A DNA stretch of 64,000 nt, taken from positions 1,454,501 to 1,518,500 of the forward strand of contig NZ_CP012418.1 in assembly GCF_001708405.1 (NCBI RefSeq), written 5' to 3'. The notes under the pieces were generated by a model, which made no database searches, was not told the origin of the DNA, and saw only the letters and a list, made by a program, of their open reading frames with translations. Positions within the stretch are counted from its first letter, which is position 1. Each line of letters starts with the position of its first letter. Of this stretch, positions 1-64,000 are shown one piece after another. The position numbers were made by a program, and so were the translations under genes. The stretch comes from Kangiella sediminilitoris. Its GTDB lineage: Bacteria > Pseudomonadota > Gammaproteobacteria > Enterobacterales > Kangiellaceae.

Positions 1-1821
1 TTCCGGGGCATCCAAAGCATCAACTCGTTCCAGCTCGTTATTATCAGGCACTACTTCAGCATGTTGCTGAGTCTTAACAGATTTATCTACCGTATCAGTG
101 TGAGTGTCTTTGGCCTGCATTAACCGTTCAATATCGGTGTCATAAGCAGGCTCCTGATCTGAAGTGTCTGTATCTTTTTGATTGTCGCCGAAGTGCTCTT
201 CGACTAGTACGGAAGCTCCTTCAGAGCCCTGTTTAACCGAAGGCTGCTCAGGCACAGCTTCAGAGGTTTGGCCTAAGTTTAGACCTAGAGCGGTATGAAG
301 GCTTGCTAATGCCTCAGAGTCGTCTTCAGACTGCTTATTCTTTTCATCCCGAGGATGTTTTTCAGCTGGCGGCTGTTGATATTCTGGTTGCTGCTTTGTA
401 GCTGAATCAAAAGAGTGGCTGACATCTTGCTCCCTGTCTTCCTCTTCCTGTTGAAAAAACTGTTCATAGCCAGCAAACTCATCAGAAATACCTTCATCAC
501 TATCACCTTTTTTATCAGTGCCAGGGCTTGTCTTTGAGGTGTTTCGGAAAGCTTCTTCTTCAGATTCAAGGTTTGACGATGCAGTACCCTCAGGGAGGGC
601 GTCATTTATTTGCGTTGCTGACTGCAGCTCTTGACTGGCTTGCCTGGACTGTTCTTTAGGAGTACCGCCCACATCAGAAGATTTGGACTTATCAGCCGAA
701 TCAGACCTTATGCTAACTTTTTTTTTTGCTTGAGCCTGACCAGAATCCAACTGGAAAGCCAGCATTCTAAGTAAAGCCATTTCGAGTCCCTGCTTAGGAG
801 TCGGCGCCCACTCAAGATCTCGTCTTGCGTGAAGGCCTAGCTGATAGTACATCTGCAAATCAGCTGACTCAAAAGCTTCTGCAAATTCAGGGACATAGGT
901 TGCTGCACTATCCGTTACTACTTGTGTTGCCTGATAAACAGCTATTTGATGCAACCGGGTTAAAAGTTCTTTCAGGGCATCCGCAAAGTCAACAGGATAA
1001 TGACTCATATCATCAATCGCCTTAATCGCCATCACACTATCGCGGTTAGCCAGGGCTTCTAGTAGACGGACCATAAATTTATGATCAATGGTACCAAGCA
1101 TGGTTCGAATATCTTCTTCCAGAACTTTACCCTGCCCATAAGCAATGGCCTGGTCTAAGAGACTGAGAGCATCCCGCATACTGCCTTCAGCAGACTGCGC
1201 AATTAAATGCAAAGAGGAGGTTTCGAACTCAATTGATTCCTGCTCAAGGATATACTGTAGGTGGCTAGCAATAGTTTCTTCTTCCATGTGTTTAAGATGG
1301 AACTGTAAACAGCGCGACAAGACAGTCACTGGTAGCTTCTGAGGATCGGTAGTAGCCAACAGGAAAATTACATGCTCAGGTGGCTCCTCCAATGTCTTCA
1401 ACAAGGCATTAAAGGAGCTGTTGGATAGCATATGAACTTCGTCAATCAAATAGACTTTATAACGACCACGGGTTGGTCGATATTGGACGTTTTCCAGTAG
1501 CTCCCGCGTATCATCTACTTTCGTTCTAGATGCGGCATCAACCTCAATCAGGTCAACAAAACGTCCCTCATCAATTTCACAACAACTGCCACACTCACCA
1601 CACGGGGTTGCAGTCACCCCATTCGTTTCACAATTAAGACATTTTGAAAGAATACGAGCAATAGTGGTTTTACCAACCCCCCGGGTTCCTGTAAATAAAT
1701 ACGCATGATGAAGACGACCGCTTTCAATAGCATTCACTAAAGCGCGGCTGACGTGTTCCTGTCCGCGTAATTCCTGGAAATTTTTAGGGCGCCATTTACG
1801 GGCGAGCACTTGGTAGCTCAT
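1..1821 (-). CDS. dnaX: DNA polymerase III subunits gamma and tau (5' part; continues past the left edge)
   Basis: Clamp-loader ATPase. Translating the minus strand from the ATG at 1821 gives an open frame to base 1. Visible motifs: Walker A GTRGVGKT at residues 45-52, a four-cysteine zinc module (C64, C74, C77, C80), Walker B LIDEVH, and the sensor-2 segment SMRDALSLLDQA. The AAA+ part and the clamp-loader oligomerisation domain end near residue 360. They are followed by a Lys/Ser/Asp/Glu-rich, low-complexity tau linker that is still open at the edge. A run of ten A residues sits exactly at the domain III/linker junction and probably yields the short gamma form (separate entry). The start is chosen because MSYQVLARKWRP is the conserved family N-terminus. 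The 3' end is outside the window. Identification is secure. Confidence 0.97.
   Translation of the reverse strand, partial: MSYQVLARKWRPKNFQELRGQEHVSRALVNAIESGRLHHAYLFTGTRGVGKTTIARILSKCLNCETNGVTATPCGECGSCCEIDEGRFVDLIEVDAASRTKVDDTRELLENVQYRPTRGRYKVYLIDEVHMLSNSSFNALLKTLEEPPEHVIFLLATTDPQKLPVTVLSRCLQFHLKHMEEETIASHLQYILEQESIEFETSSLHLIAQSAEGSMRDALSLLDQAIAYGQGKVLEEDIRTMLGTIDHKFMVRLLEALANRDSVMAIKAIDDMSHYPVDFADALKELLTRLHQIAVYQATQVVTDSAATYVPEFAEAFESADLQMYYQLGLHARRDLEWAPTPKQGLEMALLRMLAFQLDSGQAQAKKKVSIRSDSADKSKSSDVGGTPKEQSRQASQELQSATQINDALPEGTASSNLESEEEAFRNTSKTSPGTDKKGDSDEGISDEFAGYEQFFQQEEEDREQDVSHSFDSATKQQPEYQQPPAEKHPRDEKNKQSEDDSEALASLHTALGLNLGQTSEAVPEQPSVKQGSEGASVLVEEHFGDNQKDTDTSDQEPAYDTDIERLMQAKDTHTDTVDKSVKTQQHAEVVPDNNELERVDALDAPE
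718..727 (-). other. A10 slippery run in dnaX, candidate tau/gamma slippage site
   Basis: On the coding strand ten consecutive A residues encode AAA AAA AAA (codons 366-368) plus the last base of the preceding GCA codon. In the -1 frame the next codons are AAG TTA GCA TAA, with the stop at 710-708. In the +1 frame AGT is followed by TAG at 715-713. Slippage either way therefore ends the protein within four codons, just after clamp-loader domain III, giving a gamma-like product of about 370 residues. Known dnaX genes make gamma by ribosomal frameshifting (E. coli) or by transcriptional slippage on a homopolymer (Thermus). The long homopolymer here favours slippage; that choice is inference. 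Confidence 0.7.
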
Positions 1822-2067
1822 AAAATAATCAAATATAGAAATGCTTATCGTTTTAGTGCAGAAACCATAGCATACTTTGCGCAATTGGAAAATCTATTTG
1901 TCCTGCTCACTTCTTTACTGGCAAGAACTTTAAGTAAATAAATCAATAAGATATAACTTAACCCAAGCCTCTCCGCGGCTACCTTGTGCCAACCTTCAAA
2001 TAAATAGCCTAGCTAGCCATAGCCATCGATATAGGCTTTGGGGCAGTCAATAAATGGAGGGGGTTAA
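1822..2067. other. Intergenic region upstream of dnaX, no gene seen
   Basis: AT-rich spacer between the dnaX start and the decayed small gene at 2068. I see no tRNA, no hairpin followed by a T-run, and no ORF with a ribosome binding site. It should hold the dnaX promoter (minus strand), but no convincing -35/-10 pair stands out. The last 20 bases contain the strong GGAGGGGG ribosome binding site of the following small reading frame. Confidence 0.5.
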
Positions 2068-2297
2068 ATGAAATATTTTAAATCTTCAATGCTTATCGTC
2101 CTGACTTCAGGTTTAAGCCTGACAGGAATACAGCTTTCACAAGTGTTAACAATTAGTGTTGGCAGTCAGTCAATAATGATTATGCTAAACCTGTTGACCG
2201 TATTCCAATTGAAGGTACCTTTTTATGTAATACAATTTTGTAGGAGTCTACTAGACTTACGAAGTCTGTCACTAAAACTTTCAATGCTGGTGAATAA
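2068..2297 (+). pseudogene. Decayed small lipoprotein gene (frameshift plus in-frame stops)
   Basis: An ATG at 2068 follows a strong ribosome binding site (GGAGGGGG). It opens a lipoprotein-like signal peptide, MKYFKSSMLIVLTSGLSLTG, which breaks off exactly where the lipobox cysteine should come. The open frame to 2304 continues with implausible hydrophobic sequence. The other frame, reading from about 2112 to the TAA at 2295, gives protein-like sequence: NTAFTSVNN, stop, then CWQSVNNDYAKPVDRIPIEG..LCNTIL, stop, then ESTRLTKSVTKTFNAGE. A 2-base deletion at the lipobox plus two TAG codons would explain this. I infer a degenerate secreted or lipoprotein gene of unknown function. A functional 78-residue product from the intact frame is the alternative. 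Confidence 0.4.
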
Positions 2298-2320
2298 ACG
2301 GTGAACTTTAGAGCACAAAC

Positions 2321-2357
2321 AAAAAAGCCGCTAAGTGTTTCCACTAGCGACTTTTTT
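2321..2357 (-). terminator. Intrinsic terminator of the SRP RNA gene (bidirectional shape)
   Basis: Imperfect inverted repeat AGTCGCTAGTG / CACTTAGCGGCT (minus-strand reading) flanked by an A-run on one side and a T-run on the other. On the minus strand it lies just 3' of the SRP RNA and ends in six T residues. It could also stop transcription coming from the decayed gene on the plus strand. Confidence 0.75.
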
Positions 2358-2367
2358 AATTCAAGAC

Positions 2368-2470
<103 letters not shown>

Positions 2471-2474
2471 GCGC

Positions 2475-2480
2475 ATTATC
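2475..2480 (-). promoter_or_regulatory. -10 box of the SRP RNA promoter
   Basis: GATAAT on the minus strand, about 5-10 bases upstream of the deduced RNA 5' end and preceded by a G-run and an AT-rich stretch. The -35 element is not clear (TTATTA at a 16-base spacing is the best candidate). Confidence 0.5.
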
Positions 2481-2616
2481 CCCCAAAATATATTAATAAT
2501 AAAGCCCTCTTTCAGGAAAATTTTCACTTCTTTTTTATTACTCAATTGCTGTTATTTGTTTTGATAACTTTTTTCCTGCTAGACTGGTCGGAGGTATTGC
2601 TTAAGGTTAATGCACG

Positions 2617-4308
2617 ATGAGTGAGTTCAATAGTCTCGATGACATAGTAAAAAAAGCCAAAGATGTTGCTGAAACACACCAGGTAACTAACCAGCCTCCT
2701 ATGCTGGAAAACTATAATATCTTTGAAAGTGATATGGCACTTCTTGAATTGTTGAATAACTTAAGGGCTGACTGGGGTCACAAAGAGGTTAGTAAACTGG
2801 GTGAAGTACTGGGTCAAAGTCAATGGATTAACAAAGGATTTCAGGCAAACCAAAACCCTCCCAAACTTCATACCCATGACCGTTTTGGAAACCGTCTGGA
2901 TCTTATTGAATATCATCCGGCTTACCATGAACTAATGGATCTGGCTATAGAACATAAAATACCTGTTCTCCCCTGGGTCAATCAAAGGGAAGGCTCCCAC
3001 TTAGTTCGGATGGCTAAAAACTACTTATATAACCAAATTGAAGCCGGGAGTGCCTGCCCATTGACCATGACCTTCTCTGCTGTACCACCATTAAGAAAAA
3101 GCCCACATATAGGATCTCAATGGCTGGATAAGCTACTCAATGGTCGGTATGACCCCGCTAATAAGCCCATTGAACAAAAAACAGGTGTCACCATTGGTAT
3201 GGCCATGACTGAGAAACAAGGTGGAACCGATGTTCGTGCCAACAAAAGCTATGCGGCACTATTGAGCAAAAAAGATAAAACCTATGAACTTATCGGTCAT
3301 AAATGGTTCTGTTCAGCACCCATGTGCGATGGTTTTTTAACTCTGGCTCAAACAGTTCAAGGCTTGTCCTGCTTCCTTGTACCTCGTTGGCGACCAGACG
3401 GGAACAAAAACCAAATCTATATTCAGCGCTTAAAAGATAAGATGGGTAACCGCTCAAATGCTTCTTCAGAAATTGAGTTTCGGGGCGCTTTCGGTTGGTT
3501 ATTGGGCTCTGAAGGAAAAGGCGTCAAAACCATTATTGAAATGGTTGCGTTGACTCGATACGACTGCATGATTGGTTCTAGCGCGCTGATGAGACAGGCT
3601 GTAGCTCAAATCACTCATCACTGTCACTACCGGGAAGTCTTTAATAAACCTTTAGACCAGCACCCTCTAATGCAGAATGTGCTGGCGGACTTATGTCTTG
3701 AGTCCGAAGCCGCATTGGCAATGACAGCAAGGATGGCAAAAGCTCTGGATAATCCCGATGATAAGTTCGAGCAAAATCTATTACGCTTAACCACCGCTAT
3801 TGGTAAATACTGGATCTGTAAAAGAGCCAGCAGTCATATCGGTGAAGCCCAGGAATGTCTCGGTGGGATAGGTTATGTCGAAGAGTCCATTCTCCCTCGT
3901 CTGTATCGTGAAGCGCCTGTAAACTCTATCTGGGAAGGAAGTGGTAACGTCCAATGTCTGGATGTCATTCGTGCCATTAACAAATCTCCGGAAACTCTGG
4001 ATAGCTATTTACAGGAACTGTCCAAGGCTAAAGGAAAAAATAATGATTACGACCACCTTTTCAAGCGAACAGTTAAGCAACTGGAAGATACACCATCAGA
4101 TGCTTTCGAATTCCAAAGTCGTTATTTTGTTGAACGACTGGCAAAACTGATGCAGGCATGCCAGCTGTTGCTGAACGGCAATCCCAAAATAGCAGACTCT
4201 TTTTGTTTGAGTAGACTTTCAGAAATACGAGGCCTGAATTATGGTAATCTCCCCCCCTCCGTTGACTGCAAGTTCATCATTGATAGAGCTCGTCCTAAGT
4301 TAAACTAA
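2617..4308 (+). CDS. aidB: AidB-family acyl-CoA dehydrogenase-like flavoprotein
   Basis: 563 residues, close to the roughly 540 of E. coli AidB and longer than ordinary acyl-CoA dehydrogenases. AidB hallmarks are visible: an N-terminal extension, AGSACPLTMTFSAVP near residue 145, the FAD-contact segment MTEKQGGTDVRANKS around 197-211, LKDKMGNRSNASSEIEF, LGGIGYVEES, and VNSIWEGSGNVQCLDVIRA near 439. In E. coli AidB belongs to the adaptive response to alkylation damage, binds DNA and has only weak isovaleryl-CoA dehydrogenase activity. The present role is inferred from that family. The gene stands alone after the divergent SRP RNA. An AAGG about ten bases upstream supports the start at 2617. 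No ada or alkB gene is nearby. Confidence 0.92.
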   Translation: MSEFNSLDDIVKKAKDVAETHQVTNQPPMLENYNIFESDMALLELLNNLRADWGHKEVSKLGEVLGQSQWINKGFQANQNPPKLHTHDRFGNRLDLIEYHPAYHELMDLAIEHKIPVLPWVNQREGSHLVRMAKNYLYNQIEAGSACPLTMTFSAVPPLRKSPHIGSQWLDKLLNGRYDPANKPIEQKTGVTIGMAMTEKQGGTDVRANKSYAALLSKKDKTYELIGHKWFCSAPMCDGFLTLAQTVQGLSCFLVPRWRPDGNKNQIYIQRLKDKMGNRSNASSEIEFRGAFGWLLGSEGKGVKTIIEMVALTRYDCMIGSSALMRQAVAQITHHCHYREVFNKPLDQHPLMQNVLADLCLESEAALAMTARMAKALDNPDDKFEQNLLRLTTAIGKYWICKRASSHIGEAQECLGGIGYVEESILPRLYREAPVNSIWEGSGNVQCLDVIRAINKSPETLDSYLQELSKAKGKNNDYDHLFKRTVKQLEDTPSDAFEFQSRYFVERLAKLMQACQLLLNGNPKIADSFCLSRLSEIRGLNYGNLPPSVDCKFIIDRARPKLN

Positions 4309-4553
4309 AAAAGACCGAGAGTTGTCTGGTATCAAAAGCAATGCAAAAAACTTGCTAGATTAATATGCTAAGGACTGGAAGGGCTTTGTAATTTCTAATA
4401 TTTGCTTGCCATACATTTCATACTCAGACTTTATGATTGAAACTTTGAAACACTGAGCAGGCTTGCAACATCATTATTTGTTATATAGTTTAAATATCTG
4501 TGTGTTATATTAAGCCTAGCTATTTATCATTCATACTGACTCTTAGGATTTTC

Positions 4554-5468
4554 ATGAAAATCGGTATTCTTTCACGTAACGCTAAACTTTACTCAACTCG
4601 AAGACTCATAGAAGCAGCCAAGGAACGTGGTCACGACCCGCAGGTAATTGATGTTCTCAAGTGCTTCATGAACATCACCTCTAATCGACCTACTGTTCAC
4701 AGTAAAGTCAAAGGGGATGTAACTCAGTTAAATTTTGACGCGGTTATTCCTCGTATCGGTGCTTCGATTACCGGTTATGGTACTGCCGTACTGAGGCAGT
4801 TTGAGGTAGGAGGTGTTTATTCTGTCAATGAATCCATAGCCATTACACGCTCTAGAGATAAGTTACGAGCGCACCAGCTCCTGGCGCGCAAAGGGGTCGG
4901 AATGCCTATTACCAGCTATGCGCACTCGGTAGATGCCACAGATGAGCTTATCCAGTCGGTAGGAGGAGCACCTCTAATAGTTAAGGTAATTGAAAGTACT
5001 CATGGCAATGGAGTTGTGCTAGCTGAAACCAACAAAGCCGCAGAAAGCTTGATCAATGCATTCAGAAGTTTAAATGCTGACTTTCTGGTTCAAGAGTTCA
5101 TAAAAGAGTCCGGCGGCTCAGATATACGTTGCTTTGTCGTTGGAGAAAGAGTGATAGCAGCCATGCAGCGAAGTGCAAAAGAAGGTGAGTTTCGCTCAAA
5201 CCTGCACCGCGGTGGCAGCGCAGAAGTTATTAAGCTAAAGCCCGAAGAGCGCGCATTAGCGGTCCGAGCTGCGAAAGTTATGGGCCTGGATGTCGCAGGC
5301 GTGGATTTATTACGATCTGCACATGGTCCTTTGGTTATTGAGGTCAACTCTTCACCTGGACTTGAAGGGATTGAGACAGCTACAGGAAAGGATGTGGCTG
5401 GAGCCATCATCAAGTACATCGAAAAAGACTCTTTGAAAGGCCCCAACAAGCCTAAAGGAAAAGGTTAA
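4554..5468 (+). CDS. rimK: Ribosomal protein S6-L-glutamate ligase
   Basis: ATP-grasp ligase that adds glutamates to the C-terminus of ribosomal protein S6. The start is placed at the ATG at 4554 ([18 protein letters not shown]), the conserved RimK N-terminus. An upstream in-frame start at 4500 would add 18 residues not found in the family. The 304-residue length matches E. coli RimK (300). Visible motifs: [31 protein letters not shown], the ATP-grasp segment [28 protein letters not shown], and the metal-binding end [14 protein letters not shown] near residue 264. It is followed after 12 bases by the RimB-type protease gene on the same strand, so the two are very likely co-transcribed. Confidence 0.96.
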
Positions 5469-5480
5469 AAGGTTATTTCT

Positions 5481-5903
5481 ATGAGCAAGATGACAGTGGG
5501 CTGGAAAGAAGAAGCCAAGTTAACCGAACTAAATATAGAGGCTATAAAGGTTAAAGTTGATACTGGAGCCAAGACCTCAAGTCTGCATGCCTTTGATATA
5601 GAGTCCTTCGACAACAATGGGCAGACTTTTGTAAAGTTCAAAACCTGTCCTGACAGACGCCACCCTAAACACATCGTCAACTGTGAAGCCGAAGTCATTG
5701 ATTATCGAAAAATCACCAGCTCAAATGGACAGACGCAGCTTCGCTATGTCATAAGAAGTCCCATAACCATTGGCGACAAAACCTGGGATATAGACATTAC
5801 TCTCGCTGACCGAAAAAAAATGCGGTATAAGATGCTGCTGGGCCGAGAAGCGATGAAACAACTTCTTGTCTCACCTCATAAATCATACCTTCAGTCCGAC
5901 TAG
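5481..5903 (+). CDS. rimB: RimB-type retropepsin-like protease (RimK-associated, COG4067/DUF785)
   Basis: Small 140-residue protein with a retropepsin-like aspartate motif VKVDTGAKTSSLHA (Asp27). This is the family often annotated as ATP-dependent zinc protease and found next to rimK. In Pseudomonas the rimA-rimB-rimK genes jointly tune glutamylation of ribosomal protein S6, with RimB as the proteolytic partner. Here rimA is not adjacent. A second family motif, MLLGREAMKQ, is visible near the C-terminus (residues about 115-124). It lies 12 bases after rimK and shares its transcript. Family membership is well supported; its catalytic chemistry is taken from the literature on the family rather than from this sequence. 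Confidence 0.88.
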   Translation: MSKMTVGWKEEAKLTELNIEAIKVKVDTGAKTSSLHAFDIESFDNNGQTFVKFKTCPDRRHPKHIVNCEAEVIDYRKITSSNGQTQLRYVIRSPITIGDKTWDIDITLADRKKMRYKMLLGREAMKQLLVSPHKSYLQSD

Positions 5904-5916
5904 CTGCAATTCAGAC

Positions 5917-5945
5917 TTGCCTTAAACAATACTTTCAGCTATCTT
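5917..5945 (+). promoter_or_regulatory. Promoter of tRNA-Ser
   Basis: TTGCCT at 5917-5922, a 17-base spacer, then TATCTT at 5940-5945, followed by a GC-rich discriminator. The tRNA 5' end is 20 bases further on. Spacing and position fit a sigma70 stable-RNA promoter. Confidence 0.6.
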
Positions 5946-5964
5946 ACGCGGCCTGAGAGTTAAC

Positions 5965-6055
5965 GGTGAAGTGGCCGAGTGGCTGAAGGCGCACGCCTGG
6001 AAAGTGTGTATACGTTAGTAGCGTATCGAGGGTTCGAATCCCTCCTTCACCGCCA
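5965..6055 (+). tRNA. tRNA-Ser (anticodon GGA)
   Basis: The 91-base type II tRNA has acceptor stem GGTGAAG/CTTCACC with discriminator G and an encoded CCA. The anticodon loop CTGGAAA carries anticodon GGA, reading UCC and UCU. It has the long variable arm typical of serine tRNA and the T-loop GGTTCGAATCC. A promoter and an intrinsic terminator flank it. Its last 19 bases plus the terminator recur 170 bp downstream. Confidence 0.97.
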
Positions 6056-6252
6056 AATTATAAAAGCCTGCCATTGAGCAGGTTTTTTTATCTGAAGGAG
6101 CGGATGAGAAGCCTAGGGGTTCGAGCCGAGTAGCTTTAGCTGCGAGACAACACCGGAGTATTTTTAATACGACGATGACCCGCAGGGCTAGTGCGAAGCA
6201 CGCAGTAATCCCTCCTTCACCGCCAAATTATAAAAGCCTGCCATTGAGCAGG
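6037..6252 (+). repeat. Duplicated tRNA-Ser 3' end and terminator flanking a 124-bp insert
   Basis: Bases 6037-6082 and 6207-6252 are identical over 46 bp. The repeat covers the tRNA 3' end from within the T-loop, the CCA, the spacer and the terminator stem. The 124 bp between the copies hold no ORF with a start signal. They contain short inverted repeats (for example GTGCGAAGCAC near 6191) and a GGTTCGA that mimics a T-loop. The arrangement resembles the attL/attR pattern left by site-specific insertion at a tRNA 3' end, but far too small to be an island. A tandem duplication of the tRNA tail with later divergence is the alternative. Confidence 0.75.
6064..6090 (+). terminator. Intrinsic terminator of tRNA-Ser
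   Basis: Stem CCTGC/GCAGG at 6067-6071 and 6078-6082, followed by seven T residues. It lies 12 bases after the CCA end. A nearly identical copy, with a weaker T-run, occurs at 6237-6257. Confidence 0.85.
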
Positions 6253-6381
6253 CTTTATTGTATCCAGCCCCCTCTTTCTAGCAAATACCTGCATTCAAAA
6301 GGACGAATACAAATCGACATTAAGACTTGTAAAAGATAGACTTAAGCTCACTTATTTCTGAGTCAAAACAAAAAAACAGAC

Positions 6382-7482
6382 ATGTCGCAAACACAGACAG
6401 TAATACTTGCTATCGGAGCATTTCAGGGCTTTCTATTATTCTTGCTTCTTGTGAGTGATAAGCGGGTCAACTATGCCAGCAGGTTACTGGGGATACTATG
6501 TCTGTTTATAGCGACTACCTTTGTGCTGCCCCTTATAGTCGCTGCCGGGAAAAGTCATTTTTCCTGGCTAATTGGTTTTTTAGTATTCTTGCCCGCCTGC
6601 TATAACGGTCTTACCTATTTGTACTGCCGTACAGCTATCACAGGTTCTTCTTTAAAGCCAATCGATATTCTCCATCTACTCCCTTTGGCTGTATGTTACC
6701 TGCTTAACTATGACATTCTCTTTGCCCCAGAGAAGGCATTAAGCTTTGTAAGAATGCCAGAGACAACTCTGCTTAAACACACTCTGACAAAAATAGTTTT
6801 TTACGGCCAGGCGGTGGTTTACCTGGTTTTGCTCATTGAAATGGTCCGTCGATACCAGTCTAAAGCGAAACAAACACTATCATCTTATAACCCTGATATT
6901 TTTAAATGGTTATGGAGTCTGATTGGGTTTATGGCTTCAATTTGGCTTCTGAAAATACTATCTTACTTTATAATCGAATCACCAACCGTCACTGTTCTAG
7001 CCGACTTCTTATTGGTGGTTTTAGTTTACTTTGTGGCCATTGCTCAATGGCGCAACCCCAAACTATTTCAAATACGGCAACTTTCAGCTCAATTGGAGCA
7101 TTCCACCCCCTCAGGAGATAAACAGGAATCTCGCGGTGTATTAGATCAAGATACACGCTCAAGTATTTTGCATTTGGTTCAAAAGCAAGTAAAAGAGAAG
7201 GCACTTTATCGGGATAGCGAACTCACCCTGGCAACGCTTGCAGACCAAATTGGCGTTAGCATTCATCAACTATCAGAGACCTTAAACCAGTTCGGTGGTA
7301 AAAATTTCAATCAGTTTATTAATGAATACCGGGTGGATGAAGTTTGTCAGCAGCTTGACAAAAATAGCAAGCGCAAACTCATTGATATGGCACTTGAGGC
7401 AGGATTTTCATCTAAAAGTAGCTTCAATGCCACTTTTAAAAAACTCACCGGGTTAACACCAAGCCAATATAGACAGCAATAG
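6382..7482 (+). CDS. AraC-family transcriptional regulator with membrane-embedded N-terminal sensor
   Basis: 366 residues. The first about 220 hold roughly seven hydrophobic segments (about 8-24, 35-55, 63-82, 95-108, 136-156, 175-195, 200-220). The C-terminal 100 residues are a double helix-turn-helix AraC DNA-binding domain: LTLATLADQIGVSIHQLSE, then the second helix pair with the signature FSSKSSFNATFKKLTGLTPSQY. This architecture tethers the DNA-binding domain to the inner membrane. The ligand is unknown. The amidohydrolase gene 138 bases downstream on the same strand is a plausible target, by position only. Confidence 0.85.
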   Translation: MSQTQTVILAIGAFQGFLLFLLLVSDKRVNYASRLLGILCLFIATTFVLPLIVAAGKSHFSWLIGFLVFLPACYNGLTYLYCRTAITGSSLKPIDILHLLPLAVCYLLNYDILFAPEKALSFVRMPETTLLKHTLTKIVFYGQAVVYLVLLIEMVRRYQSKAKQTLSSYNPDIFKWLWSLIGFMASIWLLKILSYFIIESPTVTVLADFLLVVLVYFVAIAQWRNPKLFQIRQLSAQLEHSTPSGDKQESRGVLDQDTRSSILHLVQKQVKEKALYRDSELTLATLADQIGVSIHQLSETLNQFGGKNFNQFINEYRVDEVCQQLDKNSKRKLIDMALEAGFSSKSSFNATFKKLTGLTPSQYRQQ

Positions 7483-7620
7483 TATAAATGGTTTTAAAGC
7501 CCGTTTGGTTCTATGTTTGGTACAAAAATACAATATTGGACGTCTAATCTTATAAACCTGGACGCGGCTAACCCTGTCAGGTGTTGAAATGAAGCCATCA
7601 ATAACTGATGGAGTCTACTA

Positions 7621-9156
7621 ATGATTAAAACACTTTCGAAATGGCTAGCTGGTACCTTTATTTGCATTTTAATTCTTATATCGGCATACCTTATTTGGTT
7701 TATAAACGGCGTAAACTTTATTTATGGCGCCCACACAGAGGTTGTCGACCACACTGCTTTTGCTACTCCCGTTGAGCTGACGGCTATTACAGACGTCAGC
7801 GTACTTTCACCAGATGGTCAAGAGATGCTGCCTAACCGCACGGTAGTGGTCGACGGTGGGGAAATTATCTCTGTTACGTTAGACGGCATGATTCCACCTA
7901 ATGCAACAGTAATTAATGGTAGTGGAAAATATATAATACCCGGGCTGGTGGATTCACACGCTCATATATTGAAAAGCCCCAATGACCTACTACTATATGT
8001 AGCTAATGGAGTCACCCATATACGTGACCTGGGTGGCCCGCCAGAACGTCTGAAGTTGCGTGAGGAAATAAAGCAGGGTCGTATCGGACCACGTATGTTT
8101 GTAACATCACCACCTATTGACTCGCTGGGATTCCTGGAAGGCGCTTTTTGGGAAATCATTACGTTCCATAAAAATACAAATAGTGTCGAACATGCAAAGG
8201 AACTGGTTAAAGAATTCGCAGAGCAAGGATACGATGCGATTAAAACCTATCATCTCGATATGCCAAGCTACCATGCTGTTAACCAGTTAGCTGACGAGAT
8301 AGGTATACCAACAACTGGCCACCTGCCATTGACTTTAGAACTATCAGAGCTTGCTGTAACAAAACAAAAGGAAATTGCTCATCTTGAAGAAATTGTTCGT
8401 GTACTGATTCGAGAATTTGGCTCCATCAACGAGCAAGGAAGCGAGGCTTTTTATGCACATGTAGAGTCACGAAGCGATGAAATTATTGATGACCTTTTGG
8501 CAAATGACATCACGGTAAATTCCGTACTTTGGTTTATGGAGAGTATCCACGACCAGTTCAGTAATCTTGATGAGGCCCTAATGGGAGTACCTATCGAGTA
8601 CGCTAACCCCGGTATTGTTGAGGGAACCAAAGATTCTGAGGAGTTTAAAGTGGGTTGGTTACCCGGCTATAATCAGTTCGAGGCAGTAAGTGATCCCTCG
8701 GAGGATATCTACATTCAGAATGATATGTTCTGGAAGGCTCGAGAAAAAGCACACCATATTCTGTTAAAAGCCATGGTTCGTCGTGGCGTTAATATAGTGG
8801 CTGGTACTGACTCAGGAGCTAACCTAGTGGTACCAGGGTTTTCTATACACGATGAACTAGAATCTCTTAACAAAGCAGGCATGAACACGACACAAGCAAT
8901 CCTTTCTGCAACAGCCGCTCCCGCCGAATTAATGAACAGTAATGCGGGAATTATTGAAGTTGGCCGACGTGCGGATCTGGTTATACTCAACAAGAACCCT
9001 CTAGTGGATATTGAGAACACTCGTACTATTGATACCGTCATACTCAATGGCCAAGTGCTTAAACGCGAGCGGCTGGATGCAATGTTAGAAGCTGTTAAAG
9101 AATCTAACTCAAAAAGTCGGAAGATCAATATCGATAAGTATCTACATTTAAAATGA
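7621..9156 (+). CDS. Membrane-anchored amidohydrolase (imidazolonepropionase-like)
   Basis: 511 residues. An N-terminal hydrophobic segment (about 8-30) would act as a signal anchor and place the enzyme outside the cytoplasm. Metal-dependent amidohydrolase motifs follow: GLVDSHAHILK with His113 and His115, a TYH segment near 218, TGHLP, and the late metal ligand in AGTDSGA at Asp397. The C-terminal composite sheet has the usual GRRADLVILNKNPL. Substrate cannot be deduced; relatives cleave cyclic amides, dipeptides or related C-N bonds. A GGAG ribosome binding site precedes the ATG. It lies downstream of the membrane AraC-type regulator and upstream of a bidirectional terminator. Confidence 0.85.
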   Translation: MIKTLSKWLAGTFICILILISAYLIWFINGVNFIYGAHTEVVDHTAFATPVELTAITDVSVLSPDGQEMLPNRTVVVDGGEIISVTLDGMIPPNATVINGSGKYIIPGLVDSHAHILKSPNDLLLYVANGVTHIRDLGGPPERLKLREEIKQGRIGPRMFVTSPPIDSLGFLEGAFWEIITFHKNTNSVEHAKELVKEFAEQGYDAIKTYHLDMPSYHAVNQLADEIGIPTTGHLPLTLELSELAVTKQKEIAHLEEIVRVLIREFGSINEQGSEAFYAHVESRSDEIIDDLLANDITVNSVLWFMESIHDQFSNLDEALMGVPIEYANPGIVEGTKDSEEFKVGWLPGYNQFEAVSDPSEDIYIQNDMFWKAREKAHHILLKAMVRRGVNIVAGTDSGANLVVPGFSIHDELESLNKAGMNTTQAILSATAAPAELMNSNAGIIEVGRRADLVILNKNPLVDIENTRTIDTVILNGQVLKRERLDAMLEAVKESNSKSRKINIDKYLHLK

Positions 9157-9203
9157 GCCATTATTCATAATAGTAAGCATTAAACGAAAATCGTCTCTCA
9201 GTT

Positions 9204-9228
9204 AAAAGCCTGACATGCTCAGGCTTTT
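9204..9228. terminator. Bidirectional intrinsic terminator
   Basis: AAAAGCCTGA/TCAGGCTTTT inverted repeat with a five-base loop, between the convergent amidohydrolase and egtD genes. A- and T-runs on both sides allow function in both directions. Confidence 0.85.
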
Positions 9229-9273
9229 ATCATTTTTTAACAAATCTATCAGCGCTATAATTCCTGAGTGTCT

Positions 9274-10209
9274 TCAAATGGCACTTAAGTAATTCACGCT
9301 AAACAGCTCATTATTATCAAGCCAACTCTCTTCTAGAAAGAACCCGGACTCTTTGGCCAGGCTTGCAATTCCCTGAAGAGTATATTTATATGAATGTTCC
9401 GTATGAACCAACTCACCTTTTTCAAATACTATTTTTTGTCCTTGTACTTCATAACTCTGATCCTCTTGGCTTCGAAGGTACATTTCAATCCGCTGCTGAG
9501 TTGAATTATACAATGCATGATGTTCAAATTTTTTGACATCAAAATCCGAATTAAGAACTTCATTAATATGGGACAACGTATTAAGGTTAAACTGTGCGGT
9601 AACTCCCTTATTATCGTTATAAGCAGCATGAAGAATGTCATTATCTTTATGTAGGTCAACACCCAGTATCATTCCACCCTCGCTACCAACAAGCTGTCTC
9701 ATTTGCTTTAAAAAAATGTGCGCTTCATCAGGTTCAAAGTTGCCAATAGTTGAGCCGGGATAAAATGCATACTTTTTATAATGCTGGTATCTTTCAGGCA
9801 GGTTAATGGGTTGTGAAAAATCACTGGCGATAGGAAAAACTTCAAGCCAGGGATAGTCATTTGAAAGTCGTTTGGAGGATTGTTCAAGAAAATCTTTAGA
9901 CACATCCTGCGGGACATAAACCTCAGGATGCAGTGCGTCCAGTAAAAACTCTATTTTTTTACAGCTTCCCGCGCCGGGCTCTACAATTAAGGCACTTCGC
10001 TTAATGTAATTGGCAATCTCGTCAGCCTTACTCAGTAAAATTTTACGCTCTGTCCTGGTTGGGTAATACTCATCAAGTTGTGTAATCTGTTCGAACAACT
10101 TAGAGCCCTTGTGATTATAAAAGTACTTAGGATTAATAAACTTTTGTTCTGCTAACAACCCCTCAAGGATGGCCTGCCGTTCTTCTTCAACTTGTTGCGC
10201 TGTATTCAC
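9274..10209 (-). CDS. egtD: L-histidine N-alpha-methyltransferase (ergothioneine pathway)
   Basis: Trimethylates histidine to hercynine with SAM, the first step of ergothioneine synthesis. The start is placed at the GTG at 10209 because TAGGAG lies seven bases upstream. The longer frame from 10257 would overlap egtB by 40 bases and has no such site. The product is 311 residues, as expected for EgtD (about 320). Motifs: the substrate-binding LDEYYPTRTE at residues 45-54, the SAM loop VEPGAGSCKKIEFLL starting at 76, and GSTIGNFEPDEA. It lies just downstream of egtB and is surely co-transcribed. No egtA, egtC or egtE is in the window. Confidence 0.94.
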   Translation of the reverse strand: MNTAQQVEEERQAILEGLLAEQKFINPKYFYNHKGSKLFEQITQLDEYYPTRTERKILLSKADEIANYIKRSALIVEPGAGSCKKIEFLLDALHPEVYVPQDVSKDFLEQSSKRLSNDYPWLEVFPIASDFSQPINLPERYQHYKKYAFYPGSTIGNFEPDEAHIFLKQMRQLVGSEGGMILGVDLHKDNDILHAAYNDNKGVTAQFNLNTLSHINEVLNSDFDVKKFEHHALYNSTQQRIEMYLRSQEDQSYEVQGQKIVFEKGELVHTEHSYKYTLQGIASLAKESGFFLEESWLDNNELFSVNYLSAI

Positions 10210-10217
10210 AAAAACTC

Positions 10218-11510
10218 CTATAGATCTCTGGCTAAACGGAAACCTGAAAACTGCCACCGGGCATCAGGGTAGAAAAAATTACGGTAGGTAGCACGAATAT
10301 GATCCTGTGACGTCACACAGGAACCGCCTCTCAACACAAACTGATTTGCCATAAACTTACCGTTGTACTCACCAACTGCCCCTTCTAGTGGTTTAAAGCC
10401 AGGATACGGCCTGTAACTGCTTTGGGTCCACTCCCATACATCACCAAACAACTGTTGAATGCCAATCTCACTATGAACAGGAATCGGCTCAAGATGCTCT
10501 GTGTGTAAAAAGTTACCACTACCTGAGACTTGTAGCGCAGCATGCTCCCACTCCTCTTCGGTCGGAAGCCTCGACGATTTCCAAGTCGCATATGCATCGG
10601 CTTCATAGTAGCTTATATGACAGAGGGGACTTGATAAGTTGACAGGCTTAATGCCAAGCAAAGTATAGTGATACCAACGGCCTTCTCTTTTAAACCAGTA
10701 TAAAGGAGCGGCCCAGCCATTTTTCTTCCTGGCATCCCAACCGTCACTAAGCCAAAGCTTTGGCTGCTGATACCCCCCGCTTTCTATAAACTCAATATAT
10801 TCACCATTAGTTACAAGACGATTACTCAGCTCATAAGAGTTTAAGTAAACCTGGTGTTTAGGACATTCGTTATCAAAAGAGAAGGTCGATGACCCTGCTA
10901 AATTATTGACTCCAATAGTAACGAGACCAGAATCAAATTGACTCCATTGTGCAGGACTGCTGCTAATACCATCAAAATGTGCTTCCGATCGTGTGGCACA
11001 ATAAGCTGGAAACATTGGGTTTTGAAAAAGGTTGTATTTTAAATCCGTTAACAAAAGCTCCTGATGTTGCTGTTCATGATGAATTCCGAGCTCTACTAGA
11101 GGAATAACCTTTTTGAGCAGGTCTTCAGTGGCCGAGTTTAACAGCTGACTAATGCTATCTGTAACAAGCTTTCTATATTCAAAAACCTCTTCGACTGTCG
11201 GCCGTGATAATAGGTGCCTTTTGGCTCTTGGATACTGCTCTCCCACTGCGTTGTAATAGGAGTTAAAGAGGAACTCAAACTGTGAATCGTAAGCCTTATA
11301 GTCAGCGGCATACTTGCACAAGATAAAGGTTTCAAAAAACCAGCTTGTATGAGCTAAGTGCCATTTTGCCGGACTAGTTTCTGCAACGGCCTGCAGCCCG
11401 TAGTCCTCTACGGCAAGATTTTCACACAAAACCTCTGTTAACTCGCGCACTCTTATAAAACGAGCTTCATGATTTAGGAGACTTGCATTAGACTCAATCT
11501 CTTCCAGCAT
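10218..11510 (-). CDS. egtB: Ergothioneine biosynthesis sulfoxide synthase
   Basis: Non-haem iron enzyme joining a cysteine donor to hercynine with oxygen. 430 residues. The N-terminal DinB-like domain carries the iron ligands His51 (AKWHLAHTSWFFE) and the HX3HXE pair His145/His149/Glu151 (HHEQQHQE). The C-terminal formylglycine-enzyme-like domain holds GDVWEWTQSSYRPYPGF and LRGGSCVT. Whether the thiol donor is gamma-glutamylcysteine or cysteine cannot be read off. AGGA six bases before the ATG supports the start. It lies 8 bases upstream of the egtD GTG, with a PhzF-family gene 35 bases upstream on the same strand. Confidence 0.94.
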   Translation of the reverse strand: MLEEIESNASLLNHEARFIRVRELTEVLCENLAVEDYGLQAVAETSPAKWHLAHTSWFFETFILCKYAADYKAYDSQFEFLFNSYYNAVGEQYPRAKRHLLSRPTVEEVFEYRKLVTDSISQLLNSATEDLLKKVIPLVELGIHHEQQHQELLLTDLKYNLFQNPMFPAYCATRSEAHFDGISSSPAQWSQFDSGLVTIGVNNLAGSSTFSFDNECPKHQVYLNSYELSNRLVTNGEYIEFIESGGYQQPKLWLSDGWDARKKNGWAAPLYWFKREGRWYHYTLLGIKPVNLSSPLCHISYYEADAYATWKSSRLPTEEEWEHAALQVSGSGNFLHTEHLEPIPVHSEIGIQQLFGDVWEWTQSSYRPYPGFKPLEGAVGEYNGKFMANQFVLRGGSCVTSQDHIRATYRNFFYPDARWQFSGFRLARDL

Positions 11511-11545
11511 ATAATCCTCGAAAGCCAGTATCTTGAAAACCTATC

Positions 11546-12379
11546 TTACCCATCAATAAAAACATTACCAGAAATCCAGACGGCTCCATGTTCAAATCGT
11601 CCCTTAAGAAAAGCTCCTCCGGGAGATAATTGAAGCGCGTTGACTTCAGGTTTGCCTAGTTTTTTTGACCAATATGAAGTTAACACTCTATTGGCAGAAC
11701 CCGTTGCTTTATCTTCAGTAACACCGTGTTGTGGAGCAAAGTATCTAAAGCAGTAATCAAGTTTATTTCTGTTACTTTTTTGAGTGGCGATAAGGGCTCT
11801 CTGAGTAGAGCTTTTTAACACATCTGAGTTAATCACCAAGGATGACAAGTCAAAATCCGCGGGCCACTCCATTACCCAATAACCATTACTGGGTCCAGCT
11901 CTACTGACATCAGCAGGGGGTACACTTAAACAAGTTGCTATCCAGTCAGGAGCTAAGTCAGGTTCAGCAACAAGCTCTGAGAACTTAACCCAAACGGAAC
12001 TATCAGACTGTACTTCAACCTGAACCTTATCACTGACTGTTTTTATGGTCATAGAGTGGAATCCATAATCTGTCAAAACTCTTGCACAGGCTAAAAGTCC
12101 GTGACCACAGAGCAGAATTTCATGGGAAGTATTAAAAAACCTTACATTAATTGAATTGTTATCATTGAGCTGTAAGAAACAAGTGGCAGGTGCACGCTCC
12201 TCCTGGGCAAGGGCTTGCATTTGCCTTACTTCCAGTGGTTCGGTAAGAACATAAACTACCGCGGTAGTACCGAGTAGGTTTTCAGCAGCAAAAACGGATA
12301 CGCTATATCGTTTAGACACAATAAGTTCGTATTTATCATCCAAGAATAGATTATGCCCTTGTTTAAGGCAAAACATCAA
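11546..12379 (-). CDS. PhzF-family isomerase/epimerase-like protein
   Basis: 277 residues with the two-lobed PhzF/diaminopimelate-epimerase fold signature: IRFF-type strand then LLCGHGLLACARVL in the first lobe, and YFAPQHGVTEDKATGSANRVL in the second. PhzF family members isomerise small molecules in phenazine synthesis and elsewhere; most genomic copies have no assigned substrate. Its position 35 bases upstream of egtB on the same strand suggests one transcript and possibly a role near ergothioneine metabolism, which is inference. The start is uncertain: ATG 12379 has no ribosome binding site, and a GTG at about residue 21 is an alternative. The cysK terminator separates it from the sulfur genes upstream. 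Confidence 0.82.
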   Translation of the reverse strand: MMFCLKQGHNLFLDDKYELIVSKRYSVSVFAAENLLGTTAVVYVLTEPLEVRQMQALAQEERAPATCFLQLNDNNSINVRFFNTSHEILLCGHGLLACARVLTDYGFHSMTIKTVSDKVQVEVQSDSSVWVKFSELVAEPDLAPDWIATCLSVPPADVSRAGPSNGYWVMEWPADFDLSSLVINSDVLKSSTQRALIATQKSNRNKLDYCFRYFAPQHGVTEDKATGSANRVLTSYWSKKLGKPEVNALQLSPGGAFLKGRFEHGAVWISGNVFIDG

Positions 12380-12393
12380 ACTTGAAGTTATAC

Positions 12394-12423
12394 AAAAAAG
12401 CCCGCCAAGGACGGGCTCTTTTA
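12394..12423 (-). terminator. Intrinsic terminator after cysK
   Basis: Minus-strand hairpin AGCCCG/CGGGCT (plus 12399-12404 and 12412-12417) followed by six T residues. It lies 12 bases after the cysK stop and isolates cysG-cysK from the PhzF-egtB-egtD group. Confidence 0.88.
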
Positions 12424-12435
12424 CGCCATGAAGCG

Positions 12436-13401
12436 CTACTTATTTAAAGTAGCTAACACATCGTCATCCGAACCTTCATCAATATCTTCAAACAAGAAAG
12501 TGCTCATATAGCGCTCACCCGTATCCGGCAACATTGCCAAGATATTCGATCCTTCAGGGGCATCCTTAGCTACCTCCAGTGCAGCAGCGAACGTCGCACC
12601 AGCCGAAATACCACAAAATATACCCTCGTTTCGAGCCAGTTCCAGAGCAGTGTCCCGAGCCAACACATCATCAATAAGCACAACATCATCGTAGATTTCA
12701 GTATTCATCACATCGGCTATAAAGTCAGGTGTCCAGCCCTGAATCTTATGTGGCTGCCATTCCTGTCCTTTCAGTAGAGCTGCAACCTTTGGTTCAGTAG
12801 CAATAATTTTGATGTCCGGACGAGCGACTTTAAGCACTTCACCCACACCGGTAATAGTACCGCCTGTACCATAGCCACTGACAAAATAGTCAAGATCATC
12901 GTTAGCAAAAGCTCTTAGTATTTCTGGTGCGGTTGAGTTGCGGTGATAGGCAGGGTTTGCCTCATTTTCAAATTGGCGAGCTAAAAACCAACCATTTTTA
13001 TCTGCTAGTTGCTCAGCAACTTTAACCATACCAGTACCGCGCTCTGCAGCTGGTGTAAGAACAACTTTTGCTCCTAGTGCTCGCATAATTTTTCGGCGCT
13101 CAACAGAAAATGTTTCTGTCATCACAGCTACAAAAGGATATCCTTTGGCGGCACAGACCATAGCCAAAGCAATACCAGTATTTCCTGAAGTAGCCTCAAC
13201 AACAGTTTGCCCGGGCGTTAATAATCCTTTTTTCTCCGCATCATTGATAATCGCAAAAGCTAACCGATCTTTAACCGATGCCAAGGGATTAAAATACTCA
13301 GCCTTCACAAACATATTAACGTGCTTAGGACCTAAGCGATTAATTTTTACAATAGGTGTATTTCCTATTGTATCCAGAATTGAATTGTAAATTTTGCTCA
13401 T
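12436..13401 (-). CDS. cysK: Cysteine synthase A (O-acetylserine sulfhydrylase)
   Basis: PLP enzyme making cysteine from O-acetylserine and sulfide. 321 residues. PLP-binding Lys44 lies in NPLASVKDRLA, the substrate loop is EATSGNTGIALA, the phosphate-binding loop is GYGTGGTITGVG, and the late motif is GISAGA. CysK and CysM types are similar; length and the ATSGNTG loop favour CysK. It starts two bases after the cysG stop, so siroheme and cysteine synthesis share a transcript here. A strong terminator follows. Confidence 0.93.
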   Translation of the reverse strand: MSKIYNSILDTIGNTPIVKINRLGPKHVNMFVKAEYFNPLASVKDRLAFAIINDAEKKGLLTPGQTVVEATSGNTGIALAMVCAAKGYPFVAVMTETFSVERRKIMRALGAKVVLTPAAERGTGMVKVAEQLADKNGWFLARQFENEANPAYHRNSTAPEILRAFANDDLDYFVSGYGTGGTITGVGEVLKVARPDIKIIATEPKVAALLKGQEWQPHKIQGWTPDFIADVMNTEIYDDVVLIDDVLARDTALELARNEGIFCGISAGATFAAALEVAKDAPEGSNILAMLPDTGERYMSTFLFEDIDEGSDDDVLATLNK

Positions 13402-13403
13402 CG

Positions 13404-14849
13404 TTATATAGCCTCTTTAATATCGTGATACTGACCACTTGGGCAGGTATCATTAAAATGTGAATTCGACGTAATTAACTGGCTTTTTTCAAACCAGCCC
13501 AGGTCATTCGCCAGCACGGCAACCTCACCAATAACGATCAGAGAAGGAGAAACTATATCGTGCTGCCTAACTAGTAACGGTAGATCCTTTAATACACCGG
13601 TTATGACTCTTTGCTGAGGCAAAGTTCCATTTTCAATCAGAGCGATTGGGGTCGATGCGTTTCGTCCATGCTTAATTAACTGCTCTGACAAAGTTTCATT
13701 TCTTAATAGTCCCATATATACAACAACCGTTTGTTGTTCTCTAGCTAAACTCTGCCAATTTAAGCTATCTTCAGAGTTCTTGCAGTGTGCTGTTATAAAC
13801 ATAACCGTCTGTGAGTATTCACGGTGAGTCAAAGGAATACCAGCATAACTTGAGCAACCCGAAGCTGCTGTTATGCCGGGTATAACCTCATAATTAACTC
13901 CGGCCTGAACCAGCTGCAGCAACTCTTCTCCGCCACGACCATAAATAAAGGGGTCGCCACCTTTTAAACGAACGACAGTCAACCCCTGATTTGCATAGTG
14001 TACTAGTAGGCGGTTAGTTTCTGTCTGTACTACACTATGTTTCTTGGCACGTTTGCCAACGTTAACCAATGTCGCATCGCGTCTTACCTGCTCTAAAATG
14101 TCATCTGAAACCAGAGCATCATGTAAAACAATATCGGCCTTCTGTAAGACTTTTAAGGCTTTCACCGTTAGAAGCTCAGCATCACCAGGCCCTGCTCCGA
14201 CTAAATATACTTTCCCGACAGGCTCTGCCTGCCGTTCATACATGCTAACAACATCAGAAAAGCCTTGACTCAGAACGTCATTATTTTCAATCGCATTCTC
14301 AATGTACCACTCCGAGAAATCTCGTTTATTTTTTAAACTCGGAAACTTTTTTTTTACCAAAGGTCGAAACTGCTTTAGCCTACGGAGAAGACCACCTAAA
14401 TTTTTTGGGAATAACCATTCAATGGTTTCACGTATTTTTCGGGCCAAAACAGGTGATACACCGCCAGTTGATACAGCAACCAATAAAGGCGAACGATCGA
14501 TAATAGCAGGCATAATAAAAGTACTTAGCTCTAGGTCATCAACCACATTAACCCATATATTTCGAGACCGGGCAGCTACACTGACCTGTTGATTCAGTTC
14601 TTTGATATCTGTGGCGGCCACAGCAAGATAAGCGTCATCAAGTAGGTACTCCCTGAAAGGTTCTTGATACAACTTCAAGCCACGCTGTTTAGCCAATGCC
14701 AAGACTTCTTCAGAAAATTCAAGCGCCACCAGGCTGACTTTGGCGTCAGCTTTTAATAAGCTTTTCAGTTTCCTACAGGCAATTTCACCCCCTCCTACAA
14801 TCAGGCAGGGCTGCTCTTGAAGTTTTACTGTAATTGGAAAATACTCCAC
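13404..14849 (-). CDS. cysG: Siroheme synthase (trifunctional CysG)
   Basis: Makes the siroheme cofactor of sulfite reductase. 481 residues (E. coli 457). The N-terminal precorrin-2 dehydrogenase/ferrochelatase half has the NAD loop LIVGGGEIACRKLKSLL at 16-32. The C-terminal uroporphyrinogen-III methyltransferase half begins at VYLVGAGPGDAELLTVKAL near 215 and contains VRLKGGDPFIYGRGGEE and GITAASGCSSYAGIPLTHRE. All three activities are thus represented. It is the first gene of a cysG-cysK unit transcribed away from cysB; the 170-base divergent region contains MetJ-box-like palindromes. About 20 extra C-terminal residues are unremarkable. Confidence 0.95.
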   Translation of the reverse strand: MEYFPITVKLQEQPCLIVGGGEIACRKLKSLLKADAKVSLVALEFSEEVLALAKQRGLKLYQEPFREYLLDDAYLAVAATDIKELNQQVSVAARSRNIWVNVVDDLELSTFIMPAIIDRSPLLVAVSTGGVSPVLARKIRETIEWLFPKNLGGLLRRLKQFRPLVKKKFPSLKNKRDFSEWYIENAIENNDVLSQGFSDVVSMYERQAEPVGKVYLVGAGPGDAELLTVKALKVLQKADIVLHDALVSDDILEQVRRDATLVNVGKRAKKHSVVQTETNRLLVHYANQGLTVVRLKGGDPFIYGRGGEELLQLVQAGVNYEVIPGITAASGCSSYAGIPLTHREYSQTVMFITAHCKNSEDSLNWQSLAREQQTVVVYMGLLRNETLSEQLIKHGRNASTPIALIENGTLPQQRVITGVLKDLPLLVRQHDIVSPSLIVIGEVAVLANDLGWFEKSQLITSNSHFNDTCPSGQYHDIKEAI

Positions 14850-14872
14850 GTATTACCTGTTTTTGTCATTCA

Positions 14873-14892
14873 TTTAGATGACTATATCTAAA
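14873..14892 (-). promoter_or_regulatory. Candidate operator upstream of cysG (weak MetJ-like palindrome)
   Basis: Inverted repeat TTTAGAT (14873-14879) and ATCTAAA (14886-14892) six bases apart, 24 bases before the cysG start. One 8-mer, AGATGACT, matches the MetJ box AGACGTCT at 6 of 8; its neighbour matches poorly. It may be a diverged MetJ site or an unrelated operator. Confidence 0.35.
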
Positions 14893-14965
14893 CATTCACA
14901 GCTAATTTTCATAAATAATCTTTGGACAATCACATATAACCAATAGGAATATACAACTTGCATTT

Positions 14966-14981
14966 AGACGTCTATACGTAT
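14966..14981 (+). promoter_or_regulatory. Tandem MetJ boxes in the cysG-cysB divergent region
   Basis: AGACGTCT at 14966-14973 is a perfect MetJ box. It is directly followed by ATACGTAT (6 of 8) at 14974-14981, in the register used by MetJ. The pair lies 38 bases upstream of cysB and 117 bases upstream of cysG. MetJ with S-adenosylmethionine represses through such tandem boxes. Control of cysB and/or cysG by MetJ is therefore inferred. Confidence 0.6.
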
Positions 14982-15019
14982 ACTATCGCCTGACTATACG
15001 GTTCTTAGAAGCAAAAATT

Positions 15020-16033
15020 ATGAAATTACAGCAATTGAACTATCTAGTAGCCATTGCTGATAATAATCTGAGCATTACAAAAGCGGCTGAAAAACTATAT
15101 ACATCACAACCCGGTATAAGTAAGCAGCTAAGGTTATTAGAAAGTGAACTAGAGACTAAAATATTTGAGAGAAACGGCAAACAGCTGGCAGGTATCACAG
15201 AATTGGGTGAGGAAGTTATCAGTCGTGCTCGTAAGGTTCTTCATGAAATAAACCACATTAAAAATATTACCAACCTGATTAATGACAGCGACTCGGGAAG
15301 ATTTTCAATTGCCACGACCCAAACCCAGGCTCAGTATGTCTTACCTAAGGTGTTCAGTAGCTTCCATGGCCGCTACCCTAATCTGACTATAGATTTACAA
15401 CAGGGTACCTCGGAGCAGATTCTCAGTCAGCTGCAGAAACAAGAGGTAGACTTTGCCATTGCTTCAGGCAATATCGACTTGGGAGCAAATATTGTAAAAA
15501 TTCCTTGTTTCCAATGGGATCGGACAGTTCTGTTCCCTCATGATCACCCTCTCGGAGATTTAAAAAAGATCCAGCTTGAAGACTTAGCAAAGTACCCGAT
15601 TGTAACTTATCCATTTATGGGAAACGCAAAACAATCAAGTCTGACCGATGCCTTTAAAAAAGAAAATCTGGAGCCGAATATTGTATTCACTGCTCGCGAT
15701 GCGGATGTTATTAAGACCTATGTACGCAATGGCTTTGGAATTGGCATAGTTGCAAGTATGGCATTTTCACCACAGAAGGATCGTGACCTGCTGGGATATT
15801 CAACAAAGGATATTTTACCTCGCTGCACAACCTGGTTGGCATTTAACAAAAATATATTCCTTAAAAAATATATGAAGGATTTTATCAATGATTTTGCACC
15901 TCATATATCAAGTGAACAGTTAAGTCACTATATACATCAGGACTACACCTCTTCATTACAACTAATGCATGAGCATGAATCCGATAAAGCAGAGGATAAA
16001 CCATTACCGATGCACCAAATGTGGCACATTTAA
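15020..16033 (+). CDS. cysB: CysB, LysR-type activator of sulfur assimilation
   Basis: 337 residues. The N-terminal winged helix-turn-helix is MKLQQLNYLVAIADNNLSITKAAEKLYTSQPGISKQ. The effector domain shows the CysB-specific inducer segments IATTQTQAQYVLPKVF (anion and acetylserine-binding threonines), VTYPFMG, and FTARDADVIKTYVRNGFGIGIVASMA. CysB senses N-acetylserine and sulfide and activates cys genes. It is encoded inside its likely regulon, divergent from cysG-cysK and convergent with cysH. The C-terminal tail of about 15 residues beyond the E. coli length is His- and acid-rich. Its own promoter region carries tandem MetJ boxes. Confidence 0.93.
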   Translation: MKLQQLNYLVAIADNNLSITKAAEKLYTSQPGISKQLRLLESELETKIFERNGKQLAGITELGEEVISRARKVLHEINHIKNITNLINDSDSGRFSIATTQTQAQYVLPKVFSSFHGRYPNLTIDLQQGTSEQILSQLQKQEVDFAIASGNIDLGANIVKIPCFQWDRTVLFPHDHPLGDLKKIQLEDLAKYPIVTYPFMGNAKQSSLTDAFKKENLEPNIVFTARDADVIKTYVRNGFGIGIVASMAFSPQKDRDLLGYSTKDILPRCTTWLAFNKNIFLKKYMKDFINDFAPHISSEQLSHYIHQDYTSSLQLMHEHESDKAEDKPLPMHQMWHI

Positions 16034-16053
16034 AATCCCAGTTATATAAGAAC

Positions 16054-16079
16054 AGGTAGCTATAACGCTGCCTTTTTTA
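16054..16079 (+). terminator. Intrinsic terminator after cysB
   Basis: Hairpin AGGTAGC/GCTGCCT (one G-U pair) at 16054-16060 and 16067-16073, then six T residues, in the gap between the convergent cysB and cysH genes. Confidence 0.75.
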
Positions 16080-16097
16080 TACTCATTCAACAGCTTC

Positions 16098-16811
16098 TTA
16101 TAATCCAGACAAAGTATCTAGATGAAGCCCACATTCTCTTACAACACCACCAAATCGAGTTTCTTCCTCTGACATGTCAGCACTGAGCGGCTTGGTACTA
16201 TGGATATCACCGATAGACACATATCCCTTGTGCCATAGAGGATGATAAGGTAAATCATGGCGTTTTAAATACTCATGAATCGTCTTATTGCCCCAGTCAA
16301 TGATTGGGTGAACTTTAAAACGCCCTTTAAAAGATTGAACGACCGGCAAAGTTTCTCGAGACGATGCTTGCTGTCGTCTCAATCCAGAAAACCAGGTTGC
16401 GATATGCAACTCTTCAAGCGCCCTGTCCATCGGCTCAACTTTATTTCGGTTATTGTAAGACTGTATGCCCTTCTTACCATTTTGCCATTGCTTACCATAA
16501 CGAGCTTCCTGCCATGCGGTGCTTAGCTCACTGCGATAAACTTTTAAGTTAAGATTTAAACGTTTGGTTAATTGATCAACAAACTGATAGGTCTCAGGAA
16601 ATAAATAGCCCGTATCGACTAATATTACTGGAATATCAGGTTTGAGTTGTGTCAACAGATGCAAACTGACCGCTGACTGTGCCCCAAAGCTTGAAGCCAG
16701 AGCTAAATTGTGTGGCAGATTCTCAAGGGCAAACTCAGCACGCTCCTGAGCTGAGACACTCTCTAATTTTTCATTTACCTGCTCTAACCATGATTGGCTT
16801 GCTAAACTCAT
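16098..16811 (-). CDS. cysH: Phosphoadenylylsulfate (PAPS) reductase
   Basis: Thioredoxin-dependent reduction of PAPS to sulfite. 237 residues. The nucleotide loop is [15 protein letters not shown] near 38, followed by [13 protein letters not shown] and the catalytic C-terminal ECGLH (Cys227). The extra cysteine pairs that bind the [4Fe-4S] cluster in APS reductases are absent, so the substrate should be PAPS; cysDNC are outside this window. Last gene of the cysJ-cysI-cysH unit, 20 bases after cysI. Confidence 0.94.
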
Positions 16812-16831
16812 GTTAACCTCAGTACCTTACT

Positions 16832-18538
16832 TTAACGATGAAAGTCTTCACCGTTGTAAACGGCATCAACATAGCCTTCGCGTATCACAAAATCACCAAA
16901 AAATTCTCCGTCATTTCGGTTTGCGGCAAAGCGCTCAAAGAGTGGAGATAATTCTTCTAAAATTTGAGCTTCATTAATATTTTCACGATAGAGCTTATTG
17001 ACACGATCGCCCTGATGGCTTGCACCAAGGTATAGGTTATATTTCCCCGGTGCTTTTCCAACAAAACCAATCTCACCCAGGTAGGGGCGTGCACAACCAT
17101 TGGGACAACCCGTCATGCGAATATTAATGGGAACATCAGAAATGCCATGCTGATCAAGCTGTTCTTCAATTTTACCAGTTAATGTTGGCAAGTAGCGTTC
17201 AGCTTCAGCCATGGCTAGAGCACATGTAGGGAAAGCCACACATGCCAGTGAATTTAAACGTGTAGGCGTTTCTGTTTCACCTGTGCTGATCCTGTATTCT
17301 CTGAGCAAACTCTCGATAGTGGCTTTATTTTCCTCTCTCACATTACTGATAATAAGATTCTGGTTGGGTGAGCAACGAAACTCTCCATCATGAACATTTG
17401 CGATAGCCAATAAACCGCTAAAGATTTTAGATTGCTCAGAATCCTTGATGCGTCCACTATGGATATATAATGTGAGGTGCCAGTTACCATCATCTGTCTG
17501 TATCCAGCCGTAACGGTCACCATTATGTTTAAATTCAAATGGCTTTGCTTGATCCAGAGTCCACCCCAGATAGTCGGCTAAAACTTCTTTAAAAACATCG
17601 ACAGTTAAACGATCAATGGTGTACTTTAACCGAGCAAGTTTCCGGACTTCTCGATTACCATAGTCGCGCTGTACTTTTAAAATTGCTTCGACCGCTGCCA
17701 AGGTATCTTCTGGCTGACAAAAGCCTAGAACACTGGCCGCTCGAGGATATGTCTCGGCATCGCCATGAGAACTTCCCATACCGCCGCCGGCCAATATATT
17801 AAAACCAACTAACTTGCCACCTTCTTCAATTGCAACCAGGCCAATATCGTTAGCATATACATCAACGTCATTATAAGGTGGAACGGCAATGGCAATTTTA
17901 AATTTTCTTGGTAGATAGGTTTTGCCATAAATGGGTTCTTCTGTGGTTTCTACCTTCTCACCACCCAGCCAGATCTCATGATAAGCATTAGTGTTAGGTA
18001 ACAAGTGCTCACTGATCTTTTTCGACCATTCATAAACCTCCTGATGAAGTTGTGACGTTTCATACAGAGGATTTGCCATAACATTGCGGTTTACATCTCC
18101 ACAGGCAGCTATCGAATCAACTAAAGCCGTATTAATCCCCGCGATCGTTTTTTTCAGGTCACGTTTAAACACTCCGTGCCATTGGTACGTTTGTCGGGTC
18201 GTTAAACGAAGACTGCTACCGCCATATTTCTGAGCAATATCTGCCAGCACTTTATATTGTTCTGACGTTGCCACTCCACCCGGTAGACGAGCCCTTATCA
18301 TAAACGAATACAAAGGTTCTAACTTTTGTTTGCGGCGTTCATTTCGTAGGTCTCGGTCATCCTGCTGGTAGGAACCATGGAATTTAATAATCATCTGATC
18401 ATCATCGGCTACCGCACCCGTAACTTCCCCCTGCAAACTCTCCTCTAAAGTGCCTCGCAGATAATTACTGTTAACCTTTATCGTTTCAACATCAGAGTGA
18501 TGCTTCGGATCATATTCTGTTGGCTTTACTTTACTCAT
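16832..18538 (-). CDS. cysI: Sulfite reductase (NADPH) hemoprotein beta subunit
   Basis: Reduces sulfite to sulfide at a siroheme/[4Fe-4S] centre. 568 residues (E. coli 570). The cluster ligands are visible as CVAFPTC (about residue 432-438) and GCPNGC (about 476-480). Substrate-binding arginines lie in RLTTRQTYQWHGV and NRNVMANP. Its stop-to-start arrangement with cysJ shares a base at 18538, so translation is probably coupled. The siroheme is supplied by the CysG encoded nearby. Confidence 0.96.
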   Translation of the reverse strand: MSKVKPTEYDPKHHSDVETIKVNSNYLRGTLEESLQGEVTGAVADDDQMIIKFHGSYQQDDRDLRNERRKQKLEPLYSFMIRARLPGGVATSEQYKVLADIAQKYGGSSLRLTTRQTYQWHGVFKRDLKKTIAGINTALVDSIAACGDVNRNVMANPLYETSQLHQEVYEWSKKISEHLLPNTNAYHEIWLGGEKVETTEEPIYGKTYLPRKFKIAIAVPPYNDVDVYANDIGLVAIEEGGKLVGFNILAGGGMGSSHGDAETYPRAASVLGFCQPEDTLAAVEAILKVQRDYGNREVRKLARLKYTIDRLTVDVFKEVLADYLGWTLDQAKPFEFKHNGDRYGWIQTDDGNWHLTLYIHSGRIKDSEQSKIFSGLLAIANVHDGEFRCSPNQNLIISNVREENKATIESLLREYRISTGETETPTRLNSLACVAFPTCALAMAEAERYLPTLTGKIEEQLDQHGISDVPINIRMTGCPNGCARPYLGEIGFVGKAPGKYNLYLGASHQGDRVNKLYRENINEAQILEELSPLFERFAANRNDGEFFGDFVIREGYVDAVYNGEDFHR

Positions 18539-20352
18539 TAATAAATATCTCTCTGGTAACGATTGTCCAGTTTTAACTGCTTTAAGTATTGCCTGGCTCC
18601 ATCTTCATTAAGGCCACCCTGCTCCTGAGCTATCTGTAGCAGCGCTTCCTCAACGTCTTTGGCCATGCGGTGCATATCACCACAGACATAAAAGTACGCG
18701 CCACTCTCAAGCCACTGCCAAACCTCAGTCCCCTGCTCCAGCAGCTTATGCTGTACGTATACCTTTTCTTCGCTATCTCGGGAGAAGGCCAAGGAAACTT
18801 TTGTCAAAACTCCAGACTTAAGAAAGTTTTGTATTTCAACCTGATAAAGAAAATCTGTATTAAAGTGCGGGTTGCCAAAGAACAACCAGTTTTCGCCAGA
18901 GTTCTCTGTCGTTTCACGATGTTGGAGAAATGCTCTGAATGGAGCAATGCCAGTTCCGGGACCTACCATAATAATCGGAGCATCAGATTCAGGAAGCTTA
19001 AATTTTGGATTCTTCTCGATAAAGATACCCACCTCATCGCCCTCACCGAGATTCTGAGTCAGGTAATGACTGGCCAGTCCATAGCGTGTCCCAAAACTAT
19101 TTGTTACTGAAACATGGTTGAGTGTCAGGTGCACCTCATACGCTGTTTCTTCCTGGCTGGAAGAAATAGAATACAACCTAGGTTTAATAGGTTTTAATAA
19201 ATCTACCAATTGCTGAGCTGTGAGGTTTGGCTTGGCGATTTTTACCACATCAATAAACTGATGTTGCTCAATAAAGTCCGAAAAGCCACTCTCTATAATA
19301 TCCTGCAGCTCATTACTCGGCGCTAATTCAAGCATGCTTTGCAAGCTACCCTTATTGATTAAAGTCAGCTCTGCCTTTTCTTTTAAAACGGTTCTCAGCG
19401 GAAAGTTTTGCTGTCTGAACAAGACTGTCTCGTTCGGGTCAAACTGTAAAATTTTTATGATTTCATCGACTAGAGAGTCTTTGTTATGGGCAATAATCCC
19501 CACTGAGTCCCCGGGTTGATACTGGATTCCCGACTCTTCGATATCAATTTCCACGTGGTAAGTTTCTTTCGGCGAGCCAGTCCCAGTGATACGTTGAATG
19601 GTTTCTACTGTAGCCAGGTAAGGATTATTTTTATCGTAGGAAGTAACCGATGATTCTTGCTGTATTCCAGAATCACTTACAGCAGTAAAGGTTGAATTAT
19701 TATTAGCAGTAACATGTTCCTGGATAGAACTGACTACTTGAGCAATCCATAGCTCCGCCTGCTCTTCGTAGTCAACATCACACAGAACCGGTTCAAGCAA
19801 TACAGAAGATCCCCCGTCACTTAAGGCCGTATTAAAATCCTTAGCCGTTTGACAGAAAAATTCATAACTGGAGTCACCAAGCCCTAAAACTGCATGGCGA
19901 ATGCCTTCAAGCTTTGCTCTCTTTTTGCTGAAAATGGCTTCGTGTAATTCAATAGCATCATCAGGTGGCTCACCTTCCCCGTGAGTGGAAGCCGTCAATA
20001 GGATAGCTGAATAGTTTTTTAGATCTTTGAGTTTTATATCCAGAGTGGACTTAAGAACCGCATCTATGCCCTTTTGAAGCAAAGCCTCAAACAAACTTTC
20101 TGCAATGGATTGTGCGTTTCCGGTTTGCGATGCATAAAGCACTAGTACAGGTTGTATCGGTTCTGCTGTGGTTATAGAAACAGTCGTCGAATCTGACAGG
20201 TAAGCGTCCGGAGCTTGATTTTCTAGTAACCCAGCACAGTAGCCGCTTAACCAGCACAACTCCTGAGGATTAAGAGATTTGATTTTATCAACTAACTCAT
20301 CACCGATGAGTTTACTGGCTAACCAGTTAGGCTTTTGTTCTTTGGCTGTCAC
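18538..20352 (-). CDS. cysJ: Sulfite reductase (NADPH) flavoprotein alpha subunit
   Basis: Passes electrons from NADPH via FAD and FMN to CysI. 604 residues. The order is the FMN flavodoxin domain (LVLYASQTGNAQSIAE near 71, then STHGEGEPPDDA and LGLGDSSYEFFCQTAKDF), a poorly conserved linker, the FAD domain with RLYSISSSQ, and the NADPH domain with GPGTGIAPFRAFLQHR. It ends in YQRDIY, as in the family. The start is a GTG with no clear ribosome binding site. A perfect AGACGTCT lies about 45 bases upstream. First gene of cysJ-cysI-cysH. Confidence 0.95.
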   Translation of the reverse strand: MTAKEQKPNWLASKLIGDELVDKIKSLNPQELCWLSGYCAGLLENQAPDAYLSDSTTVSITTAEPIQPVLVLYASQTGNAQSIAESLFEALLQKGIDAVLKSTLDIKLKDLKNYSAILLTASTHGEGEPPDDAIELHEAIFSKKRAKLEGIRHAVLGLGDSSYEFFCQTAKDFNTALSDGGSSVLLEPVLCDVDYEEQAELWIAQVVSSIQEHVTANNNSTFTAVSDSGIQQESSVTSYDKNNPYLATVETIQRITGTGSPKETYHVEIDIEESGIQYQPGDSVGIIAHNKDSLVDEIIKILQFDPNETVLFRQQNFPLRTVLKEKAELTLINKGSLQSMLELAPSNELQDIIESGFSDFIEQHQFIDVVKIAKPNLTAQQLVDLLKPIKPRLYSISSSQEETAYEVHLTLNHVSVTNSFGTRYGLASHYLTQNLGEGDEVGIFIEKNPKFKLPESDAPIIMVGPGTGIAPFRAFLQHRETTENSGENWLFFGNPHFNTDFLYQVEIQNFLKSGVLTKVSLAFSRDSEEKVYVQHKLLEQGTEVWQWLESGAYFYVCGDMHRMAKDVEEALLQIAQEQGGLNEDGARQYLKQLKLDNRYQRDIY

Positions 20353-20395
20353 GTCTATGCATCAATTATTAACAATGATGCTATTATTGGTGTAT

Positions 20396-20403
20396 AGACG
20401 TCT
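20396..20403 (-). promoter_or_regulatory. Single perfect MetJ box upstream of cysJ
   Basis: AGACGTCT at 20396-20403 in the 113-base gap between fpr and cysJ. The adjoining 8-mers match poorly (4 of 8 or fewer), so MetJ binding, which needs at least two tandem boxes, is uncertain. A second partial box, TCACGTCT (6 of 8), overlaps the cysJ start codon. Confidence 0.4.
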
Positions 20404-20465
20404 ACTCTCTACAAATTAACAACTATAAATTTATGCCATAAAGTTATATGGCAGATTTTTTATAA

Positions 20466-21251
20466 CTATTCGACAAAAGCCCGTTCAATCACATAGTCAC
20501 CCTGAATACCCATTTTGGGGCTAATTTCAAACCCTTTGGAATCTAGCATATTAGATAAATCTTCTAACATTCCCGGGCTTCCGCAAATCATCGCACGGTC
20601 AAACTTTGGGTCCATCTTATCCAGATCTAATGTTGACTCAATTTGTCCCTCTTGCAAGGCGTGAGTGAGGCGCCCTTGATTTTGATAAGGCTCGCGTGTA
20701 ACTGTTGGGTAATAAAGAAGCTTTTCTTTGATGATATCCCCGAGGTACTCATGCTGTGGAAGCTCCTGCATAATCTTTTCCTGATAGCACAGTTCACTGA
20801 CGTAACGAACTCCATGGCACAAGATAATTTTGTCAAACTTTTCGTAAGTTTCAGGGCACTGGATAATACTCATGAAGGGAGCGAGGCCAGTACCTGTAGC
20901 GAGTAGATATAAGTTTCGTCCTGACTTAACATCGTCGACTACCAGCGTTCCTGTGGGCTTTTTGCTGACCATGATTTCATCGCCTGGCTTTAAATGCTGC
21001 AAACGAGACGTCAGAGCTCCATCGGGAACCTTAATACTGAAAAACTCCAGTTGTTCTTCGTAATTAGGGCTCGCTATACTATAAGCACGCATTACTTTCT
21101 TGCCACCTTCAAGCGGCAAGCCAATCATAATAAACTCGCCGTTTCTAAAGCGTAGACTTTGATCACGTGTTGTCTGGAAGCTGAATAAGGTATCATTCCA
21201 GTGTTTTACTGATAGTACTTTTTCTGTATTTAGGTTACTCATGAGTTCCAC
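20466..21251 (-). CDS. fpr: Ferredoxin/flavodoxin-NADP+ reductase
   Basis: 261-residue FAD enzyme exchanging electrons between NADPH and ferredoxin or flavodoxin. Motifs: FAD loop RAYSIASPN, pyrophosphate loop near SRLQHLKPGD, NADP loop LLATGTGLAPFMSII, CGSPGML, and a C-terminus ending VERAFVE-like (ERAFVE). It stands between cysJ and metF on the same strand but has its own promoter, with a Fur-like box over the -35 element. The bacterial (E. coli Fpr) subgroup fits in length. The electron acceptor cannot be told from sequence. Confidence 0.92.
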   Translation of the reverse strand: MELMSNLNTEKVLSVKHWNDTLFSFQTTRDQSLRFRNGEFIMIGLPLEGGKKVMRAYSIASPNYEEQLEFFSIKVPDGALTSRLQHLKPGDEIMVSKKPTGTLVVDDVKSGRNLYLLATGTGLAPFMSIIQCPETYEKFDKIILCHGVRYVSELCYQEKIMQELPQHEYLGDIIKEKLLYYPTVTREPYQNQGRLTHALQEGQIESTLDLDKMDPKFDRAMICGSPGMLEDLSNMLDSKGFEISPKMGIQGDYVIERAFVE

Positions 21252-21271
21252 CCTTCGCAGGATTTAGGCGA

Positions 21272-21310
21272 ATTATATAAGAACAGACTCTAATTGCAAA
21301 CGATTCTCAA
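21272..21310 (-). promoter_or_regulatory. fpr promoter with overlapping Fur-like box
   Basis: Minus strand: TTGCAA (-35, 21294-21299), 16-base spacer, TATAAT (-10, 21272-21277), 20 bases before the fpr ATG. The interval 21294-21310 reads TTGAGAATCGTTTGCAA on the minus strand, close to the gammaproteobacterial Fur box pattern with GAGAATcgTTTGC. Iron control of fpr is inferred. Confidence 0.6.
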
Positions 21311-21421
21311 TAAGCTAAAACGATAAAAAGATTAGAAAAATTAATCGATAGGAAATTAGGACAATCAAGAGTAGGCAAAAAAGCCTACTCCACTATTATA
21401 AACAAATGATTGGGTCTTGTT

Positions 21422-22348
21422 TCAAGCGACTGATGGAAGACAACGCTTCCCTAAACTGTGGCATATCGCATAGGTTAAATCAGCACGGTTAAGCGTGTAA
21501 AAATGAAAGTCCTCAACCCCCTCTTTTACGAGAAGTTTTACCTGCTCAATAGCAATATGAGAAGCGATTAATCGACTGGTTTCTGGATCATCCTGAAGTC
21601 CTTCATACACCTTGAACATCCACTCAGGTATATCGACCTGAGTAAATTTTGCAAACTTCAAAAGTTGCGGAAAATTGGTCACCGGCAAAATACCGGGATT
21701 TAAATCAATACCAATACCTTCTTCATCACACCGGTCTCTGAAACGTAAATACTTTTCGGCACTAAAGAAAAACTGGCTGATGGCGCGAGAAGCACCTGCA
21801 TCAACTTTTCTTTTAAGGTTCTGTAAGTCACTTTCGGCACTTTCTGCTTCGGGGTGTACTTCTGGGTAGGCTGCAACACTGATTTCGAAGTCGTGTAAAG
21901 ACTTAAGCTTATGAATAAGATCCGTCGCATACTGGAAGTCTCCTGTTTTGCTGTCATCACCCAGATCACCACGTAAAGCAACAATATGACGAACCCCCTT
22001 CTCCCAGTAGTCCTCGGCAATAGCCTCGATTTCTGATTCACTTGACCCGATACAGGTCAAGTGAGGTACAGCAGTTAGTCCAGTTTCGCGAATAATTTTT
22101 GTAATCACATCATGCGTTCTGGAGCGTGTGCTGGCAGCAGCCCCGTAGGTCACAGACACAAACTCAGGGTTCAAAGGTTCCAATTTCTTGATACTTTTCC
22201 AAAGAGTCTTCTGCATTTCGGGTGACTTGGGTGGAAAGAATTCAAAAGAGACGTTCACTTTTCCATCCAAATCAGCTATTTGCTCATTTAAAAACTCGGC
22301 AATACGAGCTTCCTCATAAGTTGGCGCCTTGTTGTTTAGAGATGCCAT
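21422..22348 (-). CDS. metF: 5,10-methylenetetrahydrofolate reductase
   Basis: Produces 5-methyltetrahydrofolate, the methyl donor for methionine. The start is taken at ATG 22348: AAGGGGGC precedes it, whereas the longer frame from 22372 lies inside metL. 308 residues with the MTHFR signature NVSFEFFPPKSPEMQKTLW, VTYGAAASTRSRTHDV, VALRGDLGD, and SQFFFSAEKYLRF. Its ATG overlaps the last base of metL, the usual sign of translational coupling. Last gene of metX-metB-metL-metF. A hairpin at 21370-21389 without a T-run follows. Confidence 0.95.
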   Translation of the reverse strand: MASLNNKAPTYEEARIAEFLNEQIADLDGKVNVSFEFFPPKSPEMQKTLWKSIKKLEPLNPEFVSVTYGAAASTRSRTHDVITKIIRETGLTAVPHLTCIGSSESEIEAIAEDYWEKGVRHIVALRGDLGDDSKTGDFQYATDLIHKLKSLHDFEISVAAYPEVHPEAESAESDLQNLKRKVDAGASRAISQFFFSAEKYLRFRDRCDEEGIGIDLNPGILPVTNFPQLLKFAKFTQVDIPEWMFKVYEGLQDDPETSRLIASHIAIEQVKLLVKEGVEDFHFYTLNRADLTYAICHSLGKRCLPSVA

Positions 22349-24738
22349 TATTGCCCCCTTAGTAAATCGCACAAATCATTCAAAACACCACCCGCAGTAA
22401 CTTCTCGACCTGCACCTGGTCCCTGAATGATTAGCGGATTGTCCTTATACCAGTCGCTTTCAACCTGAAAAATATTATCGCAGGGGTTTAATGAAGCAAA
22501 TGGATGATTACTCTCGATAAACTCCAGTTTCAACGAAAGCTTTTGCGGTGTTAGCGTCGCGATATAGCGTATTACTCGACCCTTAGACTCGGCCTTGTTC
22601 AATAACTGCTGATAAAATGTGTTGATGTCTCTGTAGTGACTCCAAAAATCATCAATAGCTCCCTGCAATAAGTCCCCTGAAATTGCCGCTTCAAACTCTT
22701 CCGGCGCATCGTCAAAGCCAAGTTGCTGTGCGAGAATTCGTATCTTGCGTATTACGTCATTACCAGACAGGTCTTCACGCGGGTCTGGTTCTGTAAAAGC
22801 ATTGTCCTGAGCGACTTTAAGTAACTTTGTGAAAGGTTCCGATCCATCATATTCACTAAACAACCATGACAAAGAGCCTGAAAAAATACCACTAAGTTTT
22901 TGTATGCGGTCTCCGGACTCCAGAAGATTTTTTATCACTGCTTGAATGGGTAAACCAGCCCCAGCCGTTGTATTCTTTTTCCAAACGCGATGGTTAGCAT
23001 TAATCTCACGCTGAACTTCCCGCGCATAAGCTTTATCAGAAGCAGCAATTTTGTTAGCCGAGATAATATGCCATTTATTATTAGCAAAACTTTGGTAACG
23101 ACCTGATACTGTCTGACTTGCCGTTGTATCAACAATAATAATCTCACGACCAGAGTATTGCTCAAGCCAGTCAAACACCTGCTCAGAGCTATTATCGTTA
23201 CCCTTAGCAAGTTCAGCCTCTATTGATTTCAGTTCCAGTCCATTTTGCTCATAAATAAATCGTTTACTATTGGCTACCGCCAGTAACTGAATCGTTCGGT
23301 TTAGCTCATTGCCTAACCGTTCATATCCCTGGTCCATTAACTCAATAAATTTCTTGCCAATGTTCCCATAACCCAATACCACAATCGGTACAGTAGGTTC
23401 ACGATGGAAAAAACTGGTATGAAGATCATGTAATAAAGACTCCGCCTGATCATCCTCTATAACCACGGATAGGCTGTGACTGTTATTTGGGTAATGGATT
23501 TCCTGCGTATCAAAGCTGCTTAAGCGACGAATGAAGCGCTCAATAATACGCTTATCCTGACGGATATTTTGACCAACCAGTGAGATTAAAGTCATATTGG
23601 ATAGCAGAACAGATGGGTAATGCTGTAATGCCTTGATGGTTGAGGTTACGCTGAAAACATCGCTCTTCTCAATATAGAAGGTTAACTTATGTTGTGTAAT
23701 GTCATAGCCGTTAACATAACTGGCGATGTTCTTTTCAGCAATTTTCTTCTGAATGCGTCGCGCCTGTAGCTCATCAATAGAATGAACACAAACCTTATGT
23801 AGCTTTGGTTTAAAGGTTATCGTTTTGACACGATTGGTTGAGGAAATATCTTGTGATACTACTGTGCCTTTTTTGTGGGGGAGTTCAAAACTCTTGATTC
23901 GAACCTGTCCTTTATAAGACAACAATGGTAAGACGGTTTTTTCATGTAATACATTTGAACCGAGTTCAGACAGGGCCTGTGCTTCGCATAAAGTTAAACT
24001 CTCAACTAATAGCGGCTGTTTAATAATTTTTGGATCCGCCGTATAGATCCCATTGACATCAGTCCAAATTGTTATGCTGGGTGCATTAATCAAGTAGCCG
24101 AGAGCAGTTGCAGAAAAGTCACTGCCGTTTCTGCCAAGCGTAGTTTTCCTAAGCTCTCTATCCAACGCTATAAATCCAGTCACGATAAAAACGGCATCGA
24201 TCTCTGACTGGTAAAGCTCAGCCAGTGCATTATCCGCAAACGATTGATCGAATGGATACTGGTAAGTGTCAGTATTTAATTTTAAACATCGACAGCTATC
24301 CACAGCTAACGACTTATGGCCAATTCGGTTCAAAACGTCGGAAAGAATTAGAGACGACCAAACTTCACCATGGGACAGAATCTCACTTTGAGAGTAGTGT
24401 GGTTTACCAATCGTAGTACAGATACTGACAATATCTGCTTTAATACTGTCTAACACCTTCCCATCAAACTGTAGATCCTGTTGCAGGCTTTCAAAGTAGT
24501 CAATAAGTACGCGGCCATCAGCTAGACCACCCTCAGTCAGTGCTAACAACCAATTAGTCACATTTCCGTTAGCAGAAACCACTACCAGATCCCCTGGCTG
24601 AACTTGTGAAGTAATAATGTCTGCTACAGCATTGATAGACTCAGCCGTAGCAAGGCAGGTCCCCCCAAACTTATGAACCTTATGTTTACCATTTTTGTGT
24701 AGGAGCTCGGAGCCCAGGGCAAAATTATTCTCAGCCAT
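22348..24738 (-). CDS. metL: Bifunctional aspartokinase/homoserine dehydrogenase (MetL type)
   Basis: 796 residues: aspartokinase domain from KVHKFGGTCLATAESI (about 20-35) through GRNGSDFSATALGYL, central ACT-like domains, then the homoserine dehydrogenase with NAD loop VPIVVLGYGNIGKKFIELM near 447, NKNTTAGAGLPIQ-like substrate loop (KKNTTAGAGLPI) and DPREDLSGNDVIRK. It supplies homoserine for methionine. Placement in metB-metL order, overlapping metB by 8 bases, marks it as the methionine-branch isoform (MetL) rather than ThrA; sequence alone would not settle that. It overlaps metF at the other end. Confidence 0.92.
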   Translation of the reverse strand: MAENNFALGSELLHKNGKHKVHKFGGTCLATAESINAVADIITSQVQPGDLVVVSANGNVTNWLLALTEGGLADGRVLIDYFESLQQDLQFDGKVLDSIKADIVSICTTIGKPHYSQSEILSHGEVWSSLILSDVLNRIGHKSLAVDSCRCLKLNTDTYQYPFDQSFADNALAELYQSEIDAVFIVTGFIALDRELRKTTLGRNGSDFSATALGYLINAPSITIWTDVNGIYTADPKIIKQPLLVESLTLCEAQALSELGSNVLHEKTVLPLLSYKGQVRIKSFELPHKKGTVVSQDISSTNRVKTITFKPKLHKVCVHSIDELQARRIQKKIAEKNIASYVNGYDITQHKLTFYIEKSDVFSVTSTIKALQHYPSVLLSNMTLISLVGQNIRQDKRIIERFIRRLSSFDTQEIHYPNNSHSLSVVIEDDQAESLLHDLHTSFFHREPTVPIVVLGYGNIGKKFIELMDQGYERLGNELNRTIQLLAVANSKRFIYEQNGLELKSIEAELAKGNDNSSEQVFDWLEQYSGREIIIVDTTASQTVSGRYQSFANNKWHIISANKIAASDKAYAREVQREINANHRVWKKNTTAGAGLPIQAVIKNLLESGDRIQKLSGIFSGSLSWLFSEYDGSEPFTKLLKVAQDNAFTEPDPREDLSGNDVIRKIRILAQQLGFDDAPEEFEAAISGDLLQGAIDDFWSHYRDINTFYQQLLNKAESKGRVIRYIATLTPQKLSLKLEFIESNHPFASLNPCDNIFQVESDWYKDNPLIIQGPGAGREVTAGGVLNDLCDLLRGQ

Positions 24739-25918
24739 TGCTCACCTCCTGCTGTAAGTTTCCTAGCTTATTCTCAACAAAATCGAAGGCTTGTTTAAGA
24801 TCAGATAATAGGTCCTCTAACTCCTCAATCCCAACGGAGACGCGTAATAACTGGGGTGTTATACCTGCCTCTAATTGAGCAGATTTATCCATAGCAGCAT
24901 GTGTCATTGTTGCTGGATGACAAATTAAACTTTCCACACCTCCCAGTGACTCTGCTAATGAAAAGAGTTTCAGTGATTTAATAAAAATTGCTAAGGTTTC
25001 CTGATCGAACTTTGTTGTAAACGACAACATGGCACCGAAACCTGTCTGCTGTTTACGCGCAATCAAATGTCCCGGATGATACTCCAGGCCTGGATAGTAA
25101 ACATTTTCCACTAAACAGTTCTTATCAAGGTACTCTGCGATAGATTGTGCATTTTCCTCGTGCTTCTTTATACGAATTCCAAGAGTTCGAATTCCCCGAG
25201 TGGTGATAAAGCTATCAAAAGGAGATGCAGTGATACCGATACAGTTCGCCCACCACGCAATTTGCTCGTAAAGACCTTCCGCTTTAGCAATTACCGCTCC
25301 ACCAACAACATCGCTGTGACCATTGATGTATTTGGTGGTTGAATGAATAACCAGATCAGCTCCAAGATCTAAGGGCTTCTGCTGGATTGGTGACAAAAAC
25401 GTATTGTCTACAACCTTTATTACATCGTCACCGGCCTGCTCGCACAGTTGCACAATATCAACAATACGAAGCAAAGGGTTGCTTGGAGTTTCCATCCATA
25501 ACATACGGGGCTTTTCGGTTAAAGCAGCCGCAAAAGTCTCACTGTCACCCTGATCAACAAACTTAACCCTGCATCCCCCTTTGTTAGCCAATGATGTAAA
25601 TAAACGATAGGTACCTCCATAGCAGTCATGTGGAACAAGGACTAGATCGCTTGGCTGTAATAACTGGGTGACCAGATGAACGGCTGACATGCCACTCGAT
25701 GTTACTACAGCTCCTGCGCCATTTTCTAAATCTGCCAGACAGTCTGCCAGCACATCTCGAGTAGGGTTACCTGAGCGACTATAATCATATTTTCTAGGGC
25801 TCCCTAAGTTTTCAAAAGTATAGTTACTGGACAAATATAGAGGTGGAGTTACAGCTCCATACTGCTCATCAGTTTCGATGCCCGCTCTAACAGCTTGTGT
25901 AGCTTGTTGATGGCTCAT
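24731..25918 (-). CDS. metB: Cystathionine gamma-synthase
   Basis: PLP enzyme joining an O-acyl-homoserine with cysteine. 395 residues from the second of two adjacent ATG codons (25918), which has the better spacing to AGGAG; family proteins also start here. Motifs: SRSGNPTRDVLADCLADLE, VTSSGMSAVHL, the PLP-lysine segment VIHSTTKYINGHSDVVGG, and GGVESLICHPATMTHA. O-acetylhomoserine sulfhydrylases and MetC are relatives; the neighbours metX and metL favour MetB. It overlaps metX by about 32 bases and metL by 8. Confidence 0.9.
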   Translation of the reverse strand: MSHQQATQAVRAGIETDEQYGAVTPPLYLSSNYTFENLGSPRKYDYSRSGNPTRDVLADCLADLENGAGAVVTSSGMSAVHLVTQLLQPSDLVLVPHDCYGGTYRLFTSLANKGGCRVKFVDQGDSETFAAALTEKPRMLWMETPSNPLLRIVDIVQLCEQAGDDVIKVVDNTFLSPIQQKPLDLGADLVIHSTTKYINGHSDVVGGAVIAKAEGLYEQIAWWANCIGITASPFDSFITTRGIRTLGIRIKKHEENAQSIAEYLDKNCLVENVYYPGLEYHPGHLIARKQQTGFGAMLSFTTKFDQETLAIFIKSLKLFSLAESLGGVESLICHPATMTHAAMDKSAQLEAGITPQLLRVSVGIEELEDLLSDLKQAFDFVENKLGNLQQEVSNG

Positions 25919-26969
25919 CATTTTCTCCTAAAATCTTTTTCAATAATTTTGTTAATGACCTAAATTCTTTTAAAAATGCGTCGTGACCATATATTGAATC
26001 AAGACGATAAAATTGAGATAGTCCTTTTACGTTATGCGCAAGCCTGCGCATTGAATCGAAACTGACTAGCCGATCACTGGGCACAGCTATAAAGTGACAC
26101 TCGCATTGGATCTGAGAGGCATTAACTGAATGGGAGTCAATTGAGTCTAATAAAGCACTGTAATCATCAATGCTGAAGCTCTTGGCAAACTTTCCTCCCT
26201 GGTGGTTTAAATAGCTAAAAATTGTTTGCTCGAAACCAATTATTTGGCCCTTTGAATCATGCGGAACAGGATCATCAAACTGAACTTTAAATATCTCTTC
26301 GGTACGGTAAAACAGTATGGAAAGCTGGCGAGCAAGAGAAAGTGCATCTCGTGCTTGTTTTTCATCAGAGGCAATTTCAAGTAAAGATTTTTGTATCTTC
26401 CGAAGACCACGAGCAGTATGAGTGCTGCGGTCGCTGGCAGAAATGCATACTAACTGTTCAATTGAATTAGGAAAAAGCTCTGCGAAACTAAGCCCAACCA
26501 TGCCCCCATATGAACTTCCAACAAATGTAATCGGAGAGTTAAGATTTAGGTTTGCTAATAATGCTTTTAAAATTACCGCCTGGTCGGTAGGTGTTAGACA
26601 AAATTGGTTATGTCCCAAGCTAGTATTAACTGATAGTTGTGGAATATAGTTAAATGATAAGACGCAGGTCTGTTCAGTATTTACTGCCTTGCCTTTTCCG
26701 ACTAACTCTTGCCACCAACCGTGCTTTCGGGACTTTTTGTCCACCAACAAATTTCCATCTTGCGTGACTTCACGACTCGCTGAAATCCCTCCTAATACAA
26801 CAGTAACTGGTAATCCAGGATCACCATAAAGGGAATATTCTATATTCACTCCCTTGTTAACATGCCCTTCACTTAGTGCTAGTGGGCACTGCAAATACAA
26901 GTTATCAAATATTGCGTGACCATGGATATGAGCATTTGGGGTTGTTTGCCGTTTGCTACTTGTCAGCAT
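25887..26969 (-). CDS. metX: MetX-family homoserine O-acyltransferase
   Basis: 360-residue alpha/beta hydrolase-fold acyltransferase activating homoserine for MetB. Motifs: VTVVLGGISASREVT near residue 55, the nucleophile elbow VGSSYGGMVGLSFAELFP, FSYLNHQGGKFAKSF, and the catalytic His in YGHDAFLKEF near the C-terminus. Whether acetyl- or succinyl-CoA is used cannot be read by eye. No MetA-type enzyme is in the window, so this is the entry enzyme of the branch here. It is the first gene of the met operon; its upstream region, shared with metJ, holds six MetJ box positions. Confidence 0.87.
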   Translation of the reverse strand: MLTSSKRQTTPNAHIHGHAIFDNLYLQCPLALSEGHVNKGVNIEYSLYGDPGLPVTVVLGGISASREVTQDGNLLVDKKSRKHGWWQELVGKGKAVNTEQTCVLSFNYIPQLSVNTSLGHNQFCLTPTDQAVILKALLANLNLNSPITFVGSSYGGMVGLSFAELFPNSIEQLVCISASDRSTHTARGLRKIQKSLLEIASDEKQARDALSLARQLSILFYRTEEIFKVQFDDPVPHDSKGQIIGFEQTIFSYLNHQGGKFAKSFSIDDYSALLDSIDSHSVNASQIQCECHFIAVPSDRLVSFDSMRRLAHNVKGLSQFYRLDSIYGHDAFLKEFRSLTKLLKKILGENDEPSTSYTSC

Positions 26970-27023
26970 GTTAGCTTCTCAATCTTCTTAGTGTATTTTT
27001 GTCTTTTTCAGTCACAAGACAAT

Positions 27024-27051
27024 CTATACGTTTAGACGTCTAAACGTATAG
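27024..27051 (-). promoter_or_regulatory. MetJ operator, three tandem boxes in a perfect 28-bp palindrome
   Basis: Bases 27024-27051 read the same on both strands without mismatch. They divide into three tandem 8-mers, ATACGTTT, AGACGTCT and AAACGTAT (27026-27049), matching the MetJ box at 6, 8 and 6 of 8 positions. It lies 55 bases upstream of metX and 90 bases upstream of metJ. Expected to repress metX-metB-metL-metF when S-adenosylmethionine is plentiful. Confidence 0.88.
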
Positions 27052-27080
27052 AAATCATATCTTAAGAAACTAAAAAGTCA

Positions 27081-27104
27081 AGATGTTTAGGCGTCTAAAT
27101 ATGT
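27081..27104 (+). promoter_or_regulatory. Second MetJ operator, on the metJ side
   Basis: AGATGTTT, AGGCGTCT and AAATATGT in 8-base register (27081-27104) match the MetJ consensus at 6, 7 and 4 of 8. It lies 37 bases before the metJ ATG, probably over its promoter, consistent with autoregulation. Confidence 0.75.
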
Positions 27105-27140
27105 GTATAATTTGCGTGATCAACAAACTGTGAGGTGAAA

Positions 27141-27437
27141 ATGAGCAAAAAGTGGAATGGGGAATTCATTAACCCCTACGTAGAACATGGTGAAAAAAAG
27201 GATAAAGTAAAGAAAATAACCGTTTCTATACCCTTTTCAGTGCTTAAGGTTTTAACCGATGAGCGTACTCGTCGGCAGGTGAATAACCTGCGGCATGCAA
27301 CGAATAGTGAGTTACTATGCGAGGCCTTCTTACATGCCTACACTGGTCAGCCTTTGCCTACTGATGAAGACTTACAGAAAGATAAAGACGATTACGTAAA
27401 GGATATGATTGAGAAAGGTAAACATACTACTGACTAA
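27141..27437 (+). CDS. metJ: Methionine repressor MetJ
   Basis: Ribbon-helix-helix repressor with S-adenosylmethionine as corepressor. 98 residues from the ATG at 27141, preceded by GAGGTGAA; a GTG two codons earlier lies within that binding site. The diagnostic stretches are almost unchanged from E. coli: the DNA-contact strand [37 protein letters not shown], and [14 protein letters not shown]. The C-terminus is a few residues shorter and diverged. Divergent from the met operon it controls, with two operators in between. Confidence 0.97.
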
Positions 27438-27583
27438 CCAGTCATATAGACCAACAAGTTATAAAGAAACTAAAAGATATTGAAAAACTTCGGTGCAGTG
27501 CCCAACTGCACCACAACTTAATATATTATAATTCTACAAATATCTGCCACTTGTATATTTCCCTTATCAATATGGAGAAAGCT

Positions 27584-28096
27584 ATGAGGCTCAACTGTAC
27601 TATCAGAACCCTTCTCGTCTTCTTACTATTAGTTGGAGCCGGAAAGACTATGGGTCGCAGTCCCAACGAAACTTCAGATTCCCTGAAGGAACTGCACTTG
27701 GTTATATACAAAAATCAAGGGTGTAGTTGTTGTGATAAATGGGCCTTACACCTGGATAAGCAAGATATAGAAACGGACATGAAAATTAGTCCTAATCTAA
27801 ATGCGATTAAAAAAGAGCTGGGAATAGATCCTCGCCTGAGCTCCTGTCACACAGCTGTTTATGAAGCAGAGGGACGAAAATTTGTTTTTGAAGGCCATAT
27901 ACCAGCTAAATATATTAAGCAGTTTTTAGCTAACCCTCCCAAGGAAGCCATTGGTCTGACGGTTCCGGCTATGCCCGTTGGCAGTCCGGGAATGGAATAC
28001 CAGGATAAATTCATGCCCTACAAAATATTCCAAATCAATAACGACGGGCAAATTGCCATCTACGCTGAAATAAAGGGGTTTGATGATCAGCATTAG
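27584..28096 (+). CDS. DUF411 metal-associated periplasmic protein
   Basis: 170 residues from the ATG at 27584, which has GGAGA at proper spacing; the longer frame from a TTG at 27551 lacks a site. A signal peptide (MRLNCTIRTLLVFLLLVGAGKT) is followed by the DUF411 core: VIYKNQGCSCCDKWALHL with the CxCC cysteines, SCHTAVYEAEGRKFVFEGHIPAKYIKQFL, and TVPAMPVGSPGME. DUF411 proteins recur beside copper-handling genes and are thought to bind copper; the mechanism is not established. A CopA-type ATPase gene follows 128 bases downstream on the same strand. Confidence 0.88.
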   Translation: MRLNCTIRTLLVFLLLVGAGKTMGRSPNETSDSLKELHLVIYKNQGCSCCDKWALHLDKQDIETDMKISPNLNAIKKELGIDPRLSSCHTAVYEAEGRKFVFEGHIPAKYIKQFLANPPKEAIGLTVPAMPVGSPGMEYQDKFMPYKIFQINNDGQIAIYAEIKGFDDQH

Positions 28097-28168
28097 TAAG
28101 CCCTTCCATCTTGTCAGAGATTATAATAAGCATACAATATACCTAATAGGCTAAAGACAGAATTTGAA

Positions 28169-28203
28169 GCCTGACTTTAGTTAGTGTTAGTTGTAAGTCA
28201 GGC
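28169..28203 (+). promoter_or_regulatory. Inverted repeat in the copA leader
   Basis: Nine-base perfect arms GCCTGACTT (28169-28177) and AAGTCAGGC (28195-28203) separated by 17 bases, just before the copA ribosome binding site. No T-run follows, so it is unlikely to be a terminator. It could be an operator for a copper-responsive regulator or an RNA hairpin. It does not match the CueR consensus as I know it. Confidence 0.4.
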
Positions 28204-28224
28204 CTCCACAATCAAGGAGTCCAG

Positions 28225-30783
28225 ATGATTCATGCTTATCGTGTAAACGGTATGAGCTGTGAGGGCTGTCGAACTAAGGTTCAAAAAGCTCTAGAAACAG
28301 TAGACGTTTTTAAAAATATCAAAGTAAAACTTCCTGATACAGTAATTGCAGAATCCGATAACACTCCATCTCTGACCCGGCTTCAAAATGTACTTAGTGA
28401 CGTTGGTAATTACACAATAAGTGCTACTAGCTTAATGTCTCTTGGTATAGAACAGAACAAAGCTGAAGAGATTTTGCGTAATAATCAGAGCACTCCTAGC
28501 TGCCAGCATGGTCATGAAGGCAAGCCCCAGCCTTCTTTCGGAAAAGGCTCAGAGAGTAAATATTATTGCCCGATGTTTTGTGAGGGTGAGAAACTTTACG
28601 ACCAGGCGGGAGCCTGCCCAGTTTGTGGAATGAATCTGGAGAAAATTCATTCTGCCCAGACCCACCAAGTCACATATACCTGCTCAGATCATCCCGAGAT
28701 ACAACAAGGGCAATCCGGACATTGCCCGCAGTGTGGTAAAGAGCTAATTCCGACAGAAATTGGACAGGAAGAAGAAACAGATGGGAGCTATAAAGACTTG
28801 CTGACAAAGTTTAAATGGTCCCTGGTTTTTACAGTGCCTATTTTCATTATAGCCATGTCAGAAATGATTCCAGGTAAACCATTATATCAATGGCTTTCCC
28901 AACCTGTTTGGAACTGGATTCAACTTACCCTTTCACTACCAGTAGTATTTTATACATGTAGGATGTTTTTTGAGCGAGCATGGACATCCATTAAGACCTT
29001 AAACCTGAATATGTTTACTTTGATTGGTATTGGCGCAGGAGTCGCCTGGATATTCAGTGTCGCTGGTTTAATAGTCCCAGATATCTTTCCGGCTAAGTTC
29101 AAAACAGAGTCTGGTAGCGTATTCGTCTATTTTGAAGCGGCTACGGTCATTCTGACCCTCGTCTTATTAGGACAAATGCTTGAAGCGAGAGCTCATGGTA
29201 AAACAAACCAGGCTATCAGGGAGTTACTCAAACTCACACCAAGTGTTGCGATTCTGGTCAAAGCTGGTGAGGAAAAGCAGGTGCCGGTTACCGAGGTAAA
29301 AGTTAATGACATAATAAGAGTGAAGCCCGGAGGTAAAATTCCTGTCGATGGTAAGATTTTGGAAGGTGATTCAGATATCGATGAGTCCATGATCACTGGA
29401 GAGCCAATTCCAGTTCAAAAAACAATGGACGCGAAAGTCAGTGCTGGCACGATCAATGGTAGTGGCTCAATTCTGATTACTGCCACGGAAGTTGGAGAAG
29501 ATACCCTCCTTTCTAAAGTGATAGAAATGGTACATGATGCGAGCCGCTCAAGGGCACCAATCCAGAAACTGGCTGATACTGTTGCCAAATACTTCGTCCC
29601 CTTGGTGATTTTAGCTGCAATCATTACTTTTGTCGTTTGGTCAATCTGGGGACCTCAACCAGCCTATGCTTACGCCTTGGTCAATGCAATTGCAGTCCTG
29701 ATCATAGCCTGTCCCTGCGCTCTTGGCTTGGCAACACCAATGTCTGTAATGGTTGGCGTTGGTCGAGGAGCTCAGTCAGGTGTATTAATAAAAAATGCTG
29801 AGGCACTGGAGCGAACCAACAAGATAGATGTGATTATCGTCGATAAAACGGGCACCCTTACGGAAGGTAAACCATCGGTAGAAAAAGTTATAAGCAGCCA
29901 TCCGGACTACAGCGAGAAAGACATTACTCAGTTAATTGCTTCCGTCAACAAGCCAAGTGAACATTCTCTGGCAACAGCTACTGTTAATTACGCCCAATCA
30001 ATTAATTTATCATTACTAGACGTCCAAGACTTTAAGGCTCATAGCGGCCATGGTGTCAGTGGAATAATCGGTGGTAAAAAGCTACTGCTGGGCAACGCGG
30101 CTCTGATGAAGCAAAACTCCATCAAACTTTCAGGAAAAGTCAGACAAAATGCTGAAGCACTCCAGGTAGCGGGTAAAACAATTTCATACTTATCCGTAGA
30201 TGGAGAGTCGGTAGGCTTTGTTGCCATTGGAGATAAACTAAAAGCCTCCTCTTCGAAGGCTGTCCAGTCTCTCCAAAAGGCCGGTATAGAAGTCCTTATG
30301 ATGACAGGTGATAACCCTGTTACTGCTAAAACAGTCGCTCAGCACCTTGGCATTGAGTTTGAGGCAGAATGTCTTCCAGAGGATAAGTTAAATAAAATTA
30401 AATTATTTCAGTCTAAAAGAAAAGTAGTTGCGATGGCCGGTGATGGTATCAATGATGCCCCCGCATTGGCTCAGGCAGATATTGGTATCGCTATGGGCAC
30501 AGGAACCGATGTTGCGATTGAAAGTTCAGAGATAACCTTAGTTAAAGGTGATCTATCGGGTATAGAAAAAGCTTACCAGTTGAGCCATAAAACTATGAGG
30601 AATATAAAAGAAAACCTATTCTTCGCATTTATCTACAATATTCTCGGTATACCCATAGCTGCCGGTGTACTTTATCCTGTCTTTGGTATTTTACTCTCGC
30701 CAATGATCGCTGCAGCAGCAATGAGTTTTAGCTCCGTATCCGTAATAACTAACTCTCTGAGACTAAAGAAGGTGAAACTTTAA
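28225..30783 (+). CDS. copA: Copper-exporting P1B-type ATPase
   Basis: 852 residues. N-terminal HMA domain with GMSCEGC (Cys12/Cys15), a His/Cys linker, then two heavy-metal-binding zinc-ribbon-like modules: YYCPMFCEG...CPVCGM (about 113-136) and YTCSDHPE...HCPQCG (about 151-173). Eight membrane segments follow. Transport motif CPC at 496-498 (IACPCALGLATP), phosphorylation Asp540 in DKTGTLTEG, TGE (ITGEPIP), HP-type SEHSLA, and GDGINDAPAL. CPC plus the HMBD modules indicate Cu(+) or Ag(+) export. AGGAG precedes the ATG. The neighbouring DUF411 gene supports a copper role. No CueR-like regulator is in view. Confidence 0.94.
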   Translation: MIHAYRVNGMSCEGCRTKVQKALETVDVFKNIKVKLPDTVIAESDNTPSLTRLQNVLSDVGNYTISATSLMSLGIEQNKAEEILRNNQSTPSCQHGHEGKPQPSFGKGSESKYYCPMFCEGEKLYDQAGACPVCGMNLEKIHSAQTHQVTYTCSDHPEIQQGQSGHCPQCGKELIPTEIGQEEETDGSYKDLLTKFKWSLVFTVPIFIIAMSEMIPGKPLYQWLSQPVWNWIQLTLSLPVVFYTCRMFFERAWTSIKTLNLNMFTLIGIGAGVAWIFSVAGLIVPDIFPAKFKTESGSVFVYFEAATVILTLVLLGQMLEARAHGKTNQAIRELLKLTPSVAILVKAGEEKQVPVTEVKVNDIIRVKPGGKIPVDGKILEGDSDIDESMITGEPIPVQKTMDAKVSAGTINGSGSILITATEVGEDTLLSKVIEMVHDASRSRAPIQKLADTVAKYFVPLVILAAIITFVVWSIWGPQPAYAYALVNAIAVLIIACPCALGLATPMSVMVGVGRGAQSGVLIKNAEALERTNKIDVIIVDKTGTLTEGKPSVEKVISSHPDYSEKDITQLIASVNKPSEHSLATATVNYAQSINLSLLDVQDFKAHSGHGVSGIIGGKKLLLGNAALMKQNSIKLSGKVRQNAEALQVAGKTISYLSVDGESVGFVAIGDKLKASSSKAVQSLQKAGIEVLMMTGDNPVTAKTVAQHLGIEFEAECLPEDKLNKIKLFQSKRKVVAMAGDGINDAPALAQADIGIAMGTGTDVAIESSEITLVKGDLSGIEKAYQLSHKTMRNIKENLFFAFIYNILGIPIAAGVLYPVFGILLSPMIAAAAMSFSSVSVITNSLRLKKVKL

Positions 30784-30786
30784 ATC

Positions 30787-30814
30787 AAAAAAGGCTCCCG
30801 AAGGAGCCTTTTGT
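30787..30814. terminator. Bidirectional terminator between copA and the methyltransferase gene
   Basis: AAAAAAGGCTCC, four-base loop CGAA, GGAGCCTTTT; a compact stem flanked by A- and T-runs between two convergent genes. Confidence 0.9.
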
Positions 30815-30821
30815 ATCACTG

Positions 30822-31715
30822 TTATTCTGTAGCCGGTTTAACAAATTTTAATGTCATTCGGTCACTTTCACCGATTGATAGATATTTGTCTTTATCTTCA
30901 TCACCTAAACGCAAACTTGGCGGCAACGTCCACACGCCCTTAGGGTGATCTGCCGTGTCTTTAGGGTTAGCGTTAATTTCAGAGGTAGCTACTAACTTAA
31001 AACCCGCCTCCTCGGCAATATCAATGATAAACTTCTGGTGCATATAGCCTGAAGAAGCCTTGTCATCCTGTTTCATGGATTGCGGGAGTCTATGCTCTAC
31101 AACTCCAAGAACTCCATTTGGTTTTAGTGCTTTATGCATAGCTTTAAAGCTTTCTAGAACCGTCTCGCGACTTCCACGCAGCCAGTTATGCACATTTCGG
31201 AATGTCACCACGGCGTCGGCAGAGCCATCCGGGGCTATATCAAATATTTTAGGCGGCTGAAAAGTAGTTATTTCAACATTCTGATAAACTTCCCCATTAG
31301 CTTCTATTTTTTCACCAAAACCCTTTCGGCTGTTGCGGTAATACTCGACCTCGCTCTCAGGATCAAAGTGTGCTGCATATAATTTACCCTGAGGGCCCAA
31401 TAAGGGTGAAAGGATTTCTGTATACCAACCACCACCTGGAGCAATCTCGACGACGGTCATTCCGGGTTTAATACCAAAAAACTCAAGGGTTTCTTTTGGA
31501 TTGCGGTATTGGTCTCGTTGTTTATTTTTTTCTGAACGATGCTCAGACATTAACAACTCTTCCCACAAGCCTACACCTTTCTCGGCCGATGAAGATTTTT
31601 TTACAACTTCCTTTCCTTTAGCTTTAGCTTCTACCATTGATTCACTATGCCCATCATAAGCATTGGCAGAAGTTGCCATCGCAGCTACTAGTACTATTGA
31701 TGTAAATACTCGCAT
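30822..31715 (-). CDS. Exported SAM-dependent methyltransferase-like protein (COG4798)
   Basis: 297 residues with a clear signal peptide (MRVFTSIVLVAAMATSANA, cleavage before YDGH) and then a class I methyltransferase fold: GIKPGMTVVEIAPGGGWYTEILSPLLGPQGKLYAAHF as the SAM loop, FRNVHNW, and LKPNGVLGVVEH. A methyltransferase with a Sec signal is unusual because SAM is cytosolic, yet this family of predicted methyltransferases commonly carries one. The substrate is unknown. It sits 35 bases downstream of nadA on the same strand and may be co-transcribed. Confidence 0.82.
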   Translation of the reverse strand: MRVFTSIVLVAAMATSANAYDGHSESMVEAKAKGKEVVKKSSSAEKGVGLWEELLMSEHRSEKNKQRDQYRNPKETLEFFGIKPGMTVVEIAPGGGWYTEILSPLLGPQGKLYAAHFDPESEVEYYRNSRKGFGEKIEANGEVYQNVEITTFQPPKIFDIAPDGSADAVVTFRNVHNWLRGSRETVLESFKAMHKALKPNGVLGVVEHRLPQSMKQDDKASSGYMHQKFIIDIAEEAGFKLVATSEINANPKDTADHPKGVWTLPPSLRLGDEDKDKYLSIGESDRMTLKFVKPATE

Positions 31716-31750
31716 TCTGACTCCTAACTAGTTGATTTACTTTCGACTTT

Positions 31751-32806
31751 CTAAATATTACTTTTGACTTCCGACTGTATAGTCTTAGCGAAGTTGACCA
31801 TCTTTTCAAGAGGTATCAGAGCTTTTTCAGCCAACGCCTCATCGACAAAGATTTCTTTATCATCACCCTCAAATACTTCGGAAAGAACCTGTAAGGCATT
31901 CATCTTCATCCATGGGCAATGAGCGCAGCTTCGGCAGGTAGCACCTTCACCAGCGGTAGGGGCAATTATTAACTCTTTACCTGGAACTTTCTGCTGCATT
32001 TTATAAAAAATACCTTTATCAGTGGCTACGATAAGCTTTTGTTGTGGCAAGTCATTAGCAGCCTTGATAATCTGCGAAGTCGACCCTACAAAGTCAGCCA
32101 GCTCCACTACACTTTGTGGTGATTCGGGATGAACCAGTACAGCTGCATCAGGGTGAAGTGCTTTTGTTTGCTCTAGAGCTTTCGTTTTAAACTCATCATG
32201 CACAATACAGGCACCTTGCCATAACAACATGTCTGCGCCCGTTTTCTGCTGGATGTAACGCCCCAGATGCTTATCTGGACCCCAGATAATTTTTTTATCC
32301 TGCTCAGCCAAATGCTCAAGCACATCAACGGCAATGCTTGATGTCACCACCCAATCCGCCCTGGCTTTTACGGCTGCGGAAGTATTAGCATAAACCACAA
32401 CTTCTCTATCCGGGTGCTGATCACAGAACTTACTGAACTCTTCTATTGGACAGCCTAAGTCTAGTGAACACGTTGCTTCCAGTGTCGGCATTAATATTCT
32501 TTTCTCTGGACTTAAAATCTTTGCCGTTTCCCCCATGAACTTAACACCGGCAATAATAAGCGTGGTGGCTTCATGTTGGGCACCAAATTTTGCCATCTCA
32601 AGAGAATCACCTACAAAACCTCCCGTTTCTTCAGCCAAAGACTGAATATCGGGATCGGTGTAATAATGCGCAATGAGTACCGCATTATGTTCTTCAAGCA
32701 ATCTTTTTATTGCATTTTTATGTTTACTTTTCTCTTCGGAAGTTAGTTCTACTGGTGGTCTGGGGAATGGAGCATCAATCTCCACAGAGGTCACAATATT
32801 GGTCAT
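31751..32806 (-). CDS. nadA: Quinolinate synthase A
   Basis: Condenses iminoaspartate with dihydroxyacetone phosphate in NAD synthesis, using a [4Fe-4S] cluster. 351 residues. Visible: [30 protein letters not shown], the cluster cysteines in [11 protein letters not shown] and [33 protein letters not shown], and [22 protein letters not shown]. The start [10 protein letters not shown] has no evident ribosome binding site. A TATAAT lies 32 bases upstream. nadB is not in the window. Confidence 0.95.
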
Positions 32807-32837
32807 GGCTGTTACGGGATTTTAAGATCGTTTGAGT

Positions 32838-32866
32838 ATTATATAACACTTAACCGCTAACTGATA
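32838..32866 (-). promoter_or_regulatory. Possible nadA promoter
   Basis: TATAAT on the minus strand at 32838-32843 with a weak TTATCA -35 about 18 bases upstream, in the divergent gap between nadA and the peptidase-like lipoprotein gene. Confidence 0.4.
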
Positions 32867-32985
32867 ACTAGTTCTTATGCCATTGATTTATATATACTTT
32901 CATTATTGATACGTAACACTGGATACTCTAGACTGGTTACTTGTATTTCTATGGTTTTTACAAGGAAGCTTTGTTGGCGGTCAAA

Positions 32986-35094
32986 ATGAGAAAACCTCTG
33001 GCATTATTACTGTTCTTATTTGTACTGAACTCCTGCTCTGATGAGCAAGGAGAGAAAACGTCTGCAATTCTTGCAGCACCTCAAAATAAAACCAGCGATT
33101 ACTCCTATCAGTTGCAGGGTGTAACTATTAGAGACCCTTACCATTGGTTAGAAGTAGAAGACAGTCCAGAACGCAATGACTGGCTTATTCAACAACAAAG
33201 TCTAACTCGAGGATATTTTTCCAAGTTAATTCCACAAAAGCCTAGAGATGGATTGGGGCATGAAAATACTATCGGCTACCATATTGTCTTCCCAAAAAAA
33301 TTGAACCATATGCTCTACTATCTCAAACAAAAAACATTAAGCAGGCAATTCCTTTTAGAGCGATGGAACCTATCATCCAACGAAGCTGAACTGACCATTG
33401 AGCTTGAGATTACCGATGATAAACCAGTAGCAAGTTCGTTATCACCGGGTGGCCGCTACTACGGCATATTGTTTCAGCGACAAAATCTCAATACTGGTAT
33501 TAGCGGCGAAAATAGATTCCAGTGGAGACTTTTTGACCTGGCTAATGAGAAATTCACGAGCCATGAACTTCCAGAAACCTCTGTCAAAACTCATTTACAC
33601 TGGCTCGAGCATAACCGGTCAATTTTAATCAGCAGTGGCAACCAGGTTATAAGGCAAAAGTTAATTCCTAAAACCAGCAATCCCCAAGTTATTTTTGACG
33701 TTGGCAGGCTGGTAACCTCCCCCCAAGACTGGAGCATTGATGTCCAAATTTCAACAGACAACTCCGCATTGGTTTTAAAAGGGCTTAACAAGTCTGAAGA
33801 AAAATTAAGATATTGGGTAAAGAGTTTAGAGTTGAATGATCCATTTATGGCAGATAGCTTAATCCCGCCAACGACTAAAGACTACCGCTTTATTGGAAGT
33901 CACGGCGACACCTTTTATTTTCAGACGACACTGGCAGCGTCAAGAGGTAGGATTATTTCGATTAATCGCTCAAAACCAGCATCAAAATACTGGAGAGAAG
34001 TGATACAAGAGCAGGATAGCGTTCTGGTTAATGCAAAGCTCATAAATAATGAGTGGCTCCTACACTATGTCGACAACACAAAGCACCAATGGTTTATCGC
34101 CAGACTGAATGGTGAATCCCAAAAGCCCCTGAACATACCCCATCACACTGCAACAAAAATTGCACAATTAATACGTGGAGAGGACTTCAAGGTTCTTCTT
34201 TCAAGCAGCAATATCTCAACCCCAGGTGAAATATACCTACTTGACTTCCTAAATGGAGAATTAAAGCTCCTACACTCGGGACGAAAAAGCCTCGCCCAGC
34301 TAGAGAGCAAAGTTTTCTTTTATCGCTCAAGCGACGGTAGCCGAATTCCATTAACCCTATATTCGCGAGGAGGTCTTAGGAAGAGTGAAATGAATCGAGT
34401 TCTGATATCCACTCATCAAGGGCTGGGTCAGCACTTTCCAGAAACCTACAATTATGTTTACAGGCAATGGCTGGATAATAACGGAATTGTAGCCATACCG
34501 CATATCCGCGGTGGAGGAACTTATGGTCTGAACTGGCATGAGGCGACTACTTCAAATCAACAAATTAAAGCTGCTGAGGATTTAAATGCGGCAATTGATT
34601 GGCTGGTAGATAAAAACTATACATCTAAACCCTATGTCACCGCCTTGGGGGAAAACAATGCTGCCACTACCCTCCTCCAGGCAGTAATTTTATCTCCGGA
34701 CAAATGGTCAGCACTGGTCCTCAAAAATCCCACGGCGGACTTTATCCAATACTATCAAACCAATAATAAGCCATGGCTTAATCACCTGGAGATTGAGTCT
34801 TCAAAACAGGGGGTTGCTAAACTGTTAGCTATGAGTCCTTATCATAACTTCCCAAATGCTCAGTATCCGGCCACCTTGATAATTGATACGGTTACCAGGT
34901 CAAAACAGTCCAAACTGGTTGCATTATGGCAAAATAATCAACTTGCTGATAAGCCGATATTATTAATGAATGCGTCCAAAGGGCTTTTTAACTTCGAGTC
35001 TTATCAGTGGCCAATAGAAGATTTATCGTACCGATTTTTAAAAAATGAATCTGACTTGATGTCGCTTACCCCTGATAAAACAAAAGCGCTCTAA
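32986..35094 (+). CDS. Prolyl-oligopeptidase (S9A)-like lipoprotein lacking catalytic residues
   Basis: 702 residues from the ATG at 32986 (MRKPLALLLFLFVLNSCSDEQ); the longer frame from 32941 adds 15 residues before the signal peptide. The lipobox LNSC predicts a lipid-anchored envelope protein. The fold follows oligopeptidase B: DPYHWLEVEDSPERNDWL at the start, a beta-propeller region, and HIRGGGTYGLNWHEA. The nucleophile elbow, normally GGSxGG, reads GENNAA, putting Asn557 in place of Ser. The usual Asp segment (TGxxDxRV) reads IDTVTRSKQ, and the His loop reads NASKGLFNFES. All three triad residues thus appear lost although the frame is intact. I infer a non-peptidase binding or scaffolding role. 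Confidence 0.82.
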   Translation: MRKPLALLLFLFVLNSCSDEQGEKTSAILAAPQNKTSDYSYQLQGVTIRDPYHWLEVEDSPERNDWLIQQQSLTRGYFSKLIPQKPRDGLGHENTIGYHIVFPKKLNHMLYYLKQKTLSRQFLLERWNLSSNEAELTIELEITDDKPVASSLSPGGRYYGILFQRQNLNTGISGENRFQWRLFDLANEKFTSHELPETSVKTHLHWLEHNRSILISSGNQVIRQKLIPKTSNPQVIFDVGRLVTSPQDWSIDVQISTDNSALVLKGLNKSEEKLRYWVKSLELNDPFMADSLIPPTTKDYRFIGSHGDTFYFQTTLAASRGRIISINRSKPASKYWREVIQEQDSVLVNAKLINNEWLLHYVDNTKHQWFIARLNGESQKPLNIPHHTATKIAQLIRGEDFKVLLSSSNISTPGEIYLLDFLNGELKLLHSGRKSLAQLESKVFFYRSSDGSRIPLTLYSRGGLRKSEMNRVLISTHQGLGQHFPETYNYVYRQWLDNNGIVAIPHIRGGGTYGLNWHEATTSNQQIKAAEDLNAAIDWLVDKNYTSKPYVTALGENNAATTLLQAVILSPDKWSALVLKNPTADFIQYYQTNNKPWLNHLEIESSKQGVAKLLAMSPYHNFPNAQYPATLIIDTVTRSKQSKLVALWQNNQLADKPILLMNASKGLFNFESYQWPIEDLSYRFLKNESDLMSLTPDKTKAL

Positions 35095-35105
35095 AAAGCG
35101 CTTTT
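35082..35105. terminator. Bidirectional terminator overlapping the peptidase-like gene stop
   Basis: AAAAGCGCT, six-base loop, AGCGCTTTT between convergent genes. The left arm encodes the last codons and stop of the upstream gene. Confidence 0.85.
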
Positions 35106-35169
35106 GTTAAGAGTAATTAACCTTCCATAGATATAATAGAATCATCTACAGCTAAAACGCTAATTAAGC

Positions 35170-36300
35170 TCAAGACCTTAATTTGTCTACCAGCTGATAT
35201 AGTGGATTAAGTAAAGTCTGTCCAAGTAGGAAACTTCGCTCTGAAGACCAGCCTGTTTCTTTATTAGGTAGGTTTGCATTATCTTTAAAAGGCATCTCAA
35301 GTGTAAAAGATAAACAGTTGAACTCTTCAGCGACCCACGCATTTGCTACTGTTAAATTTGCTTTACCAGGCTCGTCTTTGTCATAACCATACTCGTCCTG
35401 GAAGTCAGGGTTTACAGCCATCAAAATAGCTTTAAACTCTTCTTCTAAAGACTTAATTTTATCAGAGTAACTTGGCACGCCCTCTGAGCCCGCGACAAAT
35501 ACATAAGGCAGAGCTTCATCACCATGAAGATCTAAAAACGCATCCACACCCGTCTTTTGCATCAACTGACGAACATAAAATACTTCAGGGCTTTTCTCTA
35601 CGGTAGGGTTCTGCCATTCTCTATTCAAATTAGCTCCGGCTGCATTAGATCGTAAGTTTCCACGATAGCTTCCATCAACATTCATATTAGGAACAACATA
35701 AAACACAGCTTTATCCAGTAAGCTACGTGACAGTGCATCATCCGAATCTAGTAAACGATCGATCAAACCTTCTGCACACCACTCAGCCATCGTTTCACCA
35801 GGATGCTGACGTGCAGTTACCCAAATCTTTTTATCTTTTGTTTCATCGCCAATGACCAGCAAATCAAGATCACGACCGTCGACTGTCTGTCCTATGACTT
35901 TATGCTGACATAGGCCTGAAAGCTGCGATGCCTGAATAAGGTTTTGGTGACGTTCGTAAGAGTAAGGCTCGAAATAAGCAAAATAAATAGAGTCCTGCTC
36001 TAGCGTATGGGAAAACTTCAGTGTTTTCTCATCAGTAAATTCTGAATCTACGCGGAACCAATATTGTCTATCGTAGGAAGCTACAACGTTGTAGTTCTGC
36101 CACCCCTCAACATAAGAACAATCCTTGGCATTAGTTAACTCAAAGCCGTATGACTTACCGACGTCCCCGCTGAACTTAAAGTGAAACCACTGCTTAAATT
36201 CACTATTAGAATCCGTACGAACCTGTAGTTGAATATTGTGAGTGTTATCAGAAGAAATAACCTCTATGTTTCCACTATCAAATGAAGTATTAATATTCAT
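35170..36300 (-). CDS. M14-family carboxypeptidase, cytosolic-carboxypeptidase-like
   Basis: 376 residues, no signal peptide. N-terminal about 125 residues form the beta-sandwich typical of cytosolic carboxypeptidases (QWFHFKFSG, SYVEGWQNYNVVASYDRQYWFRV, YFAYFEPYSYERH). The metallopeptidase domain has the zinc ligands in ARQHPGETMAEW (His167, Glu170) and LDLHGDEALPYVF, plus NMNVDGSYRGNLRSNAAGANLNREW and the catalytic Glu in LSFTLEMPF. Eukaryotic relatives trim polyglutamate from tubulin. The bacterial substrate is unknown. The rimK system elsewhere in the window adds glutamates to S6, but a link would be speculation. Confidence 0.88.
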   Translation of the reverse strand: MNINTSFDSGNIEVISSDNTHNIQLQVRTDSNSEFKQWFHFKFSGDVGKSYGFELTNAKDCSYVEGWQNYNVVASYDRQYWFRVDSEFTDEKTLKFSHTLEQDSIYFAYFEPYSYERHQNLIQASQLSGLCQHKVIGQTVDGRDLDLLVIGDETKDKKIWVTARQHPGETMAEWCAEGLIDRLLDSDDALSRSLLDKAVFYVVPNMNVDGSYRGNLRSNAAGANLNREWQNPTVEKSPEVFYVRQLMQKTGVDAFLDLHGDEALPYVFVAGSEGVPSYSDKIKSLEEEFKAILMAVNPDFQDEYGYDKDEPGKANLTVANAWVAEEFNCLSFTLEMPFKDNANLPNKETGWSSERSFLLGQTLLNPLYQLVDKLRS

Positions 36301-36342
36301 ATGGCCTCAAAAATATCGAAAAGAAAAATTCTACAATAAATA

Positions 36343-36366
36343 AAAGGGGCCATACAGGCCCCTTTA
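36343..36366 (-). terminator. Terminator after the TonB-like gene
   Basis: AAAGGGGCC/GGCCCCTTT with a five-base loop, 18 bases beyond the stop codon. The minus-strand side ends in a T-rich stretch. Confidence 0.8.
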
Positions 36367-36383
36367 TCAGACTTCCTCTAATT

Positions 36384-37643
36384 CTACATTTCTGGCGCTG
36401 GAATTGAAATACTCACAGTCGTCTTAAATGTCTCTCCCGGCAGGTCTTCCGGCATTGAAGGGAATGGTACCGAATCAAACAATGCGTTCATCACTGCATC
36501 ATCCAGTATTTTTTCACCTGAACTGCTAACCAGACTACCACCAACTAGCAGCCCCTCTCTATCAACCTCAATACTGATAGAAACATCGCCATGAGTTTTC
36601 CCTTTACGAGGTCTCATTAACGCAGACTTGCCATGACGACGGAATATGTCCTGTGTAGGGTATTCGAAGTAAGGTATGTAATGGGCGCCAAGCTGTTTAG
36701 AGTACTGGCTTCTTAACTCCTCAATCTCAGCTTGTGATGGTCCCTGCTGTTCCGCTTCCTGTTTCTCCGCCAGCTCTTTTTGGGCTTTTTCTAGTTCTTT
36801 ACGTAAGCGTTCTGCCTCAGCTTCAGCTGCCGTCTCTTCTGCTTTCTTTTCTTGTGCCTGCTGCTGTTCCTCAAGCTTCTTTTGCTCTTCTTGCTTGCGC
36901 TTTTCTTCTTCTAGACGTTTACGCTCTTCTTCGGCTTCCTGTCTTTTACGCTCTTCTTCGGCTTCCTGTCTTTTACGCTCCTCCTCTTCAGCGGCAGCAA
37001 CAGCAGCTTGGTCAAAGCGAGCTACGCGATCTGGTGAGGGCTGAATTGAACTAAAACGATTAATCAGTTCAGAGCGTTGGACACTAGAAGCATCTCCCAA
37101 CATAGCCTCTTTAAAGTCGGTGCTAGGAGGTCTGTCCCCTATCCAGGTTCTTAGTACTAATGGGAAAACCTCAGGGCTTATACGTCCAATTTCAGAACCG
37201 TTGATATTAACCAATGTGGCAACCCCTGGAATAAGATCAACGGTTACAATATCCCCTCGTACCAAATCCTGATCCATTAAGGTTGCAAAGTCACGTACAT
37301 CCTTAGCATTTGCCAAAACATTACTAGCTTCATTATTGTTTTTTATACGCTCAACCCAGAACCGTTTTAATCGACGTCCTGATAAGCTATCAGCAAGAAC
37401 CCTCAACTCCATTCGCTTGGCTCCAGGAGAAGTGACGGCGTCCTCCGCGTCATCAGTAGTACTAGCAAGATACAAAGCATCAAGGAACCACTCATTCCTG
37501 AGTTCAGTGTGAACCCCGAGCCCGTTTAACTGTAGAGTAGCACCAGCAACATCTGCTTGCTCCGCAGCCAAGGCAACGCTGGACATCACAGCAGAGAACA
37601 ATGCAACAATAGACAGGAGTAGTGTTTGTATGAGTTTTTTCAT
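36384..37643 (-). CDS. Chalcone-isomerase-like domain fused to a TonB C-terminal domain
   Basis: 419 residues. A signal peptide (to about residue 26, ALA-AEQ) is followed by a chalcone-isomerase-like domain (about 30-180: ATLQLNGLGVHTELRNEWFLDALYLAS, RMELRVLADSLSGRRLKRFW, EVFPLVLRTWIGDRPPS). Next comes a highly charged Glu/Lys/Arg/Gln coiled stretch (about 205-300) with tandem EAEEERKRQ repeats. Last is a TonB/TolA-type C-terminal domain (about 318-419: ISIEVDREGLLVGGSLVSSSGEKILDDAVMNALFDSVPFPSMP). The TonB-family end usually contacts outer-membrane partners. No ExbB/ExbD is nearby and the N-terminus looks cleavable rather than a membrane anchor, so energy transduction is doubtful. Confidence 0.82.
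   Translation of the reverse strand: MKKLIQTLLLSIVALFSAVMSSVALAAEQADVAGATLQLNGLGVHTELRNEWFLDALYLASTTDDAEDAVTSPGAKRMELRVLADSLSGRRLKRFWVERIKNNNEASNVLANAKDVRDFATLMDQDLVRGDIVTVDLIPGVATLVNINGSEIGRISPEVFPLVLRTWIGDRPPSTDFKEAMLGDASSVQRSELINRFSSIQPSPDRVARFDQAAVAAAEEEERKRQEAEEERKRQEAEEERKRLEEEKRKQEEQKKLEEQQQAQEKKAEETAAEAEAERLRKELEKAQKELAEKQEAEQQGPSQAEIEELRSQYSKQLGAHYIPYFEYPTQDIFRRHGKSALMRPRKGKTHGDVSISIEVDREGLLVGGSLVSSSGEKILDDAVMNALFDSVPFPSMPEDLPGETFKTTVSISIPAPEM
36918..36980 (-). repeat. 27-bp tandem repeat in the charged linker
   Basis: Two full 27-base units (36918-36944, 36945-36971) plus the start of a third, with one substitution. They encode the EAEEERKRQ motif. Being a multiple of three, copy-number change would lengthen or shorten the linker without a frameshift. 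Confidence 0.85.
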
Positions 37644-37785
37644 CGGAATGCAGCCATTATTGAGTCAATTTATACTTCTTATGTCAAAAATTATGACACA
37701 GTTCATATTGTAAGAGTTTACCAGTTAATTGCAAGCCGAAACATCAACCATAACCCGTTGATTTTAAATAAACTTTAGAATAGTA

Positions 37786-37804
37786 TTGAAATACAATATT
37801 TCAA
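37786..37804 (+). promoter_or_regulatory. Inverted repeat upstream of the RstA-like regulator
   Basis: TTGAAATA and TATTTCAA, three bases apart, perfect arms, 116 bases before the response-regulator start, in a very AT-rich 276-base divergent region. Possible operator; no known consensus recognised. Confidence 0.35.
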
Positions 37805-37919
37805 ATATTTGATAAAAACCATAAAGTTTTCTCTTAATAAAACCCTGAAAATATTGACCTAAGCGCTGAAATAAGGCAATTTATCTCACCTTTGTAGGAA
37901 CCACCAATAAGTTTTGCTT

Positions 37920-38609
37920 ATGAACGATACAATCTTACTCGTCGAGGACGACGAAAAGCTTTCTAGTTTAATTGCTGATTTCTTAAGAAGTCATGATTTT
38001 AACGTTTCTGTTGAGAGCCATGGTAGCAAGGCTATCGATTTCATCACGCAAAACCAACCTCGCGCAGTCATTTTGGATGTCATGCTACCTGGAGCGGATG
38101 GTTTCACCATTTGCCGGACAGTGAGACCTAAATATCAAGGTCCCATCCTCATGCTCACATCACTAAGTGATGAAATTGATGAAATCGCTGGCCTTGAAAA
38201 TGGGGCTGATGACTACTTAAGTAAACCGGTAAAATCTCATGTTTTACTGGCCCATTTAAGAGCTTTATTGAGACGTATTGAAACTGACGAGCCTAGCCAA
38301 CAGCAAGATAAAGTCATTAATGCTGGGAGCATAGCCATTAATCCGCAGAACAGGAGTGTTTTATGCGATGGCGAAGAAGTTCACTTAACTACCGCAGAAT
38401 ATAATCTTCTGTGGCTCTTAGCAGAGCGTTCAGGCGAAGTGATGAGCCGAGAAGAATTACATAGAAAGACATTCAAGTTGGAGTATGATGGAACCGATCG
38501 CAGCATTGACCTGAGAATATCTCGGTTACGCCGTAAGCTGGGAGATGATCCAAAGCTGCCTTACATTATAAAGACAATTCGCGGTGAAGGGTATTTATTG
38601 GCAGTCTAA
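37920..38609 (+). CDS. OmpR-family response regulator (RstA-like)
   Basis: 229 residues from ATG 37920; a TTG two codons upstream is less likely. Receiver domain: acidic pocket VEDDEKL (10-11), phosphoacceptor Asp53 in VILDVMLPGADG, LTSL, and Lys in YLSKPV. DNA-binding domain: winged helix with LTTAEYNLLWLLAERSGEVMSREEL and DRSIDLRISRLRRKLGDDP. The MLPGADGFTICRTVR and LTSLSDEIDEI stretches recall E. coli RstA. The stop overlaps the kinase start by one base (TAATG). Confidence 0.87.
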   Translation: MNDTILLVEDDEKLSSLIADFLRSHDFNVSVESHGSKAIDFITQNQPRAVILDVMLPGADGFTICRTVRPKYQGPILMLTSLSDEIDEIAGLENGADDYLSKPVKSHVLLAHLRALLRRIETDEPSQQQDKVINAGSIAINPQNRSVLCDGEEVHLTTAEYNLLWLLAERSGEVMSREELHRKTFKLEYDGTDRSIDLRISRLRRKLGDDPKLPYIIKTIRGEGYLLAV

Positions 38610-39952
38610 TGAAGCGTAGCCTAGCACTTCTAGTCATATTGGTAGGGATTAATCTGTGTAGTTTCATAGCTATGTACTACGTCTATTTTCCATGGATGAA
38701 CAAAGTAGACAGCCAAGAGCTTGAAGAGTCTATACTTGGCGATGCCAGGTTCCTCAATTTTAGATTATCCCTTCTTGACTATAGTTATTCACCCCAGACC
38801 ATTGCCAAGGCAGAACATGAACTTAACATCAAAATAAAAGCCCTTACTCAACAACAGCTGGGGATGGAACCTTCTTATTTCGAAAGGCTAAAGGACAACC
38901 GTTATGGTATCGACATGGAGCGGCCGGAAGGACCCTCTGCATATCTCCTATTAAATGATAATCAGACAATTTTGACCATTGGACCCTACCCCAAAGTAGA
39001 CAGCGACATACAACTGAGAGACTGGCTGTTTTATATCATTCTTCTGATTCTTTTTAATGCTGTCGCCGTACTGGTTGTTTACCGACACATCAATGAAGCT
39101 TTAAGAGGAGCGATTAAAGCCATAGGGGAGCTTGATCTAGGTGAATTAAAACTGAAGAAAATTAAATCACCCCTGACTAATATCACGCAAAACACACCAA
39201 AAGTGGTTAAGCATATTCAAGGTTTGCACAAGCAACACCAGCAAAGTTTATATAATCAGCGCGACCTTATGCATGCTGTAGCACACGAGTTCAGGGGACC
39301 GATGGCAAGATTGAGTTTTGCCCTCGACCTATTCTCCCAAACTAAGTCAAAGGATCGACAGCAAGAGCTGACAAAGGACATGGATGATGCTTTGTCTGAG
39401 CTAGACGATTTAGTTAAAGAGGTACTGGGTTATTCCCGATTAAAAGATGGACGTTTCCCTTTAGAGTTGGAAGAGTTTGATTTACGCAAAATCACAGAAC
39501 ATGTGATTGATAAAGTCAAAACACTTTATCCTGAGAAGAATTTTATTCTGAAATCAGACCCACCGGATGCCATTACTTTGTACGCAGACTGCAACCTGAT
39601 TGATCGAGTCATGATCAATCTTATAAGAAATGCAGCACGATTCTCTAATTCTATGGTTAAAGTTGTATTAATTTGTTTTAAAGACAGTATAGAAATTAGA
39701 GTTGAGGATGACGGTCCAGGAATCCCTCCGGGAAAACGTAACCGGATCTTTGAACCCTTCACGCGTTTGGACTTCAGCCGTAATCGTGACTCCGGGGGAG
39801 CTGGTCTAGGGCTTGCCATTGCCAAGGGAATAATCACTCGTCATAAAGGAACTATATGGGCTGAAGACAGCCGGGAACTGGGTGGCGCTGTATTAACTAT
39901 CCATATGCCCCTAAAACAAAAAGATGAGCAGATTGATAAAACTCGTTCTTAA
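38609..39952 (+). CDS. Sensor histidine kinase (RstB-like)
   Basis: 447 residues. Membrane segments about 7-27 and 135-156 enclose a periplasmic sensing loop of about 105 residues. A HAMP-like linker follows. The H-box is HAVAHEFRGPMARLSFALDLF with phosphoacceptor His226. ATP-binding boxes are N (DRVMINLIRNAARFS), G1 (VEDDGPGIPPGKRNRIFEPF) and G2 (GGAGLGLAIAKGI). The partner regulator immediately precedes it. The stimulus is not evident. The 3' end overlaps the convergent MBL-hydrolase gene by four bases. Confidence 0.87.
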   Translation: MKRSLALLVILVGINLCSFIAMYYVYFPWMNKVDSQELEESILGDARFLNFRLSLLDYSYSPQTIAKAEHELNIKIKALTQQQLGMEPSYFERLKDNRYGIDMERPEGPSAYLLLNDNQTILTIGPYPKVDSDIQLRDWLFYIILLILFNAVAVLVVYRHINEALRGAIKAIGELDLGELKLKKIKSPLTNITQNTPKVVKHIQGLHKQHQQSLYNQRDLMHAVAHEFRGPMARLSFALDLFSQTKSKDRQQELTKDMDDALSELDDLVKEVLGYSRLKDGRFPLELEEFDLRKITEHVIDKVKTLYPEKNFILKSDPPDAITLYADCNLIDRVMINLIRNAARFSNSMVKVVLICFKDSIEIRVEDDGPGIPPGKRNRIFEPFTRLDFSRNRDSGGAGLGLAIAKGIITRHKGTIWAEDSRELGGAVLTIHMPLKQKDEQIDKTRS

Positions 39953-40713
39953 CTTAATTCAAACCACTCAAAACCATCATTTTGCTCGGCAATAATAATA
40001 TTTTCCTGTGGCCAATTAATGGACTCGGCTACTCTCTCTCGAACGAGTTTTGGACAATTATTTTGCTCGCTTATATGACTAGCGATCAATAGTTGCAAAT
40101 TATCACTGAACACCTGTTTTAAAAGCTCAATTGCCTGACGGTTACTCATGTGTCCAAGTGGCCCCCCAACTCTTTGTTTTAGAGATCTGGGATAGGGGCC
40201 GTTCCACAACATATCTTCATCATGGTTACACTCTAATAATAGTCCGTGGCTGTTCTTTAAAGCTTCTACAAGCTCCGGGGTATAAGAACCAAGATCTGTC
40301 AGGACCGCTAGCTGCTTATTATGGGCCTTAAACAGGTACTGGCAAGGTTCTCTGGCATCATGCGGGACAGATAAGGGTGTAACAGACAGGTCAAGAATAT
40401 CAAAACTTTCAAAACCTTCTATTATTGAATAGGACTTGAGGTTACCGCACTTGCCTGATAGGAGGCTGCCACGGGTAGACCATACAGGGATATTAAACTT
40501 TCGGCTCAATGGACCCACGCCACTGATGTGGTCTTGATGCTCATGAGTCACCAAAATAGCATCAAGTGAAGTTGGAGGAACACCTAGCCGCTCAAGGCGT
40601 CTGGTGGTTTCCTTCAAAGTGAAGCCACAGTCTACCATGACTGTGGCTTCCTTAGTTGCAATAATTGTTGAGTTGCCTTTGCTTCCAGAGCCCAGCGAAG
40701 CTACTCTTAACAC
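39949..40713 (-). CDS. MBL-fold metallohydrolase (YycJ/WalJ-like)
   Basis: 254 residues. Metal-binding signature LVTHEHQDHISG with His57, His59, Asp61 and His62, SLGSGSKGNSTII at the N-terminus, VPHDAREPCQYLF, and LLLECNHDEDM, giving the pattern of YycJ-type phosphodiesterase/exonuclease-like proteins of the beta-lactamase fold. Substrate unproven. It begins one base after the bamC stop, so it is the third gene of dapA-bamC-MBL. Confidence 0.85.
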   Translation of the reverse strand: MLRVASLGSGSKGNSTIIATKEATVMVDCGFTLKETTRRLERLGVPPTSLDAILVTHEHQDHISGVGPLSRKFNIPVWSTRGSLLSGKCGNLKSYSIIEGFESFDILDLSVTPLSVPHDAREPCQYLFKAHNKQLAVLTDLGSYTPELVEALKNSHGLLLECNHDEDMLWNGPYPRSLKQRVGGPLGHMSNRQAIELLKQVFSDNLQLLIASHISEQNNCPKLVRERVAESINWPQENIIIAEQNDGFEWFELS

Positions 40714-40714
40714 T

Positions 40715-41794
40715 CTATTCCTTGCCTCGCTTAAACTCTGCTACAAACTCAGGGTAGATTCTAGTGATAGTACTATCGTCAAGCTTTTCACCTTCAGCGT
40801 CATAAAAGGTCAAGCTAACTCCACCTGCATACAACTCTGACAACCTAACCTGATAGTCACCTGGTTCAAGTGCTACCTTGGCAGCTTCGTCATCATCAAA
40901 AAAGATTGACCAGAAGCCAGAGTCAGGCTCTTTAACATTAAAGTAGTAAACTTTTTCCGAGCGATCTCTGTCAGTAATGGATAAGTTCAGCGCGGTTAAG
41001 ACCCGTGTCATTTGTTCCCAAACAGCCAGAAACTCTCTTTCTGTAACCAGCGCAAGAGCTCCCTGGTCATCGTAACCCAGCTCAAAATCAACTTTTGCCT
41101 GCTGTAGGATACGCTTGCGTGCTTCGCGGGTACGCTCCGAATCATAATACCCAATAAAGTAGTTTAAAAACTGTTTTGCCACTCGTTGTGAAGTACTAAT
41201 ATCGATCCATTGTCCTTCCCTATATTGCTGACTTGCTAAGTGATTGGCCTGGAGCGCTACTTCGTTTGATTTCTGATCTACAATTGCTAGCTCAAACTTA
41301 TGGCGTTGCCCTTCAACGTAGTATGACCCTAATCGCTCAGCCAGATCGGTTCCATCTGAGTCGGTTATCCAGTCAGTTCTAATAGTATTTTGCCCAGACT
41401 GATTATAAGATAATTTCTGGGAATCCATAAAACGATCGATATAGGTCATCAACTGCTGGGCGTCACTTCTCACCCATACCGTTGGCTCAGTCCGCTCTGT
41501 GTCTACCCAAACCCCATCACCTGTAATCAAAAGCAACTGTGGTGGCTCAAGGCTCATCGCCTTCCCTTCGGCCTCACGCCTTGTAATAACAGTGCCTTCT
41601 GGTACACGATAGCCATCTCTAACTTCAATTTCAGTGGTTCCGGGTGGAAGTTGTAGTTCAGGCCCCTGCTGACTACTTATGTAGCTGTCGTCAATATCCT
41701 CAGAGCCGTCCCCGGAAGTTGCGCATGCCGATAATACTACAGCGGCACAGATTGAAAGACTTATAACTTTAGTTTTTTTATGATAATTCAACAT
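40715..41794 (-). CDS. bamC: Outer-membrane protein assembly factor BamC
   Basis: Lipoprotein of the BAM complex (formerly NlpB/DapX). 359 residues with lipobox LSACATSG (Cys24). An unstructured N-terminal stretch with ELQLPPGTTEIEVRDGYRVPEG is followed by two helix-grip domains (for example VWVRSDAQQLMTYIDRFMDSQKL and LAVWEQMTRVLTALNLSITDRDRSEKVYYF, ending PGDYQVRLSELYAGGVSLTFYDAEG). The ATG lies 17 bases inside the end of dapA, preceded by GGAA. The dapA-bamC order is the classical gammaproteobacterial one. Confidence 0.9.
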   Translation of the reverse strand: MLNYHKKTKVISLSICAAVVLSACATSGDGSEDIDDSYISSQQGPELQLPPGTTEIEVRDGYRVPEGTVITRREAEGKAMSLEPPQLLLITGDGVWVDTERTEPTVWVRSDAQQLMTYIDRFMDSQKLSYNQSGQNTIRTDWITDSDGTDLAERLGSYYVEGQRHKFELAIVDQKSNEVALQANHLASQQYREGQWIDISTSQRVAKQFLNYFIGYYDSERTREARKRILQQAKVDFELGYDDQGALALVTEREFLAVWEQMTRVLTALNLSITDRDRSEKVYYFNVKEPDSGFWSIFFDDDEAAKVALEPGDYQVRLSELYAGGVSLTFYDAEGEKLDDSTITRIYPEFVAEFKRGKE

Positions 41795-42659
41795 TCGCTT
41801 GTTCCAATGCTTTTTCTACTTGTGAGTGGAAACTCTGATCCAGCTCTGTCAAAGGCAGTCTAATTCCACGCCCCATTTTCTTCATACGATAAAGCGCCCA
41901 CTTAACTGGAATTGGGTTAGCTTCAACAAACAGCTTTTCATTCAAGCTTGAGAGTTTATCATTAATCAGAGCAGCCTGTTTCCAATTTTCGGCATGAGCC
42001 AGCTGGCACATTTTACTCATCAAACCCGGAGCAACGTTGGCGGTAACCGAAATAACACCATGCCCTCCAAGCTTCATAAAGTCATATGCTGTGGCGTCAT
42101 CACCACTTAATATGCTGATTGGAGTTTGCGTAAGGCGATTTAGTTCCGTAACTCGACTAACATCGCCAGTGGCTTCTTTTATCCCCACAATATTATCCAG
42201 TGCTGCTAGCTTAGCCGCTGTCTCAGGAAGTAGATCCACAGCCGTTCTCCCCGGAACGTTATACAAAATAATTGGCAAGTCGCACTGGGTGGCTACTGCT
42301 TTAAAATGTTCATATAAACCCTTTTGGCTAGGTTTACAGTAGTATGGAGTCACAACCAATGCACCATCAACTCCAAGCTGTTTCACTTGATTAGTAAGCT
42401 TAATGGTTTTATCGGTACTCATGGCGCCACTTCCAGCAATGACCTCAACTCTTCCAGCTGCTTGTTTAACAACAACATCAATTGCTTTGAAGTACTCTTC
42501 TTCGGTCACCGTGCCTGACTCCCCAGTTGTGCCCATAACCACAATTCCCGAAGTGCCTTCTTCTACATGCCAGTCAACAAGTTGACGCAATGCATCAAAA
42601 TCTAACTCGCCTGAGTCAGTCATCGGTGTAACAATCGCTACTATACTGCCTGAAAACAT
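41778..42659 (-). CDS. dapA: 4-hydroxy-tetrahydrodipicolinate synthase
   Basis: Condenses pyruvate and aspartate semialdehyde for lysine and peptidoglycan. 293 residues. Motifs: GIVVMGTTGESGTV, VTPYYCKPSQKGLYEHF, YNVPGRTAVDL with the catalytic Tyr, and the Schiff-base Lys in IVGIKEATGD (about 162). Head of the dapA-bamC-MBL unit and divergent from bcp. The gcvR gene usually between dapA and bcp in enterics is missing. Confidence 0.95.
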   Translation of the reverse strand: MFSGSIVAIVTPMTDSGELDFDALRQLVDWHVEEGTSGIVVMGTTGESGTVTEEEYFKAIDVVVKQAAGRVEVIAGSGAMSTDKTIKLTNQVKQLGVDGALVVTPYYCKPSQKGLYEHFKAVATQCDLPIILYNVPGRTAVDLLPETAAKLAALDNIVGIKEATGDVSRVTELNRLTQTPISILSGDDATAYDFMKLGGHGVISVTANVAPGLMSKMCQLAHAENWKQAALINDKLSSLNEKLFVEANPIPVKWALYRMKKMGRGIRLPLTELDQSFHSQVEKALEQANVELS

Positions 42660-42902
42660 ATATATATCCTCTATCTGCGCGACGCTATGTTAGCCAGCCA
42701 CAGCTTTAAAAACAACCAAAAACATAAAAATCATAATGCGTAGCTTGCGACAATAAAAATTCTGACGTAAAGTGATATTAACGTTCACAATTACCCAATG
42801 TTAGAACGTTACATTGACTAGTAGCCAATAAGCAAGGCTCTCGACAAACAAGAGCTGGTTAATTAATCAACAAACAGTATAAAAAGCGAACAGGAGGCTG
42901 AT

Positions 42903-43370
42903 TTGAGCCAACCAGAGCTGAATAAGAAAGCACCTAACTTCTCTCTCCCAGCGACTGGGGAACAAGACCTCTCTCTTAGTGATTTTAAAGACAAAAACCT
43001 CGTTATATATTTCTATCCCAAAGATAACACTCCCGGCTGTACTACTGAAGGTCAAAACTTCAGAGACCTGTACCAGGAGTTTAAAAGTCATGACACCGAA
43101 ATATTGGGCGTATCAAGAGACAGTGTTCGAGTGCATGAGAACTTTAAGAAGAAACACGAGTTTCCTTTCGACTTGCTTAGCGATAAAGAAGAAGAGATGT
43201 GCATAGCCTACGATGTCATCAAACTAAAGAAAATGTATGGCAAAGAATACATGGGCATCGAGCGCAGTACCTTCCTTATTGATAAACAAGGAAAATTACG
43301 TCAGGAGTGGCGCAAAGTAAAAGTAAAAGGCCACGCAGACGAAGTACTGGAAGCTGTAAAGTCACTGTAG
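42903..43370 (+). CDS. bcp: Thioredoxin-dependent thiol peroxidase (Bcp/PrxQ)
   Basis: 155 residues from a TTG start at 42903, justified by a strong AGGAGG six bases upstream and the lack of any other start. The peroxidatic Cys46 is in YPKDNTPGCTTEG. The resolving cysteine that E. coli Bcp has five residues later is absent, leaving Cys101 in EEMCIAYDV as the only other cysteine seen. This suggests a one-cysteine or atypical mechanism. AACGTTC/GAACGTT arms (42780-42810) lie upstream in the gap shared with dapA. Confidence 0.93.
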   Translation: MSQPELNKKAPNFSLPATGEQDLSLSDFKDKNLVIYFYPKDNTPGCTTEGQNFRDLYQEFKSHDTEILGVSRDSVRVHENFKKKHEFPFDLLSDKEEEMCIAYDVIKLKKMYGKEYMGIERSTFLIDKQGKLRQEWRKVKVKGHADEVLEAVKSL

Positions 43371-43416
43371 CAATGCAGTGACATTTCTCCCTTAGGAGCC
43401 AAGTAAAGGAGTCCCA

Positions 43417-44841
43417 ATGGTAAAACCTAACATCGATGGTAAACGCCTTTTTGTTCTTGATACTAACGTGCTGATGCACGATCCCACCGCCCTCTTCCGC
43501 TTTGAAGAACATGATATTTTAATTCCAATGGTCGTTCTCGAAGAGTTAGATGCAGGAAAGAAGGGCCTTTCGGAGGTGGCCCGAAATGTGCGGCAAGTCA
43601 GTCGTTATCTCGATGACCTGCTTTCAATCGCTGAGGATGATAAAGACCCAATGAAAGAAGGCATTCCAATAGGCCTGTTACCTCAGATTCAAGATGCCGA
43701 TAAACACGGAAAAATCTACTTCCAAACCAAAGATCATATCGATAGACTCCCGGATTCGCTGCCCAGCAGCAAAGCAGACAACACCATCCTTAATGTAGCT
43801 TTAGCTCTACAGACAAAAAACAAAGACAAAACAGTTACCATTGTCTCAAAAGATATTAACCTTAGAATCAAAGCGAATATCGTAGGTGTTCATTCTGAAG
43901 ACTATTACAACGATAAAGTACTGGATGATGTTGAACAGTTACATACTGGCTACTTCGAGCTGCCAAGTGACTTCTGGGATACCCATAGCCGAGATATCGA
44001 CTCCTGGCAAGAAGATGGCCACACCTATTACCGAATACAGGGCCCCCTAATCAGAGAGTGGTTTGTCAACCAATGTCTATTTCAACCAGAAGACAATTTT
44101 GAAGCTATTGTGCGTGAAATTGATGATAGTGACCAAGATAATCCAACTGCTGTTATAGAGCTCCTCGTCGACTATCGAAATGACAGTCATAATATTTGGG
44201 GCATTACAGCAAGAAACCGTGAACAAAGTTTTGCTTTAAATGTTCTTATGGATCCGGAAATTGACTTTGTCACCCTACAGGGTCCAGCCGGTACCGGTAA
44301 GACCCTGCTGGCTCTAGCTGCAGCACTAGAACAAGCCATAGAAATGAAACGCTACAAAGAGGTTATTGTTACTCGTGTTACCGTTTCGGTTGGCGAAGAT
44401 ATTGGCTTCCTCCCGGGTACTGAGGAGGAAAAGATGACGCCATGGATGGGAGCCCTGATGGATAATCTAGAAGTATTATCCCCCAGTGAGAATGATGAAT
44501 GGGGAGTAGCTGCGACACACGATTTATTACGTAAATGGATTAAAGTCAGATCATTGAACTTTATGCGAGGGCGTACTTTCCTTAATAAGTTTATTATTAT
44601 TGATGAAGCTCAAAACCTCACTTCAAAGCAGATGAAAACCTTAATTACCCGAGCCGGGCCAGGAACTAAAGTAGTATGTATGGGTAATGTAGGACAAATA
44701 GACACACCTTACCTGACCGAAACGACCTCAGGGATAACGTTTGTAGTTGACCGTTTTAAAAACTGGAAACATGCAGGCCATATCACATTAAAACGTGGTG
44801 AGCGCTCTCGTCTCGCTGATTACGCAACCGAACTTCTTTAA
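43417..44841 (+). CDS. PIN domain-PhoH ATPase fusion protein (PhoH2/YlaK-like)
   Basis: 474 residues. N-terminal PIN nuclease domain (FVLDTNVLMHDPTALFRFEEHDILIPMVVLEELDAGKKG, later KADNTILNVAL and VSKDINLRIKA) carries the acidic metal-binding residues. The C-terminal PhoH domain has Walker A GPAGTGKTLLAL at about 289-300 and Walker B FIIIDEAQNLTSKQMKTLITRAG. PhoH2-type proteins act as RNA helicase-nucleases; the bacterial target here is unknown. It follows bcp by 46 bases and may share its transcript. AGGAG precedes the ATG. Confidence 0.9.
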   Translation: MVKPNIDGKRLFVLDTNVLMHDPTALFRFEEHDILIPMVVLEELDAGKKGLSEVARNVRQVSRYLDDLLSIAEDDKDPMKEGIPIGLLPQIQDADKHGKIYFQTKDHIDRLPDSLPSSKADNTILNVALALQTKNKDKTVTIVSKDINLRIKANIVGVHSEDYYNDKVLDDVEQLHTGYFELPSDFWDTHSRDIDSWQEDGHTYYRIQGPLIREWFVNQCLFQPEDNFEAIVREIDDSDQDNPTAVIELLVDYRNDSHNIWGITARNREQSFALNVLMDPEIDFVTLQGPAGTGKTLLALAAALEQAIEMKRYKEVIVTRVTVSVGEDIGFLPGTEEEKMTPWMGALMDNLEVLSPSENDEWGVAATHDLLRKWIKVRSLNFMRGRTFLNKFIIIDEAQNLTSKQMKTLITRAGPGTKVVCMGNVGQIDTPYLTETTSGITFVVDRFKNWKHAGHITLKRGERSRLADYATELL

Positions 44842-44848
44842 AAAGACA

Positions 44849-44882
44849 ATCTCCTGGTCTTGCGGCCAGATCAGGAGATCTT
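44849..44882. terminator. Hairpin between convergent phoH-like and perM genes
   Basis: ATCTCCTG (44849-44856) and CAGGAGAT (44872-44879) around an inner TGG/CCA stem. The T-run is weak on the plus strand; the minus side reaches five T residues a few bases later, so it probably serves mainly perM. Confidence 0.6.
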
Positions 44883-45983
44883 TCACTCAGCCTCGCATTC
44901 CGCCTCAGACACACCCTGGGCTTCTTCCTGTTCTGCTTTGTGCTCTTTAACAGCATCCAGAGTAGCATTGACCAATACTGCGAGCGGTATTGCGAAGAAT
45001 ACTCCCCAGAAACCCCAGAGTCCTCCAAAGAGTAAAATTGCACCAATAATTGCTACAGGGTGTAAGTTAACTGCTTCTGAAAATATCAGAGGAACTAGAA
45101 CATTCCCGTCCAAAACTTGTATGATGAAGTAAGCAATCATCAAGATATAAAAATCCTGAGTTAGTCCCCACTGGAAAAATGCTATAAGTGCCACAGGAAT
45201 CGTTACCAGAGCTGCACCAACATAAGGTATTAATACTGACAAACCAACGCTTACACCGAGCAATAAGGCATAGTTGAGCCCCATAAGTACAAAGGTAATG
45301 TAAGAAACGATACCAACAATAATGATCTCTACTACCTTGCCACGAATATAGTTACCTATTTGCCGGTTAACTTCCACCCATACCCTCTCAGCCAAGTGAC
45401 GCTCCTGCGGTAGCCATTGGCTACACCAGCCAAAGATTTTCTGACGATCTTTAAGAAAGAAGAACACAAGGAGAGGAACTAGAACGATATACACTAAAAG
45501 ACTGGCAACACTAACTAGAGAGCTAAATGATGCACTTAGTATTGCTTCACCAAATCCACCAAGCTCAGAATTCAAACTGGTAATAAAGCCATCTACTTGA
45601 TCAGTGGAAACAAAATTCGGGTATTTGGTAGGAAGCTCAAGTACTTGCTCTTTGAGCTTGAGCATTATATTCGGCAGCTCTGCAACCAGTTTAGATCCCT
45701 GCTTCCATATCAAAGGAACCAGTCCAAGAAAGATCACAATTGAAAGACCAATAAAGCTGGTAAACATAATAAGAACTGAACTTAATCGCCCCAGCCCCTT
45801 TCTTTGCAGCGCTGATACGCCCCACTCCAGTAAATATGCGATTACAAGCGCCCAAAGAATTGGGGCTAATATATCGCCTACCGTGAGAATAATGAAGAAG
45901 CCAACGACAATTAACATTGTCAACACGATAGTGGCCGGGCTTGAAAAGTTGCGCTGAAACCAGCGTGTAAAGATAGAGTTCAT
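44883..45983 (-). CDS. perM: AI-2E family transporter (PerM-like)
   Basis: 366-residue polytopic inner-membrane protein with about eight hydrophobic segments and the family signatures FFLKDRQKIFGW, NRQIGNYIRGKVVEIIIVGIVSYITF, LIPYVGAALVTIPVALIAFFQWG, and DGNVLVPLIFSEAVNLHPVAIIGAILLFGGLWGFWGVFFAIPLA. Some members export autoinducer-2, others work as Na+/H+ antiporters. E. coli PerM has no settled substrate. The acidic, Gln/Glu-rich C-terminus is typical. Divergent from bepA, as in the conserved perM-bepA neighbourhood. Confidence 0.9.
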   Translation of the reverse strand: MNSIFTRWFQRNFSSPATIVLTMLIVVGFFIILTVGDILAPILWALVIAYLLEWGVSALQRKGLGRLSSVLIMFTSFIGLSIVIFLGLVPLIWKQGSKLVAELPNIMLKLKEQVLELPTKYPNFVSTDQVDGFITSLNSELGGFGEAILSASFSSLVSVASLLVYIVLVPLLVFFFLKDRQKIFGWCSQWLPQERHLAERVWVEVNRQIGNYIRGKVVEIIIVGIVSYITFVLMGLNYALLLGVSVGLSVLIPYVGAALVTIPVALIAFFQWGLTQDFYILMIAYFIIQVLDGNVLVPLIFSEAVNLHPVAIIGAILLFGGLWGFWGVFFAIPLAVLVNATLDAVKEHKAEQEEAQGVSEAECEAE

Positions 45984-46107
45984 GATATTAAATTCGTTTT
46001 TACCGCAATTGATATCTTAAAAGATAAACAGCCGATCATCACTTATGATTGAACTTTTACCACACAAACCCCATCATATACAGTAACTTCATAGCTATTT
46101 CATAAGA

Positions 46108-47586
46108 ATGAGTAACAAATTATTGCTCTCAAAAACTAAAAAGGCTTTTTTGACGCTTGCCTTAAGCTTGTCAGGCATCGCTCATTCTGTAGCTGCAACA
46201 CACAATTTAGACCTACCTAAAATAGGTGAGGCAGCTGGTTCGACTTTATCTGTTGCAGAAGAACAGCAGATAGGCGATCAGATTATGCGGCAAATCCGTG
46301 GTAGCCAGTACCTGATGAAGGATCCAATTGTAACGGACTATATTCAGCAGCTTGGGTATCGTTTAGTAGCCGCAAACCCTGATGCTTTAGAGAGACAATT
46401 TCAATTTTTTGTTATTCAGGATAATTCCATCAATGCTTTCGCCCTACCGGGTGGGTACATCGGTATACATTCTGGGTTAATCACAGCTTCTCAAAGCGAA
46501 AGCGAACTGGCTTCAGTTGTCGGTCATGAGGTAGCTCACGTTACTCAACGCCACTTAGCCCGTCGATTGGAAGCTCAAAGCGAACTTTCTCTTCCATCAA
46601 TCCTTGGGGTAATTGCCTCAGTGTTAGTAGCAACCCAGGATCCTGAAGCTGGTATGGCCGGTGTTGCAGCTACACAGGCAGCGGGTCAGCAGAGTATCAT
46701 CAACCACACACGCGACAATGAAAAAGAAGCAGATCGTATTGGCATTACCATGCTATCGAGTGCAGGGTTTGACGTTAGAGCAGCAGCTGACTTTTTTGAA
46801 ACTCTTCAGCAGGCCAGCAGATATCAATTTAAACCACCAGAGATATTACTGACTCACCCTTTATCCAGAAACCGTATTGCAGCTGCCAGAGAAAGAGCTG
46901 AGCTGTATCCCAAAGTCAACTATCAAGACTCCACTGATTACCACCTGGTAAAGTCCAGAATAGCTAGTAAGTTTTTGGTGAACGACCGTGAAAAATTCAG
47001 ACAACTTTCCAAAAAATTCAACGATAAGAAACTTTCCGGACTAGGTGAACGCTATTTGTATGCCGAACTACTTAAGAACAAAGGTAATCTGTCTACGGCA
47101 ATTAACATTCTAAGCAAACTTTATGAGGAACATGAAGGGAATCAATTACTACTATTTAGCTTGGCAGAGGCACATCTAGCGAATAAAAGTGGAGATAAAA
47201 TGCTCCCGTTGCTAGAAACTCAATTGGCAAAACACCCAAATTCAACCAAGTTGATTTTAGCAACCTCTCGAATCTACTTAAATACTGAGCATGTAGAGAA
47301 AGCAGAAAAATTATTATTGCGTTATGTTGATGTAAACCGATTTAACCCTGTTTACCTAAAGCTTTTGGCGGAAGTACAGGCAAAGGCAGGACATACGCCT
47401 GAAATGTATGAAACCACAGGGCAGTATTTACTATTATTGGGTGATCTACGCACTGCCCGTCGTCACTTTGAATTGGCGTTACACGCCAACTCAAAGGATC
47501 CCTACGCTCAAACTCGTATTCAGGCACGTCTTGAAGAAGTTAAACAGAGAATCCGTGCAAAAATAGAGGGTGAAACCAGACGCTAA
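46108..47586 (+). CDS. bepA: M48 metalloprotease/chaperone BepA
   Basis: Periplasmic quality control of BAM substrates and LptD. 492 residues (E. coli 487). Signal peptide to about residue 30, then the M48 domain with HEVAHVTQRH (His140, Glu141, His144) and the distal ligand in RDNEKEADRIGITML, GGYIGIHSGLI, and LLTHPLSRNRIAAARERAE. The C-terminal half is a TPR array (for example YAELLKNKGNLSTAINILSKLYEEH and LLLLGDLRTARRHFELALHANSKDPYA). It ends four bases into the convergent TlpA-like gene. With bamC nearby this forms an envelope-biogenesis neighbourhood. Confidence 0.93.
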   Translation: MSNKLLLSKTKKAFLTLALSLSGIAHSVAATHNLDLPKIGEAAGSTLSVAEEQQIGDQIMRQIRGSQYLMKDPIVTDYIQQLGYRLVAANPDALERQFQFFVIQDNSINAFALPGGYIGIHSGLITASQSESELASVVGHEVAHVTQRHLARRLEAQSELSLPSILGVIASVLVATQDPEAGMAGVAATQAAGQQSIINHTRDNEKEADRIGITMLSSAGFDVRAAADFFETLQQASRYQFKPPEILLTHPLSRNRIAAARERAELYPKVNYQDSTDYHLVKSRIASKFLVNDREKFRQLSKKFNDKKLSGLGERYLYAELLKNKGNLSTAINILSKLYEEHEGNQLLLFSLAEAHLANKSGDKMLPLLETQLAKHPNSTKLILATSRIYLNTEHVEKAEKLLLRYVDVNRFNPVYLKLLAEVQAKAGHTPEMYETTGQYLLLLGDLRTARRHFELALHANSKDPYAQTRIQARLEEVKQRIRAKIEGETRR

Positions 47587-48056
47587 CCTTTAAACGCCGG
47601 GTTTCCTTCAACTTTCTTGATGATCTCTAATATTTTTTCGCGATCCACCTTACCAAGAATCGGCCCCATCGTTTGTCCACTGGGGCTCACTAAATAGGTC
47701 CCGGGAAGACTTTGTGGCTTTGTTACCGGAAGGTATGGCATTGGGCTTGTTGCAACAATCGGATAACGAATATCAAGCTTATCAACCAGTGTTTTCAGCT
47801 CTGAATTATCAAGCTTATCGTAACTCACTCCCAAAACAGCAATGTCTGGATTTTCATCTGCCAGTAATCCAAGCTCAGGAATCTCTTCAAGGCATGGTGG
47901 GCACCACTCTGCCCAAAAGTTAATAACTAGCCATTGCCCCTTGTAATCGTCCATTGACATTTTTTTGCCAGATAATAAATGAAAGGAGTTTTGCTCAGAG
48001 CAGCCCATTAATACCAGCGCAAACACTACCAATAGGCCATATAAACGTTTTTTCAT
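47583..48056 (-). CDS. TlpA-like thioredoxin-fold lipoprotein
   Basis: 157 residues from ATG 48056 (MKKRLYGLLVVFALVLMGCS); seven more residues in the open frame precede the signal peptide. Lipobox LMGC with Cys19. The thioredoxin-like domain has the redox motif NFWAEWCPPCLEEIPEL with Cys52 and Cys55, then LGVSYDKLDNSELKTLV and GTYLVSPSGQTMGPILG. It is probably a membrane-anchored disulfide reductase of the ResA/TlpA group; the partner is unknown. Confidence 0.85.
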   Translation of the reverse strand: MKKRLYGLLVVFALVLMGCSEQNSFHLLSGKKMSMDDYKGQWLVINFWAEWCPPCLEEIPELGLLADENPDIAVLGVSYDKLDNSELKTLVDKLDIRYPIVATSPMPYLPVTKPQSLPGTYLVSPSGQTMGPILGKVDREKILEIIKKVEGNPAFKG

Positions 48057-48202
48057 GAGACACCAGATATAAATCAATAAGTTAAGTTAAGAATCCACAA
48101 CAAAAAGTAGACTCTGTCACACTTTTTGTGCATATTATACAGATAAAAACCATAAAGCTTAAAGCAAATTACAACTGGTTAAGGCTATAAAGGGAAGCAC
48201 TT

Positions 48203-49753
48203 ATGGAGTCGATACAATTAACCTATCCATCAACTCAAGAGGGACAAGAGTTTATGATGGATAACCGGCCTGCTGCTGTCAGGCAATGGCTAGAAGAGCA
48301 AACCTTCACCGATATTAATCAATCACTAAGAGAGCTATTACACGCAGCTAAGACTTTCAATAGAAGCGAAAGCAAGCTGACATATCGTGAAGAAAATCTG
48401 GATACTCTGAGTCAAGGCTATTTGCAAATGAGCCGCCACTTCAGACAGCATAATGACCAAAGGGTTGTCACACCGACTGATCAACAAATAAAGCTTCTTA
48501 GTCAGTTAACAGCAGAGCTAGCCTATGGTTACAAGCGCGTAGTCCATGAGCTAGCAGAACAAAAAATGGCTCTTAAAAAGCAGGTACGTCTTGCACACGC
48601 CATTAATCAAGCACAGCACTACCTTGGACTGCATCTAATAGAGCACTATCAGCAGTACGCACCAATACCCAGTTATATCTGGCACGAACTTCATAAACTA
48701 TATCACTTTGCAGAAAGAGAAAGTTTGCACCAGTTGAAGCAAGCAAATGGTTCAGAGGAAACACTACAGGCCCTCGATTCAATTGAAAATACCTATAAGC
48801 GTAACTGCTTAATGTCTGTAATTAACCCCTACCATACAGAAGGAAACCTACATTGGCATTTATTCAAATACTTTGGACATTGGAGTAAAACAACCTATCT
48901 ATCGTCCGACTTAAAACAGTACTCTGATAGCGAGTGTTTCATCATTGACTTGCTTAGCAGTAGACGCCCTGAATATGCAGCGGCAGATGTCGAATATGAA
49001 GAACATTCTCTATATCGACTACTTATTACAACAGAACTTTTAAAGGAGCTGCAACATCAACTAAAGTTTTACGAGCAACATCATAAACTTCCTCAGCACG
49101 GTTTCTACCCTTCTATCGATAAAAACTCAGGTTATAAATTATTACAGCAGATATACGCATACTGCGATCACCACATTGAGCGGAAAGACCCTCGCTATCC
49201 AAGTCAAAGTAACATTAACCTCACGATAGGTCTCAGCCCTGTATTCAATGTACTGTCACAATTAAAGCATCCTCTTCTTGATATAAAACAAGAGAATGAT
49301 TATCCCCACCTGATACGTTGGCAGGCGACCAACTATAGCAAGGGTGGAGTTTGTCTAAAGCAGCCTTTAGCGGATGTATCAAGTTTAAATGTTGGCAATA
49401 TCGTCTTTATTAGAAAGGAATCAAGCCAGTCACAAGGACTGGTCGGTATTATTCGCTGGTTAAATGGCAACCGCTCTACCGGCGCATCAATGGGCGTGGA
49501 GTATCTGAAAGGGAAAGCCGAACCCTGCCATTACCTGACTCGAAACAGGCAAGGTGAAACGGTACAGCATAAAGTTATCCTAATTCACTATGAAGCAGAA
49601 AGACAAATGCTTCTAATTACGCCCAGGAATCTTGTCGGCAACAAAACCTCACTGAGCATTCAGTCAGATGGAACAATTAGCGAATATCACGTCATAGCTA
49701 CAAAAGACAGCAACTCATTGGTTACTGTCTTTGCTGTGGTCCCTAACAATTGA
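48203..49753 (+). CDS. Large protein with PilZ-like C-terminal domain
   Basis: 516 residues, soluble, not confidently recognised. The first about 380 residues are mostly helical and rich in Gln, His and Leu (LHLIEHYQQYAPIPSYIWHELHKLYHFAER). The C-terminal about 130 residues resemble a PilZ module: a YSKGGVCL strand, VGNIVFIRKESSQSQGLVGIIRWL, and GASMGVEYLKG. The canonical RxxxR c-di-GMP motif is not evident (LIRWQATNYSKGG occupies its place), so ligand binding is uncertain. Start after an AAGGGAAG site. The 3' end overlaps the convergent YihY gene by 39 bases. Confidence 0.6.
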   Translation: MESIQLTYPSTQEGQEFMMDNRPAAVRQWLEEQTFTDINQSLRELLHAAKTFNRSESKLTYREENLDTLSQGYLQMSRHFRQHNDQRVVTPTDQQIKLLSQLTAELAYGYKRVVHELAEQKMALKKQVRLAHAINQAQHYLGLHLIEHYQQYAPIPSYIWHELHKLYHFAERESLHQLKQANGSEETLQALDSIENTYKRNCLMSVINPYHTEGNLHWHLFKYFGHWSKTTYLSSDLKQYSDSECFIIDLLSSRRPEYAAADVEYEEHSLYRLLITTELLKELQHQLKFYEQHHKLPQHGFYPSIDKNSGYKLLQQIYAYCDHHIERKDPRYPSQSNINLTIGLSPVFNVLSQLKHPLLDIKQENDYPHLIRWQATNYSKGGVCLKQPLADVSSLNVGNIVFIRKESSQSQGLVGIIRWLNGNRSTGASMGVEYLKGKAEPCHYLTRNRQGETVQHKVILIHYEAERQMLLITPRNLVGNKTSLSIQSDGTISEYHVIATKDSNSLVTVFAVVPNN

Positions 49754-50920
49754 AACATCTAACTCCTCACTAACGGCTTCATTAGCCGACTCAACGTATT
49801 TAGTAAAACTGGATTCTTCCTCTGCATCAAGGATTTGGTTGTTGTTGGGTAGTCTCCAGGGACCTTGGCGATAAACCCTTCCAATAGTTAGATCGCTAGC
49901 ATTAAGCTTTAAACAGTACTGGTCATTTTCAAGTTTGGCTAAGTAATTCAGACTTAATAACTGCTCGACCAAATGACGTAATGTTTGGCCATGGAGGTAA
50001 GAAAACTTACTCTTCAATTGAGCAATCGTCACACTGGACTCACTAGCCTGAGCCATCGCAAAAAACTGTAAAATTTTAAGAATAGATATAAACTCATGCT
50101 CAGTTTTTTCACTCTGCATTTCAAAGCGATGTAAGGCGAAACAGATAACCGCGCCAAACAATAGAATCAACCAAGATAAAAATACCCAAAGGAAAAACAG
50201 TGGAATCGCAGTAATTGCGCCATAAATTACTTCATAAGTAGAAAATTTGGTAACAAAAATAGCGAAACCATACTTAGCTAATTCAAACAGGATAGCGGTG
50301 ACAGTCGCTGATAAAACTGCAAGCCGGAATTTTACATGGCTGAATGGAGTCACCATATATAGAGCAGTGAAAGCCAGTACTATTAATATAAAAGGCAGTC
50401 CAAAAGTTAGAACCCCACTTATTTTACTGACCAATGGCAACGCAGCAAAATAGGAAGAGGCAGCCAAACTTGCTGCAATTAAGATAGGTGCCATAGTTAG
50501 CATAGCCCAGTAAGACAGCCACTTCTGAATACCACGTCGTCGATTACGAGTTTCCCAGATAGTGTTAATAGCTCGGTCAATCGCTCGCATCAGCATTAAC
50601 GAAGTAACAATAAGAAAAGCGAAACCGACTGCTGATAAATTTTTTGACTTGGCTACATACTCATTAAGGTGTTCCTGAACCGCCAACCCGGTTTCAGGCA
50701 ACAAATTCTTAAATATGAGGTCCTGAACCTGAAGGTTCAGATTATCAAATGCAGGAAATATCGCCATCAGGCTGACGGCAACCGTCATCAGAGGTACAAG
50801 TGCCAGCATGTTGTTGAGCGTTAATTCAGCCGCCATTGAGCCAGCATTTTTTTTTGCAAACTCACTAAAAACAAATTTGGAGAAGGCTTTTAGCCATTTA
50901 ATCCTTTTTTCTAACATCAA
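49715..50920 (-). CDS. YihY/BrkB-family inner-membrane protein (UPF0761)
   Basis: 401 residues. Six or so membrane segments in the first 270 (for example LNNMLALVPLMTVAVSLMAIF, VGFAFLIVTSLMLMRAIDRAINTIW, VTPFSHVKFRLAVLSATVTAILFELAKYGFAIFV, YGAITAIPLFFLWVFLSWLILLFGAVICFAL). A cytoplasmic C-terminal domain of about 130 residues looks winged-helix-like. The family was once assigned as tRNA-processing ribonuclease BN; that is now considered wrong, and function is unknown. It is divergent from the ArsC-like gene. Confidence 0.88.
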   Translation of the reverse strand: MMLEKRIKWLKAFSKFVFSEFAKKNAGSMAAELTLNNMLALVPLMTVAVSLMAIFPAFDNLNLQVQDLIFKNLLPETGLAVQEHLNEYVAKSKNLSAVGFAFLIVTSLMLMRAIDRAINTIWETRNRRRGIQKWLSYWAMLTMAPILIAASLAASSYFAALPLVSKISGVLTFGLPFILIVLAFTALYMVTPFSHVKFRLAVLSATVTAILFELAKYGFAIFVTKFSTYEVIYGAITAIPLFFLWVFLSWLILLFGAVICFALHRFEMQSEKTEHEFISILKILQFFAMAQASESSVTIAQLKSKFSYLHGQTLRHLVEQLLSLNYLAKLENDQYCLKLNASDLTIGRVYRQGPWRLPNNNQILDAEEESSFTKYVESANEAVSEELDVSIVRDHSKDSNQ

Positions 50921-50964
50921 ATATGCCTAGAATAGTCGCATCAATTGTTCAACTTTAAACTATT

Positions 50965-52325
<1,361 letters not shown>

Positions 52326-52341
52326 ATCTTTACGGAAATAC

Positions 52342-52365
52342 AAAAGGCTGGATTCCCAGCCTTTT
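52342..52365. terminator. Bidirectional terminator between DUF2069 and aroC
   Basis: AAAAGGCTGG, loop ATTC, CCAGCCTTTT. It ends the aromatic supra-operon on the minus strand and the wrbA unit on the plus strand. Confidence 0.9.
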
Positions 52366-52366
52366 C

Positions 52367-53455
52367 CTAAAACAACTCTTTATAAGCCCTGAAACGTAGA
52401 AAGTGATCGCATAAAACCAAGGCTGACATAGCTTCAACAATTGGAACCGCTCTGGGTAATACACAGGGATCATGACGCCCCCGTCCATGAAAGACCACAT
52501 CCCTTCCTTCTTTGTTGACCGTTTCCTGTTCACGAATAATAGTAGGTGTTGGCTTAAAAGCTACCCTGAATACGATCGGCATTCCATTGGAAATACCGCC
52601 TAAAACACCACCCGAGTTATTTGACCGGGTTCGCACCACACCGTCGTCGTCAAAGAAAATATCATTGTGTGTGGATCCTTGCTCAAGAGTCCCGGCAAAA
52701 CCTGAACCAATTTCAAAACCTTTACTTGCATTAATGGCTAGCATAGCTTTAGCTAAATCGGCTTCCAGCTTGTCGAATACGGGCTCTCCCAGTCCAGCAG
52801 GAACACCTCTCAATTGACACTCTACAATGCCGCCTAAAGAGTCCCCAGACTTTCTGGCTTTTTCAATTTTGGTTACCATTTTATCGGCCAATGACTCATT
52901 GGGACAACGCACTAAATTGGTTTCAATTAATTCGGGATTTATATCTTCGGGCTCAGTCGTCAACTCTAAGTCCTGAATACTTTTGACGTAGCCAATAATA
53001 TCCACACCAAGCGCCTGATGAAGCACTTTTCGTGCAATTGCACCAGCCGCGACATGTCCGGCGGTAATTCTTGCGGAACTGCGGCCCCCACCGGCAACAT
53101 CTCTTATTCCGTACTTCTTGTGATAGGTGTAATCTGCATGGCTGGGACGAAATAGCTGAGCCATTTCAGAGTAATCTTTACTTCTCTGATCTTTATTACG
53201 AATAAATAAACTTATTGGGGTACCCGTGGTTTTACCATCAATAGTACCGGATAAGATTTCAACAGAATCGGCCTCATCTCGACGAGTGGTAATCGAACTT
53301 TGTCCTGGGCGGCGCTTATCCAAATAGGGCTGGATATCTTCCTCAGATAGCGCTAATCCTGCCGGGCAACCTTCGACAACTACCCCGATACCCTTCCCAT
53401 GGGACTCACCGTAGTTGGTAACCCGAAATAATGTTCCTAAGCTATCACCCGCCAT
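52367..53455 (-). CDS. aroC: Chorismate synthase
   Basis: Last step of the shikimate pathway, FMN-dependent. 362 residues from ATG 53455, with GGAG six bases upstream. Motifs: [80 protein letters not shown], and [18 protein letters not shown]. It overlaps the end of aroA by 11 bases. Final gene of the minus-strand aromatic supra-operon; its stop abuts a bidirectional terminator. Confidence 0.97.
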
Positions 53456-54752
53456 TCTGCACTCCAATTAATTGACTGTTAACATCAGCCACTTCTATTC
53501 CTATTTTCTCAAGATAGTCCCAATATAAAGGAAATGATTTTTCCACCGCCTGAGCGTCTTCGATTACAATACCCGGTATACGAATACCAATCAAAGCGAA
53601 GCTCATTGCCAGACGATGATCATGACAGCTGGATAAAGTGGTTGCCTGTAAATTTTGACCGCCAGTTACGGTTATGCTGTCTTTGCTATAAGTAATCTCT
53701 GCACCTAATTTATTCAGCTGTTCGCAGAGATCCACAATTCGATTGGACTCTTTAAATGCGAGATGGGCAATATTGGTGATATGAGTTATACCTTCGACAA
53801 ATAAAGCCAATACTACTAACGTTGGAACAACGTCTGGCATATTGCCCATATCTACTTCAGTCCCCCGTAAAGAGCCTGTATATGAAACTTTTAAGGTACC
53901 TGCCTGACACTCAACCTCAGCTCCCATTTTAGAGAGAATTCCATAAAATAGTGACTCACCCTGAGGAGAGTTAAAGTCAAAGCCTCTAATGGTTACTGAA
54001 GTTTTGCCCAACAATGCAGCGACCATAAAGTAACTGCTGCTGACGACATCGCCTGCAACGTCAATGTTTGGGGCTGATAGATATTGTTCTCCTTTCACCA
54101 GTAGCTCACTACTGGATATATCTTCCACGCGCCCACCAAATTTTTTAATAGCTTCTTTTGTCAGCTCAACGTAACTGGATGAAACCGTTTTACCTACAAG
54201 CTTTATTCGTGTGTCACTCTTTGCCTTTAATGACGCTATTAATAAAGCACTCAAGTACTGACTGCTACGACTTGTATCAAGAGAAATAGTCCCTCCCCGA
54301 AGAGGCCCCTTTAACTTAATGGGTAAGTTGTTCCCACTAACTTCAACTCCCAAGTCCCGCAAGCTCTGTGCGACCTCTGCCATCGGTCGCTGACGCATTT
54401 GCTTACTGGCATCAATCACAGTTTCTGACTCTAGATTACTAGCCAGGGCAGTCACAAAGCGACTTAAGGTTCCGCTATCCCGACAATTAAGTTTAACCGT
54501 CCCCTGTTGCTTATACTCCCTGATACCTCGAATAGAGACTTCCTTCTCACTCAAATGACGTACTGTGGCACCAAGTTTGCCTACTGCATCGAGTGCAGCT
54601 TCAATATCATCATTCTGAGGGAGGTTCCTCAACACAGTTTCACCATTAGCAATAGCCGCCAGAGCTATATACCGATTTGCCAGATATTTACTACCCGGCA
54701 TCACTACTTCTGGATCAACAATATGGTGAGAAACAATCTTTTTAGTTGTCAT
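53445..54752 (-). CDS. aroA: 3-phosphoshikimate 1-carboxyvinyltransferase (divergent AroA)
   Basis: EPSP synthase. 435 residues with twin inside-out domains. Retained: PGSK near the N-terminus, SGT..R in [17 protein letters not shown] (E. coli Gly96/Thr97/Arg100 equivalents), [34 protein letters not shown], an Asp equivalent to Asp313 in [19 protein letters not shown], and [10 protein letters not shown]. Departures: the Ser after the catalytic Lys is Tyr ([10 protein letters not shown]), GNAGTAMRP reads DSGTLSRF, and KETDR reads KESNR. The gene is far from the enteric AroA but its operon position with aroC supports the same reaction. A paralogous enolpyruvyltransferase is less likely. Confidence 0.85.
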
Positions 54753-54781
54753 AATCTAATCTTTTAAACAAGATAGGGGCA

Positions 54782-55024
54782 CTATGGTTGCAGTTCCTCA
54801 ATAAGCTCTGAGAGTAGCTCGACATCGCGATCACTCAAGCCATCTGATTCAACCGCATCCTCTACAAATAATGCGAACTCTGCGAACCACTGTTCATCTG
54901 TTAAATCATCCGCAGGAATTAAATCAACCATAGGGACCAGATAACCTACTAAAAATAACTTCTCTTCCTCTACTTCCTGCTCCAGTTGCAATAACCTTTG
55001 CTTGATATCGTCAGCAATCGACAT
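54782..55024 (-). CDS. Small acidic YfcL-like protein
   Basis: 80 residues from ATG 55024; the open frame starts 13 codons earlier without a binding site. Strongly acidic. The pattern LFLVGYLVPMVDLI ... FVEDAVESDGLSDRDVELLSELIEEL resembles E. coli YfcL (LFASGYLRGHL ... AGELSPRD). YfcL is also encoded close to aroC in enterics. Function unknown. It sits between trpA (45 bases upstream) and aroA (29 bases downstream) on the same strand. Confidence 0.65.
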   Translation of the reverse strand: MSIADDIKQRLLQLEQEVEEEKLFLVGYLVPMVDLIPADDLTDEQWFAEFALFVEDAVESDGLSDRDVELLSELIEELQP

Positions 55025-55069
55025 AGCCTTACTCTCTCTTTTGTGTTGTCTTGTCAAACTCAACCCAAA

Positions 55070-55900
55070 TTAGGCAGTTTGGGTATGGTTTCTATGAGCA
55101 GCTTGAGCTATGGATCGTACATACTCCCCAATATGCTCAAGCATAATCTGAGGGTTATTATAATGTTGATTGATCAAGTTAACTATGGCTGAACCCGTAA
55201 TAATTCCATCAACTCCCGCATTAGCCGCATCAAAAACATGCTGAGGCTCTGAAATACCAAAACCTTGTACCAAAGGCGGGCTATTAAATTTTTTTAAAGT
55301 ATCTAGAAATTTAGTACTGGCTTTATTAGCAGCGACCTCGGTTCCCGTAATTCCTTTTCTGCTAAGTACATAGGTATAGCCACGGCTTGTCGCTGCTATC
55401 TGTTGTAAAACCTCATCAGTAGCATCAGGCGGAGCAATAAAGACAAGATCAACTCCCTGGCTTTCAGCCACATCTGAGAAAAGCTTAGATTCTTTGACTG
55501 GACAATCCGCAATCAATACCGAATCTATACCAGCAAGACGACATTTATTAAAGAAGTTTTCCAGTCCTTGAGCAAAAGCTAAATTAGCATAAGTCAGCAA
55601 ACCTATCGGCAACTCGGGATACCTCAGCCTTACTTCACCAATCAGCTCTAAGCCATCAGAAATAGAGAACTGGTTAGCTAAGGGACGTAAAGTTGCTTGT
55701 TGAATTACAGGTCCATCCGCAACTGGATCTGAAAAAGCTAGCCCAAGTTCTAACCCATCTGCACCGTTCGCAACCAACGTATCAATGATATCCAGCGACA
55801 GTTCTTTATTAGGATCACCGACGACGACAAAGGGAATATAGGCTAACTGCCCTTCTTCTCTAACTCTTTTGAACATAGTGTTATAGCGCACTTCATTCAC
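55070..55900 (-). CDS. trpA: Tryptophan synthase alpha chain
   Basis: Cleaves indole-glycerol phosphate, passing indole to TrpB. 276 residues. Catalytic Glu/Asp in [24 protein letters not shown], then [12 protein letters not shown] and the phosphate-binding [22 protein letters not shown]. It overlaps trpB by 8 bases (translational coupling). Unlike most trp operons it is not the last gene: yfcL-like, aroA and aroC follow without an evident terminator. Confidence 0.96.
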
Positions 55901-57116
55901 CTCTTTGCTTTTGTTCTATGATATCCATGACATGATTCAAGTCTTTATCACCTCTGCCGGATAGGTTTACCAATAAAACTGTCGGTTCTTCCGCGTGTTC
56001 ACTTAACTTTTTTGCGTAAGCCAATGCATGAGATGACTCCAGCGCTGGTATGATACCCTCCGCGAAAGATAACTCCTGGAATGCTTCCAGGGCTTCATTA
56101 TCTGTGACTCCAACATATTCAGCACGACCTGAGGTCATTAGGTGAACATGTTCAGGGCCTACTGCCGGATAATCCAAACCAGCTGAAACAGAATGAGATT
56201 CAACTATCTGGCCTTCTTCAGTTTGTAACGTATGTGTTCTGGCACCATGGATAATCCCTTCCTTGCCTTTGAGTAAGGTAGCACCATGAGCGCCACTATC
56301 GAGACCATGGCCAGCAGGCTCTACTCCAATTAACTGCACCCCATTATCGGGTATAAAATCAGTAAATATACCGATTGCGTTAGAGCCACCACCAACACAC
56401 GCTATAACTGCATCAGGCAGCCGCCCTGTTTGCTCTATAATCTGGCGTTTAGCCTCTTCACCGATGACCTGTTGAAATCGTTTAACCATTTTAGGAAACG
56501 GATGTGGGCCTGCAACTGTTCCAAGAAGGTAGTGCGTATCATCATAATTTGTTGCCCAATCACGAAGTGCTTCATTTATGGCGTCTTTAAGGCTTGCACT
56601 TCCGTTATCAACCGGTACAACTTCTGCCCCCATTAGTCGCATTCTAAAAAGATTAGGCGCTTGACGCTCACAATCTTTCTTACCCATGTAGATGGTTGCC
56701 TTCAGCCCCAGAAGTGCGCAGGCTAAAGCTGTCGCTACACCATGCTGTCCTGCACCAGTTTCAGCAATAATACGTTTCTTTCCCATTCGCTTGGCCAATA
56801 GTGCCTGAGCCAAGACCTGATTGGTTTTATGTGCTCCACCATGGAGCAGATCTTCGCGCTTTAGAAAGACTCGGCAGTTATCGTTGCGACCAAACGTTTG
56901 ACATTCAGTTAAGGGGGTTGGTCGCCCCGCATAGTCACTCAATAGACTATTGAGTTCATCTAAAAACTCCTGGTCAGCGATAGCGTTTTCAAAAGCTTGT
57001 TCCAGCTGCTCCAATGCAGGCACTAAAATCTGAGGCACAAACTGACCTCCATACTGTCCGATATATGCCCCGTTATATTCATACTTTTTACTTTCGTGTT
57101 TCTCAGCTACTGACAT
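55893..57116 (-). CDS. trpB: Tryptophan synthase beta chain
   Basis: PLP enzyme joining indole and serine. 407 residues. [18 protein letters not shown] at the N-terminus, PLP-Lys in [29 protein letters not shown], the phosphate-binding [12 protein letters not shown], and [11 protein letters not shown] at the C-terminus. Three bases separate it from trpCF, and it overlaps trpA. Confidence 0.97.
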
Positions 57117-57119
57117 AAT

Positions 57120-58493
57120 TTACCTCTTAGTATTTCTTCCAGATTTTGCGCGAGCATTGAAGAAAAGTTCACTCACTTTGTCTAAAGATTTAATGCCCGG
57201 TTCTGATTCTGTACCGCCGCATACATCTATTGCACTGACCCCTAATAGCTTTAGTCTCTGAATGTTGTTTGAATCAATACCACCAGCAACTCGAACCTTA
57301 AGATTTGGAAAGTGTCGTTTAAATTCATTAATCAGAGACCAGTCAAAATTCTGTCCAGTACCACCTGTTAAATCTCCAATTTTTGTATCTAAAAGCACCT
57401 CGTCCACAGCATACTCAAATGTTGTAGGAATCTTCTTATCAGGTTCTATGGAAAGCACCTTGGACAACTTGCAATGTTCAGGGAGAGCTTCCTTTAGTTC
57501 TTTGACATAACTGACGGACTCATCGCCGTGTAGTTGAACTGTTTCAAGATCGTGCTTATTAACCAGCTCTAATACCCGTTCAAGGCTGTGATTTTGGAAT
57601 ACACCAACTCTTGGCTTATGACTTTTAAGCTCATTATCCTTGAAGTATCGCGGAGATCGCTCTACAAAGATCATACCCAGAGATGAAGCTGGAGTGCTCT
57701 GTAATGCATCAGCATCGTATTGATTTGTCACTCCACAGATTTTGATATCACCATAAACTAGTTCGCTGGTGGCTTTATCTAAATCCTTTTGAGACATCAG
57801 TGAGCTACCAACCAGGCAGGCATCTGCAATAGGAGATAAACTCAATACATCATCATGGCTATTAATACCGGACTCAGTAACGACAATGACATCGTCTGGG
57901 ACATTTCTTGCCAAACGCTCTGTATGAGACAGGTCGACACTTAAATCTTTTAAATTCCTGTTATTGATACCGATGATTTTTGCATCAAACTTAAGAGCTC
58001 TTTCCAACTCTTTATCATCATGAACTTCCGTTAAAATATCCAGAGCTAGCTTTTCGGCCTGTTGTTTACAGGCTTGATAGGATTTGTCGTCTAATACCGA
58101 CATCATTAGTAAAATTGCATCCGCACCATGGTGACGAGCCAGTCGGACTTGCTTCGGTTCTAAGATAAAGTCCTTACAAAGAACCGGCTTATCCGTGTTT
58201 TCACTAACATACTTTAGATTGGCATAGCTGCCTCTAAAGAATCGGTCTTCTGTCAGCACCGAAATGGCATCGGCATACTGATTATAAACCGGTACGATTT
58301 CTTTCAGGTTAAAATCAGAACGTATCAATCCTTTAGACGGTGATGCCATTTTACACTCCATAATAAAACCGAAGTACGGTTGACTCAGCGCATCATAAAG
58401 ACTTCGAGTACTTTGCTCCAGTTCATATACATCAGAACTATTGGCTAAGGTTTCTCTCCTGTGGTCGACAATTGCCTGTAGTACGTTAACCAT
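57120..58493 (-). CDS. trpC: Fused indole-3-glycerol phosphate synthase / phosphoribosylanthranilate isomerase
   Basis: 457-residue TrpC-TrpF fusion, a gammaproteobacterial trait. TrpC half (1-about 255): GFIMECKMASPSKGLIR, VLCKDFILEPKQVRLARHHGADAILLM, LTEVHDDKEL, IIGINNRNLK, VTESGI. TrpF half (about 250-455): KICGVTNQYDADAL, LGMIFVERSPRYF, VGVFQNHSLERVLELV, VQLHGDESVSYV, VLLDTKIGDLTGGTGQNFDW, VAGGIDSNNI, and IDVCGGTESEPGIKS. Both active-site sets look complete. The start overlaps trpD by 8 bases. Confidence 0.95.
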   Translation of the reverse strand: MVNVLQAIVDHRRETLANSSDVYELEQSTRSLYDALSQPYFGFIMECKMASPSKGLIRSDFNLKEIVPVYNQYADAISVLTEDRFFRGSYANLKYVSENTDKPVLCKDFILEPKQVRLARHHGADAILLMMSVLDDKSYQACKQQAEKLALDILTEVHDDKELERALKFDAKIIGINNRNLKDLSVDLSHTERLARNVPDDVIVVTESGINSHDDVLSLSPIADACLVGSSLMSQKDLDKATSELVYGDIKICGVTNQYDADALQSTPASSLGMIFVERSPRYFKDNELKSHKPRVGVFQNHSLERVLELVNKHDLETVQLHGDESVSYVKELKEALPEHCKLSKVLSIEPDKKIPTTFEYAVDEVLLDTKIGDLTGGTGQNFDWSLINEFKRHFPNLKVRVAGGIDSNNIQRLKLLGVSAIDVCGGTESEPGIKSLDKVSELFFNARAKSGRNTKR

Positions 58494-59493
58494 GCGACAA
58501 CTCCTTGATCTTCTCTAGCTGCTGCAAGGCTTTCCCACTTTGAATCAGATCTCGTGCTATTTGATAGCCATCATCATAACTGCCAGCCAAATCATTCAAT
58601 ACCAATAATGCAGAACTATTAACTGCAACCATATCAATGTGAGCTTCAGTACCTTTCCCAGTCAGTAATTTGATTGCTGACGTTTTGTTATCAATATCTT
58701 TTGATGTTTGAATATCCGATAAAGAGTGTCGTTTAGCTGAAAAATCTTCAGGAGTTAACTCTTCCATTGTAATGACACCATTATTTAAGCTAACAGCTTT
58801 GGTTTGACCATGAACAGCAATTTCATCCAGACCCGAACCATGAACGATTAAAGCTTTCCTGGTGCCAAGTAGCTTTAGAATTTCAGCAAACGGCTCTAAG
58901 TACTGTTCATCGTAGACACCTAATAACTGCACATCCGGAAGTGCTGGATTTGCTAATGGTCCAATTAAATTAAAGATTGTCCTAGTTTTTAATGACTGTC
59001 TTACAGGCATCACATGCTTAACGCCTTGATGATATTCCGGTGCAAATAGAAAGCAAAAATTAGCACTATCCAAGAGCTCCTTACTCTTGGCAGCAGATAG
59101 ATTAATATTAACCCCGAGCTGCTCCATTAAATCAGCAGATCCACAGTTAGAAGAAACAGATCGATTACCGTGTTTCACTATTTTTACGCCAGCAGAGGCA
59201 GCCACAATTGATACCAGGGTAGACACATTAATCGTATTTAGCCCGTCTCCTCCTGTTCCACAACAATCACTGACAGAGTATTGAGGTGGTGGGAAATATT
59301 GAGCTTCATGACGCAATGCCGCGGCAGCACCCGCGATTTCCTCTACAGTTTCACCTTTTGTTTTAAGTGCAGCTAACATGGCGGCAACAACCGGTATCTC
59401 AATATCACCTTTCAATACTTCTCTGAACGAGCAGCTGGCTTGCTCAAAGTTCAAATGCCGTCCTTGATACACATTCTCAAGCAAATTCAGCAT
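58486..59493 (-). CDS. trpD: Anthranilate phosphoribosyltransferase
   Basis: 335 residues from ATG 59493, which is preceded by AAAGGAAAGGAG; the longer open frame adds 18 residues and reaches into trpG. Signature DCCGTGGDGLNTINVSTLVSIVAASAGVKIVKHGNRSVSSNCGSADLMEQLG binds phosphoribosyl pyrophosphate (motif quoted by position about 83-133). IFNLIGPLANP and VHGSGLDEI follow. It overlaps trpG by 17 bases and trpC by 8. Confidence 0.95.
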   Translation of the reverse strand: MLNLLENVYQGRHLNFEQASCSFREVLKGDIEIPVVAAMLAALKTKGETVEEIAGAAAALRHEAQYFPPPQYSVSDCCGTGGDGLNTINVSTLVSIVAASAGVKIVKHGNRSVSSNCGSADLMEQLGVNINLSAAKSKELLDSANFCFLFAPEYHQGVKHVMPVRQSLKTRTIFNLIGPLANPALPDVQLLGVYDEQYLEPFAEILKLLGTRKALIVHGSGLDEIAVHGQTKAVSLNNGVITMEELTPEDFSAKRHSLSDIQTSKDIDNKTSAIKLLTGKGTEAHIDMVAVNSSALLVLNDLAGSYDDGYQIARDLIQSGKALQQLEKIKELSHG

Positions 59494-60097
59494 ATACTTT
59501 CTCCTTTCCTTTAAAGCTGGTACTACCCTTGGAAAATAATTGAACAAAGTTTTTCAAAATATCAGTTCCTTTTTTGGACATAATACTTTCAGGGTGAAAC
59601 TGAAGACCGTAAACTGGTAACTCTCGATGGGATACAGCCATCACTTCCTGATCATTTGTTTCCGCATCTATTTGTAAAACGTCTGGGATAACTGTTCCTG
59701 CAAGGGAATGGTAACGGGCGACCCTTAAGCTTGTGCCAAGACCCGTTAAAACACCGCTACCATGTGATTTCACAACATCGGTTTTACCATGAACAATTGC
59801 CTTTGCAGGCGTAACTTCGCCACCATAAGCAGAGACGATAACTTGATGCCCTAAACAGACTCCCAGAATAGGTGTATACCCATTCAAATCTCTGACCAGA
59901 CGAATGCAGTGACCAGCGGTTTCTGGTGAACCAGGCCCCGGAGAAATTACCAATAAGTCGGTGAGTTTGCTGTTACGAAGCAACTCTTCATAATCAATAT
60001 CATTTCGACAGACCGATACTTCATGCCCTAATGATTCAAATTCATAGGTGAGGTTGTATATGAACGAATCGTAGTTATCGATAATCAAAACCTTCAT
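59477..60097 (-). CDS. trpG: Anthranilate synthase glutamine amidotransferase subunit
   Basis: 206-residue class I glutaminase supplying ammonia to TrpE. IDNYDSFIYNL at the start, oxyanion loop ISPGPGSPETAG, nucleophile Cys in LGVCLGHQVIVSAYGG, and His-Glu in GLQFHPESIMS. Separate from trpD, unlike the enteric TrpGD fusion. Start and trpE stop overlap by 4 bases (ATGA). Confidence 0.95.
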   Translation of the reverse strand: MKVLIIDNYDSFIYNLTYEFESLGHEVSVCRNDIDYEELLRNSKLTDLLVISPGPGSPETAGHCIRLVRDLNGYTPILGVCLGHQVIVSAYGGEVTPAKAIVHGKTDVVKSHGSGVLTGLGTSLRVARYHSLAGTVIPDVLQIDAETNDQEVMAVSHRELPVYGLQFHPESIMSKKGTDILKNFVQLFSKGSTSFKGKEKVYAEFA

Positions 60098-61662
60098 ACT
60101 AATACCTCGGAATTAATTTGTTGTTTTCGACATGCATCAATAACAGCCTTAGCTTTGTTTACAGTTTCGAGCGCTTCCTCCCGGGGTATTGAGTCATGAA
60201 CAACTCCAGCTCCAGCCGTAATTTCAGCTACACCGTCGGTTACCACTGCAGAACGGATAATAATGGCGCTATCAAACTCGTCATTAGCATTCAAGGTGCA
60301 TACGGCGCCCCCATAATAACCACGAGCTTTGTCTTCCTGCTGCCTGATAATCTCCATAGCCTTTATTTTTGGTGCTCCAGTCAACGTGCCCATATTGGCG
60401 CAAGCTCGATAAGCGACCAAGGAATCAATATCAGGTTTCAACACGCCTTTAACTTCAGAAACCATGTGCTGCACATGAGAATATTTGATAACTCGTTTAA
60501 GCTGAATGACTTCTCTTGTACCCTTTTCCACGATTTTCGCCAGATCATTCCTGGCTAAATCAACCAACATCATATGCTCAGCGTTCTCTTTAATATCCTC
60601 AATTAATTCAAACTCTATGCGCGAATCCTGATCGTGATTGATTTGCCCGGTGATTGAGTCAAACGCACGCTTGCGGGTACCTGCTATGGGATATAGAAAT
60701 ACTTCTCTTTGTCGATTAACTTTAAGTGCACTCTCAGGACTTGCACCAAACAGTTCTTTATCACCAAAGTTAATAAAATACATATAGGGAGAAGGGTTAC
60801 TTAACCTTAAGTTGCCATAGGCCTGGAAAGGATTGGGGCATGAAACAGAGAAAATACGAGACAGAACCACCTGAAAGATATCGCCCTGCTTAATTCGCTC
60901 TCTGGCCTCCTCAACCTTCTGGTAGAAATCCTTGTCAGCAATGTTGAGAGCAATTTCAGTGTTCCCCATAGTAGCGGGGAAACTTAAGGTATCTGAAACA
61001 GATGAACCCTTCAGTATTTGATAAATTTGCTCGAGCTCAACACCAAGCCTGACAGTATTGTCTGCGTTACTACCAAAGCCCTTCACTATAATTTTGGCAT
61101 TTTGATTATCATGACTCTGAACTACCAGTTGGTCAGCAATGTAGAAACAGTAGTCTTCTTGATTTTTTTCAATATCAGGCAATGTTTCATATTGTTCAAC
61201 AACCTCATAACTAAACGCTCCTATCAGCATAGAAGATTCATTACCGGCAGAGTCTTCAGTTTTTATAAGGTCTCTTAATTTCTGCAAAACCGATACCGTA
61301 GTGTTCTCAAATAAGCGCTCTCTTTCATCACTCATCTGAGGGCTTCCTTTACAAGTCAATTCCAGAGAAACTTTTTTGTCTTTTATTAAAAAATCTCGGC
61401 AAAATTCGCGACTGCCTAGAACAGCATCAAGAATAAAACTCCCATTCTCATTCAGAGCATTGAGAGTAACTGTTTTGCCCAGTGCCTTAACCTGTAAAGC
61501 AGCAGAGAGCATGCTCACGCTATTCTTATGATGATGGGTTCCAGCTTCTGCCGTTTCTAACAGAGCGGTATGACTTTGCTTTCCATTATCAGATAAAACC
61601 GCGAACACTTGATAAGGACTCAGGCTAAGAGGTAATCTTCTACTCAGTGTACTAACCTGCAT
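60094..61662 (-). CDS. trpE: Anthranilate synthase component I
   Basis: Converts chorismate to anthranilate. 522 residues. The N-terminal feedback site has LLETAEAGTHHHKNSVSMLSAALQV, where enteric enzymes have LLES. The catalytic part contains ARERIKQGDIFQVVLSR, NPSPYMYFINFGDKELFGASPES, YPIAGTRKRAFD, AEHMMLVDLARNDL, GTLTGAPKIKAMEII, and YYGGAVCTLNANDEFDSAIIIRSAV. Overlaps aroF by 11 bases and trpG by 4, so the head of the operon is tightly coupled. Confidence 0.96.
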   Translation of the reverse strand: MQVSTLSRRLPLSLSPYQVFAVLSDNGKQSHTALLETAEAGTHHHKNSVSMLSAALQVKALGKTVTLNALNENGSFILDAVLGSREFCRDFLIKDKKVSLELTCKGSPQMSDERERLFENTTVSVLQKLRDLIKTEDSAGNESSMLIGAFSYEVVEQYETLPDIEKNQEDYCFYIADQLVVQSHDNQNAKIIVKGFGSNADNTVRLGVELEQIYQILKGSSVSDTLSFPATMGNTEIALNIADKDFYQKVEEARERIKQGDIFQVVLSRIFSVSCPNPFQAYGNLRLSNPSPYMYFINFGDKELFGASPESALKVNRQREVFLYPIAGTRKRAFDSITGQINHDQDSRIEFELIEDIKENAEHMMLVDLARNDLAKIVEKGTREVIQLKRVIKYSHVQHMVSEVKGVLKPDIDSLVAYRACANMGTLTGAPKIKAMEIIRQQEDKARGYYGGAVCTLNANDEFDSAIIIRSAVVTDGVAEITAGAGVVHDSIPREEALETVNKAKAVIDACRKQQINSEVLV

Positions 61663-62686
61663 AATCGAACTCCTTAATGCTACGTCCGCTAGCCTTAATA
61701 AATGGAACCAGCTGTTGCATTAGTTGTGAAAAGTCATCTGCTGACAAGGCCTGTGCAGCATCAGATACGGACTCTCTAGGGTTTCTGTGGGACTCAATAA
61801 TCAATCCATCTGCACCACAGGCTACTCCTGCTTTTGCCATGGGACTTACTAAAGTGCGAACACCCGTACCATGAGAAGGATCAACAATGACAGGCAGGTG
61901 ACTTTTTTCTTTTATGAAGGCTACTGCGTTAAGGTCCAGAGTATTTCGGGTTGCAGTTTCGAAAGTCCTAATTCCCCGTTCGCAAATCATCACATTAGGG
62001 TTGCCGGTTGCAACAATATACTCAGCTGCAAGTAATAATTCTTCAATTGTTGCTGACAAGCCACGCTTCAGAAGAACTGGGTGTTTAGTTTCTCCCACGG
62101 CTTTAAGAAGTGTGTAATTTTGCATATTTCTGGCACCGATTTGAAAAGCAGAAACATGAGTAGCGATATCATCGAGGTCATTGATATCCATTATTTCGGT
62201 GATAGTATCCATACCAACTTCCTGTCCAACCTGCTGCATTATTTTGAGTCCCTCAAGCCCCAGTCCTTGAAATGAGTATGGGCTAGTTCTAGGTTTGAAC
62301 GCGCCCCCTCTCAATACAGTTGCACCACTCGCCTTAACCTGCTTAGCGGTTTCTAAAAGCTGGTCGTAACTCTCAATGGCACAGGGTCCAGCCATAATAG
62401 TGAAGTCATCACCACCGACAGGAGTATTACCGATAGGGATCACAGTGTCATGTGGATAGATCTCTCTACTGACTAATTTGTATTTACTTAGTACTGGCTT
62501 TACATGTTCAACTTGAGGATGATTATCAAGGTGGAGGGACTGTAGAATACGCTCATCTCCAAGCGCACCAATTACTGTTCGCTCTACTCCCGGCATGTGT
62601 AGTGGCTTTAAACCTGATTGCTCAATCTGGTTTAAGATTTCTCTAGCATCGGCTTCACTAGCAGTTGGTTTCAAAATTATAATCAT
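61652..62686 (-). CDS. aroF: DAHP synthase, type I-beta with N-terminal ferredoxin-like domain
   Basis: First enzyme of the shikimate pathway. 344 residues from ATG 62686, preceded by AAAGGAAA; the open frame extends 27 codons upstream through the attenuator and is not used. N-terminal about 70 residues form the ferredoxin-like regulatory domain ([32 protein letters not shown]). The barrel has [55 protein letters not shown], and [10 protein letters not shown]. No chorismate mutase domain is fused. Family members of this layout are usually inhibited by Tyr or Phe; here expression is governed by tryptophan attenuation, since it is the first structural gene after the tandem trp leader. Confidence 0.93.
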
Positions 62687-62720
62687 GGAAATTTCCTTTA
62701 AAGTTAATTTAATCAGGCAT

Positions 62721-62746
62721 AAAAAAAGCCCGCACAATGGCGGGCT
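62721..62746 (-). terminator. trp attenuator 2 (terminator)
   Basis: Minus strand: AGCCCGC (62746-62740), loop, GCGGGCT (62733-62727), then at least six T residues to 62721; the ATG of aroF is 35 bases further. Upstream, GGTGGGTT (62776-62769), lying directly after the stop codon of leader peptide 2, can pair with AAGCCCGCC through two G-U pairs and so act as antiterminator. Confidence 0.85.
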
Positions 62747-62776
62747 TCTGTCATATTCAATAGACAATAACCCACC

Positions 62777-62833
62777 CTAGTGAATCCACCACCATGTAAA
62801 TTTAGCGACTGTGTTTAGGTTTGTTACTGACAT
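62777..62833 (-). CDS. trpL: trp leader peptide 2
   Basis: ATG at 62833, 18 codons, TAG at 62779-62777: MSVTNLNTVAKFTWWWIH with three consecutive Trp codons at 14-16. A purine-rich GAGAAGAG lies 10-17 bases upstream. The stop codon is followed at once by the antiterminator arm of attenuator 2, so a ribosome finishing the peptide would cover that arm while one stalled at the Trp codons would leave it free. Confidence 0.88.
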   Translation of the reverse strand: MSVTNLNTVAKFTWWWIH

Positions 62834-62877
62834 AATTAAGTTTCTCTTCTCTTAATGTTTACTTTTCATTCAGGCAT

Positions 62878-62902
62878 AAAAAAAGCCCGCATAGTGCGGG
62901 CT
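62878..62902 (-). terminator. trp attenuator 1 (terminator)
   Basis: Minus strand: AGCCCGCA (62902-62895), loop CTA, TGCGGGCT (62891-62884), then six T residues to 62878. The arm GCGGGCT at 62940-62934, directly after leader peptide 1, pairs perfectly over seven bases with AGCCCGC of the terminator and is the antiterminator. Confidence 0.9.
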
Positions 62903-62943
62903 TTTATGAATTCATTTCGTCTATACGCAAAGGAGCCCGCCAC

Positions 62944-62991
62944 CTAAGTAACGTGCCACCACCAAATATTTTTAACGTAAAATTTTTTCAT
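62944..62991 (-). CDS. trpL: trp leader peptide 1
   Basis: ATG at 62991, 15 codons, TAG at 62946-62944: MKKFYVKNIWWWHVT with three consecutive Trp codons at 10-12. No good ribosome binding site is visible; if the nearest promoter is used the message would begin almost at the ATG. The stop is two bases from the antiterminator arm of attenuator 1. It differs in sequence from leader peptide 2 apart from the Trp triplet. Confidence 0.82.
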   Translation of the reverse strand: MKKFYVKNIWWWHVT

Positions 62992-62998
62992 AAACAGT

Positions 62999-63027
62999 AA
63001 ACTAGTTTAAAAATTGCTTAGGGTCAA
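62999..63027 (-). promoter_or_regulatory. Candidate trp supra-operon promoter and TrpR-like operator
   Basis: Minus strand: TTGACC (63027-63022), 17-base spacer, TAGTTT (63004-62999). The -10 lies in the palindrome AAACTAGTTT (62999-63008), which shares the CTAG core of TrpR operators. Transcription would begin about 62992, leaving leader peptide 1 nearly leaderless. An alternative pair further upstream, TTGAAA near 63061 with TAAATT about 17 bases on, inside the parA 3' end, would give a normal 5' leader. Confidence 0.45.
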
Positions 63028-63032
63028 GAAAT

Positions 63033-63743
63033 TTATTTACCTTTAACAAATTTTTCAACCTGACTTTCAGTTTTAAGCCTCGTGTTACCCTGCTTTGCAA
63101 GAAGTCTTTCTATATTTGAAGTTAAGGCCCATATTTCCAGTTTCGCTGCCGGATCATGCCACTCTGCCACGGTCAGGCCATCAGCAAATGAATCAAGATA
63201 AGCCACACGATTACCTAATTTAGTTGAAAAATCTTCCAGTCCAAGCTCTTTTTTTGCGCTGGAAACAACATCCTCAGCAGAATTAGTACGTACACGGTAG
63301 CGATTCCAGCAGATTCTAGCCTCGAGACTGTTATTTATCTGCTTTGCTTCTTCGACGATTTCAGCCAGATGCTTTGTAGACCAAACCTCGACCTGAGAAG
63401 GAGCCATTGGTATGAGTACGGCATCCGATAATAGAATGACGGCTCGTGTCAGGTTTGTAATACGAGGGTGCCCATCAATGAGAATGTACTCATAGTCATT
63501 GATATTGTCTCGAACCAGAGATTGTAAGTGCTTAAGGTTCTTAGCGACCAAAACGTCTAGATTTTCAATGACATAACCTTCATTTCTTATGTCATACCAA
63601 GTCTTCAGGGAGCATTGAGGAACGTCTGTATCAATCATCAACACATTACCAGACTCAGATAATGTCGAGGCAATATTCGAGCAGAGGGTTGTTTTACCAG
63701 CCCCACCCTTCATTTGGACAAAACTCAATACTTTCGCACGCAC
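63033..63743 (-). CDS. ParA/MinD-family ATPase without a visible ParB partner
   Basis: 236 residues. Deviant Walker A KGGAGKTTLC at about 12-21, switch MLIDTDVPQCSLKTWYD with the ParA-type Asp, and LIDGHPRITNLTRAVILLSDAVLIPMAPSQVEVWS. It lacks an N-terminal DNA-binding domain, so it is of the small ParA type that positions chromosomes, plasmids or protein clusters. No parB, parS-like repeat or chemotaxis/flagellar gene is adjacent in this window, so its cargo is unknown. It lies just upstream of the trp leader on the same strand with no terminator between, so some read-through into the leader is possible. Confidence 0.85.
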   Translation of the reverse strand: MRAKVLSFVQMKGGAGKTTLCSNIASTLSESGNVLMIDTDVPQCSLKTWYDIRNEGYVIENLDVLVAKNLKHLQSLVRDNINDYEYILIDGHPRITNLTRAVILLSDAVLIPMAPSQVEVWSTKHLAEIVEEAKQINNSLEARICWNRYRVRTNSAEDVVSSAKKELGLEDFSTKLGNRVAYLDSFADGLTVAEWHDPAAKLEIWALTSNIERLLAKQGNTRLKTESQVEKFVKGK

Positions 63744-63802
63744 GGTGAACTCCCTATATCTTGTTTGGAAATAATTTTACATGACATAAGGTATTACGCA
63801 AG

Positions 63803-63821
63803 AGCCCCTTAAAACGGGGCT
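63803..63821 (-). terminator. Weak hairpin between the edge gene and parA-like gene
   Basis: AGCCCC/GGGGCT with a seven-base loop, 11 bases after the stop of the partial gene on the minus strand. Only a short, interrupted T-run follows, so termination may be inefficient. Confidence 0.45.
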
Positions 63822-63831
63822 GTGAGGTATA

Positions 63832-64000
63832 TTATTCGGTTCTTAACTCATCAAGCTGCTTTCCCGTCAGCTCTCGCCATTTAACCGTGGTCATCTGATC
63901 GAGAAAGTCACACTCATTGCCACCACAGATCTTTTCCAATCCAACGTAACCAGCACTTTCCGAAGCCTCCCCACTATCATTAATTGGGAAAAAGACCGAG
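63832..64000 (-). CDS. C-terminal end of an unrecognised protein (runs off the right edge)
   Basis: Minus-strand frame open from the window edge to a TAA at 63834-63832. It gives 55 residues, containing FFPINDSGEASESAGYVGLE, KICGGNECDFLDQM and a C-terminus KWRELTGKQLDELRTE. The two cysteines (CGGNEC) could form a disulfide or a metal site. I do not recognise the family. The gene lies upstream of the ParA-like gene on the same strand, 89 bases away. Confidence 0.55.
   Translation of the reverse strand, partial: SVFFPINDSGEASESAGYVGLEKICGGNECDFLDQMTTVKWRELTGKQLDELRTE

Follow-up and report, generated by a model that had tools for sequence, protein, structure and literature searches.

The window analysed here is a 64,000-nucleotide stretch of Kangiella sediminilitoris DNA (contig NZ_CP012418.1), and all coordinates refer to it. 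Read from the sequence, the minus strand holds, in this order, a promoter, leader 1, terminator 1, leader 2 and terminator 2, followed by aroF, the first gene of an operon that continues through the trp genes to aroA and aroC (Table 1). The gene content as assigned by NCBIfam agrees with the aroF-trp-aroA-aroC supra-operon that had been proposed in an earlier note on this DNA. Two tandem attenuators, each with a WWW leader, a terminator and a T-run, had also been described there; they are present in the sequence, and both antiterminator arms match the letters as they had been given. Between trpA and aroA lies an ORF of 93 aa that is rich in acidic residues (54782-55063, minus strand). On the other side of the leader region, a co-directional parA-like gene (region 63022-63743) ends at 63033, directly before the promoter. 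A sigma-70-like site was searched for in the stretch between the two units, and none was found.

Table 1. Features of the operon and its leader region, in window coordinates
Feature	Position	Strand	Basis or remark
Operon promoter (TTGACC, 17 nt, TAGTTT)	62999..63027	-	TTGAC[CG]-N17-TAnnnT conserved in position in 20/20 genus genomes
Promoter elements TTGACC and TAGTTT	63027-63022 and 63004-62999	-	Read from sequence
Leader peptide 1, MKKFYVKNIWWWHVT	62944..62991	-	ATG 7 nt past the -10 element; Trp codons 62956-62964
1:2 protector hairpin of attenuator 1; loop holds the leader stop codon	62938..62953	-	Energy and moderate covariation
Antiterminator arm 2 of attenuator 1 (GCGGGCT)	62934..62940	-	Compensatory changes with arm 3
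Consensus elemental pause, GGCTCCTTTGCG	62926..62937	-	6/6 consensus positions; G at 62926 is +1
Terminator 1 (arms 3 and 4) with T tract	62878..62904	-	Folding and covariation
Leader peptide 2, MSVTNLNTVAKFTWWWIH	62777..62833	-	Trp codons 62786-62794
Antiterminator arm 2 of attenuator 2 (GGGTGGGTT)	62769..62777	-	Arm table, energies, masking model
Terminator 2 (arms 3 and 4) with T tract	62720..62747	-	Folding and covariation
aroF, DAHP synthase (PRK08673 / TIGR01361 type), first gene of the operon	61652..62686	-	NCBIfam
trpE, trpG, trpD, trpCF, trpB, trpA, 93-aa ORF, aroA, aroC	52367..61662	-	NCBIfam and ORF reading

A genome-wide search with a pattern of TGGTGG and a CCCG/CGGG terminator returned both units and only two further places, which look like ordinary gene ends. 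Both units gave full-length matches to the Rfam family Trp_leader (RF00513), with 31.5 bits for unit 1 and 25.9 for unit 2, both below the gathering cut-off of 41. Among the Rfam matches up to an E value of 5 in the region 61500-64000 there was no T-box. Behind the T tracts of both terminators, at 62878 and 62720 here and likewise in most relatives, stands the motif [AG]TG[CT]CT[AG]; it is missing at three of four other similar terminators examined in the genome, the fourth of which reads ATGACTA.

Structure of the two units

In both units an ORF with adjacent Trp codons lies between the promoter and aroF and is followed by an intrinsic terminator, and in both an antiterminator (2:3) and a terminator (3:4) were found that exclude one another. 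The earlier note had suggested that relatives be tested for covariation of the two antiterminator/terminator pairs, and arms 2, 3 and 4 do covary across 82 units: one position reads G,C,G in 72 of them and A,T,A in 6, and a second reads C,G,C in 33 and T,A,T in 12. The same picture came from counting pairs against shuffled and slid controls, for each of terminator 1, antiterminator 1 and terminator 2; the variable pairs behind these counts are few, because the CCCG core is nearly invariant. For unit 2 the 3:4 pairs were counted, and the 2:3 pairing was assessed by the arm table and energies only. The selection on both units that the note had proposed is backed by conservation, covariation and tests of the reading frame.

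Leader 1 is present in all 20 genus genomes, and its ATG follows the -10 element at a distance of 6-7 nt in every one of them, which places the transcription start on or adjoining the A of this ATG. Leader 1 is thus probably leaderless, its start codon being predicted from this spacing to lie at the 5' end of the RNA. A Shine-Dalgarno match was sought for leader 1 and none was found (mean -0.7 kcal/mol). Taking all 42 loci with two full units, the spacing is 6-8 bases in about 34, relatives that are not independent of one another, and in none of five single-attenuator relatives with a recognised promoter (L045, L048, L052, L061, L077). For this comparison, L061 and L062 were taken from direct reading of the loci.

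The protector hairpin of unit 1 has a mean energy of -7.3 kcal/mol and reaches -3 or lower in 19/19 genus units measured; it is consistent within the genus only, and the moderate covariation of the 1:2 stem gives it weaker support than the other arms have. Arm 2 of the antiterminator is short (6-7 bp), and the chance of an equally good arm in one sequence was 0.034 by shuffling. Just past this arm sits a pause site. The consensus of the elemental pause is GG-N6-TGYG, and the site scores on average 5.18 of 6, against 4.36 for shuffled sequences; across 34 genomes it is enriched, as 0 of 300 shuffles scored as high. The hairpin of terminator 1 (62904-62882) has an energy of -16.8 kcal/mol (z -6.1).

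Leader 2 is open from its start codon, past terminator 1, in 20/20 genus genomes, compared with 3.5 expected from shuffled bases. Its Shine-Dalgarno sequence is weak (-2.1 kcal/mol) and that of aroF is good (-5.7). No protector hairpin was found for unit 2 within the genus (-2.8 kcal/mol), and a consensus pause is not enriched over shuffles in attenuator 2. By shuffling, an equally good antiterminator arm would arise in one sequence with a chance of 0.006. The terminator 2 hairpin (62747-62726) has an energy of -16.2 kcal/mol (z -5.3). In unit 2 the antiterminator folds more stably than the terminator throughout the 20 genus genomes (-20.6 vs -14.7), whereas in unit 1 the two are balanced (-15.9 vs -15.3). 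Leader 2 of one genus clade (clade B: L014, L015, L021-L025) runs through arm 2, as in WWWNWIQRAFVREFLLH, and stops later, so a ribosome at its stop codon would leave arm 2 uncovered.

Distribution and origin of the tandem pair

The tandem series is found in 20/20 genus genomes, the present genome counted. Absence of the second leader from close relatives, which the earlier note had named as part of what would speak against its reading, was sought and not seen. Outside the genus, 17 genomes of the family were readable, and 12 of these have two full units; in L036 and L053 the second leader is worn to one Trp codon, and L045, L048 and L052 have a single unit. With the second unit lost or worn in 5/17 genomes, the pair is not indispensable. 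Repeats of the ATGTCCAGGGATGGACTGTATG type lie between the last terminator and aroF in three genomes of family genus g3 (L045, L048, L050), in two of which (L045, L048) one attenuator is left.

Beyond the family, a tandem pair precedes the same aroF in 10 genomes from four families of the order: in 5/5 genomes of family f15, in 3/3 of f14, and in f4 and f13 with one readable genome each. A single attenuator is found in f6, f23, Ferrimonas and Enterovibrio. An order-wide pattern search of 395 genomes supplied examples among the matches listed and was not a basis for the tandem counts. One of these examples is L186 (family f7, genus g91), in which two WWW attenuators stand in series directly before trpE, without aroF; this pair is probably an independent case. 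In the same genus, two other genomes have one pattern match each among the matches listed. Outside the order, 274 genomes sampled from the class yielded no match to the same aroF at E 1e-120 except that of the present genome.

A block of 22 bp that recurs in the two units 157 bp apart had been taken in the earlier note as the mark of a tandem duplication with subsequent divergence of the leader peptides. The block is real, and its 18-base core occurs genome-wide only in the two terminators. The duplication itself fared less well. Leader and spacer of unit 1 are no more similar to those of unit 2 than shuffled sequences are (mean z 0.64, n 34), and terminators are as alike between genomes (0.631) as within one (0.646). 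An origin by duplication is possible but is not supported by these comparisons. On the aroF tree the tandem label requires at least 5-6 changes, and a single origin of the tandem state was rejected on this count. The state may best be explained by an old gain followed by losses, or by several gains, a history that long branches in the tree make unsure.

Predicted control and rival readings

The response of each unit was modelled by folding with the ribosome footprint masked, P(2:3) being taken before arm 4 emerges. In genus clade A, a ribosome on the Trp codons gives P(2:3) of 1.00 for unit 1 and 0.95-0.99 for unit 2, a ribosome on the stop codon gives 0.00, and without a ribosome the values are 0.62 and 0.94, respectively. 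The complete ribosome-free transcript of clade A folds fully into terminator 1. These values suggest that both units obey the classical logic with differing default states. Terminators mostly prevail at full equilibrium, which makes the outcome a matter of timing, as it is for the classical attenuator. For unit 2 of clade B the masking model yields no closed state (0.80).

We infer the stalling, the termination, the default states and an effect on the regulatory range to be as follows. With charged tRNA-Trp present, the ribosome would reach the leader stop codon and cover arm 2, so that the 3:4 terminator forms. When Trp is scarce, it would stall on UGG UGG UGG, 2:3 would pair before arm 4 emerges, and the polymerase would continue; aroF would be transcribed only by a polymerase that has cleared both units. 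Unit 1, entered at a leaderless 5' AUG and equipped with protector and pause, would terminate by default when untranslated. Unit 2, with its weak ribosome site, stronger antiterminator and no protector, would close only if its leader is fully translated. Two such checkpoints could, as the earlier note had assumed, multiply the repression ratio and sharpen the response.

The position of unit 1 directly behind another gene bears on what it does. The stop codon of the parA-like gene lies 4-61 bp before the -35 element in 20/20 genus genomes, with no intrinsic terminator between. Read-through RNA from this gene gives leader 1 no ribosome site, so unit 1 should terminate it and may thereby also insulate the operon; terminator 1 would probably end such read-through too. 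Taken further, unit 2 could be the one Trp sensor and unit 1 mainly an insulator against this read-through, with which the lack of a Shine-Dalgarno match in leader 1 and the default folding of untranslated RNA into terminator 1 would also agree. However, unit 1 keeps WW/WWW, a compensating antiterminator arm, a protector and a pause, features that a plain terminator could do without; there are also tandem units with no close co-directional gene upstream (L038, L046, L047, L049, L050), and the insulating and Trp-sensing roles can coexist. A single sensor is in our judgement improbable.

We regard it as very improbable that unit 1 mainly yields a trans-acting small RNA or peptide, as S. meliloti trpL does, and leaves control in cis to unit 2. 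The leaderless WWW leader recalls rnTrpL/peTrpL of that species (PMC7298713), and within the genus the leader 1 peptide is better conserved than that of leader 2. Yet the conserved residues that follow WWW map onto the protector hairpin and are accounted for by RNA structure, and antiterminator 1 is conserved although a trans role has no need of it. That the second unit has no function, being either a recent duplicate or a remnant in decay, as the 22-bp block common to both terminators, the worn second leaders of L036 and L053 and the losses in L045, L048 and L052 might suggest, is scarcely credible: in several families second units keep WW/WWW, an open frame, a terminator and an antiterminator, and outside these parts they are unlike first units. 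The reading as two serial ribosome-mediated Trp attenuators on one transcript, predicted from sequence to control aroF, whose product is the first enzyme of the shikimate pathway, and the whole trp pathway, is favoured with high confidence.

Whether the two attenuators act independently was considered in the folding model. With antiterminator 1 forced and leader 2 fully translated, clade A shows pairing between the freed arm 4 of unit 1 and arm 3 of unit 2 with a P of 0.99 as long as arm 4 of unit 2 has not emerged, and of 0.08 at full equilibrium; the model is an equilibrium one without kinetics and shows only that coupling is possible. As far as the model allows, read-through at unit 1 could aid read-through at unit 2. 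A more ambitious version, which we consider rather doubtful, is a coupled two-stage gate that replaces TrpR, with a default-closed leaderless stage followed by a default-open stage that is disarmed by arm 4 of the first. Only transcripts from the native promoter would open the first stage, and its antitermination would free arm 4 to disarm terminator 2; the response would then be cooperative and not the product of two independent ratios.

A search for TrpR (PF01371) gave nothing above the cut-off in any genome covered, namely the 20 of the genus and the other family members and tandem genomes searched, with a match in E. coli as a control. Many genomes with a single attenuator lack TrpR too. 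Its absence therefore has no diagnostic value, and the idea that its loss specifically brought about the tandem state was rejected.

Relation to known systems

Attenuation in trp operons is the textbook case of RNA-based control, where it is presented with a single leader. A design with two leaders and without TrpR, found across the family and apparently old, would allow the contribution of a second elongation checkpoint to range, steepness and noise to be tested in nature, as well as its ability to replace a repressor. Leader 1, apparently leaderless, could likewise be used to test how ribosomes load onto a nascent 5' AUG immediately behind RNA polymerase. A recent account describes control of trp as switch-like with two layers in E. 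coli and as graded with a single layer in B. subtilis (PMC13178558); beside the designs sketched there, the tandem pair would be a third, with two layers that both act at elongation. No earlier report of tandem trp attenuators or of two trp leader peptides was found in the open-access literature, and the arrangement appears not to have been reported earlier, although priority is not certain.

Like E. coli trpL (RF00513), the units have adjacent Trp codons, arms 1-4 and an intrinsic terminator ahead of trp genes, and unit 1 shares with it a pause after the 1:2 hairpin. Unlike the classical trp attenuator, there are two units in series, leader 1 is apparently leaderless, TrpR is missing, unit 2 has neither protector hairpin nor consensus pause, the operon starts with aroF and ends with aroA-aroC, and both units fall below the Rfam cut-off. 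The trpL RNA of S. meliloti starts at the AUG of its WWW leader peptide (PMC7298713), as the RNA of unit 1 is predicted to do, and there too attenuation operates without repression of initiation; this alphaproteobacterium has a single attenuator with known trans functions, whereas a pair is present here. A second terminator in tandem has been noted in the rimP leaders of some gammaproteobacteria (PMC2965389).

The nearest precedents are mgtCBR and the tandem Trp T-boxes. Salmonella mgtCBR carries tandem leader-ORF attenuators that respond to two different signals, ATP and proline (PMC3641672). It resembles the present leader in having two translated short ORFs in series, but lacks hairpins like intrinsic terminators, whereas both units here have such terminators and are predicted to sense Trp. 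Tandem Trp-sensing T-boxes are common in Bacillota (PMC12452182) and, as the pair here is predicted to do, check one signal, Trp charging, twice in succession during elongation upstream of trp genes; unlike these units, T-boxes belong to a different phylum and act through direct tRNA binding, in which neither a leader peptide nor a ribosome takes part.
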